From a virus, in the IMG/VR virus record IMGVR_UViG_3300025294_000209, positions 1 to 41,127 of that record: 41,127 bases of DNA; one strand, written 5' to 3'. Position 1 is the stretch's first letter, and each line of letters begins with the position of its first letter. Positions 1 to 41,127 of this stretch are shown piece by piece. Under the pieces are notes generated by a model. That model was given only the letters and a program-made list of their open reading frames with translations, was not told the DNA's origin and did no database searches. The position numbers were made by a program, and so were the translations under genes.

Positions 1-366
1 ATGGCAGAATCGCAAAACGAGCTGAAGCTCAGCACCTTCAAGCTGCACGAACAGGCGGTCCGCGCATCCGTCGGCGGGAAGCAGCTGGCATTGGACGCAC
101 TCGAGCTCGGCGGCGAAATCCTCGTCGTCCTGACATGGCTGGGCAACTCCGAGAGAGGCCTGCGCAAGCCGGAATATGTCCTGCCCTTGAGCGCGATCAT
201 GCACCAGAAGCTGAGCAACGATTCGGACGCGAAGTACAAATGGGCCATCGGTGCACCGCTGCCGCAGTCGCTCTTTGACGGCAGCGCGTCGAGGCAATTC
301 AGAAGGCAGTTCGGTGTCAGAAGTGGGCCGGCCCTGACATTGCCGCTGAAGGCGACACACCATTGA
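1..366 (+). CDS. Hypothetical protein at the left edge
   Basis: This 121-codon ORF opens with ATG at the first base of the window, so the true start may lie further upstream. I do not recognise the family. The product is soluble-looking, with no signal peptide or membrane segment, a hydrophobic stretch (ILVVLTWLG) around residue 40 and a basic C-terminal third. It ends at 366 and is followed by about 400 bases without a convincing gene. It is probably chromosomal sequence or an accessory gene outside the phage proper, because the phage early region starts about 4 kb later. The function cannot be stated. Confidence 0.5.
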   Translation: MAESQNELKLSTFKLHEQAVRASVGGKQLALDALELGGEILVVLTWLGNSERGLRKPEYVLPLSAIMHQKLSNDSDAKYKWAIGAPLPQSLFDGSASRQFRRQFGVRSGPALTLPLKATHH

Positions 367-760
367 GGGTGGAGGCCCTTCCCTGCTAGGGGGCGGTCGC
401 TTGCATATTTTGGGATGGTTCTGCCCCTTGCGGAAGCACTCGCTTCCGCTTCGCCTGGCGAAGCTCGCGGCATCGCATCAACAACAAGAATGAAATGAGA
501 AGGCAGCTAGCCGCTGCCGCGCCAATCTATCCCGAAAGCTCCGCTATAGCGGATGCGTTTTCGGGCAAAAACACTGCCCAAGTATTCGGATCAAACATAT
601 TGGAGAATGGTAGCGGAGGCGCGTTTCACGCCATACCCCCAGATTTCATTCGGGCGCTTTGTGGCCTGATATTGTGCCCCACGCCGCAGTCGATATGGGC
701 TGTTGCGTGACGCGCGTTGGCGGCGATGGGCGGAGTTGAATTGCTTCGCCGTCAATCCGA
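367..760. other. Gene-poor stretch with tandem hairpins
   Basis: No convincing gene is seen; a 71-codon ORF at 495-710 has no family resemblance and no clear ribosome site. The stretch contains two adjacent perfect hairpins: arms 431-437/442-448 (CGGAAGC with GCTTCCG) and 449-455/457-463 (CTTCGCC with GGCGAAG). There is also a 14-bp palindrome at 540-553 (TCCGCTATAGCGGA). None is followed by a T run, so they look more like intergenic palindromic elements than simple terminators. Confidence 0.45.
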
Positions 761-1240
761 CTATTTTAAAGTGAGCGCGTATTCGCGATAGGCGTTGAGC
801 TTATCGACAACTGCGGTGTTCGAGCCCGACCAGACGCCTGAAAGCGCGCCATCTGCACCTGCAAGTCGACGTGAAAACGCTGCCCCCTTCGGCTTATTGG
901 CTGCTCCAGGGCTGTAGTTGAAGCCGATAAGCGAACTGCCGCCCGGGCGGATCGGAACAACAAAAAATCCTGACACATCGCGCCAAGCTATTCTTGTCGG
1001 TGAACGAAGAAGCCCACCAGACAGTGTCAGGCCCTCTTGGTCTAATGAGAGCCGTTGGGGTCGTATAAGCAGGACAACGAGAACTATTGAGCAGGCGGCG
1101 AAGAACACCGCACCCCAAATCAAATAATTGCCTTCGCGGTCGGGCACAAACAATCCCACGGCGACAAAGGCCAATGATCCCAGAAGCATGCAGGCAGTCT
1201 TGCCTCGAGAAGCGATAATTTCAGTTTCCATCACGCCCAA
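761..1240 (-). CDS. Small two-helix membrane protein, STM3941-like
   Basis: The 159-residue product has a short N-terminal segment followed by two hydrophobic helices (about residues 16-32 and 40-58). A soluble domain follows that begins with RLSLDQEGLTLSG and a tryptophan-aspartate strand (IAWRDVSGFFVV). This layout, two helices then a small PH-like beta domain, matches the STM3941/YcxB type of bacterial membrane protein. That is family knowledge, not a search result. It is transcribed leftward and stands alone. Its biological role is unknown. The start at 1240 encodes MGVMETEI; an internal Met four codons later is an alternative. It is probably a host or accessory gene rather than a phage structural gene. 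Confidence 0.65.
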   Translation of the reverse strand: MGVMETEIIASRGKTACMLLGSLAFVAVGLFVPDREGNYLIWGAVFFAACSIVLVVLLIRPQRLSLDQEGLTLSGGLLRSPTRIAWRDVSGFFVVPIRPGGSSLIGFNYSPGAANKPKGAAFSRRLAGADGALSGVWSGSNTAVVDKLNAYREYALTLK

Positions 1241-1905
1241 CCTATATGCGCGATTTCAGTCAACCTTCCGGCAAGCGCACAAGAACACTGTCGCAGGAAT
1301 TCAACGTTCTGTCGCTCGCTTCCTCTTCCGGAAAATCGCGGCGAGCTAGACATGGCTAAAAGCCATGTTGCACTTCATGTCGCGTGGAGCCGCCGAGCCC
1401 AGTTGGAAAAACCCGGAATTGCAGCGAACTGCGTTGCAACACGACTGTTGTCCGCCAAGCTTATCCGGAATTATCCGGAGAGATCGGGGGAGACCCACAA
1501 ACCGGCGGGGAATGGTTGAAAATCAACGAGTTGCCCGTGGGGAAGAGTGGTTTGTCGCGGGAAGCGGCTTGGACAGCCTAGTGTGATAAAAACCGTAAAA
1601 TCGGGCGATCCTGCAGGGCTGAATTCAAAAATCCCGCGCTGCCTTTGAGAAGTCTATGAAAGCGCAGAAAACCGGCTTTGAGACCGCTTTCCCGTCGGAG
1701 CACTGGTCGCTTTTTGCCCGCTGAAGTCGGCCGGCATTCCAATTTGAACATGCAAGCGACTTGCATGTTGGTCCGTCGGGTTCCGCAACCCCGGAATTCC
1801 AAGGCTATCGGCGTAAAACGAGATGTTTGCAAACATGCAAGCGATGAGCGCTGTTTCCATTGTCGCTTGCATGTTTCGCGTTGCCTGACGGCGCACGTTT
1901 GTTTC
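1241..1905. other. Long intergenic region with palindromes
   Basis: I see no convincing gene in this 665-base stretch; short ORFs on both strands lack family resemblance. A tight direct repeat of TTATCCGGA lies at 1461-1469 and 1471-1479. The right half holds the palindrome cluster annotated separately (1747-1876). The stretch lies between the 3' ends of two leftward genes and the next gene start, so it could hold a promoter for the gene ending at 761 and a terminator for the gene ending at 1906. Confidence 0.4.
1747..1876. repeat. Cluster of palindromes built on ACATGCAAG
   Basis: Three dyads share one core. The first is AACATGCAAG / CTTGCATGTT (1747-1756 and 1760-1769) with a 3-base centre. 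The second is a 14-bp perfect palindrome, ATGTTTGCAAACAT (1823-1836). The third is a 14-bp perfect inverted repeat, AAACATGCAAGCGA (1831-1844) with its reverse complement at 1863-1876. The core occurs four times, twice on each strand. It sits just downstream of the DUF4062 gene. It could be a bidirectional terminator, a family of intergenic palindromes, or binding sites for a dimeric protein. Confidence 0.6.
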
Positions 1906-2982
1906 TTAGAATGGAATGTCGTCGTCTGGGTTTTGAGGAGCCGGAACCACGATAATTTCGCCTTCGCTCAACACCAGCCCTGACGACGGGCCGCCGCTGA
2001 TCCGATGACGTCGAGCGATCTTTTGCGCAGCCTCAGTGAAAGGAGGCGTCCCGTCGGTCGTCATCAAGCCAACCTCCGCGTAGTAGCTCACCAGGCGATC
2101 AAACGTCCCGCTGTGGATCCTAAACATTTCGGACGTGTTGCCTCGCGAGACCTCTCCGGCGAGAGCAGATCCTATAGCGACGCACGATCGAGCTACGTCG
2201 ATATGACACTCCCCCGTGTAGTTGTCCGCCTCCCATTCGAGGCTGCTGTAAAACGTGGGAAAAATCGAGATCCAGGTACCCCGAATGGTAAATTTCGCAC
2301 CACTTCGGTTCTTTGCACTCGCAAAAATTCGGACGCTTAAGGGATCGGTCGGATTAGGAATGTTTGGGAGTGGTATATCGATATGCAAATTACTTAGAGC
2401 CTGCCTGTATTTATCGTTTTCCTTTCGGATAGCGTTTAGTTCCTCCAGCGTTTGCAAATTCGTTACCGCGTCGCCGCGTATCCAACCCGGTCGCGGCTTT
2501 GTAGCTTTGGCGTGGTCGAGGGCTTCCCGAACGGCCAGCTTAAGTCCGTCTAGGGTTATCCAAGTTTTCCTCAACCTGCCCTTTTCGGCCTCCGCAATAA
2601 AATCGCTTAGCCGCCTGCGACCGTCGTCCGTCATTTCCGTTCGGTCCGCAGAAATCGAACCTCTATCACCATGCAGCATCACCAAAACTGGGACGCCTTT
2701 CGAAACCGCATACTGAAACTCTTTGTGGGTGTAGCTGAGACCGTCTTCCGCGACAGTTCCGTACCGTCCAGCAACAATGAGAACATAGTAGTCACACTGA
2801 TCGATGAGCGACTTAATGAACTCAAATTGATCATCGTCGACTGCGGGGAACGACTCCATCTGCACCGGAAAATCGCCGGTACTTATTACTACGTCTTGAA
2901 CGGCCCGCCGCTCATCCTGGAGGTCCATAAACGTCGAGCTTATGAAGACTTGATATCGTTTTTCCTGCACGCCGAATCTCAC
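1906..2982 (-). CDS. DUF4062 domain protein
   Basis: This 358-residue product begins with the hallmark of DUF4062: a strand and loop reading YQVFISSTFMDLQDER, then a conserved region with CDYYVLIVAGRYG and YTHKEFQYAV, covering about residues 8-110. DUF4062 is a TIR-like alpha/beta domain often fused to STAND-type or other effector modules in predicted immune and signalling proteins (family knowledge). A short coiled segment follows (about 185-200). The last 150 residues form an unrecognised domain ending in an acidic tail (NPDDDIPF). The GTG start at 2982 has AAGG five bases upstream. The gene lies 87 bp downstream of a HEPN-motif gene in the same direction, suggesting one operon and a sensor/effector pair. 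Base composition looks less GC-rich than the phage genes. Confidence 0.7.
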   Translation of the reverse strand: MRFGVQEKRYQVFISSTFMDLQDERRAVQDVVISTGDFPVQMESFPAVDDDQFEFIKSLIDQCDYYVLIVAGRYGTVAEDGLSYTHKEFQYAVSKGVPVLVMLHGDRGSISADRTEMTDDGRRRLSDFIAEAEKGRLRKTWITLDGLKLAVREALDHAKATKPRPGWIRGDAVTNLQTLEELNAIRKENDKYRQALSNLHIDIPLPNIPNPTDPLSVRIFASAKNRSGAKFTIRGTWISIFPTFYSSLEWEADNYTGECHIDVARSCVAIGSALAGEVSRGNTSEMFRIHSGTFDRLVSYYAEVGLMTTDGTPPFTEAAQKIARRHRISGGPSSGLVLSEGEIIVVPAPQNPDDDIPF

Positions 2983-3069
2983 GACAACCTTGATGACATC
3001 CCATTCTCGCCGCTCTCGCAGGGCGTGACAAGTTGGTGGATATTCGCTCGACGGTGGAAAGTCGGCCGT

Positions 3070-4251
3070 TCACCAGCTCACATCGAGTTCGTCGTCATAG
3101 CGCATGCCGGGCATTACTCCACGAATGTTATGATTGGGAAGGATCCTGGTGACACGCTTCTTATGAACTTCGTAGCCTGGGAATGGGTCAGTGATTACCT
3201 GGTCAAAGAAGATGCGATGGCGATCAGTCAAGTGGTCGGTTATCTCAACTAAGAAGAGGTGGACAGCCTCATAGTCTGCCACGACAACCTGGGGCGTATG
3301 GATCGTTTCAAGGTGCTCATAGAGCCTGCCGATATTGTCTCCTCCGTCGACAAACAGTGGCCTAGTACCTTCAAAATAGACGGTCTCGATTTGCTCTCTA
3401 ACTGGGTCCATGTTGCCGTGAATGGCGAAATTGCGTTTGTCCATCACCCGCTTGAAGTCGCCATAGATCGCGCTTTTCAGATCGATTGGCCGAGAGAAGC
3501 CATCGCAATGCTCACTGAGGGCAGCCAGTCGCTCGGGAAGCTTCAATCGAATGAATGCGCCATAGAGTTCGGGATCGTTACGAACCTTATCCTTGCAAAA
3601 GACGAGGATAACCATGTTGATAAAGGCCTCGGCCATTATGGGCGTCAGGAGCCTCAGCTTCAGACAGTTTCCGTAAAGATCGTTGACGCGCTTGCTTCGC
3701 CGTCTCTCCTGCGCCTCCCATCGCTTAACTGCACGTTTCGAAGCGAGGTCAGGCATCTTCGCCATCCCCTCAGAAGGTGCATCGGTGATCGCTTCGTGCA
3801 TCTCCGCACAGAGGTCAGCGAGCGTCACGAACTTGTTTTGGAAAACCACGAACTTTTCAAATGAGCGAGTCATCTCCGACTTGGCCTGCCCCATGCGGCC
3901 AAAGTCCCGCTTCAGGCCCAAGATCAGATTTTTCCAGTCTTGGTCGCTCATCGCCTCAGCTATCATGAAATGAGTATCTCGGGATGTTCCTTGTATGTAG
4001 ACATTGACATCCTCCGCCCTCAAGACGAAGTCCCAATGAATCCAGTTGTCGCTATCATCCCGGCGCAACAAGTTCTGAAATCCGTTCGGCGTCCCGAAGC
4101 GTGCACGAAGGTATGCGTAGACGTCGACCGGCCGAAGATGCGTTCTGACGATCAGAATGTTGCCTCGGACCGCTGATTTCTGTTCGTAGAATTCGGTCGC
4201 TTCCCTCGGAGTTGCCTTTCTCCACGACGCTACGTCCACTGCCTTTGCCAT
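3070..4251 (-). CDS. HEPN-motif protein, partner of the DUF4062 gene
   Basis: The 393-residue product has no overall family I can name. It has a mostly helical C-terminal half that contains DKRNFAIHGN, an R-x4-H motif (R273 and H278 in this numbering) of the kind that forms the RNase active site in HEPN domains. The preceding helices (MAEAFINMVILVFCK and KSAIYGDFKRVM) fit the HEPN four-helix layout. HEPN proteins are frequent toxins and phage-defence RNases (known); a role here is inference. I chose ATG 4251, with GGAAC upstream; an in-frame GTG at 4314 would add 21 residues. The gene precedes the DUF4062 gene in the same direction. It is separated from the phage repressor by about 280 bases that may contain the left prophage end. 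Confidence 0.6.
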   Translation of the reverse strand: MAKAVDVASWRKATPREATEFYEQKSAVRGNILIVRTHLRPVDVYAYLRARFGTPNGFQNLLRRDDSDNWIHWDFVLRAEDVNVYIQGTSRDTHFMIAEAMSDQDWKNLILGLKRDFGRMGQAKSEMTRSFEKFVVFQNKFVTLADLCAEMHEAITDAPSEGMAKMPDLASKRAVKRWEAQERRRSKRVNDLYGNCLKLRLLTPIMAEAFINMVILVFCKDKVRNDPELYGAFIRLKLPERLAALSEHCDGFSRPIDLKSAIYGDFKRVMDKRNFAIHGNMDPVREQIETVYFEGTRPLFVDGGDNIGRLYEHLETIHTPQVVVADYEAVHLFLVEITDHLTDRHRIFFDQVITDPFPGYEVHKKRVTRILPNHNIRGVMPGMRYDDELDVSW

Positions 4252-4535
4252 CGCGCCCCGTTCCAAACCGTGCAAGTCCGCCACCTCTATAAGTGGCAGG
4301 ATCCCCTCTTGCACGCAAACATCGAGATCCCTAGCTTATCTATGCAATTCTAGGGTGCCGAGGGTAATTATGCGAATTTGAGACTACGGGCGCTGTTCCC
4401 CGCGCCCGTCCACCGCGCCGCCTCTCGGTGCGTCGACTGGTTCAAACACAAAACCGAACTTTTCGAACATCCTGGCAAAACCGGGCGCGATCCCATGTGC
4501 TTGCTTTTCTGGCTGATCCAAGCGTGGCTTGACGA
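4252..4535. other. Junction between HEPN gene and phage repressor
   Basis: There is no gene on either strand here. The stretch must hold the promoter of the leftward HEPN gene and, if that gene is host-derived, the left end of the prophage with its transposase-binding sites. I found no element that matches a right-end candidate together with a 5-bp direct duplication. A short hairpin-like GC-rich run, GGGCGCTGTTCCCCGCGCCC, occurs at 4388-4407 and may terminate repressor transcription. Confidence 0.4.
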
Positions 4536-5000
4536 TCATGAGGCCGAGCGTTTCCCTGACCCTGGTGTTGCCTGAGCCTCAGAAAGATCTTTCGCAACCT
4601 CTTTGCGCAATAGCCGGAGCCTGAGATCGACCTCTTCTCGGTCATCCGGATCGACAAGTTGCGACGTTAGCTTTGCTAGGTAATGAGCGACCGTCTGCTC
4701 TGCTGAAGGTTCAGGCAATGAAACGCCCGTCTCTCGGTGCAACTCGCGCACCAAGGCCTCAACGAGTTCGCGAAGGTCAGACTTTGCCGCTTCAGTCCCA
4801 AAAAGCAGCCAGTGGGGGCTGACATCGAGAAGATCGCAAATTTTTGCGACCTCATGCAACCCAAATGATCGAACTCCCTTTTTGTAGGCAGTCCACGTGT
4901 TGGGCGCGATACCAAACGCAGCAGCTAGCGCGCCCTCATTTCCCCAGCGGTTCTTGCTCAGGATGCGCTCGATGATCGCGTCGTAAGAAAATTCTGCCAC
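4536..5000 (-). CDS. CI-type phage repressor
   Basis: The 154-residue product starts with a helix-turn-helix of the Bac phage CI repressor type: IIERILSKNRWGNEGALAAA, then FGIAPNTWTAYKKGV and LHEVAKICDLLDVSPHWLLFG (about residues 8-68). The rest is helical and probably mediates oligomerisation; there is no LexA-like peptidase domain. It reads leftward, divergent from the early operon, exactly where transposable phages keep their lysogeny repressor. The start is GTG at 5000 (residues M-A-E-F-S-Y). An 18-bp operator lies 11-28 bases upstream and a second one 30 bp further, so the gene is likely autoregulated. A third operator-like copy lies inside the gene at 4833-4850. Confidence 0.85.
   Translation of the reverse strand: MAEFSYDAIIERILSKNRWGNEGALAAAFGIAPNTWTAYKKGVRSFGLHEVAKICDLLDVSPHWLLFGTEAAKSDLRELVEALVRELHRETGVSLPEPSAEQTVAHYLAKLTSQLVDPDDREEVDLRLRLLRKEVAKDLSEAQATPGSGKRSAS
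4833..4850. promoter_or_regulatory. Third operator-like site, inside the repressor gene
   Basis: ATCGCAA-ATTT-TTGCGAC matches the two intergenic operators in 13 of 14 arm positions and has the same 4-base A/T spacer. It lies within the codons for EVAKICDLL of the repressor, 178 bp from the nearer intergenic site. It could act as an auxiliary site for looping or negative autoregulation. Weaker half-sites occur at 4591-4608. Confidence 0.6.
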
Positions 5001-5010
5001 TTACTTCGCT

Positions 5011-5028
5011 ATCGCAATATTTTGCGAT
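5011..5028. promoter_or_regulatory. Repressor operator 1
   Basis: The 18-bp dyad ATCGCAA-TATT-TTGCGAT has perfect 7-bp arms. It sits 11 bases upstream of the repressor GTG, overlapping the place expected for its promoter. It is exactly 30 bp, about three helical turns, from the second copy. It is the best candidate binding site for the CI-like repressor, the Ner-like protein, or both. Confidence 0.8.
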
Positions 5029-5040
5029 GCCCAGTTGAAC

Positions 5041-5058
5041 ATCGCAATAATTTGCGAT
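5041..5058. promoter_or_regulatory. Repressor operator 2
   Basis: The 18-bp dyad ATCGCAA-TAAT-TTGCGAT is identical in both arms to operator 1. It lies 83 bases upstream of the Ner-like start. Occupation of this site would block the rightward early promoter. No sharp sigma70 -35/-10 pair stands out next to it. Confidence 0.8.
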
Positions 5059-5093
5059 AACCCTTTCCATGAACACGGAACAAATCACCAATG

Positions 5094-5123
5094 AAAAGGG
5101 AGACCGGCCAGGGCCTCCCTCTT
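5094..5123 (+). promoter_or_regulatory. Hairpin in the early leader
   Basis: AAAAGGGAG (5094-5102) pairs with CTCCCTCTT (5115-5123) at eight of nine positions around a 12-base loop, just upstream of the Ner-like ribosome site (GAGG, 5130-5133). It would form in the 5' leader of the early transcript and might act as an attenuator or stabilise the RNA. The right arm is not followed by a T run. Confidence 0.4.
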
Positions 5124-5140
5124 CACAACGAGGATTGACT

Positions 5141-5473
5141 ATGCACCGCCCCCAAAGGACGGACAAGCCACGCGACCGCGCTGCCAACAAGCTGGAGGAG
5201 CTTGCCTCTGTTAAGAGCATGCTCCTCCTTGCTGGCCTCACAACCTACGACATCGATCGTCGCTACTACCTGTCACGTGGGACCGCCGGAACGACGCTTC
5301 GCGAACCCAACATGGCAGGGGAACAGGCAATCGCTGCTGCTCTCGGTACAAAGGCGCACTTGTTGTGGCCGAGCCGTTACCAGCCCTCCGGTCAGCGGCG
5401 ATCCCCTCAGCCGCGTGAGAACTATGAGCGCCCACCCACCATGCGGCAACGCCAAAAAAAGGCGGGCGCATAG
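5141..5473 (+). CDS. ner: Ner-like early regulator
   Basis: The 110-residue product has the Ner/Nlp-type helix-turn-helix: MLLLAGLTTYDIDRRYYLSR, TTLREPN, then QAIAAALGTKAHLLWPSRYQ. The last block closely resembles the LETKPEVIWPSRY signature of phage Mu Ner. In Mu, Ner damps both the repressor and early promoters after induction (known). The gene is first in the rightward early operon, divergent from the repressor. I chose ATG 5141 because GAGG lies nine bases upstream. An in-frame ATG at 5069 would add 24 residues and overlap the leader hairpin. The 30-residue tail is basic and longer than in Mu Ner. Confidence 0.8.
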   Translation: MHRPQRTDKPRDRAANKLEELASVKSMLLLAGLTTYDIDRRYYLSRGTAGTTLREPNMAGEQAIAAALGTKAHLLWPSRYQPSGQRRSPQPRENYERPPTMRQRQKKAGA

Positions 5474-5475
5474 AC

Positions 5476-5601
5476 ATGGAAAACCCCTTCATCCCGTCCC
5501 GGTCCCGCTTGTGTAATGCGGCCCAAACAGCGCTTTTGTTTAGCGTAGCGCTGTGCGGCCTCCTCGCCGCAGCCATCGCCGTAGGGAAGCAGCTATGCTG
5601 A
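5476..5601 (+). CDS. Small single-helix membrane peptide
   Basis: This 41-codon ORF starts two bases after the Ner stop, and its stop codon overlaps the next ATG (ATGCTGA at 5595-5601). The tight coupling supports translation. The product has a short polar N-terminus and one strongly hydrophobic segment of about 18-20 residues (TALLFSVALCGLLAAAIAVG), so it would sit in the inner membrane. A purine/G-rich stretch upstream is only a fair ribosome site. The function is unknown. The location in a phage early operon would suit a host-takeover or exclusion peptide, which is inference. Confidence 0.5.
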   Translation: MENPFIPSRSRLCNAAQTALLFSVALCGLLAAAIAVGKQLC

Positions 5602-5948
5602 ACCCTTACGACGAACATCAGCGCCTGGAAGTGATGCTGGCGTGCTGCGTCAAGGCAGTGCAGTCGCACTTCTCGCACATCGCCGTGCGCGACATCATCT
5701 GGCCGCCGCGTGACCTCTTCGACGCGGCGCTCGCACGCCAGGTGGCAATCTACATCTTGCATATCGAGTTCGAAGTGCCGCGCCGTCGCATCGTCAAGAT
5801 GCAGGCGCGGCAACGCACGTCCATTTCCTTCGCCATTCGCAAGATCGACGAGCGGCTCGGCTGCCCGGTCTTCGCCAAGGCGTACACCCGCATGGCGGCC
5901 AGGGCGAAGGACATCTTCATGCAACAGTTGAGAAAGGCGGCAGCGTAA
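5595..5948 (+). CDS. DnaA domain IV-like protein
   Basis: The 117-residue product resembles the DNA-binding C-terminal domain of the replication initiator DnaA. It has IAVRDIIWPPRDLFDAALAR, then RQVAIYILHIEFEVPRRRI followed by a helix and TSISFAIRKIDERL. This corresponds to the DnaA order of a helix with RQ-A-YL, the helix-turn-helix, and the H-T-T-V-x-A-x-R-K-I signature; here the HTT is replaced by TSI. It has no AAA+ domain, so it cannot be an initiator alone. The start ATG at 5595 overlaps the previous stop. It probably binds DNA as a regulator or competes at DnaA boxes. The gene following it is coupled by adjacent stop and start codons. Confidence 0.65.
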   Translation: MLNPYDEHQRLEVMLACCVKAVQSHFSHIAVRDIIWPPRDLFDAALARQVAIYILHIEFEVPRRRIVKMQARQRTSISFAIRKIDERLGCPVFAKAYTRMAARAKDIFMQQLRKAAA

Positions 5949-6776
5949 ATGGCCGAGTTCATCCGCGCGAAGATTTCAGACATCCATATCGGCGAACGCG
6001 CACGCCCAATCGACGAGGACCATGCCCAGGCCATCGGCGCCTCGATGGCCGAGCGCGGTCAGATCAGTCCGATTATGGTTCGCCGCACACCGGCGGCGAA
6101 CAAGGGAAAGACCCCCCTGACGTTGGTCGCAGGCGGGCACCGCACTCGCGGCGCCGTGATTATTGGTTGGGATGAATTGGACGCGATTGTCGTCTCGGCG
6201 GATGCAGTCGAAGCTCAGCTCCTGGAACTCAGCGAGAACCTTTATCGCAACGAGCTGTCTGCACTCGACCGCGCGATATTCGTGATGAAGTACCGCGAGC
6301 TTTGGGAAGAAAAGCACGGCAAAATCGACCGGACCAAAAACCTGAAGCAATCGAAGGGCACCGAGTGCCCTTCGATCTTCGCACCCGGCCGCGAGCTTTC
6401 AAAGCAGGTGCAGGAACGCCTCGGCTTTGGGGAGACAACCTACAAGAAGGTCACCCGTATCGGGCTTAACCTGCATCCAGATCTGCGCGCCCTTTTGCGA
6501 GGAACTGGGGGGGAGGACGATCAGTCCCTTCTGCTCAAACTCGCCAAGATGGGACCGTTAGAGCAAGCGCGCATTGCGAGCGTTCTGCGGGAAGACCGTG
6601 ATGTCAAAAAAGTAGTGTCTTCGCTGAAGGGTGAGCCGATCAAGGCTGACCCCCAAGAGGCCGCGTTTGGCAAACTTGTCGCCGCCTGGAAGACCGCCAA
6701 TGAAGACACCCGGCGCCGGTTCCTCGCACATGTCGGCGACAGCCAGGACTTCTCCTTCCTGGAGGCCGCGGAATGA
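5949..6776 (+). CDS. ParB/RepB/Spo0J-type nuclease-domain protein
   Basis: The 275-residue product has the ParB N-terminal domain in residues 5-120. It shows an RPIDEDHAQAIGASMAERG helix followed by SPIMVR, the LVAGGHRTRGAVIIGW box equivalent to the ParB GERR motif (here GGHRTRG), and LSENLYRNELSALDRA. ParB domains bind CTP and DNA and often act in partition or as regulators (known). There is no ParA partner nearby, so this is more likely a transcriptional or transposition co-factor. The C-terminal half is a helical region rich in charged residues. It begins directly after the DnaA-like gene and its stop overlaps the next ATG. Confidence 0.8.
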   Translation: MAEFIRAKISDIHIGERARPIDEDHAQAIGASMAERGQISPIMVRRTPAANKGKTPLTLVAGGHRTRGAVIIGWDELDAIVVSADAVEAQLLELSENLYRNELSALDRAIFVMKYRELWEEKHGKIDRTKNLKQSKGTECPSIFAPGRELSKQVQERLGFGETTYKKVTRIGLNLHPDLRALLRGTGGEDDQSLLLKLAKMGPLEQARIASVLREDRDVKKVVSSLKGEPIKADPQEAAFGKLVAAWKTANEDTRRRFLAHVGDSQDFSFLEAAE

Positions 6777-7231
6777 AGCGCGACCCCGCCCAGTTCGATC
6801 TGTTCCTTGAGCCCCTATTCCCGGTTCGCGTGCCCGTCGCGCGGATCGACATCGACCGCTACCGATCGAAGATGAAGCGCGCGATGGCCCGCGCCATCCG
6901 CGAATGCCCGTACGACCGGCCAACCATCGCCGCCCGCATGGCGCAGTATCTCGGCCTGCCGTCGATCAGCAAAGCAATGCTCGATGCTTACACGGCCGAG
7001 AGCAAGGACGGGCACGACATCACCCTGCCGCGCTTCGCCGCCTTCGTGCATGCGACCGGCGCCATGTGGCTTTGGGATGAAGCTGTGTCCGAGCAGGGCG
7101 CCACCCTCCTCGTCGGTGACGAAGCCCGCCTCGCCGAAATCGCCCGCCTTCAGCAAGAGCAAGAGAGCATCCGCCAGGAGCTGCGGTCTCTCAAATCTCG
7201 CCCCGTCACGATCAGGAGGACACGCACATGA
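6773..7231 (+). CDS. HTH-type early phage protein
   Basis: The 152-residue product carries a helix-turn-helix-like core: RPTIAARMAQYLG, SISKAMLDAYTAESKDGH and ITLPRFAAFVHATGA (residues 46-98). A predicted coiled tail follows (LAEIARLQQEQESIRQELRSL). Proteins of this look commonly sit directly upstream of the transposase in Mu-like phages of proteobacteria. Their role is not well defined and may be regulation of the transposition operon. The ATG overlaps the preceding stop (ATGA at 6773-6776). The gene overlaps the transposase start by four bases, so all are probably translationally coupled. Confidence 0.6.
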   Translation: MKRDPAQFDLFLEPLFPVRVPVARIDIDRYRSKMKRAMARAIRECPYDRPTIAARMAQYLGLPSISKAMLDAYTAESKDGHDITLPRFAAFVHATGAMWLWDEAVSEQGATLLVGDEARLAEIARLQQEQESIRQELRSLKSRPVTIRRTRT

Positions 7232-9186
7232 AGGAGTGGCTCACGTCCTCCGAAATCGCGGCAGCTCGTCTGCCCGACCTGCCGCAGACCCGCCAGGGCA
7301 TGGAACTGATGATTGCCCAATTCGGCTGGCGCTCGACCGACAAGGCACGGACGCGCGCCGGTCGCGGCGGTGGCTTCGAGTATCACATATCGCTGTTGCC
7401 CTCGGCCGCACAGGTTCGGCTCCGGCACGCTCCGGATCCGGCCGGATGGGACGAGGCCCGCGCACGAAAGAACCTGCTTTGGTCGCGCTTCAACTCCCTC
7501 TCGAAGGCACAGAAAGCGGTCTGTGAAGAGCGCTTGAAGGTTATCAACCGAGTCGAGCAGCTCGCGCGCGATCGCGGTTTGAACCGCACAGCGGCCATCG
7601 CCGTCGCAACGCTCGACGCCAGCGTCCAGAAGTCCGCCTATTACGAGTGGCGCAAGGCCACCCAGGGCGTCGACCCGGAAGATTGGTTGGCCGCACTCGC
7701 GCCGAATACCGCGTCTGCTGACGGTGTCGTCGCGCAAGTCTCTGATTGCCACTCCGACGCCTGGGATTTCCTTAAGTCCGACTTCCTGCGCCCAGGTAAG
7801 CCTGGCTTTTCAGCGTGCTACCGCCGCATGATGGCAGCAGCCAAGAAACACGGCTGGTCGCCGATACCCTCTGAGCGCTCGCTTCGTCGCCGTATGGACG
7901 CTGACGTGCCGAAGGCGATCCAAGTCGCGACCCGCGAAGGTTCCGATCGCGCCAAGACGCTTTACCCCGCGCAGCGCCGAACCCGCTCGCACCTGCATGC
8001 GATGCAGGCCGTCAACATGGACGGTCACAAACTCGACCTATTCGTTCGGCTTCCAGGCCGCGACAAGCCGACCCGCCTTTATCTGGTCGGCATCCAGGAT
8101 CTCTATTCCGGTAAGATCCTCGCCTGGCGTCTTTCCGAAGCCGAGACTTGGGAAGTGGTGCGCCTGGTTGTCGGCGACATGGTCGAGCAGTTCGGCATCC
8201 CGGAGCGCATCTACCTCGACAACGGTCGGGCCTTCGCCTCGAAGAAGATTTCCGGCGGCACTAAGACCCGTTACCGCTTCAAGGTCCGGCCGGAAGATCC
8301 GCAAGGGCTGCTGACGGCTCTGCAGATCGAGACCCATTTCGTACTACCCAAATCCGGCCAGTCAAAGCCGGTCGAGCGCGCCTGGGGCGACTTCGCCGAG
8401 AACGTGTCAAAGCACCCTACTTGCGCTGGCGCTTATACCGGGAAGAACCCCAATGAGAAGCCGGAGGATTATGGCACCTCCGCGATAGACATTGCCGACC
8501 TCTCTCGCCTCATCACCGAGGAAGTGGCCGAGCACAATGCCCGCATAGGCCGCAGGACCGAGACCGCAAAGGGCCGAAGCTTTGACGAGACCTTTGCCGA
8601 AAGCATGCGACTGCCGACGACGATCGTTCGCCAGGCGACCGAAGCACAGCGTTTCCTTTGGCTTCTCGCATCCGAAGCGATCCGAACCCACAAGGGCAGC
8701 GGCGAAGTCCACTTCATGGGCAACCGCTACTGGAGCCGCGAACTCAACCAGTACATGGGCAAGCAGGTGACGATCCGGTTCGACCCGGATCACCTGACGA
8801 AGCCTATCAAGGTCTACGATCTCGCCAATCGCTTCATCTGCGATGCGGATTGTATTGCCGACACCGGCTTCGACAATCAGGACGCTGCACGCGAGCATGC
8901 CCGCAATCGCGCGGATTACCGCAAGGCGAATGCGGCCCTGGCGAAGGCGCACCGGAAGCTGTCGCCCATGGAACTCGGCGCAATTCTGGAAAAGGGACGC
9001 AAGGCCGAGCGGCCCGAGTCGGTCCGACCGACTGTCACCCGCATCTTCACCGGCAACCTCGCGACCGCGCCTGCAGAGGCGATCAGCGACGACGAGTTTT
9101 CCGACGTTTTCTCGAAAGCCCTTTCCCGCGTGTCAGGCGGGGCTTCGATCCTCCCATTCTCGAAAGGGAATACGGCCGAAAAGTAA
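7228..9186 (+). CDS. A: MuA-type DDE transposase
   Basis: The 652-residue product is close in length to Mu A (663). An N-terminal winged-helix region (EWLTSSEIAA to GFEYHISLLP) matches the Mu end/enhancer-binding modules. The RNase H-like catalytic core shows the triad D265 (NMDGHKLDLF), D331 (IYLDNGRAF) and E383 (KPVERAWGDF), nearly the same spacing as Mu D269, D336 and E392. A beta-barrel Mu-transpos_C region follows, near YWSRELNQYMGKQVTIRF. The C-terminal tail should contact the MuB ATPase and ClpX. It catalyses strand transfer for integration and replicative transposition. A strong ribosome site (AGGAGG) precedes ATG 7228. All catalytic residues are present. Confidence 0.95.
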   Translation: MKEWLTSSEIAAARLPDLPQTRQGMELMIAQFGWRSTDKARTRAGRGGGFEYHISLLPSAAQVRLRHAPDPAGWDEARARKNLLWSRFNSLSKAQKAVCEERLKVINRVEQLARDRGLNRTAAIAVATLDASVQKSAYYEWRKATQGVDPEDWLAALAPNTASADGVVAQVSDCHSDAWDFLKSDFLRPGKPGFSACYRRMMAAAKKHGWSPIPSERSLRRRMDADVPKAIQVATREGSDRAKTLYPAQRRTRSHLHAMQAVNMDGHKLDLFVRLPGRDKPTRLYLVGIQDLYSGKILAWRLSEAETWEVVRLVVGDMVEQFGIPERIYLDNGRAFASKKISGGTKTRYRFKVRPEDPQGLLTALQIETHFVLPKSGQSKPVERAWGDFAENVSKHPTCAGAYTGKNPNEKPEDYGTSAIDIADLSRLITEEVAEHNARIGRRTETAKGRSFDETFAESMRLPTTIVRQATEAQRFLWLLASEAIRTHKGSGEVHFMGNRYWSRELNQYMGKQVTIRFDPDHLTKPIKVYDLANRFICDADCIADTGFDNQDAAREHARNRADYRKANAALAKAHRKLSPMELGAILEKGRKAERPESVRPTVTRIFTGNLATAPAEAISDDEFSDVFSKALSRVSGGASILPFSKGNTAEK

Positions 9187-9245
9187 GGCGTCACGGCCGT
9201 CAGCATGAACCGAAATGTACTGAGTGCGGTTCCGACAAAAAAACA

Positions 9246-9268
9246 GGGCGGGAGTGCAAGTCCCGCCC
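9246..9268 (+). promoter_or_regulatory. Stem-loop between transposase and ATPase genes
   Basis: GGGCGGGA (9246-9253) pairs perfectly with TCCCGCCC (9261-9268) around a 7-base loop in the 124-base gap between the A and B genes. A smaller TGCCC/GGGCA dyad follows at 9276-9288. There is no T tract. It may tune the ratio of transposase to ATPase through RNA stability or partial termination, which is inference. Confidence 0.45.
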
Positions 9269-9310
9269 AACAATCTGCCCCTCAGGGCATCTGAACGAGG
9301 AACCTTTTAG

Positions 9311-10339
9311 ATGAATACACATGTGTCCACAAGTCCTGCAGCCGGCACCTGGGACCGGCCGACGCCATCGCAGGACTTCAAGGCAAAGCACTCCCACGAG
9401 GATGTTGCGGACTGGGAAGTGTTGAACGCCCGCGTTCGTGAGATCGCAGAAGCGAACAGCTTCACCAAAGCCGAAGCCGGCCGGCGCATCGGCATGTCAT
9501 CGGCGACCTTCAGCCAGTGGTTTTCTGGCACGTACATCGGCCGGATCGAACCCTTCAACCGGCAGGTTCGCAACTGGCTCGAAGCATTTGACGAGGGGGT
9601 GAGCCTTGCCGCCACCATCCCGCAGTCGCCTGACTTCATCAACACAAAGATCAGCCGCGAGATCTTCGAAACCCTGCACTGGGCGCAGATGACAGCGGAC
9701 ATGGTCATGATCACCGTCGGCGCCGGCATGGGCAAGACGGCGACCTGCCGGCGATACTCTGCCACCAGGCCGCACGTCTTTCATGTCACCATCAGCCCCC
9801 ACACCAAGACCGTTCACGGCATGCTTGTGGAGATCGCGGAAGAGATCGGCGTGCGTGAGGTGAACCCCGCGAAGCTGACGCGTGCGATCGGCGCCAGGCT
9901 TGCGCGAACTGGCGGCGGCACGCTGCTGATCGTCGACGAGGCGCAGAACCTCGTTGACGACGCCATCAACTAGCTCCGCCATTTCATGGACATCTACAAA
10001 TGCGGCATCGCCCTCGTCGGGAACGAGGAGGTTTACACCCGCTTCAACAAGTCCAGCGGCGGACCGAGCTACGCGCAGTTGAAGCGCCGTATCGGCAAGC
10101 GCCTAAAGCGCGCCACCCCTTACGTCGAAGACATCACCGCTTACATCGCCGCCTGGGGCGTGACCTCCGAGGACTGCGTGCAGTTCCTGACCGGCGTCGG
10201 CAAAAAGGGCGGCGCACTCGGCCAGATCGACAAGACCCTGAAGCTCGCCTTCATGGCCGCGATCGGCGCCGAGGAAGAATTGTCCCTGAAGCACCTGAAG
10301 GCAGCCTGGGCCAACCGCGACGTGGAGGATCTGCAGTGA
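9311..10339 (+). pseudogene. B: MuB-type transposition ATPase with in-frame amber codon
   Basis: The reading frame would give 342 residues. It has a N-terminal DNA-binding helix-turn-helix (TKAEAGRRIGMSSATFSQWF), Walker A GAGMGKT (137-143), Walker B TLLIVDEAQ with D209 and E210, then MuB-like sensor and C-terminal parts. Codon 221 is TAG (9971-9973) in the context DDAIN-stop-LRHFMDIYKCG. The same frame continues without another stop to 10339. A single C-to-T change from CAG (Gln) explains it. MuB selects and delivers target DNA and activates MuA (known). A 220-residue product would lack the rest of the AAA+ core, so replicative transposition should be impaired unless the stop is suppressed or is a sequencing error. 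The downstream ATG at 9986 has no ribosome site. Confidence 0.85.
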
Positions 10340-10641
10340 GCAGCATCCTCGACAAAACCGCCAGCATCGCGATCCGCGAGCTGCAGGCCGAGATCCAGGC
10401 GCACGCCACCAGCGGCACTGCGCTTCCAGTTACACACCTCCGCCTGGTCGTCGATCAACTGCGCACGATCGGCTCTCTCGTCGACCTGATGGAACAGGAA
10501 CTCGCGGTGCATCGTCTCGGCGAACAGGGCCGGGCCGCGTTCAGCGTTATTGAGGCTGCGGCCGGCGAGCTGCTCGAAGGACCGGCGCGGATGGAGGACG
10601 GAAACGTCCTTCATCTCGATTTCGGCGGGAGGAAGCCATGA
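10336..10641 (+). CDS. Hypothetical early phage protein, 101 residues
   Basis: Starts at GTG 10336, overlapping the stop of the ATPase frame (GTGA), so translation is probably coupled to full-length reading of that gene. The product is mostly helical (KTASIAIRELQAEIQAHA, then VTHLRLVVDQLRTIGSLVDL), with no signal or membrane segment. I do not recognise the family. The position between MuB and Gam is where Mu-like phages carry small non-essential early genes. The amber codon upstream could reduce its expression by polarity. Confidence 0.6.
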   Translation: MSSILDKTASIAIRELQAEIQAHATSGTALPVTHLRLVVDQLRTIGSLVDLMEQELAVHRLGEQGRAAFSVIEAAAGELLEGPARMEDGNVLHLDFGGRKP

Positions 10642-10922
10642 AGGTCTTTCCTCCCCAGGCGTCCGACCTGGCCGATGTCATCTATTGCCAGTTCTTGCCC
10701 TACGCGAACGTTGGAGTAGAGCTCGCGCCCAAGGCAGTCGCCTCTCTCCTCAAGAACCTGCTGACGATCCGGGCCTTGGCCCGTGAGCAGGAAGAGGAAA
10801 TGCGCATCTTGGAGCTGCGGCTCGTCGCAATCGGTCAGGTGCAAACCGTGTCCGAAGCGGCCGGCGACAACGTGGTGCGGTTCCCGCTGTGCCGCGTGCC
10901 TTCGGAAAACACACCAAGCTGA
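10638..10922 (+). CDS. Hypothetical early phage protein, 94 residues
   Basis: The ATG overlaps the preceding stop (ATGA at 10638-10641), with GGGAGGAAG as a strong ribosome site inside the previous gene. The product contains a leucine-rich helical centre (LLKNLLTIRALAREQEEEM) and a short basic/hydrophobic tail. There is no recognisable domain, signal or membrane segment. It is probably an accessory early protein of the transposition operon. Confidence 0.6.
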   Translation: MKVFPPQASDLADVIYCQFLPYANVGVELAPKAVASLLKNLLTIRALAREQEEEMRILELRLVAIGQVQTVSEAAGDNVVRFPLCRVPSENTPS

Positions 10923-10963
10923 ACAGCCCCCTCCTCCTCAGTGCTTAAAGGAACCTTTCGATT

Positions 10964-11503
10964 ATGGCCAAGACAGCCAGAACTAAAACGACCGCCGCCA
11001 ATCTTCCTGTTCCGCAGGACAGGAACGAAGCTGCAGCAACTGTGTCGGCGATCGGTGAGCTGACGCGTCAACTCACCCGCATGGAAACGGACATGAACGA
11101 TGCAATCTCGGCGGTCAAGGAACTCTATGAAGCCAAGGCCGCGCCGGTAAAGCTCGCGATCGCTGAGAAGACAGACGGGCTCTCCATCTGGGCTGAGGCC
11201 AACCGGGCGAAGCTAACAGGCGGAGAGAAGACGAAGACCGTTGATCTCGGCACCGGCGTCCTACGCTGGCGCCTGCGCCCGCCGTCAGTAAGCATCTCGA
11301 AGGTCACGGACACTCTTGAACGCATCCGCGCGCTCGGCCTCCTGCAATTCATCCGCATCAAGGAGGAAATCGACAAAGAGGCGATGCTGCGCGAGCCCGA
11401 TCTGGCCCGGACCATCGCCGGCGTCCGGATCGGTTCGCCAGGCGAGGATTTTATCGTCGAGACCTTTGAAGCTCAGTTGTCTTCCGATGTAGCAGGGGCA
11501 TGA
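10964..11503 (+). CDS. gam: Mu Gam-like host-nuclease inhibitor
   Basis: The 179-residue product has the Mu Gam layout. A long N-terminal helix (AAATVSAIGELTRQLTRMET to YEAKAAPVKLAIAEKTDGL) is followed by a strand region with VDLGTGVLRWRLRPPSVSI and a C-terminal helix with FIRIKEEIDKEAML. Gam dimers are Ku-like. They bind double-stranded DNA ends and protect them from RecBCD/AddAB exonucleases during phage development (known). The gene has a good AAAGGAACC ribosome site 11 bases before ATG 10964. It is the last rightward gene before the inverted membrane-protein pair. Confidence 0.85.
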   Translation: MAKTARTKTTAANLPVPQDRNEAAATVSAIGELTRQLTRMETDMNDAISAVKELYEAKAAPVKLAIAEKTDGLSIWAEANRAKLTGGEKTKTVDLGTGVLRWRLRPPSVSISKVTDTLERIRALGLLQFIRIKEEIDKEAMLREPDLARTIAGVRIGSPGEDFIVETFEAQLSSDVAGA

Positions 11504-11508
11504 CTATG

Positions 11509-12243
11509 CTACAGGTCTATCTGATACATCTTGGCAACGCGCTCCATATCCCGCAAAACGACCGGAAGAACGTTCACGCAGTAATCCACGTAGCCGTCGA
11601 TGTTGTGAGGCCCACCCTCCTCCAACCAGTCGTCAAATACAAAATCGGGTTCGAACTCCTTGCCGTAGTATTTTTGAGCCGTTTGTATGTCGTCGGCAAC
11701 GAAAGACGTGCGCTTCCTCAGGTCCCAGATCGCGTACATGAGCTGGCCACCAAACAGCGTCTCCCCTTCTTTAAAGTGCGGCAAATCAAGGATGCTGCTG
11801 ATCCTCGCGTAAATGATCACAATTCTGAAAACGTAATCCCGAAAAAGCACCTCAGCCACCTCTCCGGTTTCGTCTTCCGTTGGCTGCCTTTTCACCTGGG
11901 TAGCCCTTGCGTACGAGAGGCAGTCACGCAGTTCACCGTGTTGTGGTGTCAATGCCCGCTCCAGCTTCAACCTGTCCGATCGTGTAGCGAGTTCCATCGC
12001 CTGGTTGTGCCGAATGCTCGCCTTTTCGTCGGCCACCTGCATCGTTCGGACGGTCCACCATGCGGCAGCCAACGCGAGGACGCCGGTTATCAGCGTTTGA
12101 AAATCGTACAAAATATTACGGACAACGCTGCCGCCCGTCGTGCCTTGGACCACTCGGGGCTCCCCCGTAAAAATCAAGACGAAAACGGCGGTCACGATTA
12201 CGACCGCGAGCGCCGTCAAAAACGCCCTATAACCAACGGACAT
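11509..12243 (-). CDS. Two-helix membrane protein, second of a paralogous pair
   Basis: The 244-residue product has two N-terminal membrane helices (FLTALAVVIVTAVFVLIF and LITGVLALAAAWWTVRTM). A charged cytoplasmic domain of about 180 residues follows, with no recognised motif. The segment from the second helix through DRLKLERAL aligns well with YVTVAQMRATDELAEKRHHE and DYLKLHRAF of the next gene, so the two are diverged duplicates. The pair is leftward, against the early operon, and its 3' end almost touches Gam. ATG 12243 was chosen; GTG 12255 is an alternative. The opposite-strand long ORF is a shadow. The cassette looks like cargo. An effector or superinfection-exclusion role is inference only. 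Confidence 0.7.
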   Translation of the reverse strand: MSVGYRAFLTALAVVIVTAVFVLIFTGEPRVVQGTTGGSVVRNILYDFQTLITGVLALAAAWWTVRTMQVADEKASIRHNQAMELATRSDRLKLERALTPQHGELRDCLSYARATQVKRQPTEDETGEVAEVLFRDYVFRIVIIYARISSILDLPHFKEGETLFGGQLMYAIWDLRKRTSFVADDIQTAQKYYGKEFEPDFVFDDWLEEGGPHNIDGYVDYCVNVLPVVLRDMERVAKMYQIDL

Positions 12244-12270
12244 TCCATCACCCACAAGACAATCAACCGA

Positions 12271-13041
12271 TCAAGCTTGGCCCAAACCACCGCGGCCATA
12301 GGCTTTGAGCAGTTGCTCCAGTGCCCGGTGATAGTCGTTTACGGCGGCCTTAAACGAGTCGAAGACATCATAGATTGCCGAGGCATTCAGCTCATTCAGC
12401 GCTGCTTCCCTCCGCAGTTTCGAATAATCGTCATCATAGTCTCGGCTAGCTCGGAAATAGGAAACCGCAGCGGTCAAACTTTGGCAGCCCTTCACAAAAA
12501 GAAGACCAGCGTCTTCGGCCTCTTTCTTAAGCCGTACAAGGCGAGCATCGAAAAGGTCGCTGACATCCTCGGGCATCGAATGCAGAAAATTGCGGTTGTA
12601 AGAACGCACCGCATCCTCCACCTCGTCAAACAGAACCAGGAGTTGAAGCGCTTTTTCGCTAGCAGCTTTCACATCGTCCGCGTCGGCAACGTCATTTGGC
12701 GGCAGCGTCAAACTGACAACGTTGTCATGGAACCGCCTGTGCTCCCCGAATGCCCGGTGCAGCTTCAGGTAATCTGCTCGAACACTAACCCCGAACAGTT
12801 CGTGGTGTCGTTTTTCCGCCAATTCATCGGTTGCTCTCATTTGAGCAACCGTGACGTAGGCCGCGATCATTGCCGCCAAACCTCCGATCAGGCTTTGGTA
12901 ACGAATGACCCAGTCGCTGGGAGATTGCGTGGCAGGATCGGACACAGTCGCGGCCAGGATCGCGACTGCGACAACCACAATGCATGCGGCCAAAAAGGGT
13001 GGAACCGCAGGTTTATTTTCCGGAGGCAGCTTGCTCATCAT
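12271..13041 (-). CDS. Two-helix membrane protein, first of a paralogous pair
   Basis: The 256-residue product has two membrane helices (FLAACIVVVAVAILAATV and SLIGGLAAMIAAYVTVAQM). A long helical cytoplasmic region follows, including EKALQLLVLFDEVEDAVRSY and AVNDYHRALEQLLKAYG. It precedes its paralogue by 27 bases in the same leftward direction, so both form one operon. I chose ATG 13041; ATG 13038 is adjacent, and a GTG at 13125 would add 28 residues. The promoter must lie near 13045-13150, facing the start of the GemA gene. Lower GC than neighbouring phage genes suggests recent acquisition. I do not recognise a named family. Confidence 0.7.
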   Translation of the reverse strand: MMSKLPPENKPAVPPFLAACIVVVAVAILAATVSDPATQSPSDWVIRYQSLIGGLAAMIAAYVTVAQMRATDELAEKRHHELFGVSVRADYLKLHRAFGEHRRFHDNVVSLTLPPNDVADADDVKAASEKALQLLVLFDEVEDAVRSYNRNFLHSMPEDVSDLFDARLVRLKKEAEDAGLLFVKGCQSLTAAVSYFRASRDYDDDYSKLRREAALNELNASAIYDVFDSFKAAVNDYHRALEQLLKAYGRGGLGQA

Positions 13042-13151
13042 AGCGGCATATCGGGCATCAAAATGATTCGGCGCAAGCCTGGGTGGCGATGCCAGGTAGC
13101 AGGTAGCACTGAGATCCACCGCCACTTAGAGTTCAAGAAGGGTGGTGTTCG

Positions 13152-13790
13152 GTGAACCAGTACATCGTAGCCATCCAAGTCGCCAAAAAGAAGCTCGGCC
13201 TGGACGAGGATACCTACCGTGCCAAGCTGAAAAACGTCACCGGCAAGACATCCACCAAGGACATGACGGACGAAGAACGGCAGAAGGTTCTGACGGTGTT
13301 TCGCAACGAAGGCTTCAAGCCGGCGCCGAGTGCGCCTCGGCCGAACGGTCGTGCCAAGATCACCGGTCGCTTTGCCGGCAAGCTGCAGGCGCTCTGGATC
13401 GCCTGCTACAACCTCGGCATCGTCGCGAACCGCGACGATGCCGCCCTCCTCGCCTTCGTCAAGCGCCAGACCGGCATCGATCATGTCCGCTTCCTGAAAT
13501 TCAGCGATGACGCGCAGAAAGCGATCGAAGCCCTGAAGGCCTGGATGGCCCGAGAGGGCGGCGTCGTCTGGACGAACATTGACGCACTCGCGGACTATGA
13601 CCGTGCTGATGGGTACAAGATCGCCTGGGCACAATGGCGCAAGCTCTATCGCCCGTCGACCAGCAGCTCGGCATTTCGCGCGGCCGTCCTGGAGTTGACT
13701 GGCGTCCCGGTTGACCGCTGCACTCCCAACAACTGGATCGCCGTCATGAACGAACTCGGCCGGCGCATCCGCGCAAAGGCGGGTGCGTGA
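13152..13790 (+). CDS. gemA: GemA/gp16-like regulatory protein
   Basis: The 212-residue product matches the Mu gp16/GemA family. It has an N-terminal IVAIQVAKKKLGLDEDTYRA motif, KTSTKDMTDEERQKVLTVFR, then KLQALWIACYNLGIVANRDD and ALLAFVKRQTGIDHVRFL, followed by EGGVVWTN and a C-terminal extension. In Mu this early protein modulates host gene expression and DNA topology (known, not well defined). It resumes the rightward early operon after the inverted cassette. The start is GTG 13152; the upstream AAGAAGGGTGG serves as ribosome site. Its stop overlaps the next ATG by one base. Confidence 0.85.
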   Translation: MNQYIVAIQVAKKKLGLDEDTYRAKLKNVTGKTSTKDMTDEERQKVLTVFRNEGFKPAPSAPRPNGRAKITGRFAGKLQALWIACYNLGIVANRDDAALLAFVKRQTGIDHVRFLKFSDDAQKAIEALKAWMAREGGVVWTNIDALADYDRADGYKIAWAQWRKLYRPSTSSSAFRAAVLELTGVPVDRCTPNNWIAVMNELGRRIRAKAGA

Positions 13791-14221
13791 TGGTGGCCTA
13801 TAGCTTCAAACCCTTTTTCGAGCCGCAGGTCGCGACCGGCATTAAACTGCAGACGGTTCGCGGCCAGCGCCGCCGGCACGCGCGGCCTGGCGAAGCGTTG
13901 CAGCTCTATGTCGGGCTGCGGACGCGGTTCTGTCGCAAGATCGTCACCCCGGATCCGATCTGCACCGACACACTGCCGATTGTCATCGAGACGAGCAGCC
14001 TGATCGACAGCATCATCGCTGCCATCGACATCAACGGCCGGCAGCTCCACCGCGACGAGATCGAAGAATTTGCCCGTGCCGATGGTTTCGCTCCGGAACA
14101 TATCAACGGCGTGGCGATCGACATGCACGGCAAGACGGCGCGGGAAAACATGGGCGCCTTCTGGCAAGCCAACCATCCGATCGGCCGCTTCTCCGGCGAG
14201 CTGATCAAGTGGACGCCGTGA
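13790..14221 (+). CDS. ASCH-domain protein
   Basis: The 143-residue product fits the ASCH fold. It has the N-terminal YSFKPFFEPQVATGIKLQTV strand-helix-strand with the G-x-K-x-x-T-R-like box (TGIKLQTVR). Next come RPGEALQLYVG, RTRFCRKI, and late ADGF and FSGELIKW elements. ASCH domains bind RNA or modified nucleosides and occur in many phages, sometimes as regulators or ribonuclease-like enzymes (known). The ATG at 13790 overlaps the preceding stop. It sits between GemA and the Mor-like activator, so it belongs to the early/middle operon. The exact ligand is unknown. Confidence 0.6.
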   Translation: MVAYSFKPFFEPQVATGIKLQTVRGQRRRHARPGEALQLYVGLRTRFCRKIVTPDPICTDTLPIVIETSSLIDSIIAAIDINGRQLHRDEIEEFARADGFAPEHINGVAIDMHGKTARENMGAFWQANHPIGRFSGELIKWTP

Positions 14222-14231
14222 GAGGCATGAG

Positions 14232-14432
14232 ATGCACAGCGCCGCGCCCCTCCCGCTTTTCACATGGCAAGAGGACGCGGCGCTCGGCCGGCTGCAGGCC
14301 GAACGGGCGGAGCTTAACCGGCGGATCGCGGCCCTCCCGAAAATGAGCCACCGGCGCGTGGCACTCACCGAACGAATGAAGACATTGACCGCACAAGAGC
14401 TGAAGCTCTCGCTTGCTGGTCGCGAGGATTGA
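14232..14432 (+). CDS. Small coiled-coil protein
   Basis: This 66-residue ORF has a good ribosome site (GAGAGG) and lies ten bases after the ASCH gene. The product is a single charged helix: AALGRLQAERAELNRRIAAL, then RRVALTERMKTLTAQELKL. There is no recognised domain. Small helical proteins of this kind commonly precede the middle-gene activator in Mu-like phages; the function is unknown. Confidence 0.6.
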   Translation: MHSAAPLPLFTWQEDAALGRLQAERAELNRRIAALPKMSHRRVALTERMKTLTAQELKLSLAGRED

Positions 14433-14433
14433 A

Positions 14434-14814
14434 ATGACCGACACGGCAACCACCAACACGCCAAAGCCACCGGCAAACCTCGCGCCCTATGTCGAGGCGA
14501 TCGGCGCGGATGACGCGGCCCGGCTCTTCCTCGCACTCGGCGGAACGATCATCTATCTGCCGAAGGATAGGGCCACCGCCCGCAGCCGTGCGGCGCAGGT
14601 AATTGGAGCCCGCAAGGTCGAGGCGCTTGCCGCCAGGCTCGGAGTGGATTACGTAAAGGTGCCGCTCGCCAAGACTTGGATAGCCGAGCTGATGTTCGCC
14701 CAGGGCGAAAGCATCGCCGAGATTGCCCGCACGGTCCGGTCAGACGTGTCGACGGTACGCCGGTGGCTCGGCCCCTCCAATGGCGAGCGGCAGATGGACC
14801 TTTTCCCCGCATAA
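14434..14814 (+). CDS. Mor-like activator of middle/late transcription
   Basis: The 126-residue product resembles the Mor/C activator family of Mu. An N-terminal dimerisation region has ARLFLALGGTIIYLPKD and ARLGVDYVKVPLAKTW. A C-terminal helix-turn-helix follows, WIAELMFAQGESIAEIARTV then SDVSTVRRWLG. In Mu, Mor activates the middle promoter and C the late promoters (known). Here only one such gene is seen, directly ahead of the lysis/packaging block. It may therefore drive the late operon starting near 14930. The start is ATG 14434, one base after the previous stop. Confidence 0.7.
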   Translation: MTDTATTNTPKPPANLAPYVEAIGADDAARLFLALGGTIIYLPKDRATARSRAAQVIGARKVEALAARLGVDYVKVPLAKTWIAELMFAQGESIAEIARTVRSDVSTVRRWLGPSNGERQMDLFPA

Positions 14815-14834
14815 CGCAAATCACTGACTCAGCT

Positions 14835-14853
14835 GCGTCCATGAACAGGACGC
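14835..14853. promoter_or_regulatory. Dyad upstream of the late operon
   Basis: GCGTCC (14835-14840) and GGACGC (14848-14853) form a dyad with a 7-base centre in the gap after the Mor-like gene. CTGACA at 14861-14866 could be a -35-like element, but no -10 stands at the usual distance. A weak promoter helped by an activator bound at this dyad is plausible. Confidence 0.35.
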
Positions 14854-14882
14854 GGCAACCCTGACATTTTGAGCCCTATCCA

Positions 14883-14905
14883 CGGCGCGCCACAACGGCG
14901 CGCCG
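14883..14905 (+). terminator. GC-rich hairpin before the late operon
   Basis: CGGCGCGCC (14883-14891) pairs with GGCGCGCCG (14897-14905) around a short loop. Each arm contains an 8-bp self-complementary core. No T run follows, so it may be a weak terminator for the early transcript or a structured leader of the late transcript. The endolysin ribosome site (ATCGGAGG) starts a few bases later. Confidence 0.5.
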
Positions 14906-14929
14906 CTTGCATCGGAGGCGGGCTCAATC

Positions 14930-15550
14930 ATGAACGATCCCTTCTACATCTACCGGCCAGGTCTTGACCTCCTCGGCTTATCCGAGGGCACGGACAAGAA
15001 GCGCGGCTACAACGAAACGCTCGCATACGGCGCCTATACGGACGGCGATCGCAACCTGGTCGCAATGACGCTCGACCAGATCGAGCAGCTTCAGACCAAG
15101 ATGCTGCAGCATCCGAAGAACTATCTGAACTCCTCGGCTCTCGGCCGCTATCAGATCGTCCGCACCACGTTGCGCAAGCTCAAGGCATCGTTGAAGCTCA
15201 GCGGCGCCATGCTCTTCGACAAGGCGCTGCAGGACCGCTTAGGCGTCGAGCTTATGCGCGGGCGCGGCATCGACATCTGGCTTGCTGGCGACATGAGCGA
15301 AGATGCGCTGATCAACGCGCTCGCCAAAGAGTGGGCCTCGTTGCCGACCACGTCTGGCTTCGGTCACTATGACGGGCAGCGCGCGTCCGTGTCGGTGACG
15401 CGGGTGCGCCAGGTGCTCGGCGAGATCCGGCGCCGGCGCAGTGAACCCGCTCCCAAGCGGACGCCCGTCGACGGCGGTAGCAAGCCTGGTTCTACCAACG
15501 ACAGCTTCCTCGTGCGCTTCCTCAAAGCGATCTTTGGGGTGAAGGCATGA
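14930..15550 (+). CDS. Lambda R-like endolysin (lytic transglycosylase)
   Basis: The 206-residue product matches the glycoside hydrolase 104 family of lambda R. It has LDLLGLSEGTDKKRGYNETL with catalytic Glu19, the same position as in lambda R. Then come SALGRYQIVRTTLRKL, a DKALQDRLGVELM helix and EWASLPTTSGFGHYDGQ. It cleaves peptidoglycan without water, forming anhydro ends, in the periplasm at lysis (known). There is no signal peptide, so it should need the holin encoded next. About 45 residues at the C-terminus form a linker and a hydrophobic tail (FLVRFLKAIFGVKA) absent from lambda R, which might bind the membrane. It is first in the late operon and overlaps the holin gene by four bases. 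Confidence 0.85.
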   Translation: MNDPFYIYRPGLDLLGLSEGTDKKRGYNETLAYGAYTDGDRNLVAMTLDQIEQLQTKMLQHPKNYLNSSALGRYQIVRTTLRKLKASLKLSGAMLFDKALQDRLGVELMRGRGIDIWLAGDMSEDALINALAKEWASLPTTSGFGHYDGQRASVSVTRVRQVLGEIRRRRSEPAPKRTPVDGGSKPGSTNDSFLVRFLKAIFGVKA

Positions 15551-16089
15551 GCGTGATCGGCACGATCCTCATCGCGGCGGCCGAGAAGGTCGCCGCTCCT
15601 ATCGTGAAGTCGATCCTGGTCGGCAAACTCGGCCGTTCGGATGAAGGCCTCGTCGACGTCGTCATTGACAAGGTCGCGGGCAAGCTCGGCGTTGAGCCGG
15701 AAGCGGTCTCGGCTGAGCCGCCCGAACGTCTGGAGGAGGCGGTCCGCCAGGTCGAAGCCGAGGCGCCCGAAATGCTCGCGGTTTGGGAAGCCGGCCTCAA
15801 AGGGCAGTTCGCACTCCTTCAAGCCGAGCAGAAAGAGGGCTTTTGGCCGAGCGCCTGGCGCTGGGGCTGGATGTACTTGCTCGCCGTGATGTGGTTCGTG
15901 CGCCTCATGATCGTGCCCGTGGTCGACGCGATCGCCGGCTTCGACATCGCCGCCGGCATGGACTTCACGGTCATGATGACGCTCACCGGCTGGTTCATCA
16001 GTCTCTACATGGGCGGACACACCTTAAAGGAACTCGGCACCTCGGCCGTCCAGGCGGTGAAAGCCTACCGACAGGGAGGCCGAGCCTGA
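15547..16089 (+). CDS. Holin of the GTA/3TM type
   Basis: The 180-residue product has an amphipathic N-terminus (MSVIGTILIAAAEKVAAPIV), a charged middle with an acidic helix, then two strong membrane helices (WMYLLAVMWFVRLMIVPVV and DFTVMMTLTGWFISLYMGG). It ends with a basic tail. This matches the holin family found in alphaproteobacterial gene transfer agents and prophages. It should form membrane lesions that release the endolysin. The gene overlaps the endolysin gene, which supports the call. It ends at TGA overlapping the next ATG. Confidence 0.75.
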   Translation: MSVIGTILIAAAEKVAAPIVKSILVGKLGRSDEGLVDVVIDKVAGKLGVEPEAVSAEPPERLEEAVRQVEAEAPEMLAVWEAGLKGQFALLQAEQKEGFWPSAWRWGWMYLLAVMWFVRLMIVPVVDAIAGFDIAAGMDFTVMMTLTGWFISLYMGGHTLKELGTSAVQAVKAYRQGGRA

Positions 16090-16325
16090 TGCGGGCAAGC
16101 AAGCGCGACCTGGAACTGGCCGAGGAGCTGGTCGAGCGCGAACGCGAGGCGGCGATCGCCCGCGCCAGCGCCGAACTCAACCAGCCCGGCTCCAAGATTT
16201 GCCGCGACTGCGGCGGGCCGATCGAACCCAAGCGGCGGGCGGCCTTGCCGTCCGCACGGACATGCATCGAGTGCGCGACGGCGGTGCGGCCGTTCTTCGC
16301 CGGTAGCGGGGGCACCCATGATTGA
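16089..16325 (+). CDS. DksA/TraR-like zinc-finger protein
   Basis: The 78-residue product has a helical N-terminus (DLELAEELVEREREAAIARA) and a four-cysteine zinc finger (CRDCGGPIEPKRRAALPS then CIEC), typical of the DksA/TraR family. These proteins enter the secondary channel of RNA polymerase and shift promoter use without ppGpp, or as a mimic of it (known for TraR). The ATG overlaps the holin stop. A late-operon copy could alter host transcription during lytic growth. Confidence 0.75.
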   Translation: MRASKRDLELAEELVEREREAAIARASAELNQPGSKICRDCGGPIEPKRRAALPSARTCIECATAVRPFFAGSGGTHD

Positions 16326-16647
16326 AGAAGTCATCCGTGGCTGGTCGGGGCCGGTCGCCTCGCTGCTCGCCGTCACCAGCATGATCTACACCTGGCTGAC
16401 TGCCCGCTCAAAGACGAACGAGGACAAGATCAACGGCCACGAACGGAAGCTGATCGAGCACGATCGGCGCATTCAGGCGCTGGAGGGCGACGTCAAGCAC
16501 CTGCCGACCAAAGACGATTTCAACGAACTGAAAGTCTCCCTGGAGGCGATCAAGGGCGACATGGGCCAGATCCGCGAGAGCAACGCGGCGTCCGGACGCG
16601 CAATCCGCCGCGTCGAAGAGTGGCTGCTGAACAGGGAAAAGGCCTGA
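16318..16647 (+). CDS. DUF2730 protein, Mu gp25-like
   Basis: The 109-residue product begins with a membrane helix (GPVASLLAVTSMIYTWLTA). A coiled coil follows (HERKLIEHDRRIQALEGDVK and NELKVSLEAIKGDMGQIRES). This layout matches DUF2730, the family of Mu gp25 at the start of the packaging block. It may be a spanin-like or membrane-tethered lysis/packaging accessory; its biochemical role is not established. Start and stop overlap both neighbours by a few bases. Confidence 0.7.
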   Translation: MIEEVIRGWSGPVASLLAVTSMIYTWLTARSKTNEDKINGHERKLIEHDRRIQALEGDVKHLPTKDDFNELKVSLEAIKGDMGQIRESNAASGRAIRRVEEWLLNREKA

Positions 16648-16952
16648 TGACGACGGACAAGTACAAAGACTACCTGGTTGAAAAAGGCCGGCTGGTGATC
16701 CTCCAGGTCATCGCCCGCGAGTTCAACGGCCATTTGCGCGAAGACCTCCTGCAGAAGGCGCTCGACGTCAACTTCATCTCGCGCTCGATCGAGTGGGTCC
16801 GCACCCAGCTTCGCAAGTTGGAGGAACTGGACGCGGTCACGATCACCGAAGACAAGGGCAAGCTGATTGCCGGCATCACCTCGACCGGCCGCGCCCACGT
16901 CGACAGACGGTCGCCGCTCGATGGCGTGGCCTGGCCCGAGGACGAGGGCTGA
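16647..16952 (+). CDS. Winged-helix-like protein, Mu gp26-like
   Basis: The 101-residue product has helices and a basic winged-helix pattern (YLVEKGRLVILQVIAREFNG, DLLQKALDVN, RSIEWVRTQLRKLEELDAV) with a small beta hairpin (VTITEDKGKLIAGITSTG). Its position between the DUF2730 and DUF3486 genes matches Mu gp26. The function is unknown. The ATG at 16647 overlaps the previous stop. Confidence 0.65.
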   Translation: MTTDKYKDYLVEKGRLVILQVIAREFNGHLREDLLQKALDVNFISRSIEWVRTQLRKLEELDAVTITEDKGKLIAGITSTGRAHVDRRSPLDGVAWPEDEG

Positions 16953-16954
16953 TC

Positions 16955-17533
16955 ATGGCCGACGAGACCGAGCGCCAACAGGGACGCGGCCGGCTCTCCA
17001 CATTGGAGATGCTGCCGGAGGAAGCCGAAGCCGATCTCGTCTGGCTCAATGAAGAGCTGCGCGAGGGCAAACGCCCGCAGGTCGCGATCCTCGCAGAGTT
17101 CAACTCCAGGCTCGCCGATCGCGGCATTGCGCCGATCTCGAAGGGCACCTTTTCCCGCTATTCGGTCCGGAAGGCTCGCCAGTGGCGGGAGTATGACGAG
17201 CGCCTGCGTCTCTCGAAGGCGCTCTGCGAGGGCATGGGACCGGACGGCGCCGACACAATGACCGTCGCGATCTCCGAGCGGCTCAAGATGGCGGCCGACG
17301 AACTCCTCGCAAAAGGTAACCTCTCGGCCAAGGAAATCGCAGCGCTCGCGAACGCGAACCGCGCCGCAGTGACCGCGCAGCGCCACTCGGCCGAGCTGCG
17401 CCGGCTGCTCGAAACGGAGTACGCTGACCGCTTGAAGAAGGCGGCACAAGACGTCGCTGAGGTCGGCAAGAAGGCCGGCGTTTCCGACGAAACCATGGCG
17501 GAAATCAACCGTCGCCTCATGGGCGGTGCTTGA
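16955..17533 (+). CDS. DUF3486 protein, Mu gp27-like small terminase
   Basis: The 192-residue product matches DUF3486. It opens with GRLSTLEMLPEEAEADLVWL, then LREGKRPQVAILAEFN and ISKGTFSRYSVRKARQW. A helical C-terminus follows (AALANANRAAVTAQRHSAEL). This Mu gp27 family is considered the small terminase component that recognises the packaging site (known/proposed). It directly precedes the large terminase with a one-base overlap of stop and start. The start is ATG 16955, two bases after the preceding stop. Confidence 0.8.
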   Translation: MADETERQQGRGRLSTLEMLPEEAEADLVWLNEELREGKRPQVAILAEFNSRLADRGIAPISKGTFSRYSVRKARQWREYDERLRLSKALCEGMGPDGADTMTVAISERLKMAADELLAKGNLSAKEIAALANANRAAVTAQRHSAELRRLLETEYADRLKKAAQDVAEVGKKAGVSDETMAEINRRLMGGA

Positions 17534-18942
17534 TGGGTCGCGCCCTCGTCATACCGGCTAACCCCGAGGCGATTTTCCTCCCCTACCAGGCGCGCTGGAT
17601 CGAAGACAAATCGCGCCTAAAGCTGATGGAGAAAAGCCGTCAGATCGGTCTCTCCTGGTCGACCGCCTATGCGACCGTTTCGCGGACTGCTCTGACTTCC
17701 GCGAAGCTCGACCAGTGGGTCTCCTCACGAGATGACATTCAGGCGCGGCTGTTCCTGGAAGATTGCAAGCTCTGGTCGGGAAATCTTGATCTCGCGGCCC
17801 GCGACCTGGGCGAGCTGGCGCTCGATACCGAGAACAAGCACACCGCCTACACACTCCGTTTCGCCAACGGCAAACGCATTCATTCGATGAGTTCCAATCC
17901 GGACGCCCAAGCCGGCAAGCGCGGCGGCCGCGTGCTCGACGAGTTCGCTTTGCATCCGGATCCGCGCAAGCTCTGGTCGATCGCCTATCCCGGGATCACC
18001 TGGGGCGGCGCAATGGAAGTGATCTCGACGCACCGCGGATCGAAGAACTTTTTCAACCAGCTCGTCCGCGAGTACAAGGAAAGCGGCAACCCCAAGAAAA
18101 TCAGTCTGCATAGCGTCACGCTGCAAAAGGCGCTCGACGACGGCTTCCTTTACAAGCTGCAGCAGTCGCTCCCCGACGACGACGAGCGGCAGGAGATGGA
18201 TGAGGCCGCTTACTTCGATTGGGTAAAGAGTGGCGCGGCCGACGAAGAAAGTTTCCTGCAGGAGTACATGTGCCAGCCGGCCGACGACGACGCGGCCTTC
18301 CTGGAGTACGACCTGATTGCCGGTTGCGAGTATCCCTCTGGCGTCGATTGGAGCCTCAGCGAAGGCGGCGAGTTTTATGCCGGCGTCGATATCGGTCGCA
18401 AACACGACCTCACCGTCATCTGGGTAATCGAGCGGCTCGGCGACGTGCTCTACACGCGGCATGTCGAAACCCTGAAGAACATGAGCAAGGCCGAGCAGGA
18501 GAAAGTGCTCTGGCCATTGATGCAACGCTGCCGCCGCACCTCCATGGATGCCACCGGCCTCGGCATTGGCTGGGCCGACGATGCCAAGCTGAAATTCGGC
18601 GAGTACGCCGTCGAGGCCGTGACGTTCTCTACCCGCGTCAAAGAGGCGCTGGCTTACCCGGTGCGCTCACGCTTCGAAGCCAAGACCATTCGCATTCCGC
18701 ACGACAAGTTCATCCGGGCGGACCTGCGATCGGTGACCAAACAGGTAACTGCCTCAGGGAACATCCGCTTCACGGCCGAGCGTACAGCGGACGGCCACGC
18801 CGACCGTTTCTGGGCGCTGGCCCTTGCGATCGAGGCGGCATCGGCTCCTGCAGGCGGTCGCTGGAAGCCTCTCACCGAGCAGACCGAGCAAAACCAACAA
18901 CAGAGCGATCTCGATAAGGACTGGATACCCGGCGATGCTTAA
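17533..18942 (+). CDS. Large terminase, Mu gp28-like
   Basis: The 469-residue product has an adenine-binding Q motif (FLPYQARWI), a Walker A variant KSRQIGLSWS (residues 34-43) typical of Mu gp28-type terminases, and Walker B (GGRVLDEFA). The RNase H-like nuclease has acidic clusters at GVDIGRKHD, DATGLG and DGHADRFW. It powers DNA translocation into the prohead and cuts at headful (known). In Mu-type phages it would package host DNA along with the phage ends. ATG 17533 follows the gp27-like stop. The C-terminal end overlaps the portal ATG by eight bases. All motifs look intact. Confidence 0.9.
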   Translation: MGRALVIPANPEAIFLPYQARWIEDKSRLKLMEKSRQIGLSWSTAYATVSRTALTSAKLDQWVSSRDDIQARLFLEDCKLWSGNLDLAARDLGELALDTENKHTAYTLRFANGKRIHSMSSNPDAQAGKRGGRVLDEFALHPDPRKLWSIAYPGITWGGAMEVISTHRGSKNFFNQLVREYKESGNPKKISLHSVTLQKALDDGFLYKLQQSLPDDDERQEMDEAAYFDWVKSGAADEESFLQEYMCQPADDDAAFLEYDLIAGCEYPSGVDWSLSEGGEFYAGVDIGRKHDLTVIWVIERLGDVLYTRHVETLKNMSKAEQEKVLWPLMQRCRRTSMDATGLGIGWADDAKLKFGEYAVEAVTFSTRVKEALAYPVRSRFEAKTIRIPHDKFIRADLRSVTKQVTASGNIRFTAERTADGHADRFWALALAIEAASAPAGGRWKPLTEQTEQNQQQSDLDKDWIPGDA

Positions 18943-21007
18943 ATGGTTCTCGAAGGCACTGACATCGATGCGGCACGCCCCGCGCCCGCTCGTCTCCAGT
19001 GGGCTCTTGCGCCGCACCCGTTTCGACTATCGCAGCGAGATCGGTGATTGCCTGGATGCGTCCGTGGTCACCGGCCCGGTCCAGTGGATCCAGCGTGCGC
19101 TTCCCGAGGCGCGACTAACAGTGATGCGCTACGGCCGAGGCGGCAAGGTCGAAGAGATTGCTGACCACGGCGCGATGTCGCTCATTTCCCGGCCGAACCC
19201 GTTTTACGGCGATCTCGCCCTCTGGTCGGGTACGATCTTGAGCTACTGCACCGCCGGGAATGCTTATTGGCTGAAGGCGCGCAACGGCATCGGCCGGCCG
19301 GGCGAACTCTGGTACGTTCCGCACTGGACGATGAAGCCTTACGGAGCTGAAGACGGCAGCACGCTGCTGTCGCACTACATGTATTCGCCAGGCGCCGGCT
19401 TCGAACCCGAAAAGATCGACCCGGCCGACGTTGTGCATTTCCGCCATGGCATCGATCCGCGCGACCCACGCCTCGGAATATCGCCGCTTGATGGCGCTAT
19501 CCGCGAGATCTTCATGGATTTGGAAAGCTCCAACTTCGTCGCATCGCTCTTGCGCAACATGGGCGTGCCTGGCGTGGTGATCAGCCCGAAGGCTGGCGGC
19601 ATGGTCGCGGCCGACGATGTCGAAGCCACGAAGGCATGGTTCAAGCAAGCCTTCAGCGGCGATCGGCGCGGCGGCCCCCTGGTCATGGGCGCGCCGACCG
19701 ACGTCTCGCCCTACGGCTTTAATCCGCAGCAAATGAACATGTCGGAAGCGCGCGACGTGGCCGAAGAGCGGGTTTGCGCCAGCCTCGGCATCCCGGCCGC
19801 CGTCGTCGGCTTCGGCGCCGGCCTGCAATCGACCAAGGTCGGGGCGACGATGAAGGAGATGGCGAAGCTCGCCTGGCACAACGGCGTGCTGCCGATCGGT
19901 CGCGTCTTCGCCGACGAAATCGACCGATCGCTCATCCCGGATTTCGGGCCTGTCACCGGCCGGCTGAAGACCGTCTGGGATACGGCTGACGTGTTGGCAC
20001 TGGCTGACGATGAGGACAAGGAAACGGAGCGCTGGAGCAGGCGCGTCCAGGGCGGCTGGGCCATGGTCTCGGAAGCGCGTGCCGCTGCGGGCCTGGACGT
20101 CGACGACAGCCACCGGATCTACTTGCGTCCGATCTCGGCGATCGAGGTGGCTGCAGGCGAGACCGGGCGCCGGTCTGGGGATGATCAACAGCCCAAAGAG
20201 CGCGGCGAGAAAGCCCAGGCTTCCGTCCAGGCGCGCCAACGCGCCACGGCCTATCTGCGCATGCTCGCTGCCCAGGAAGAGCCACGCTCAAAGGCCTTCG
20301 AAAAGCAGTTGAAGGCCTTTTTCAAGGAGCTTGGAAAGGCGGTGCGCCAGGTCGCCGTGCCGTTGCTCGAGGAGGAACTTCCCAAGGGCAAGGCACTGGC
20401 CGAAAAGAGCGATGACCTGCTGGTTGCGCGGATCCTCGACAAGCTCGGGATCTCGACGCACTGGACCACGTTCCGGCAGCTCTTCGAGGCGCAGTATCTC
20501 GAAGTCGCCAAGGAGGTATCAGACGCGGCCGGCCTGGCGGGGATCTCGGGAAGCTTGCCCGACCCGGTCGCCCGAGCCGTCGCTGGCGCTGGCGGACGGC
20601 GGGCGGGCCTCATCGACCTGTCCGCACAGTCCCGCGCCGCGTTGTTTGACGCGATCGCCGAGGGACGAGCCGAAGGCGAAGGCGTGCCGCAGCTCGCCAG
20701 CCGCATCGCCAGTCACATCGAAGCCGGTCCCTGGGCAAGCCCGGAGACACGCGCCAGGACGATCGCCCGCACCGAAACCAAGTACGCGCAGAACATCTCC
20801 ACGATCGAGCGCGGGCGTGCCGCCGGCGTCGAGAGCTTCATCATCTTCGATGGCCGGCTGGGACCAGGGCGATCGCTGCCCAGCCACATCGCACGCCACG
20901 GCGACATCGCGACCGCTGACCAGGCGGCGCAGATGGCAGCCGACGAACACCCGAACGGAACGTTGAGCTTCGCGCCGCACTTCGGCGACGACCAGGACGA
21001 GGAGTAA
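18935..21007 (+). CDS. Portal protein fused to a Mu F-like minor head domain
   Basis: The 690-residue product is much longer than usual HK97-type portals (about 400). Residues 20-400 fit that family: ISRPNPFYGD, SYCTAGNAYWLKARN, DVVHFRHGIDPRD, and ARDVAEERVCASLGIPAAVV. A low-complexity linker around 430-460 (GDDQQPKERGEKAQASVQ) leads to a helical region. The C-terminus carries a SPP1 gp7/Mu F-like motif (TRARTIARTETKYAQN), then H-rich residues (SHIARHGD) and a prominent NGTLSFAPH. The fusion would tie the DNA channel to the minor head protein. The start at ATG 18935 overlaps the terminase stop. It may still be cleaved by the prohead protease. Confidence 0.8.
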   Translation: MLKWFSKALTSMRHAPRPLVSSGLLRRTRFDYRSEIGDCLDASVVTGPVQWIQRALPEARLTVMRYGRGGKVEEIADHGAMSLISRPNPFYGDLALWSGTILSYCTAGNAYWLKARNGIGRPGELWYVPHWTMKPYGAEDGSTLLSHYMYSPGAGFEPEKIDPADVVHFRHGIDPRDPRLGISPLDGAIREIFMDLESSNFVASLLRNMGVPGVVISPKAGGMVAADDVEATKAWFKQAFSGDRRGGPLVMGAPTDVSPYGFNPQQMNMSEARDVAEERVCASLGIPAAVVGFGAGLQSTKVGATMKEMAKLAWHNGVLPIGRVFADEIDRSLIPDFGPVTGRLKTVWDTADVLALADDEDKETERWSRRVQGGWAMVSEARAAAGLDVDDSHRIYLRPISAIEVAAGETGRRSGDDQQPKERGEKAQASVQARQRATAYLRMLAAQEEPRSKAFEKQLKAFFKELGKAVRQVAVPLLEEELPKGKALAEKSDDLLVARILDKLGISTHWTTFRQLFEAQYLEVAKEVSDAAGLAGISGSLPDPVARAVAGAGGRRAGLIDLSAQSRAALFDAIAEGRAEGEGVPQLASRIASHIEAGPWASPETRARTIARTETKYAQNISTIERGRAAGVESFIIFDGRLGPGRSLPSHIARHGDIATADQAAQMAADEHPNGTLSFAPHFGDDQDEE

Positions 21008-21011
21008 CACC

Positions 21012-21752
21012 ATGAAGACCGAAACCAAGGGCCTGACCGTCGAGAAGATGGACGAGAAGGGTCAAGGCCTTGCCCGTATCGCGATCCTGTCGGCCGTCGA
21101 TCATGACGGCGACACCTATGCGCCTGGCGCTTTCTCCTGGAAGGAAGGCGGACACCAGTGGGCTCACATCCTCCCGGCTCACGATCGCCGCGCCATCCCG
21201 CTCGGCAAGGCCCGTGTTTACGAGGACGGGGATGCGGCCCTTGCGGAACTGCACCTCAACCTTGAAACCGAAGCCGGCAAGAATTGGCACGCCGCCCTTA
21301 TGTTCGACCTGGCGAAGGGCACCGCCATCCAGGAGTATTCCTACGGCTTCGGCGTCGTCGATGCTGCCTTTGAGCAGCGCGGCAGCGACCGGATCCGCGT
21401 GTTGAAGCGTCTCGACGTTCACGAGGTCTCGCCAGTCGTGCGCGGCGCCGGCATCGGCACGGGCACGCTGGCCTTGAAGTCGCGCGGTGGCTTTGGTGCG
21501 CAAATCGACGCGGTGATTGCCGAGATCGATGACATCATTGAGCGAGCGGGCGGGGTGAAAGCGCTGCGCGATGCGGAAGGCAGAGGCATGAGCAAGGCGC
21601 GCCTGGATCAGCTCGCCGAGCTTAGGCGGCGGTTCGACGATATTTTCCAGTTTGACCCCGTCTCCAATGCTGACACTGAAAAAGCGCAGAGGGAACTGGA
21701 GCAATTGGCCGCGACCCATGAGGTGCGCGGAGCGCTTCGGTGGCTCAAATAG
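21012..21752 (+). CDS. HK97-type prohead protease
   Basis: The 246-residue product matches the U35 prohead protease. It has ILSAVDHDGDTYAPGAF, a histidine in ILPAHDRRAIPLGKA, the catalytic-serine region EYSYGFGVVDA and a VHEVSPVVRGAG strand. It would cut the N-terminal scaffold part of the capsid precursor (known). About 85 residues at the C-terminus are a coiled helix (IDAVIAEIDDIIERAGGV, RLDQLAELRRRFDDIF) which may target the protease into the prohead. It follows the portal with four bases between stop and start. Confidence 0.8.
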   Translation: MKTETKGLTVEKMDEKGQGLARIAILSAVDHDGDTYAPGAFSWKEGGHQWAHILPAHDRRAIPLGKARVYEDGDAALAELHLNLETEAGKNWHAALMFDLAKGTAIQEYSYGFGVVDAAFEQRGSDRIRVLKRLDVHEVSPVVRGAGIGTGTLALKSRGGFGAQIDAVIAEIDDIIERAGGVKALRDAEGRGMSKARLDQLAELRRRFDDIFQFDPVSNADTEKAQRELEQLAATHEVRGALRWLK

Positions 21753-21924
21753 CAGCCTCAGAAAATTGCCCGTGGAGCGCTCTCAGCCCCACGGGCCGGG
21801 CGGAGACACCGCCCCGAGCCCTGATGCGCGTCTATGGCCTTCAAAACGGCTTCGAAACGCGAGCGAATTCCGGTAGCTTCGCCCGCGCGGGCATCTCCAC
21901 CGCAAATTGAATAGGACAAAGGGT
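21753..21924 (+). other. Gap before the secreted protein gene
   Basis: This 172-base gap in an otherwise tightly packed head operon probably carries a promoter or attenuator for the secreted protein that follows. A ribosome site AGGACAAAGGG lies directly before ATG 21925. I see no T-run terminator. A short ORF here is not convincing. Confidence 0.35.
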
Positions 21925-22404
21925 ATGTTTAAGAAATTCGCATTGATATCCGTTTCCGCAATGCTGATCGGCACCACTAGCTACGCGCAGGGTTATGAGG
22001 ACGGCTGGAACCTGTCTTTCAAGCGCGACGCGTTCGATCAAAAAATCTTTCCAGAAGCGTCTGTTTACGAAGATGGCGGGTCCAGTGCGAACGTCAGCGT
22101 TGCATGCGGGGAGCATGGCGCGCTGATCCCGACGCTATTTCCCGGGTCGTATCGCTCCCCACGGTCTTATGAAGTTGAATTCAAGGCAGGCCCAACTCAG
22201 CGCAAGTTCACATTTACCGCTGGAGACATCCCGCGCCTCGGCAACCGGTTGCGTCTTCAGGACGAAGACGCTACGGCTTTTCTCGACCTGTTCGCCAACG
22301 CGGCCGAACCGGTCGCCTACCGCACAGAGAAACACCAGGGTAGTTTCTCCTCGATCGCAGCTCGACAAGCCATCGACATCGTTCGGACCTATTGCCCGAA
22401 GTGA
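21925..22404 (+). CDS. Secreted VasI/TagO-like protein within the capsid operon
   Basis: The 159-residue product has a clear signal peptide (MFKKFALISVSAMLIGTTSY then AQ cleavage). The mature part has a domain pattern like the VasI/TagO family: GWNLSFKRDAFD, then VSVACGEHGALIP, SYEVEFKAGPTQRKFTF, AFLDLFANA and a final QAIDIVRTYC with a conserved Cys pair. It would be periplasmic. VasI-type proteins accompany type VI secretion (known), but no such system is nearby. The gene interrupts the protease-capsid order, as phage cargo genes do, and has its own ribosome site. A role in host envelope conversion or superinfection exclusion is inference. Confidence 0.65.
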   Translation: MFKKFALISVSAMLIGTTSYAQGYEDGWNLSFKRDAFDQKIFPEASVYEDGGSSANVSVACGEHGALIPTLFPGSYRSPRSYEVEFKAGPTQRKFTFTAGDIPRLGNRLRLQDEDATAFLDLFANAAEPVAYRTEKHQGSFSSIAARQAIDIVRTYCPK

Positions 22405-22406
22405 CC

Positions 22407-22424
22407 TGCACGCATCTGCGTGCA
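22407..22424 (+). terminator. Perfect hairpin after the secreted protein gene
   Basis: TGCACGCA-TC-TGCGTGCA lies three bases after the stop codon. It is a perfect 8-bp stem with a 2-base turn, followed by a pyrimidine-rich run (TTCCCTCCTTTTCC). It is probably a terminator for the cargo gene or a processing signal upstream of the capsid gene. Confidence 0.55.
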
Positions 22425-22461
22425 TGATATCGCTTCCCTCCTTTTCCTAATCTCCTTCTCA

Positions 22462-22483
22462 CAGCCCGCGCCGACGCGGGCTG
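22462..22483 (+). terminator. Second hairpin upstream of the capsid gene
   Basis: CAGCCCGCG (22462-22470) pairs perfectly with CGCGGGCTG (22475-22483) around CCGA. No T tract follows. Together with the hairpin at 22407 it isolates the cargo gene from the capsid gene, or stabilises the capsid mRNA 5' end. Confidence 0.5.
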
Positions 22484-22546
22484 ATCTGTCATCTGGCCAC
22501 ACGCGGACGTGAGAGGCCGATACCCAATCGAGAACGGAGAGGACAC

Positions 22547-23860
22547 ATGTCCAGCCTCACATTGAAGCAGGTCCGCGAAAAGCTCGCGGAAAAACAGGAT
22601 GCACTCGGCAAGGTTTTTGCCGAAGCCATGGTCACCACAGACAGCGGCAAGAGCTACGACTTCAACCGGGTCACGTGCCTGGGCGAGAAGGTGAAGGGCT
22701 CGATTGCGGTGGCCGAGCAGGTCAAGGCGATGAACGCCGAGCTGAACGAGCTGGGCACGCAGGCCGAGACGCTCGACGCGGCGGAGAAGGCAGCCCGAGA
22801 CCAAGAGGAGCGTGAGAAGGTTCGTGGCCGGCCGACCATACCGAACGGCAAAGGCAACTCTTCCAGCGAAGCGAGCGTGAAGTCGCTCGGTGAAATGGTG
22901 GCTGAGGCAAAAGCCTATCAGGACTGGGTCAAGTCGGGTTCTGCCGGCGGTATCACGCTGCAGTTTGACAACCTGCTTCCTTCCGACGCGCTGGCCAAGG
23001 GGATGGCTTTCGAGACCATCGGCGGCAAGGCCCTGATGGCGACCACCGCCGGCTGGGCGCCGCAGTCGCTTCGCCTGCCTGGCTTCGTCGAAGCGGCGAC
23101 CCGCCCGATCCAGCTCCTCGACATCATCCCGATGGCCCAGACCGGTTTCGAGCAGGTCGTCTATATGGAGGAGACTACCCGTACCCATGCGGCGGCAGAA
23201 ACCGCCGAGGGTGGCTCCTATGCCGAAAGCACGTTCGTGCTGTCGGAGAAGAACTCTGCTGTGAAGAAGATCACCGACAGCTTGCCGGTGACCGATGAGC
23301 AGCTGGAAGACGTGGCGCAGGCTCAAACCTACATCAACTCGCGCCTCATGTTCGGCGTTCGGCAGCGGCTCGATGGTCAGACGCTCGTCGGCGATGCGAC
23401 CGGAGCCAATATTCGCGGCCTCAAGAACACGGCCGGGATCCAGACGCATGCCAAGGGCGCCGATCCTGTGCCGGATGCCTTCTACAAGGCCATGACCAAG
23501 ATCCGGACGGTCGGCCGAGCGGTTCCCACCCACCACGTGATGCATCCGGAAGACTGGCAGGAGGTTCGCCTGCTCCGGACGACGGACGGCGTTTATATCT
23601 GGGGAAGTCCCTCTGAGGCCGGCCCGGATCGGATGTGGGGTCTGTCCGTCGTGCAGCAAGACGCGGACGCCGCCGGCACGGGCTACGTCGGCTCGTTCCA
23701 GCCGGCCTGGATCTCTCTCTTCGAGCGCAGGGGCATCGACGTCCAGATTGGCTTTGTCGGCACTCAGTTCAAGGAAGGCAAGCGCACGGTTCGCGCCGAT
23801 GCTCGCTTCGCTTTCGTCATCTTCCGCCCGCCGGCGTTCTGCCAGATCACCGGCATCTAA
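22547..23860 (+). CDS. Major capsid protein, HK97 fold
   Basis: The 437-residue product is a typical HK97-type capsid precursor. A helical N-terminal scaffold region (delta domain; LTLKQVREKLAEKQDALGKV to KVRGRPTIPNGKG, about 1-105) is followed by the mature shell domain (LLPSDALAKGMAFE, GWAPQSLRLPGFVE, IIPMAQTGFEQVVYMEE), then VLSEKNSAVKKITDSLPVTD and C-terminal RADARFAFVIFRPPAF. The upstream protease would remove the delta domain. GGAGAGGAC gives a strong ribosome site. The gene is flanked on both sides by perfect hairpins, which may favour high capsid expression. A Mu-type transposition module linked to an HK97 head makes the phage a siphovirus-like Mu relative. Confidence 0.9.
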   Translation: MSSLTLKQVREKLAEKQDALGKVFAEAMVTTDSGKSYDFNRVTCLGEKVKGSIAVAEQVKAMNAELNELGTQAETLDAAEKAARDQEEREKVRGRPTIPNGKGNSSSEASVKSLGEMVAEAKAYQDWVKSGSAGGITLQFDNLLPSDALAKGMAFETIGGKALMATTAGWAPQSLRLPGFVEAATRPIQLLDIIPMAQTGFEQVVYMEETTRTHAAAETAEGGSYAESTFVLSEKNSAVKKITDSLPVTDEQLEDVAQAQTYINSRLMFGVRQRLDGQTLVGDATGANIRGLKNTAGIQTHAKGADPVPDAFYKAMTKIRTVGRAVPTHHVMHPEDWQEVRLLRTTDGVYIWGSPSEAGPDRMWGLSVVQQDADAAGTGYVGSFQPAWISLFERRGIDVQIGFVGTQFKEGKRTVRADARFAFVIFRPPAFCQITGI

Positions 23861-23940
23861 TACCCGCAGCGAGATGAGCGCTCCATACCAGCGAACGGCG
23901 ACGTGGCTGGCGGGTCGGAAGGCTCGGGAGGCTCTGGATC

Positions 23941-23968
23941 GGTGACGGCGGGCGTTGCGGCCGTCACC
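23941..23968 (+). terminator. Hairpin after the capsid gene
   Basis: GGTGACGGC (23941-23949) pairs perfectly with GCCGTCACC (23960-23968) around a 10-base loop, 80 bases after the capsid stop. No T run follows; the ribosome site of the next gene (GAGGAGG) comes directly afterward. It is likely a partial terminator or 3' stabiliser that keeps capsid in excess over the connector proteins. Confidence 0.5.
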
Positions 23969-23985
23969 ACTTCGAGGAGGCATCA

Positions 23986-24249
23986 ATGCCGACGATTTCA
24001 GGTTTCTCGAAGCCCGTGGGCTGCGCAATGATCCCCGGCGGCCCCGTGGGCGAGCACATTGTCCCCGGCGCGATCAAGGCCGGCGACACGCTTCTTTCGG
24101 TCGAGCATATCACGGACGGAAGCCCGCCGACGCGGGTCGATCGCACGGCCGAGTTCTCCATCACCGCTGGGAAAGGCGGTTCCATCACCAACACCACGAC
24201 CAACACCACGGGCGGCTTTCTGCATGTCCTGTGGGCGCGGTCTGAGTAG
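23986..24249 (+). CDS. Small head protein candidate
   Basis: The 87-residue product is rich in Gly, Thr and Val (GCAMIPGGPVGEHIVPGAIK, FSITAGKGGSITNTTTNTTG) with a beta-strand pattern. There is no signal peptide. Placed right after the capsid gene, it could be a head decoration protein, but I do not recognise a family and this is inference from position. The start has a strong GAGGAGG site. Confidence 0.55.
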   Translation: MPTISGFSKPVGCAMIPGGPVGEHIVPGAIKAGDTLLSVEHITDGSPPTRVDRTAEFSITAGKGGSITNTTTNTTGGFLHVLWARSE

Positions 24250-24264
24250 AAAAGGGAAACGCCC

Positions 24265-24459
24265 ATGCAGGCGCAGGAAAGGCTCTATCTCACCGAAAAG
24301 AAGGACACGCTGGTCCGTGAAGGCGACAAGCGCGCGCGCTTTCTCTACGCGATCCCCGGTGATGAAATCCCGAACGAGACGGCGGAAAAATTCGGGCTGA
24401 AGGAAGGCAAGCTTCCGTCGAACAAGGAAGCCAAGGGCGACGGAACCAAGGGAGCTTAA
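24265..24459 (+). CDS. Small hypothetical protein in the head-tail block
   Basis: The 64-residue product is charged. A conserved-looking core (RLYLTEKKDTLVREGDKRAR then FLYAIPGDEIPNETAEKFGL) precedes a lysine-rich tail. Small proteins of this appearance lie between the capsid and connector genes in several alphaproteobacterial prophages, but the role is unknown. The stop is four bases before the next ATG. Confidence 0.6.
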   Translation: MQAQERLYLTEKKDTLVREGDKRARFLYAIPGDEIPNETAEKFGLKEGKLPSNKEAKGDGTKGA

Positions 24460-24463
24460 AGCC

Positions 24464-25030
24464 ATGGCACTGATCGACCGGGTCAAAGAACGCACGGGAA
24501 CCGACCTCTCTGACATCGAGCTGCAGGCGATGATCGACGCGATCACCCTGGATATCGAGGCGCGCTTTGGCCCGGTCGGTCCCATCACCGTCGAGCTGGG
24601 GGACTTCGAGGATCCGCAGTCCCGGTCGCTGCGCACGCTGCGCCTGGCGCGGCCGATGGATGAAACGAAGCCCGTTACCGTCGTCGAGATCGACCCAGGC
24701 AACACCGGCGCCGCTGCGGACGAACTAACGCTCGGCTCCGGCGATTACCGCGTGACCCATGGCGGCCGAACGCTTCAACGCCTCACGGGTGGTCCGAACG
24801 GGCGCAGCTATTGGGCGCCGCTTGTGCGGGTGATCTATACTCCGGCCGGCGACCAGGCCGCCCGAGACGAGGCAACGATCAAGCTCATGCAGCTCGATCT
24901 TTCTTATCGCGGTGGTCTCAAGAGTGAGCGCGCCGGCGACTACCAGTTTACGCTTGCCGGCGACGTGTCCGTGGAGCGGGAGAAGATCTTAGAGACGCTC
25001 GCCATCCGGCGCGGCATGGTGCTGGCCTGA
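24464..25030 (+). CDS. Head-tail connector (gp6-like)
   Basis: The 188-residue product opens with IDRVKERTGTDLSDIELQAM and IDAITLDIEARFG, the helix pair of gp6-type DNA-packaging/connector proteins. A beta region follows (VVEIDPGNTGAAADELTLGS, DYRVTHGGRTLQRL), then C-terminal helices (EATIKLMQLDLSYRGGLKSE, LETLAIRRGM). It would form the ring below the portal (known for the family). Its last base is shared with the next ATG. Confidence 0.7.
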   Translation: MALIDRVKERTGTDLSDIELQAMIDAITLDIEARFGPVGPITVELGDFEDPQSRSLRTLRLARPMDETKPVTVVEIDPGNTGAAADELTLGSGDYRVTHGGRTLQRLTGGPNGRSYWAPLVRVIYTPAGDQAARDEATIKLMQLDLSYRGGLKSERAGDYQFTLAGDVSVEREKILETLAIRRGMVLA

Positions 25031-25374
25031 TGATAGCTGGCCGGCTCACCATGCGGGCGCTAGTCGAGCGCAACCAGACTATCGGCAAGGATGGGTGGGG
25101 CAATCCCGTGGCGCCATCCTTTCAGCCGGTCGCACCGCTCAAGTGCTTCGTCTGGTCGAATACCTCCCGCGAAGTCGTCGACGGCGACAAGACGGCGATG
25201 GTCGAGGACATGCGGGCGCTCTTCACGCTCTCGGCCGACATTCGTGAGGACGACGAGATCTCGGTCGTGACCGATGCCAAAGGCGAGGCCATCATCCCCG
25301 GTCGCCTCCGCGTCGAAGGCCCGGTACAGCGCAAGCACACCCATCTCGAAGCGGCCTTGAAGCGGATCGGCTGA
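25030..25374 (+). CDS. Head-tail joining / head closure protein
   Basis: The 114-residue product has the short beta-barrel look of the phage head-tail joining family (MIAGRLTMRALVERNQTI, DGWGNPVAPS, KCFVWSNTSREVVDG, FTLSADIREDDEISVV and a C-terminal strand ending ALKRIG). The family closes the head and provides the platform for the tail (known). ATG 25030 shares one base with the previous stop. Position between gp6-like and gp10-like genes supports the call. Confidence 0.7.
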   Translation: MIAGRLTMRALVERNQTIGKDGWGNPVAPSFQPVAPLKCFVWSNTSREVVDGDKTAMVEDMRALFTLSADIREDDEISVVTDAKGEAIIPGRLRVEGPVQRKHTHLEAALKRIG

Positions 25375-25375
25375 C

Positions 25376-25822
25376 GTGGCAGGCAAATCGAAGTCGCTAA
25401 AATGGTACGGCAAGCCGGTTACCGCGAAGATGCAAGAAGCGCAGATCGAAGGCGTCAACCAGACGATGGCGGCCTCGGCGACCGACGCGAAGCAAAATCA
25501 CACGTGGCAGAACCAGACCGGCACACTGGAAGGCTCGATCGACATTGCCGAGTATGCGAAAGCTGAAGCCGACGGGGTGCGCGGCACCTGGGGCGCTCGT
25601 GACATCGCGTATGGGCGGATCCAGGAACTCGGCGGCACCATCAAGCCGAAGCGCGCAAAGGCGCTGGCTATCCCGGATCCGAAAAAGGCTGGCGGCGTTA
25701 TCCTGGTCAAGTCCGTAACCATTCCCCCGCGCCCCTATCTGCGCCCCGCTGCGGACGTTCAGTATCCGAAGCTCGGAAGCCGTATTCGAAGGGCCTTCGA
25801 ACGCCGCTCGAAGAAGAAGTAA
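25376..25822 (+). CDS. HK97 gp10-type tail completion protein
   Basis: The 148-residue product fits the HK97 gp10 family. It has TWQNQTGTLEGSIDI (the TG-x-L-x-x-S-I element), WGARDIAYGRIQELGGTI (the Y-x-x-x-x-E-x-G-G element) and IPPRPYLRPAADVQ. It ends in a basic tail. It would sit at the neck between the connector and the tail tube. The start is GTG 25376. Confidence 0.8.
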   Translation: MAGKSKSLKWYGKPVTAKMQEAQIEGVNQTMAASATDAKQNHTWQNQTGTLEGSIDIAEYAKAEADGVRGTWGARDIAYGRIQELGGTIKPKRAKALAIPDPKKAGGVILVKSVTIPPRPYLRPAADVQYPKLGSRIRRAFERRSKKK

Positions 25823-25893
25823 AGCAGGATTGACATAGCCTGCAGGTGCCGCGATGCTCGGCGCCGTTCACCCAAATCGCCACCCCTGTCCGA

Positions 25894-25915
25894 CATGCGC
25901 GCAGCCGCGCGCATG
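25894..25915 (+). terminator. Perfect hairpin in the head/tail gap
   Basis: CATGCGCGC (25894-25902) pairs perfectly with GCGCGCATG (25907-25915) around AGCC. The 170-base gap (25823-25992) between head and tail genes has no convincing gene. The right arm runs into GCATGATATCG, the same 11 bases that follow the hairpin at 22407, hinting at a shared small element. No T run follows. Confidence 0.5.
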
Positions 25916-25992
25916 ATATCGGCGCACCACGCTCGCTAGGTTTGCTCCACGTTCCGCCGCCCGTCTGGGCTGGCGGATTTTCGGAGGCAGAC

Positions 25993-26415
25993 GTGGCGGA
26001 AGCAGACATCATCACCGCGATCGTATCGGCGCTGAAGGCAGACGGGAACGTCGCGGGCCTTGCAGCCGATCGCGTCTTTGGCGGCGAGCTGCCCGATGCC
26101 GAGACGGCGCACATGCCGCGCAACTGCATCGTCGTCAAACCCTCCGGCGGCGTCTCGATCGCTACCGGCAGCTTCGCCGATCACGACACCCAGCGGCTTG
26201 ACCTCTTCTCCTACGGTGCCACGCCCTTCGAAGCCGAGACATTGCGGCGTGTGAGCCGTCGCGCGCTGGTCAATGTCCGCCGGCGCGTGGTCGAGCGATG
26301 CCTCATTCACTGGGTCGAGCCGGCTGGCGGTTTCACGGCCGGCCGCGACCCCGATGCGGCCTGGCCAACCGCGTTCCAGTCTTTTCAAGTCTTTCACGCC
26401 CTTCAGGAGGTCTAA
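25993..26415 (+). CDS. DUF3168-like tail completion/terminator protein
   Basis: The 140-residue product begins ADIITAIVSALKADGNVAGL then DRVFGGELPDAET, NCIVVKP, and DTQRLDLFSYGATPFEAETL. This is the pattern of the DUF3168 tail-completion family (Rcc01690-like in gene transfer agents). It caps the tail tube. I chose GTG 25993 because GGAGG lies eight bases upstream; the upstream extension has no homology-like character. Confidence 0.7.
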   Translation: MAEADIITAIVSALKADGNVAGLAADRVFGGELPDAETAHMPRNCIVVKPSGGVSIATGSFADHDTQRLDLFSYGATPFEAETLRRVSRRALVNVRRRVVERCLIHWVEPAGGFTAGRDPDAAWPTAFQSFQVFHALQEV

Positions 26416-27021
26416 ATGCCCCAACCGTTCGAAATCATAGCAGCGCCGTTTACGGCCTTTTACGCGCCGGTCGGAACCGCATTTCCGCTCGTCAACGCCG
26501 CCCCGGCGGTCGACTGGATCAAGATCGGCACGTCCGGCGACGAGAGCTACGACGAAGAAGGCGTGACGGTGACGCACACCCAGGAGGTCAACAAGGTTCG
26601 GCCACTCGGCAGCACTGTACCGATCAAAGCTTTTCGCACCGCCGAGGAGCTGCTGATCGCCTTCACGCTGTGGGATGTCAGCGCTGAATTCTACCGGCTC
26701 TCGCTCAACTCCAACGCTGTTGCGACGACTGCTGCAGGAACAGGAACGCCTGGCACGAAGACGGTTCAGTTTTACCAGGGCGAACAGGTGGCAACGATGG
26801 CGCTGCTGCTGCGGGCCGGCGTCTCGCCCTACGGCGATGACATGAGCATGCAGTATGAGGTGCCCTATTGCTTCATGTCTGGGAGCCCCGAGCCCGTCTA
26901 CCGCAAGGGGGAGCCGGCCGGCTTCGCCCTGGAGTTCTCCGCACTGCGCGATCCTAACGCGGTTTCCAAGGCTATGAGCTTCGGGCGGCTCGTCCTTCAG
27001 CACCAGAAGCCGTTGCCCTGA
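26416..27021 (+). CDS. Major tail tube protein
   Basis: The 201-residue product has a beta-rich tail tube pattern: ITAAPFTAFYAPVG-like start (IIAAPFTAFYAPVGTAFP), WIKIGTSGDESYDEEGVTV, then THTQEVNKVRPLGSTVPIKA, and a C-terminal EPVYRKGEPAGFALEFSALR. It follows the tail-terminator gene and precedes the tail chaperones, the usual place for the tube subunit. Start ATG 26416 lies directly after the preceding stop with AGGAGG upstream. Confidence 0.75.
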   Translation: MPQPFEIIAAPFTAFYAPVGTAFPLVNAAPAVDWIKIGTSGDESYDEEGVTVTHTQEVNKVRPLGSTVPIKAFRTAEELLIAFTLWDVSAEFYRLSLNSNAVATTAAGTGTPGTKTVQFYQGEQVATMALLLRAGVSPYGDDMSMQYEVPYCFMSGSPEPVYRKGEPAGFALEFSALRDPNAVSKAMSFGRLVLQHQKPLP

Positions 27022-27023
27022 CA

Positions 27024-27245
27024 ATGAATGGCCGTGACATCCAAGCGGAGGCCCGTGCGCTCGACGCGAAGGCCCGTCACCACAAACGCGAAGAGCGCCG
27101 CCACCGACTGGCGGCGCGTGACGCTCGCGAGCGTCTAGCCAAGATCGAGCGCGAGTGCGCGCGGCTTGGCATCACTCTCACAATCCAACACGGCGAAGGA
27201 ACCTCTCCATGGCCAAAGACCCATTGCTCGACCTCAACACGCTGA
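27024..27245 (+). CDS. Small basic coiled-coil protein
   Basis: The 73-residue product is one highly basic helix (EARALDAKARHHKREERRHR, LAARDARERLAKIERECARL). No family is recognised. It begins two bases after the tail tube stop and its end overlaps the next gene by 37 bases. It lies between tube and chaperone genes; the role is unknown. Confidence 0.5.
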   Translation: MNGRDIQAEARALDAKARHHKREERRHRLAARDARERLAKIERECARLGITLTIQHGEGTSPWPKTHCSTSTR

Positions 27246-27655
27246 TCGAGCGGCCGGCAATCACGATCGACGGCAAGCGGTACGAAATCCTGTCTCCGGA
27301 AGAGCTATCGATCCTCGATAGCCAGGCCTTCACCTTCTGGGGCGGAGAGATCGAAGAACTCTCCAAAACGAAGGGCAAGGAAAACGAGCTGGCCGACTTG
27401 GTCAACAAGGTCGCGAGCAAGGTTCTCGTAGATGTCCCTGCCAACGTCAGAGCAAAGCTCTCAGATGCTCAGAAGTACCGGGTCGTCGAGGTTTTTACCA
27501 TGCTCCTGCTGCGTCACAAGATCGGCGCGGTAGGAGCGGCAGCGGCGGTGATGAAGGATCTCGGCCCGTCGATTGGGGAGAAGAGCTTCCCCGCCTCCAG
27601 CGCTTCTTCGGTGGAAGCCCCGCGTGGTGGCTCAAAGAAGCGCCGGCGGCGCTAG
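27209..27655 (+). CDS. Tail assembly chaperone, N-terminal (G-like) part
   Basis: The 148-residue product has an ITIDGKRYEILSPEELSILD strand-helix start typical of tail tube-associated chaperones. A helical region follows (LADLVNKVASKVLVDVPANV, YRVVEVFTMLLLRHKIGAVG). The last 40 residues are low complexity and end in KKRRRR, which is not protein-like. At the same place the -1 frame becomes protein-like and stays open into the next ORF. Lambda-type phages make G and GT proteins by -1 frameshifting to assemble the tail around the tape measure (known). Start ATG 27209 has GAAGGAACC upstream. Confidence 0.65.
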   Translation: MAKDPLLDLNTLIERPAITIDGKRYEILSPEELSILDSQAFTFWGGEIEELSKTKGKENELADLVNKVASKVLVDVPANVRAKLSDAQKYRVVEVFTMLLLRHKIGAVGAAAAVMKDLGPSIGEKSFPASSASSVEAPRGGSKKRRRR

Positions 27656-27672
27656 TCAGGGCGTTCCGCATC

Positions 27673-27906
27673 ATGCTGCCGCGCCTCCAGGCCCAGGAAC
27701 AGATCATGGCGGTCAATGCCGGTCGGCTCGGCTCCGGTTGGGTCGATAAGAACGAGGCGCGTCGCGAGCTGTCGCGCCTGGAACGCATCTCCGATGGAGG
27801 CAACCGCCCAGCCGTTAAGCCGACCCCCCAAATGCTCGCCGCCGCCGGCATCGCCGTCGTCGAAGTTTCAGCCACCGCCCCTGAAGGAGATTTGAGCCAT
27901 GGCTGA
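27673..27906 (+). CDS. Tail assembly chaperone, C-terminal (T-like) part
   Basis: From ATG 27673 the ORF gives 77 residues (MLPRLQAQEQIMAVNAGRLG onwards). In the same frame the sequence upstream of that ATG, back to about 27560 and overlapping the G-like gene, also reads as convincing protein: RPVDWGEELPRLQRFFGG and SPAWWLKEAPAALVRAFR. There is no ATG/GTG/TTG start in that upstream stretch. The frame lies at -1 relative to the G-like gene. The natural product is therefore probably a G-T fusion made by -1 frameshifting near or before 27560. I could not identify a classical slippery heptamer. The C-terminus overlaps the tape measure start. Confidence 0.6.
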   Translation: MLPRLQAQEQIMAVNAGRLGSGWVDKNEARRELSRLERISDGGNRPAVKPTPQMLAAAGIAVVEVSATAPEGDLSHG

Positions 27907-30184
27907 AAGGCTCGGCGAAGCGCTGCTTGAACTCAGGACCGACGACAAGGGCCTCAACTCGGGTATCAAGCGCGCCGAGGGCGGTGCGCAGAAACTCGGG
28001 AACACCTTCGACCAGACCTCCGGGAAGGCCAACAAACTTACTGAACGGATGGGCGCTACAGGCGCGGCACTCAAGCGAGCTGGCGAAGCCTCTGGCGCCG
28101 CCGCCGGCGCTGCCCTGCAGTATGCCGCCGCGCTCTATCGGATGGATACGGCGGCCATGGCCGCTGGCAAGGCTTCGGTCGCACTCGCCCAGGCCGAATA
28201 TAAGAAGGCGTCTGCAGCTCTCGCTGCTGCCCGAGCCGACAGCGCAGCCTCAAAGGAAGCGATCGCAGCGGCGCGGGCGAGCAAACTGAAAGCGGCGGCG
28301 GCCATGGAAGCCGCGCAGGCCGACTATGCAGCAACGATCGCATCGCAAAGGGTGGCAGAAGCCGCCCGCCCAATCCCTCCGGCGCTCGACCAGGTCTCCA
28401 AGGCCACGAAGAACGCCGCCCTACAGCAAAAGCTGCTGGTGTTCCAACTCAACGACGTTTTCGTTTCGCTGGCCTCGGGCATGCCGGCCTACATGGTCCT
28501 TATCCAGCAGGGCTCGCAGATATCGCAGATCTGGGGACCGGGCGAAGGCGGGCTTGGCCGTGCACTCAAAGAAACAGCCAACATGGCGGTTTCGGCCGCG
28601 ACCAAGTTTCCCCTGGTCACGGCTGCGGTCGCGGCGGCAAGCGTGGCGGTCGCCGGGATGACTTACGAGGTGAACCGCGCCCAGGGCGTCACCGTTGGCC
28701 TCGGCGATGTTGCGCTCGCGACCTGGCAGGTGATGGCCGATGGCCTCAAGGATCTGTTGAAGCCGGCGATCGACGCCATGGGACCGTGGTTCCAGTTTGC
28801 CTGGGACAAGATCGTCGCCGGCGTGAAGGTCACTGGCAATGAAGTGATCAACTCGTTTCACGCCGCCGGCGTAGACGTGGAATTGGTCGCGCGCACGATC
28901 AGCACGCACTTCGAGAACAGCTTTGAGCGGGTGAAAATCATCTGGTCAACTTTGCCAGACGTCCTCGGAGATCTCGTCTACTCCACCGCGAACAATGTCG
29001 TCGATGGCATCGAGGCGATGATCAATGGCGCCGTCGAGCGCATCAACAAACTGAATGAGTATCTTCCCGAATGGGCGCAGTTCAACGCCATTGGCACAGT
29101 CGACCTTCCGGGCATTCAGAATGACTACGAAGGCGCCGCTACCAGCACGACGGAAGCACTGACGGCGAACGTCAACAAAGAGAAGGCCGAGATCGCCAAA
29201 ATCTGGGACGAGCGAAACGCCCGTATCACCGAGATCATGGCGAGCGATCCGCTTGGCGACTTTTTCTCGAAGGTCAAGGACCGCGCCGTTGAGAACGCCC
29301 TCAACGACAAGAAGAAGAAAAAGGGCAAGACCGGCAAAACCGATGCCGAGAAAGAAGCGGAGCGTTACCAGGACCTCGTCCGGAACGCTCAGCAGTTCAT
29401 CGCTGTCCAGGAGACCGAGCGCCAGTCGATCGGCCTCACGGAGGAGGCCGCTGCGCGTCTGCGTTACGAGCAGGAGCTGCTTAACCGCGCGGCCGACGCC
29501 AACATCAAGCTGACGCCTCAACAGACGGCCGAGCTAAAGCAACTGGCCGGCGAAATGGCCTCGGCCGAGGCACAGACGAACGCCCTGCAGGACGCCTTTG
29601 ATTTCGCGCGCGACGTCGCCGGCGGCTTCGTCTCTGATCTTCGCCAGGGCCTCGAAGACGGCAAGGGCTTTTTCAAAGCCTTTGGTGATGCAGCGATGAA
29701 CGTGCTCGATCGGCTCATTGACAAGATCATGAACGACGCCCTGGACGCGATCTTCCAGCTCGGCAGCGCCGGCAGTGGCATCGCTTCCGGCAAGGGCGGC
29801 GGCGGAGGTCTGCTCGGCGGCCTCGGCAGCATCTTCGGCTCGTTGTTCGCAGGCTTTCGCGCCAAGGGCGGTCTTATCCCCAACGGCACCTTCGGCATCG
29901 TCGGCGAGAAGGGTCCGGAGCCGGTCATCGGCACGTCGCGCGGTGCGATGGTTCTCCCGAACTCGTCACTGAGAGGCATGGGCGGCGGCGAAGCTAACGG
30001 CGCGGGCGGCGAGATGGAAATCGGTGTGGCCGTCGAGCTGAAGGGCGGCAACGACTTCGAGGCGTGGGTAACGAACGTCTCCCGCCGAGAAGCCGGCGAA
30101 GCGGCCCAGGGCGCAGTCTCGGCCTACGACCGGAACTTGCCTGGCCGCATCAACGAAATCGACAGCCGGCCGAGGTGGCGCTGA
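27899..30184 (+). CDS. Tail tape measure protein
   Basis: The 761-residue product has the N-terminal LGEALLELRTDDKGLNSGIK typical of tape measures of alphaproteobacterial siphoviruses. An alanine-rich coiled coil covers about 60-165. The conserved core LVFQLNDVFVSLASGMPAYM with LIQQGSQISQIWGPG follows, then a hydrophobic segment (VTAAVAAASVAVAGM). Further helices contain KKKKKGKTGKT. The glycine-rich C-terminus has FGIVGEKGPEPVIG and MVLPNS. It sets tail length and is probably ejected during DNA entry (known). Its size corresponds to a tail of roughly 110 nm if the usual 1.5 angstrom per residue rule applies. The ATG overlaps the preceding ORF. Confidence 0.9.
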   Translation: MAERLGEALLELRTDDKGLNSGIKRAEGGAQKLGNTFDQTSGKANKLTERMGATGAALKRAGEASGAAAGAALQYAAALYRMDTAAMAAGKASVALAQAEYKKASAALAAARADSAASKEAIAAARASKLKAAAAMEAAQADYAATIASQRVAEAARPIPPALDQVSKATKNAALQQKLLVFQLNDVFVSLASGMPAYMVLIQQGSQISQIWGPGEGGLGRALKETANMAVSAATKFPLVTAAVAAASVAVAGMTYEVNRAQGVTVGLGDVALATWQVMADGLKDLLKPAIDAMGPWFQFAWDKIVAGVKVTGNEVINSFHAAGVDVELVARTISTHFENSFERVKIIWSTLPDVLGDLVYSTANNVVDGIEAMINGAVERINKLNEYLPEWAQFNAIGTVDLPGIQNDYEGAATSTTEALTANVNKEKAEIAKIWDERNARITEIMASDPLGDFFSKVKDRAVENALNDKKKKKGKTGKTDAEKEAERYQDLVRNAQQFIAVQETERQSIGLTEEAAARLRYEQELLNRAADANIKLTPQQTAELKQLAGEMASAEAQTNALQDAFDFARDVAGGFVSDLRQGLEDGKGFFKAFGDAAMNVLDRLIDKIMNDALDAIFQLGSAGSGIASGKGGGGGLLGGLGSIFGSLFAGFRAKGGLIPNGTFGIVGEKGPEPVIGTSRGAMVLPNSSLRGMGGGEANGAGGEMEIGVAVELKGGNDFEAWVTNVSRREAGEAAQGAVSAYDRNLPGRINEIDSRPRWR

Positions 30185-30819
30185 TGTCCAATCCCCTATT
30201 GCTTTCCGAACTTTACGACCGCCTGTCGATCGCGTCGGCGCCATTCGATATCCAGCGCAACGACGAGTTCTCGGGCACGGGCGATGGCGATCTTTGGCAG
30301 GCCGAGCTGGCGCGGCCACTCTGGACCGTCGAGGTGACGCTTAACGAAGGCCTGCACGACGAGCTGAAACAAATCGGGGCGCTGATCCGCGCGCTCGATG
30401 GCGCCCGCCAGGCGTTCATGATGTGCGACCCGCTATCGCTTTACCCGCAAGCAGATCCGGGCGGCCTCATCCTCGGTTCGGCCGTCGTCACTCTGGGTGC
30501 GATCGGCGCCGATCGGCGCGTCCTGCCCTTGCAGGGTCTGCCGGCCGGCTACGTGCTGAACGTGGGCGATAAGGTTCAGATCCAGGGCACGACCAAGAGC
30601 GCCTTCGTCGAAGTTTCGCGCACCATCCTCGCCGAGGCGAACGGCACGGCCATCGTGCCTGTCTTCCCGCGCTTCCCGAACTGGGTGGTGAGCGGCTCGG
30701 CAGCGGTCCTGAAAAAACCGGCCTGCCCGATGGTCATCTGGCCGGAAAGCCACCGGCCTGGGTCCACGCAAGGCGTCGCCACGGATGGCGCCGGTTTCAA
30801 AGCCGTCCAGAAGAGCTGA
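30184..30819 (+). CDS. Distal tail protein, first of the tail-tip block
   Basis: The 211-residue product has APFDIQRNDEFSGTGDGDLW, then RPLWTVEVTLNEGLHDELKQ and ALIRALDGARQAFMMCDP, a pattern seen for distal tail/baseplate hub proteins in alphaproteobacterial siphoviruses and GTAs. A beta domain follows (RVLPLQGLPAGYVLNVGDKV). ATG 30184 overlaps the tape measure stop. By position it corresponds to GTA gp12. The exact family is not certain. Confidence 0.65.
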   Translation: MSNPLLLSELYDRLSIASAPFDIQRNDEFSGTGDGDLWQAELARPLWTVEVTLNEGLHDELKQIGALIRALDGARQAFMMCDPLSLYPQADPGGLILGSAVVTLGAIGADRRVLPLQGLPAGYVLNVGDKVQIQGTTKSAFVEVSRTILAEANGTAIVPVFPRFPNWVVSGSAAVLKKPACPMVIWPESHRPGSTQGVATDGAGFKAVQKS

Positions 30820-30822
30820 CAC

Positions 30823-31449
30823 ATGCGCAACATTTCCTCGGCCCTGCTTGCCGCCATCATCGGAGCCCGACAGAACGGGATTGCTCCGCGCACCCTGGTC
30901 TATGTCACCGCGAACAACCGCACGACGGGCCTTCCGGAAAGCATGGGTATCTGGAGCGATCACGACGACAGCAACATTCCGGTGCTGAGCGGCATCACCG
31001 GCCTGCAGGAAACGCGCCTCTATTACGGCGGCGGCGCGCTGCTCCAGGTGAGCGACATCCCGCGCGTTTCCGATCTAACGGTGCAAACGGTGACAGTCGA
31101 CCTGTCGCAGATCGCCGATGTGGCGCAGCGCCTAGTGCGCGAGTACGACGTGCGTCTCGCCAAGGTCGAGATCCACCAGGTGCTGCTTGATCCCGCGAGC
31201 GGCCTGCCTGTCAGCGTCGATGCGCCTGTGTTCCTGGGCGAGGTCGATGGCGCACCGATCAAGACGCCGGCGATCGGCGGCAGGGGCTCCATCAGCCTGA
31301 AGGTCATTTCCGACGCCATCTCGATGCTCACGCGCACCAATCCACGCAAGTCTTCCTATGAGGCGCAAAAGCGCCGCCAGGGCGACGAATGGGGCCTCTA
31401 CTCGGGCACGATCGAGACCTGGAACATTCCGTGGGGGCAGAAGGCATGA
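30823..31449 (+). CDS. Tail-tip hub protein, DUF2163-like
   Basis: The 208-residue product opens with NISSALLAAIIGARQNGIAP then LVYVTANN. Beta segments follow (VSDLTVQTVTVDLSQIADVA, PVFLGEVDGAPIKTPAIGGR, SISLKVISDAISMLTRTNPR), ending with DEWGLYSGTIETWNIPWGQ. It resembles GTA gp13-type hub proteins in order and layout. It is probably part of the ring between distal tail and the receptor-binding tip. ATG 30823 lies three bases after the prior stop. Confidence 0.65.
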   Translation: MRNISSALLAAIIGARQNGIAPRTLVYVTANNRTTGLPESMGIWSDHDDSNIPVLSGITGLQETRLYYGGGALLQVSDIPRVSDLTVQTVTVDLSQIADVAQRLVREYDVRLAKVEIHQVLLDPASGLPVSVDAPVFLGEVDGAPIKTPAIGGRGSISLKVISDAISMLTRTNPRKSSYEAQKRRQGDEWGLYSGTIETWNIPWGQKA

Positions 31450-31874
31450 CCATGGAGCTGACCCGCCTTCCAGACTGGCGCCGGCGCTTCGAGGACGCCA
31501 TCGACGATATTAAGGGCCGCCCGTTCGACTGGTCCGATCACGAATGCGGAACGGGCCTCGCCGGCCGCCTGGCGCTGGCGCTTACCGGTGTCGATTGCGC
31601 AGCTCGTTACCGTGGCACCTATGACAGCGCCGCAAGCGCCGTTCGCGTAATGCGCCAGGCCGGCTTCGAAAACCTTGGCGACCTGGTCGCGGATCTTCTT
31701 CCCGAGGTGCATGTCTCGGAAGCCTCGGTCGGCGATATCGCGGCTATCCCGGATGAGACGCCCTTCGGTTATGCCCTCGGCGTCGTCAACGGCGAGCGCA
31801 TCTTCGTCCTGATGGAAAACGGCATTGGGACGGTCGATCTGCTCGATGCCACCCGCGCATTCAAGGTGGGCTGA
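31446..31874 (+). CDS. DUF6950 tail-tip protein (NlpC/P60-related position)
   Basis: The 142-residue product has RPFDWSDHECGTGLAGRLAL and ALTGVDCAARYRGTYDSAAS, then SVGDIAAIPDETPFGYALGV, the layout of DUF6950. That family occupies the place of the GTA gp14 cell-wall peptidase. A cysteine is present at the nucleophile-like position (HEC), but the histidine usually seen in the later NlpC/P60 strand is replaced (YALGVV). Peptidase activity is therefore doubtful. The start at ATG 31446 overlaps the preceding stop; ATG 31452 is an alternative. Confidence 0.65.
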   Translation: MTMELTRLPDWRRRFEDAIDDIKGRPFDWSDHECGTGLAGRLALALTGVDCAARYRGTYDSAASAVRVMRQAGFENLGDLVADLLPEVHVSEASVGDIAAIPDETPFGYALGVVNGERIFVLMENGIGTVDLLDATRAFKVG

Positions 31875-31878
31875 CCGG

Positions 31879-34740
31879 ATGCGCGCTCTAACCATTCTGC
31901 TCGCGATCGCGTTTCTCTTTGTCTCGGCCGAGACCGCCTCGGCCGCGCCGGTCGCGGCTGCCATCACGGCACTCGTCGGTGTTGTTAAAGCGGGCGGGCT
32001 CGCTGCCGCGTTCGTCAAGCTTGCCTTCGGTCTGGCCGCTCAGTACGGCGTCAGCCTGATCCAGAAAGCCCGCGCCAAGAAGCAGCAAGCCCGTTCCGAG
32101 CCGCGCGGTGTCACCGTCCAGGTGCGGGTGGGCGACGACCAGCCGGCGCAATTCATCATCGGCACTTATGCGACCGCCGGCATCCGCAAGTACATCGGCT
32201 CCTGGGGCCAGGTCGACAAAACGCCGAATGCCTTCATCACCGACGTGATCGAGCTTTCCTGCATCCCGCATCCCGGCATTTCCGGCATGTGGGTCGACGA
32301 CACAAAGGGCACCATCCTTTGGAACGAGCCGCATCCAGACGGCCGAGGCTGCCCTATCCAGGAGTTTCGCGTTAGCGGTACCGATTACGCCTGGGTGCGC
32401 TTCGTCAACGGCAAGCACACCGTTGCGGATCCGTGGCTGGTGTCGAAGTTCGGCAATTCTCAAAGGCCGTTCAAAGCCACCATGATCGGCCGCGGAATTG
32501 CCTTCGCAGTCGTCACCTTCCGGCTCAATCCGGACAAGTTCAGCAACCTTCCCGCCTGCCTTTTCGAGATGCTGCCAATGCCGCTCTACGATCTGCGCAA
32601 GGACAGCACCAACGGTGGCAACGGCCCGCAGCGATGGAACGACCAAAGCACCTGGGAGCCTTCCGATAACAATGCGGTCGCCGACTACAACATAATCCGA
32701 GGGATCCACTACGGTGACGAGTGGATCTTCGGAGGCCAGAACCTTTCCGCCTTTCGCCTGCCGGCATCGAGCTGGATCGCGGCCGCCAACGAGTGCGATC
32801 GCTCGATCATCAGGGCGGACGGAACCACGGAAAAGCAGTTCCGGTGCGGCTATGAAGTCCGCTTGGACATGGAGCCGCTTTCGGTCATCGACGACATCCG
32901 GCAGGGCGCCAGCGCCCGCATTGCCGAGGTCGGCGGGTCCTTCAAGATCCTAGTCGGCGCGCCTGGCGCTGCCGTCTATTCCTTCAGCGATGCCGATATC
33001 CTGGTGACCGAGGAGCAAAGCTTCGAGCCGTTCCGATCGCTGAGCGACACGCACAACGGCATCGAGGCGACGTATCCGGAGCCGGCCGAGAAGTGGGCCT
33101 CGAAAGATGCACCGGCGCGCTATTCAAGCTCGCTCGAGGCGGAAGACGGCAATCGCCGCCTGGTGACGGGCGTTGACTTCCCGGCCGTCCCATTCGGCCG
33201 TCAGGTCCAGGCGTTGATGAAGGCGATGATCGAGGAAGAACGCCGCTTTCGGATCCACATCTTCCACCTTCCGCCCGAGGCTTTCGCGCTTGAGCCGAAC
33301 GACGTCACGGCCTGGTCGTCGGATCGCAATGGCTATGCCAACAAGAAATTCCTGGTCGTCGATATCGCCGGTGGGCTGACGTTCAACCAGCTCGTTCTTC
33401 TCAAGGAGATGGACCCTTCCGACTATGGCTGGTCGTCGGCCGACGAAAAGCCCACGGATATCGGCTGGCTCGGCCCGATCGTTGCCCCGCCGCAGCCGAT
33501 GACCGGCTGGACCGCCGTGGAGGACAAGGTCGAAGATGCGGACGGTAAGGCCATGCGGCCAGCCATCCGCGTCGGCTGTGGCGCGGATATGGACGACGTC
33601 GATCGCGTCCACGTCATGGTTCGGTTCAAGGAAAGCCAGGCCATCGTTTTCGACAGCGACCAGACGCCTTACCCGAGACCAGGATCCGGCCATCCGTGTC
33701 AGTGGCTGCTGTCAGGCGCATGGTGCCTGCCGGCCAAGTGGTATCAGGTCGCCGGAAAGTTTGTCCCGAAGAGCAACCGCGTCACGGAATGGTCGGCCTG
33801 GATCGACGTGCTGACGCCGAACGTCCAGGCGACGGATGTTTCGGTCGGCCTCGGGCAAGTGCAGAACGACGTCAACCAGCGCTTTAAAGATTTGCAAGCC
33901 GAGTTCGAGGCGGCCTTCAAGCGCCAAAGCCAATCGATCATTGACTTCTCCCTGGTGAACGCCATCGGCCACCGGCAGCAGATGGAAATGCGCGCCGAGT
34001 TGGGGACCGCCCTTGCATCGATCTCCGAGGAGCGCCGTGTCCGCGTCACTGAGGCCGAGGCTCTGGCGCAACAGATCCTGACGCTAAGGGCGCAATTGGG
34101 AACCGCGAACGCTACGATCACCGAACTGCGGCAGACGCAGGCGACCGATAATTCGGCGCTTTCTTCGCGCCTCACCACACTTGATGCCAAGGTGGGCAAA
34201 AACCTCGGCCGCCTGGAACAGGAAGAAATCGTGCGCGCCAGCCAAGACGCCGTCATGGTTGCGCGTGCCGGCATGCTCGAAGCCCAGGTCGCCAGCAACC
34301 GGGCGCGCATTATCGCCGAAGAAACCACCCGCGCCGATGCCGTCAGTGCGGTTGCTCAGAGCATCTCCGGTGTCAGCGCCGACCTTAACGACCGCTTCGG
34401 TGGCGGCCTCATCAAGTTTGCCGCTGCCGTCGACCAGTCGGGCGTCAATGTCCGCTACTCGATCGTCATGCGGGCCAACCTCGGCGACCAGTACAAGGAA
34501 ACCGGCCAGTACTACGAAATCTACACCGAAAACGGTGTCCTCAAATCCCGCGCCGCAACGAAGGTCGATCAGTGGGTCGTCACGGACGGCGTCACCCGCA
34601 ACTACGCCATGGTCTACCAGGGCGGCGTGCTGCGCCTGAACATCGCCGACATCGGCACGATCTACGCCGGCAAGATGATCTTCGGCTCCAACAAACTCAT
34701 TATTGACGGTTACTACGGCACGATCGAGGTCTGGCACTGA
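31879..34740 (+). CDS. Tail tip attachment protein (J/GTA gp15-like)
   Basis: The 953-residue product starts with a signal-like hydrophobic segment (MRALTILLAIAFLFVSAETA) and a second hydrophobic stretch (VAAAITALVGVVKAGGLAAA). A large central hub follows, with a phage-tail_3-like region (AARIAEVGGSFKILVGAPG-type, here SARIAEVGGSFKILVG, and EAEDGNRRLVTGVDFPAVPF). A long coiled coil comes after that (about 670-850; RVTEAEALAQQILTLRAQLG). The C-terminus (GTIYAGKMIFGSNKLIIDGY) looks like a fibre-type beta repeat or DUF1983-like tail. It probably forms the host-contacting central tip and shares one base with the following fibre gene. Confidence 0.8.
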   Translation: MRALTILLAIAFLFVSAETASAAPVAAAITALVGVVKAGGLAAAFVKLAFGLAAQYGVSLIQKARAKKQQARSEPRGVTVQVRVGDDQPAQFIIGTYATAGIRKYIGSWGQVDKTPNAFITDVIELSCIPHPGISGMWVDDTKGTILWNEPHPDGRGCPIQEFRVSGTDYAWVRFVNGKHTVADPWLVSKFGNSQRPFKATMIGRGIAFAVVTFRLNPDKFSNLPACLFEMLPMPLYDLRKDSTNGGNGPQRWNDQSTWEPSDNNAVADYNIIRGIHYGDEWIFGGQNLSAFRLPASSWIAAANECDRSIIRADGTTEKQFRCGYEVRLDMEPLSVIDDIRQGASARIAEVGGSFKILVGAPGAAVYSFSDADILVTEEQSFEPFRSLSDTHNGIEATYPEPAEKWASKDAPARYSSSLEAEDGNRRLVTGVDFPAVPFGRQVQALMKAMIEEERRFRIHIFHLPPEAFALEPNDVTAWSSDRNGYANKKFLVVDIAGGLTFNQLVLLKEMDPSDYGWSSADEKPTDIGWLGPIVAPPQPMTGWTAVEDKVEDADGKAMRPAIRVGCGADMDDVDRVHVMVRFKESQAIVFDSDQTPYPRPGSGHPCQWLLSGAWCLPAKWYQVAGKFVPKSNRVTEWSAWIDVLTPNVQATDVSVGLGQVQNDVNQRFKDLQAEFEAAFKRQSQSIIDFSLVNAIGHRQQMEMRAELGTALASISEERRVRVTEAEALAQQILTLRAQLGTANATITELRQTQATDNSALSSRLTTLDAKVGKNLGRLEQEEIVRASQDAVMVARAGMLEAQVASNRARIIAEETTRADAVSAVAQSISGVSADLNDRFGGGLIKFAAAVDQSGVNVRYSIVMRANLGDQYKETGQYYEIYTENGVLKSRAATKVDQWVVTDGVTRNYAMVYQGGVLRLNIADIGTIYAGKMIFGSNKLIIDGYYGTIEVWH

Positions 34741-36299
34741 TGGTTAGAATGCTGATCGGTCCCGACTCTACGGGCTATCCCGGTATCAAGATCACGAACG
34801 ACGCCGATGATCCGCGCACCACGCCGGATAATGAGCGCTGGAAGTTCCGCTACAACAGCAAGTACGCCGTCACCATGAACCTTGGCGGCATGCAGCGGAT
34901 CAACCAGATCACCCGGCCGGGGCTCAATGACAGTGGCGTCCTGCTCTACTACCCGCCCGGCTCGAACAACGGCAACTTCGTTTACTGCGAAATCTCCGGT
35001 GGCGGACAAAGCCACTGGTGCTTCAAGAAAGAGCACTTCCCTCAGCTTCGCTATGACGTGCCGCTGTACGACATCAAGGCGAAGAAGGGCGGCGGCAGCA
35101 ACAGATATAACCAGCACATGGTTTTCTGGCATGACAGCTACGACTACTACAACGGTCAAGGCGGGTCGTGGGTTCAGGGAACCAGCCGGCAGCTTGCCTG
35201 GGTGACGGGCACCAATAGCTCCTTTTTCAACAACATCTTCGGCGCCTGGGCATCCGGCATCATCGTCCAGATAACGCGGTTCGACACGATCGACGGCTTC
35301 AACCAGTTCCTGTCGCGAGATCGGACGCTGGTCGTTTGGAACCTGCCTGGGAACCGCGTTCCCGTCGACGAGGCCCCGGCGCTGACGCCGAACGGCAGCA
35401 AGGTCGTCGTGATCGGGCCGAATGACTTCAAGACCTCAAGGCCCGGCTATCCAGTTGACACGGCAACGCCGGCCCAGACGTCGTTCGATGCTGCTGCCAA
35501 GCTGCCGGTGAAGGTCATTCGCTCGGGCGACATCGCGCTGCCGGCCGGGGTCAGCTACTTCGAGGTTGGCTTCCAGATCCCCGAGATGGTCGCGCTCGAC
35601 GTGCATTTCTATAACAGCGGCACGATCATGTACCCATCGAACCCGCAGACGGCCAACTTCGGAGCCGAGTACTGGTTTGACGGCACCCGCATTGGCTTCG
35701 ACGCATCGACGAACATGCGCGCCCGCTTCATGCTCTACCTCGCGGACAACAGTCCCCCGACCAGCGGCGTCAACCGGGTGTTTCGGCCGATCAACGAGGG
35801 CGGTCAAAATGCTCTGCAGGTTCTTCGCCCCGGTGCGGCCGACCCGCCGGCATGGCCCGACATTGTCATCGATAGCCGGTGGCCGCAGGTCCAGATCCTC
35901 AAGGATGGCTGGATCGACGTCGTGGCTGGAAACGGGGTCTACTACGACATCCCGTTTGATGGAGCCGGCATGTTCCCGATGGTCAAGTACCTGACGGAAC
36001 ACGGCGGCGGCCGAGGTGGCAGCGCCGCTCCCGAGGGCCAAAATCAGCTGAACACGACATGGACCAGCGCCTACCGGCTGCCCTTCATCAAACGGCTTAG
36101 ATACACGGCGCCCGGCAACCAGTTGCATGCCGGCGAAAGCACCTACTGCGAGCTAACGCAGAACAACGCCCGCTTTTGGACGTTCGCCGGCAACGTCGGT
36201 GACTACTACAACCGGCGAGACAGCCCCGGAAGCTGGCGCACCGCTGGTGCCACCCCGCCCATCGCCATCCGCTACTACATCTTCGGCATACCGGCTTAG
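34740..36299 (+). CDS. Tail fibre-like structural protein
   Basis: The 519-residue product is rich in Tyr, Asn, Gly and Trp (FWHDSYDYYNGQGGSWVQGT, TSAYRLPFIKRLRYTAPGNQ) and beta-strand patterns. This is typical of adhesin-like fibre proteins. No known family is recognised. The N-terminal IGPDSTGYPGIKITNDADDP resembles the start of phage tip-associated fibres that continue the reading of the hub C-terminus. It starts at the last base of the hub gene, suggesting translational coupling. It likely contributes to host recognition. Confidence 0.65.
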   Translation: MVRMLIGPDSTGYPGIKITNDADDPRTTPDNERWKFRYNSKYAVTMNLGGMQRINQITRPGLNDSGVLLYYPPGSNNGNFVYCEISGGGQSHWCFKKEHFPQLRYDVPLYDIKAKKGGGSNRYNQHMVFWHDSYDYYNGQGGSWVQGTSRQLAWVTGTNSSFFNNIFGAWASGIIVQITRFDTIDGFNQFLSRDRTLVVWNLPGNRVPVDEAPALTPNGSKVVVIGPNDFKTSRPGYPVDTATPAQTSFDAAAKLPVKVIRSGDIALPAGVSYFEVGFQIPEMVALDVHFYNSGTIMYPSNPQTANFGAEYWFDGTRIGFDASTNMRARFMLYLADNSPPTSGVNRVFRPINEGGQNALQVLRPGAADPPAWPDIVIDSRWPQVQILKDGWIDVVAGNGVYYDIPFDGAGMFPMVKYLTEHGGGRGGSAAPEGQNQLNTTWTSAYRLPFIKRLRYTAPGNQLHAGESTYCELTQNNARFWTFAGNVGDYYNRRDSPGSWRTAGATPPIAIRYYIFGIPA

Positions 36300-36307
36300 G
36301 AGCTGCC

Positions 36308-37678
36308 ATGACCCTTCCGCACACCACCGGCACGATCACGCTTACCAACGGCTCTCCGAACATCGTCGGCGTGGGCACCGATTGGCAGACCGCCGGCATC
36401 GTCGGCGGCATGGTCTTCCCGGTGGTGGCCGGCAACGTCCTGCCGATCCTCTCGGTGCAGAGCAACACGCAGATGACAGCGGCCGTTCCGTGGGCCGGCG
36501 CGACGGGCACCTATTCCTACTCGCTTGTCCGCGACACGGCTTATCTTCAGCAGCTTGTCGAGAACGCCGAATTGTTCACGACCATCGTCCGCGAGATGCG
36601 CTACGCGTCGATCGCGTCACTCGCCGCAATCGCGCCGCAGATGGACGTCGACAAGCTGCCCTATGCCACCGGGAAGAACTCGATGGCCTGGACGGCGTTC
36701 ACGTCCTACGGCCGGACGCTTGTTGCGGCAGCGGATGACAGGGCTTTCGCCTCAGCGGCAAAAGTTGTCCGGCGCTCCGGTGGCACGAACATGTCGACCA
36801 CCAACGACATTATGTACGGCATCGAAACCGGAACCGGCCAACTGATTGCGCAGGTCGACAACACGCCCTTCGGCCGAGTTTGGAACGACTACTACGTCAC
36901 GACGCAGGGTGGCGCATCTGACATCCGGTCGAAGATTGGAGCGCTCGGCACTGGCGGTGGCACAGTTACAGGTAACCTCCAGGTCAATGGCTCGCTCTCC
37001 AGCTTGGCCCATGTGACGGCGCCAACGATGTGGGTAGACCAGCCGGCCAACCAAGACGCGGCGATCTACTTCCGGACGGGTTCCGTGGGAAACGCCGCCG
37101 CGAGGTGGGCGATATTCCGGCGTGGCTTCGGCAGCGGTGAACCCGGAGCCAACGCCGGCAGCGACCTTGTCTTTGGCCGATGGGACGACAACGCCGCGTT
37201 TCTCGGCATGCCTCTTGTCATCAACCGCCGATACGGGATCGTGGAAACGCGGGAGAACCCGATGGCGGTTGCCTATGCCGGCGCTGGCGCGGCGGCACTC
37301 AATGCGGGGCAGCACATAGGCGTCCTTGGGGCGACGACCAACTTTGATTTTATAAGAGGGGCGAACGGTGCCGCGCCAATAATCGGCGGTAACCCCGGCA
37401 TCGGTGGAAGGGCCGTCCACGTCCCCGTTGCGGGTTGGTACAAGGTGACGGCCTGCGCCGTTGTCAACGCGCCATCGGGCGCGTCGGTGTTCGGCCTTGG
37501 TCTCAACGGCGGGTCCTGGGTGGCCATGTATGCGCCCGTCAATGGGTGGACGAGCAGCGCCCGCGTCGTGACCGCCTATCTAAGCGCAAACGCATATCTG
37601 TCGTGGTGCGGCATCGTCGGCCTCACCAACTTCAGTCTGGAAAACTCCAGCGTGACCATCGAGCTACTTCAACTCTGA
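36308..37678 (+). CDS. Tail fibre / receptor-binding protein candidate
   Basis: The 456-residue product begins with a small collar-type domain (TGTITLTNGSPNIVGVGTDW, then FPVVAGNVLPILSVQSNTQM), common at the N-terminus of tail fibres. A helical linker (YLQQLVENAELFTTIVREM) joins a repetitive beta region (GGTVTGNLQVNGSLSSLAHV). A globular C-terminus follows (VPVAGWYKVTACAVVNAPSG, a C1q/TNF-like look). These features fit a trimeric receptor-binding fibre. SD GGAGCTGCC precedes ATG 36308. Confidence 0.75.
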   Translation: MTLPHTTGTITLTNGSPNIVGVGTDWQTAGIVGGMVFPVVAGNVLPILSVQSNTQMTAAVPWAGATGTYSYSLVRDTAYLQQLVENAELFTTIVREMRYASIASLAAIAPQMDVDKLPYATGKNSMAWTAFTSYGRTLVAAADDRAFASAAKVVRRSGGTNMSTTNDIMYGIETGTGQLIAQVDNTPFGRVWNDYYVTTQGGASDIRSKIGALGTGGGTVTGNLQVNGSLSSLAHVTAPTMWVDQPANQDAAIYFRTGSVGNAAARWAIFRRGFGSGEPGANAGSDLVFGRWDDNAAFLGMPLVINRRYGIVETRENPMAVAYAGAGAAALNAGQHIGVLGATTNFDFIRGANGAAPIIGGNPGIGGRAVHVPVAGWYKVTACAVVNAPSGASVFGLGLNGGSWVAMYAPVNGWTSSARVVTAYLSANAYLSWCGIVGLTNFSLENSSVTIELLQL

Positions 37679-37690
37679 GAGAGGCAACTT

Positions 37691-38221
37691 ATGCAACACA
37701 GTGTCCTGCTAGAAACGACGGCCGAAGATGAAAAGGCGTTGGCACATGTCTACCGAACCGGCGGCTTTCAATTCGCGATGAACTCCGTTGTCCGAGGCCT
37801 CGTCAATTCCGCCCGCGACCAGTTGATCCGTTTCGAACAAGACGCGGCGGCCGGCGAAGGCCGGCTCCTCATTGGCGATGATGACACCATCATTCGTGCC
37901 GCAACCGCCCCGGATGCCGAAACGCGCGAGGTGCAGACCTTGGCCCGGATCGCCCAAGAGCGCGCCGAGTTCGAGAAAAACCAGCCGTTGACGGCAAGAC
38001 AGCTTCGGCTGGGCCTCGTCAACAATGGCTTCTCGCTTGCCCAAGTCGAGGCCGCGATCGACGCGCTGCCGGACGGCGCTGACAAGGAAAAGGCTCGTAT
38101 CGAGTGGCAGTATGCCGGCGAGTTCAAGCGCGACCATCCATTGATCGCGACGATCGCCGCCCAACTGGGGATCTCGGCCGAGCAGTTCGAAACCATGTGG
38201 GCCGAGGCGCAGAAGCTGTGA
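37691..38221 (+). CDS. Hypothetical protein, possible fibre chaperone
   Basis: The 176-residue product is helical and acidic (DEKALAHVYRTGGFQFAMNS, NQPLTARQLRLGLVNNGFSL, then QVEAAIDALPDGADKEKARI). The LTARQ-LRL-L---G motif resembles a helical segment found in many short phage proteins next to fibres. The gene follows the fibre with a good GAGAGAGG site. A role in fibre assembly is plausible from position. Its stop overlaps the next ATG. Confidence 0.65.
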   Translation: MQHSVLLETTAEDEKALAHVYRTGGFQFAMNSVVRGLVNSARDQLIRFEQDAAAGEGRLLIGDDDTIIRAATAPDAETREVQTLARIAQERAEFEKNQPLTARQLRLGLVNNGFSLAQVEAAIDALPDGADKEKARIEWQYAGEFKRDHPLIATIAAQLGISAEQFETMWAEAQKL

Positions 38222-38388
38222 TGGACAATCCGTCAACCGACCCGCTCGAAGAAGCCGAACGCGCAGCGGCGGCCGCCAACGAGGCCATGAAGGAAGCGCT
38301 CGCAAAGCTTCCGGTCTATCGCGCACCAGAGCCAATCGAGGCCGCGCCGATCGCGCCGGATGCGTACGAACCGCTCTATGCGGAGTGA
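38221..38388 (+). CDS. Small Ala/Pro-rich protein
   Basis: The 55-residue ORF begins with ATG overlapping the preceding stop. The product has a helical Ala-rich N-terminal half (LEEAERAAAAANEAMKEALA) and a proline-rich tail. There is no recognised domain. It is probably a real small gene because of the tight coupling, but the function is unknown. Confidence 0.45.
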   Translation: MDNPSTDPLEEAERAAAAANEAMKEALAKLPVYRAPEPIEAAPIAPDAYEPLYAE

Positions 38389-38395
38389 AACACCT

Positions 38396-38436
38396 GCCCG
38401 GTGAAGACCGGGCGGCCGGTGCGCGCTAACGCACCG
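38396..38436 (+). terminator. Tandem hairpins after the fibre genes
   Basis: GCCCGGT/ACCGGGC (38396-38402 and 38407-38413, loop GAAG) is followed at once by CGGTGCG/CGCACCG (38417-38423 and 38430-38436). No T run is seen. The 159-base gap before the methylase gene holds no other gene and probably ends the tail transcript and holds the methylase promoter. Confidence 0.55.
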
Positions 38437-38547
38437 ACGACGGGGTCAAGTTCGCGGCTCTATCCCGTCCGACAGCGCTAATCGATAACCGTCGCACCCG
38501 TACCCTGCAGGGCGGGCTCTTAGTGACTGAGTCGAGAGCTTTTTGAA

Positions 38548-39360
38548 ATGGTGTTTATTGAAGACATGAGGGCGGTTTCGCCTACCCTTCCTCCGGCTGC
38601 CTGGATCGGCGGCAAGAGGCAACTGGCGAGCCGCCTGGTCGGGATCATCTCGACCATCCAGCACACCACTTATGCCGAACCGTTCGTCGGCATGGGAGGT
38701 GTCTTTTTCCGTCGCACGGCCGCGCCGAAGAGCGAGGTCATCAACGACCGAAATGGGGAGGTGGTAAACCTCTTCCGGATCCTGCAGCGGCACTATCCGC
38801 AGTTCATGGATACGCTCAAATTCCAGATCACCAGCCGCCGCGAGTTCGAACGCCTGAAGGCGTGCGACGCGGCGACGTTGACCGATCTGGAGCGCGCTGC
38901 CCGCTTTCTCTACCTGCAGAAGCTTGCCTTCGGTGGGAAGGTCAACGGCCAGCACTTCGGCATCAGTCTCGACCGATCGGCCCGGTTCAACCTGACGCGC
39001 CTGGCGCCGATGCTCGAAGACGTTCATGAGCGCCTGGCCGGCGTCATCCTGGAAAACCTCGATTGGTCCGAGTTCTTCGATCGCTACGATCGCTCGGGGA
39101 CGCTCTTCTACCTCGATCCCCCATACTTCGGCAGCGAAGACGACTATGGCAAAGCTCTCTTCGGACGCGACCAGTTCGCCGCCCTTGCAGAGCGTTTGAG
39201 GCGGCTTCGAGGAAGCTTCATACTCTCCATAAATGACGTTCCGGAGATCCGGGAAACGTTCGCAGGTTTCACCTTTCACGAGGCGGAGTTGACCTATTCG
39301 GTCGGCGGCGGCAAAGGGACGCCGGCACGTGAACTGATTATCTCGAAGGGCACCCCGTGA
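38548..39360 (+). CDS. Dam-type DNA adenine methylase (D12 class)
   Basis: The 270-residue product has the D12-class methylase order. The AdoMet site is WIGGKRQLA with EPFVGMGGVFF, and target-recognition helices follow. The catalytic motif is DPPYFGS (motif IV). C-terminal strands run through NDVPEIRETF. It transfers a methyl group to N6 of adenine, possibly in GATC, but the target cannot be read from sequence. Right-end methylases (such as mom or dam genes) protect transposable phage DNA from restriction (known). It stands separate from the tail operon behind two hairpins, with a weak ribosome site, suggesting a distinct promoter. Confidence 0.85.
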   Translation: MVFIEDMRAVSPTLPPAAWIGGKRQLASRLVGIISTIQHTTYAEPFVGMGGVFFRRTAAPKSEVINDRNGEVVNLFRILQRHYPQFMDTLKFQITSRREFERLKACDAATLTDLERAARFLYLQKLAFGGKVNGQHFGISLDRSARFNLTRLAPMLEDVHERLAGVILENLDWSEFFDRYDRSGTLFYLDPPYFGSEDDYGKALFGRDQFAALAERLRRLRGSFILSINDVPEIRETFAGFTFHEAELTYSVGGGKGTPARELIISKGTP

Positions 39361-39545
39361 CAGACAACCCCACCCTCGGCCAACGCGTCGCCCAAGTCAT
39401 GCGCGAGTACGGCGAGGTTTCCGATCCCACCAAGCCGCACCTGCTGACTATTCATCTGGGCGACCTGGAGGCGATCGTAGACGAGTACCTCGAATGGTGG
39501 CTCATCAACGTCTACGACGTTCCCGACCCGAAACTCGACGAGTAA
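39357..39545 (+). CDS. Small acidic protein after the methylase
   Basis: The 62-residue product (TDNPTLGQRVAQVMREYGEV then LGDLEAIVDEYLEWWLINVY) is acidic and helical, with no recognised domain. It overlaps the methylase stop by four bases and is followed by a strong terminator. It might be an accessory of the methylase; the function is unknown. Confidence 0.55.
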   Translation: MTDNPTLGQRVAQVMREYGEVSDPTKPHLLTIHLGDLEAIVDEYLEWWLINVYDVPDPKLDE

Positions 39546-39550
39546 CCAGG

Positions 39551-39575
39551 GCGCCCCGCCGGGGCGCTCTTCTCT
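39551..39575 (+). terminator. Rho-independent terminator at the end of the phage block
   Basis: GCGCCCC (39551-39557) pairs with GGGGCGC (39561-39567) around GCC, six bases after the last phage stop codon, followed by a pyrimidine-rich TCTTCTCTTC. It ends the rightward methylase transcript. Confidence 0.75.
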
Positions 39576-39705
39576 TCGTGGCTGAGTGCTAGAAGTGACC
39601 GTGACGCGGTTGGCTCCCTTCTGCAACCACCGGTCTTCGCAGAACTTGCGATCCGCCCATTCTCCGTGCTCTAGCTTACGGCAAGAGTTTTTGTTGGGGG
39701 GCCCC
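39576..39705. other. Right junction stretch without a gene
   Basis: No gene is visible here. This stretch lies between the terminator and the HEPN gene and probably holds the right prophage end, or a promoter for the following gene, or both. I did not find terminal repeats that match the left side with a 5-bp duplication. Confidence 0.35.

Positions 39706-41127: not shown

Follow-up and report, generated by a model that had tools for sequence, protein, structure and literature searches.

In phage Mu, MuB is the AAA+ target-capture protein (PDB 8xvb). When it is missing, Mu still transposes in E. coli, though at a level nearly two orders of magnitude lower, and cis-immunity is lost altogether (PMC7350765). 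The isolated Mu-like phages StopSmel (OR786374.1) and Aussie (OR786373.1) of the plant symbiont Sinorhizobium meliloti each carry an unbroken muB gene of 1029 bp that encodes 342 aa, is annotated ‘transposase B’ and directly follows the gene for MuA. The stretch of DNA analyzed here (the window) is an IMG/VR virus record of 41,127 bases. It is a Mu-like (transposable) prophage and close kin of these two phages, the nearest that have been isolated, and we infer that its host is Sinorhizobium or a near relative. As in its kin, muB (9311 onwards) comes directly after the MuA gene (7228-9186), but in the window the gene is interrupted by an in-frame amber codon.

A Mu-like prophage related to StopSmel and Aussie

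Across window positions 7228-16000, the aligned pieces are 88.3% identical in DNA sequence to StopSmel and 85.9% identical to Aussie. From the repressor through to the tail genes, the genes of the three elements come in the same order. The left Mu-type end of the prophage (1446..1510, plus strand, TGTTGTCCGCC...) is homologous to base 1 of both phages, and the left-end sequence TGTTGTC... is identical in all three. The window differs from StopSmel and Aussie in its early cargo genes, repressor and tail-fibre region, and in that the right end of the prophage falls outside the record: the sequence terminates at a gene end at 41127, and the right end of the prophage itself was not recognized within it.

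StopSmel proteins were aligned to the window to judge the state of the other genes. Every matched gene except MuB aligns free of stops. For the terminase, portal, protease, capsid, tail and tape-measure genes, the alignment covers the entire gene or almost all of it. The MuA transposase (7228..9186, plus strand) is intact and, along its entire length, shares 88% identity with StopSmel transposase A. The Mu Gam-like end-protection protein (10964..11503, plus strand), recognized by profile matches, has an intact frame, and GemA (13152..13790, plus strand) is intact by profile match and by StopSmel alignment. By this comparison the core genes other than muB look intact, as an earlier note on this DNA had claimed. 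High similarity to StopSmel breaks off in three places: the repressor, which has diverged, the tail-fibre region, and the cargo at 10920-13150, which has been replaced.

Two minus-strand cargo genes (1906-2982 and 3070-4314) lie between the left end and the repressor, and StopSmel has neither. The former encodes a DUF4062 domain, and its matches are to phage families whose function is unknown; the latter has no match. Between Gam and GemA, two adjacent minus-strand genes (11509-12255 and 12271-13125), opposed in direction to the early operon, have no match in Pfam, PHROG or PADLOC. StopSmel has different genes in this interval and Aussie likewise has two minus-strand genes there; the interval is a cargo spot. 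Near the right end, a plus-strand open frame of 513 aa (39586-41127), also with no Pfam, PHROG or PADLOC match, replaces the StopSmel ligase gene. The gene at 1-363 has no relatives in IMG/VR.

A 23-bp exact copy of the StopSmel/Aussie right end, in the same orientation, occurs at 1326-1348, 97 bp outside the left end at 1446. Its position suggests a second Mu-like prophage next door, present either as a relic or as the end of a neighbor. A related record (L116, IMGVR_UViG_2839335573_000004) has, at 1108-1155, a Mu-like right end (...GCGGCGAGCTACA), then the 5 bp GAGGT, then the apparent left end of the next prophage (TGTCACCC...). These are apparently tandem Mu-like prophages with exactly 5 bp between them; CTTAG, not GAGGT, follows that prophage’s own right end. 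A scan for tandem right-end/left-end junctions returned two chance matches, both unrelated. PLSDB plasmids contain no near matches, and no second copy of the window prophage was found.

The muB frame and its amber codon

Translation of the plus-strand frame 9311-10339 (MNTHVSTSP...DVEDLQ) gives a single internal stop, TAG at 9971-9973 (codon 221), ahead of the terminal TGA at 10337-10339, in agreement with the earlier reading of this frame. The N-terminal fragment (9311..9973) is 220 aa long and comprises a helix-turn-helix region followed by Walker A (GKT, residues 141-143) and Walker B (DE, residues 209-210). The stop falls 11 residues beyond the Walker B Asp-Glu, so its description as lying just past Walker B is accurate. 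It precedes an LVGN strand that aligns with LMGN of Mu. The remaining 121 codons (9974..10339), which are probably untranslated or very poorly translated, code for this LVGN strand, which resembles sensor 1, for what is left of the AAA+ core and for the Phage-MuB_C domain.

The assignment of the locus to the MuB-type ATPases is supported by matches on both sides of the stop. The upstream 220 aa match Pfam AAA_22 (PF13401) at E 7.8e-12 (residues 128-219, profile positions 4-101 of 130), and the downstream 121 aa, in the same frame but past the amber codon, match Phage-MuB_C (PF09077) at E 5.3e-24 as well as PDB 8xvb and 1f6v. The family phrog_296 (‘DNA transposition protein’) is matched by the upstream half at E 7e-48 (profile 204-405) and by the downstream half at E 1.7e-21 (profile 408-524). 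Because the two halves match adjoining stretches of phrog_296, and each has its own Pfam domain, 9311-10339 is no chance frame. The full frame is homologous to phage Mu MuB over residues 39-338 (E 1.1e-36), with Walker A, Walker B and the C-terminal domain aligned. However, it is only 28.6% identical to Mu MuB, has an N-terminal extension and is truncated by the amber codon. Identity is far higher to the MuB proteins of StopSmel (96.8%) and Aussie (92.7%). Thus, the locus has the AAA+ domain with its Walker motifs, a C-terminal domain in the same frame, and a position directly 3′ of MuA, but the TAG at 9971-9973 deprives it of one unbroken translatable frame. By descent the locus is muB, but it does not encode an intact MuB protein.

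The codon at position 221 was read after the matched 220 residues in a first set of homologues (65 IMG/VR loci, StopSmel and Aussie) and was CAG or CAA without exception. Across all fetched loci, glutamine occupies this position in 89 of 89 distinct close homologues (80 CAG, 9 CAA), including StopSmel (CAG) and Aussie (CAA); only phage Mu has glutamate. Given this invariance, a single-base nonsense change fits, as the earlier note had proposed from the window itself. A degenerate-pattern scan of IMG/VR found no contig with TAG at the site, and in 394 genomes sampled around Rhizobium chutanense, all 41 MuB-like matches are free of internal stops. Besides the window copy, the only disrupted MuB found is on a metagenome contig (L050, 3001-3756), where the protein is cut short at 251 residues, ~30 residues past the codon 221 site, apparently by a frameshift. 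Disruption of MuB is therefore uncommon in the clade yet not unique to the window.

There is no sign of long decay downstream of the amber codon, as judged from codon changes polarized with Aussie as the outgroup, although the counts are small. Changes unique to the window lineage comprise 15 synonymous and one missense before the stop, and four synonymous and no missense after it. The unpolarized window-StopSmel pair has a missense to synonymous ratio of 4:6 after the stop versus 7:35 before it (Fisher p 0.19). Relaxed selection past the stop was rejected on this p value and because polarization leaves no unambiguous window-lineage missense change there. The undecayed state of the downstream half implies that the mutation is recent or that the protein is still made.

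Is the stop recent, functional or an error?

We consider that a recent, ordinary point nonsense mutation inactivated muB in an otherwise complete-looking Mu-like prophage, with a probability of about 0.85. One competing explanation is a sequencing or assembly error, such that the true prophage has the glutamine codon and an intact MuB. The difference is one base, no other record carries the stop, and the remainder of the gene and of the phage looks functional and under constraint, all of which an error would explain. Yet, next to real nonsense mutations in prophages, substitution errors in a finished consensus are rare, and the StopSmel protein alignment reveals none of the frameshifts typical of poor assemblies in the rest of the record. 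We regard an error as unlikely.

A functional amber codon, at which a host suppressor tRNA or natural readthrough lets part of the MuB reach full length, perhaps to restrain lytic growth, would leave the same undecayed pattern past the stop. Moreover, in-frame stops in genes that appear to be under constraint have been reported as widespread across bacteria (PMC7918605). However, the stop is private to the window record, being absent from the 89 distinct close homologues and from IMG/VR matches. A strong suppressor would also lengthen the five other window proteins whose genes terminate in TAG, those ending at 5471, 21750, 24247, 27653 and 36297, by 24, 23, 69, 79 and 3 codons, respectively. 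This use of TAG as a terminator, set against a single internal occurrence, rules out reassignment of the amber codon to sense. The RNA 3′ of the stop has a folding z-score of about -2.35 to -2.7 relative to shuffles. A dedicated readthrough element was rejected, as the same stretch folds in the stop-less genes of Aussie (z -2.7) and StopSmel (z -1.9), and segments elsewhere in muB are equally low (down to z -3.0). The window has no tRNA genes, and hence encodes no suppressor tRNA with a CUA anticodon, and a literature search on amber suppressors in Sinorhizobium found nothing relevant. Restoration of MuB by suppression or readthrough, which the earlier note had raised, is accordingly very improbable. 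The more specific proposal that the amber codon is kept as a translational brake, with low-level readthrough or suppression in the host yielding just enough MuB for slow transposition, is highly improbable; if true, the phage would behave as a near-quiescent transposon.

Could MuB instead operate in two pieces? An in-frame ATG at 9986, 12 bases past the amber codon, opens a possible reinitiation frame of 117 aa (9986..10339, plus strand), and this C-terminal fragment would hold the domain whose structure was solved alone in phage Mu (1f6v). The 220-aa and 117-aa fragments might then act together or separately. Against this, the break lies within the AAA+ core and not where the C-terminal domain is bounded, the ATG lacks a Shine-Dalgarno-like sequence upstream, and its methionine is Ser, Val or Cys in most homologues. 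No homologue is split at codon 221, although the earlier note had named such split homologues as what would refute its reading, and the sole other disrupted MuB breaks elsewhere. A split MuB as a family trait was ruled out on this basis. Using only the C-terminal half as query returned no loci, probably owing to overly specific peptide patterns. A two-piece MuB in the window is scarcely credible.

Probable consequences and parallels with defective phages

Under the preferred reading of a recent nonsense mutation, one base change would have converted a conserved MuB glutamine codon into an amber codon. The 220-aa product would keep the helix-turn-helix region and the Walker motifs. Everything from the sensor-1 strand onwards, including what remains of the AAA+ core and the C-terminal domain, would be lost. 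With these parts missing, the anatomy of the protein suggests that it could not serve as the ATP-dependent, target-DNA-binding activator of MuA, and, given what has been learned of MuB and of AAA+ proteins, it should not build an active ATP-dependent filament on target DNA. On induction, transposition and replication would be weak, at ~1% if Mu lacking MuB is a guide, unless MuB were supplied in trans; another Mu-like phage in the same cell might help in this way.

The earlier note had suggested that the lesion could lock the prophage. A crippling effect is well in keeping with the findings, a strict lock less so, since Mu without MuB still transposes, at a level reduced about a hundredfold (PMC7350765), and trans supply is conceivable. 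The case for a lock is also weakened by the second Mu right end, apparently a relic, that lies 97 bp beyond the left end. By analogy with Mu, then, the prophage is probably crippled but not absolutely locked.

The amber muB points to no new mechanism. It is comparable to the defects of other prophages, such as those of the E. coli O157 Sakai pool, in which defects are complemented by other prophages (PMC2669165). In both cases a recognizable prophage has a lesion in a gene needed for propagation, whereas the window differs in that the lesion is a single point nonsense change and the phage is transposable. The window muB is a natural counterpart, in a rhizobial Mu-like prophage, of the classical Mu B amber mutant. 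Its significance is modest, but it could be used to study the movement of such phages when their target-capture ATPase is missing or when a neighboring phage assists.
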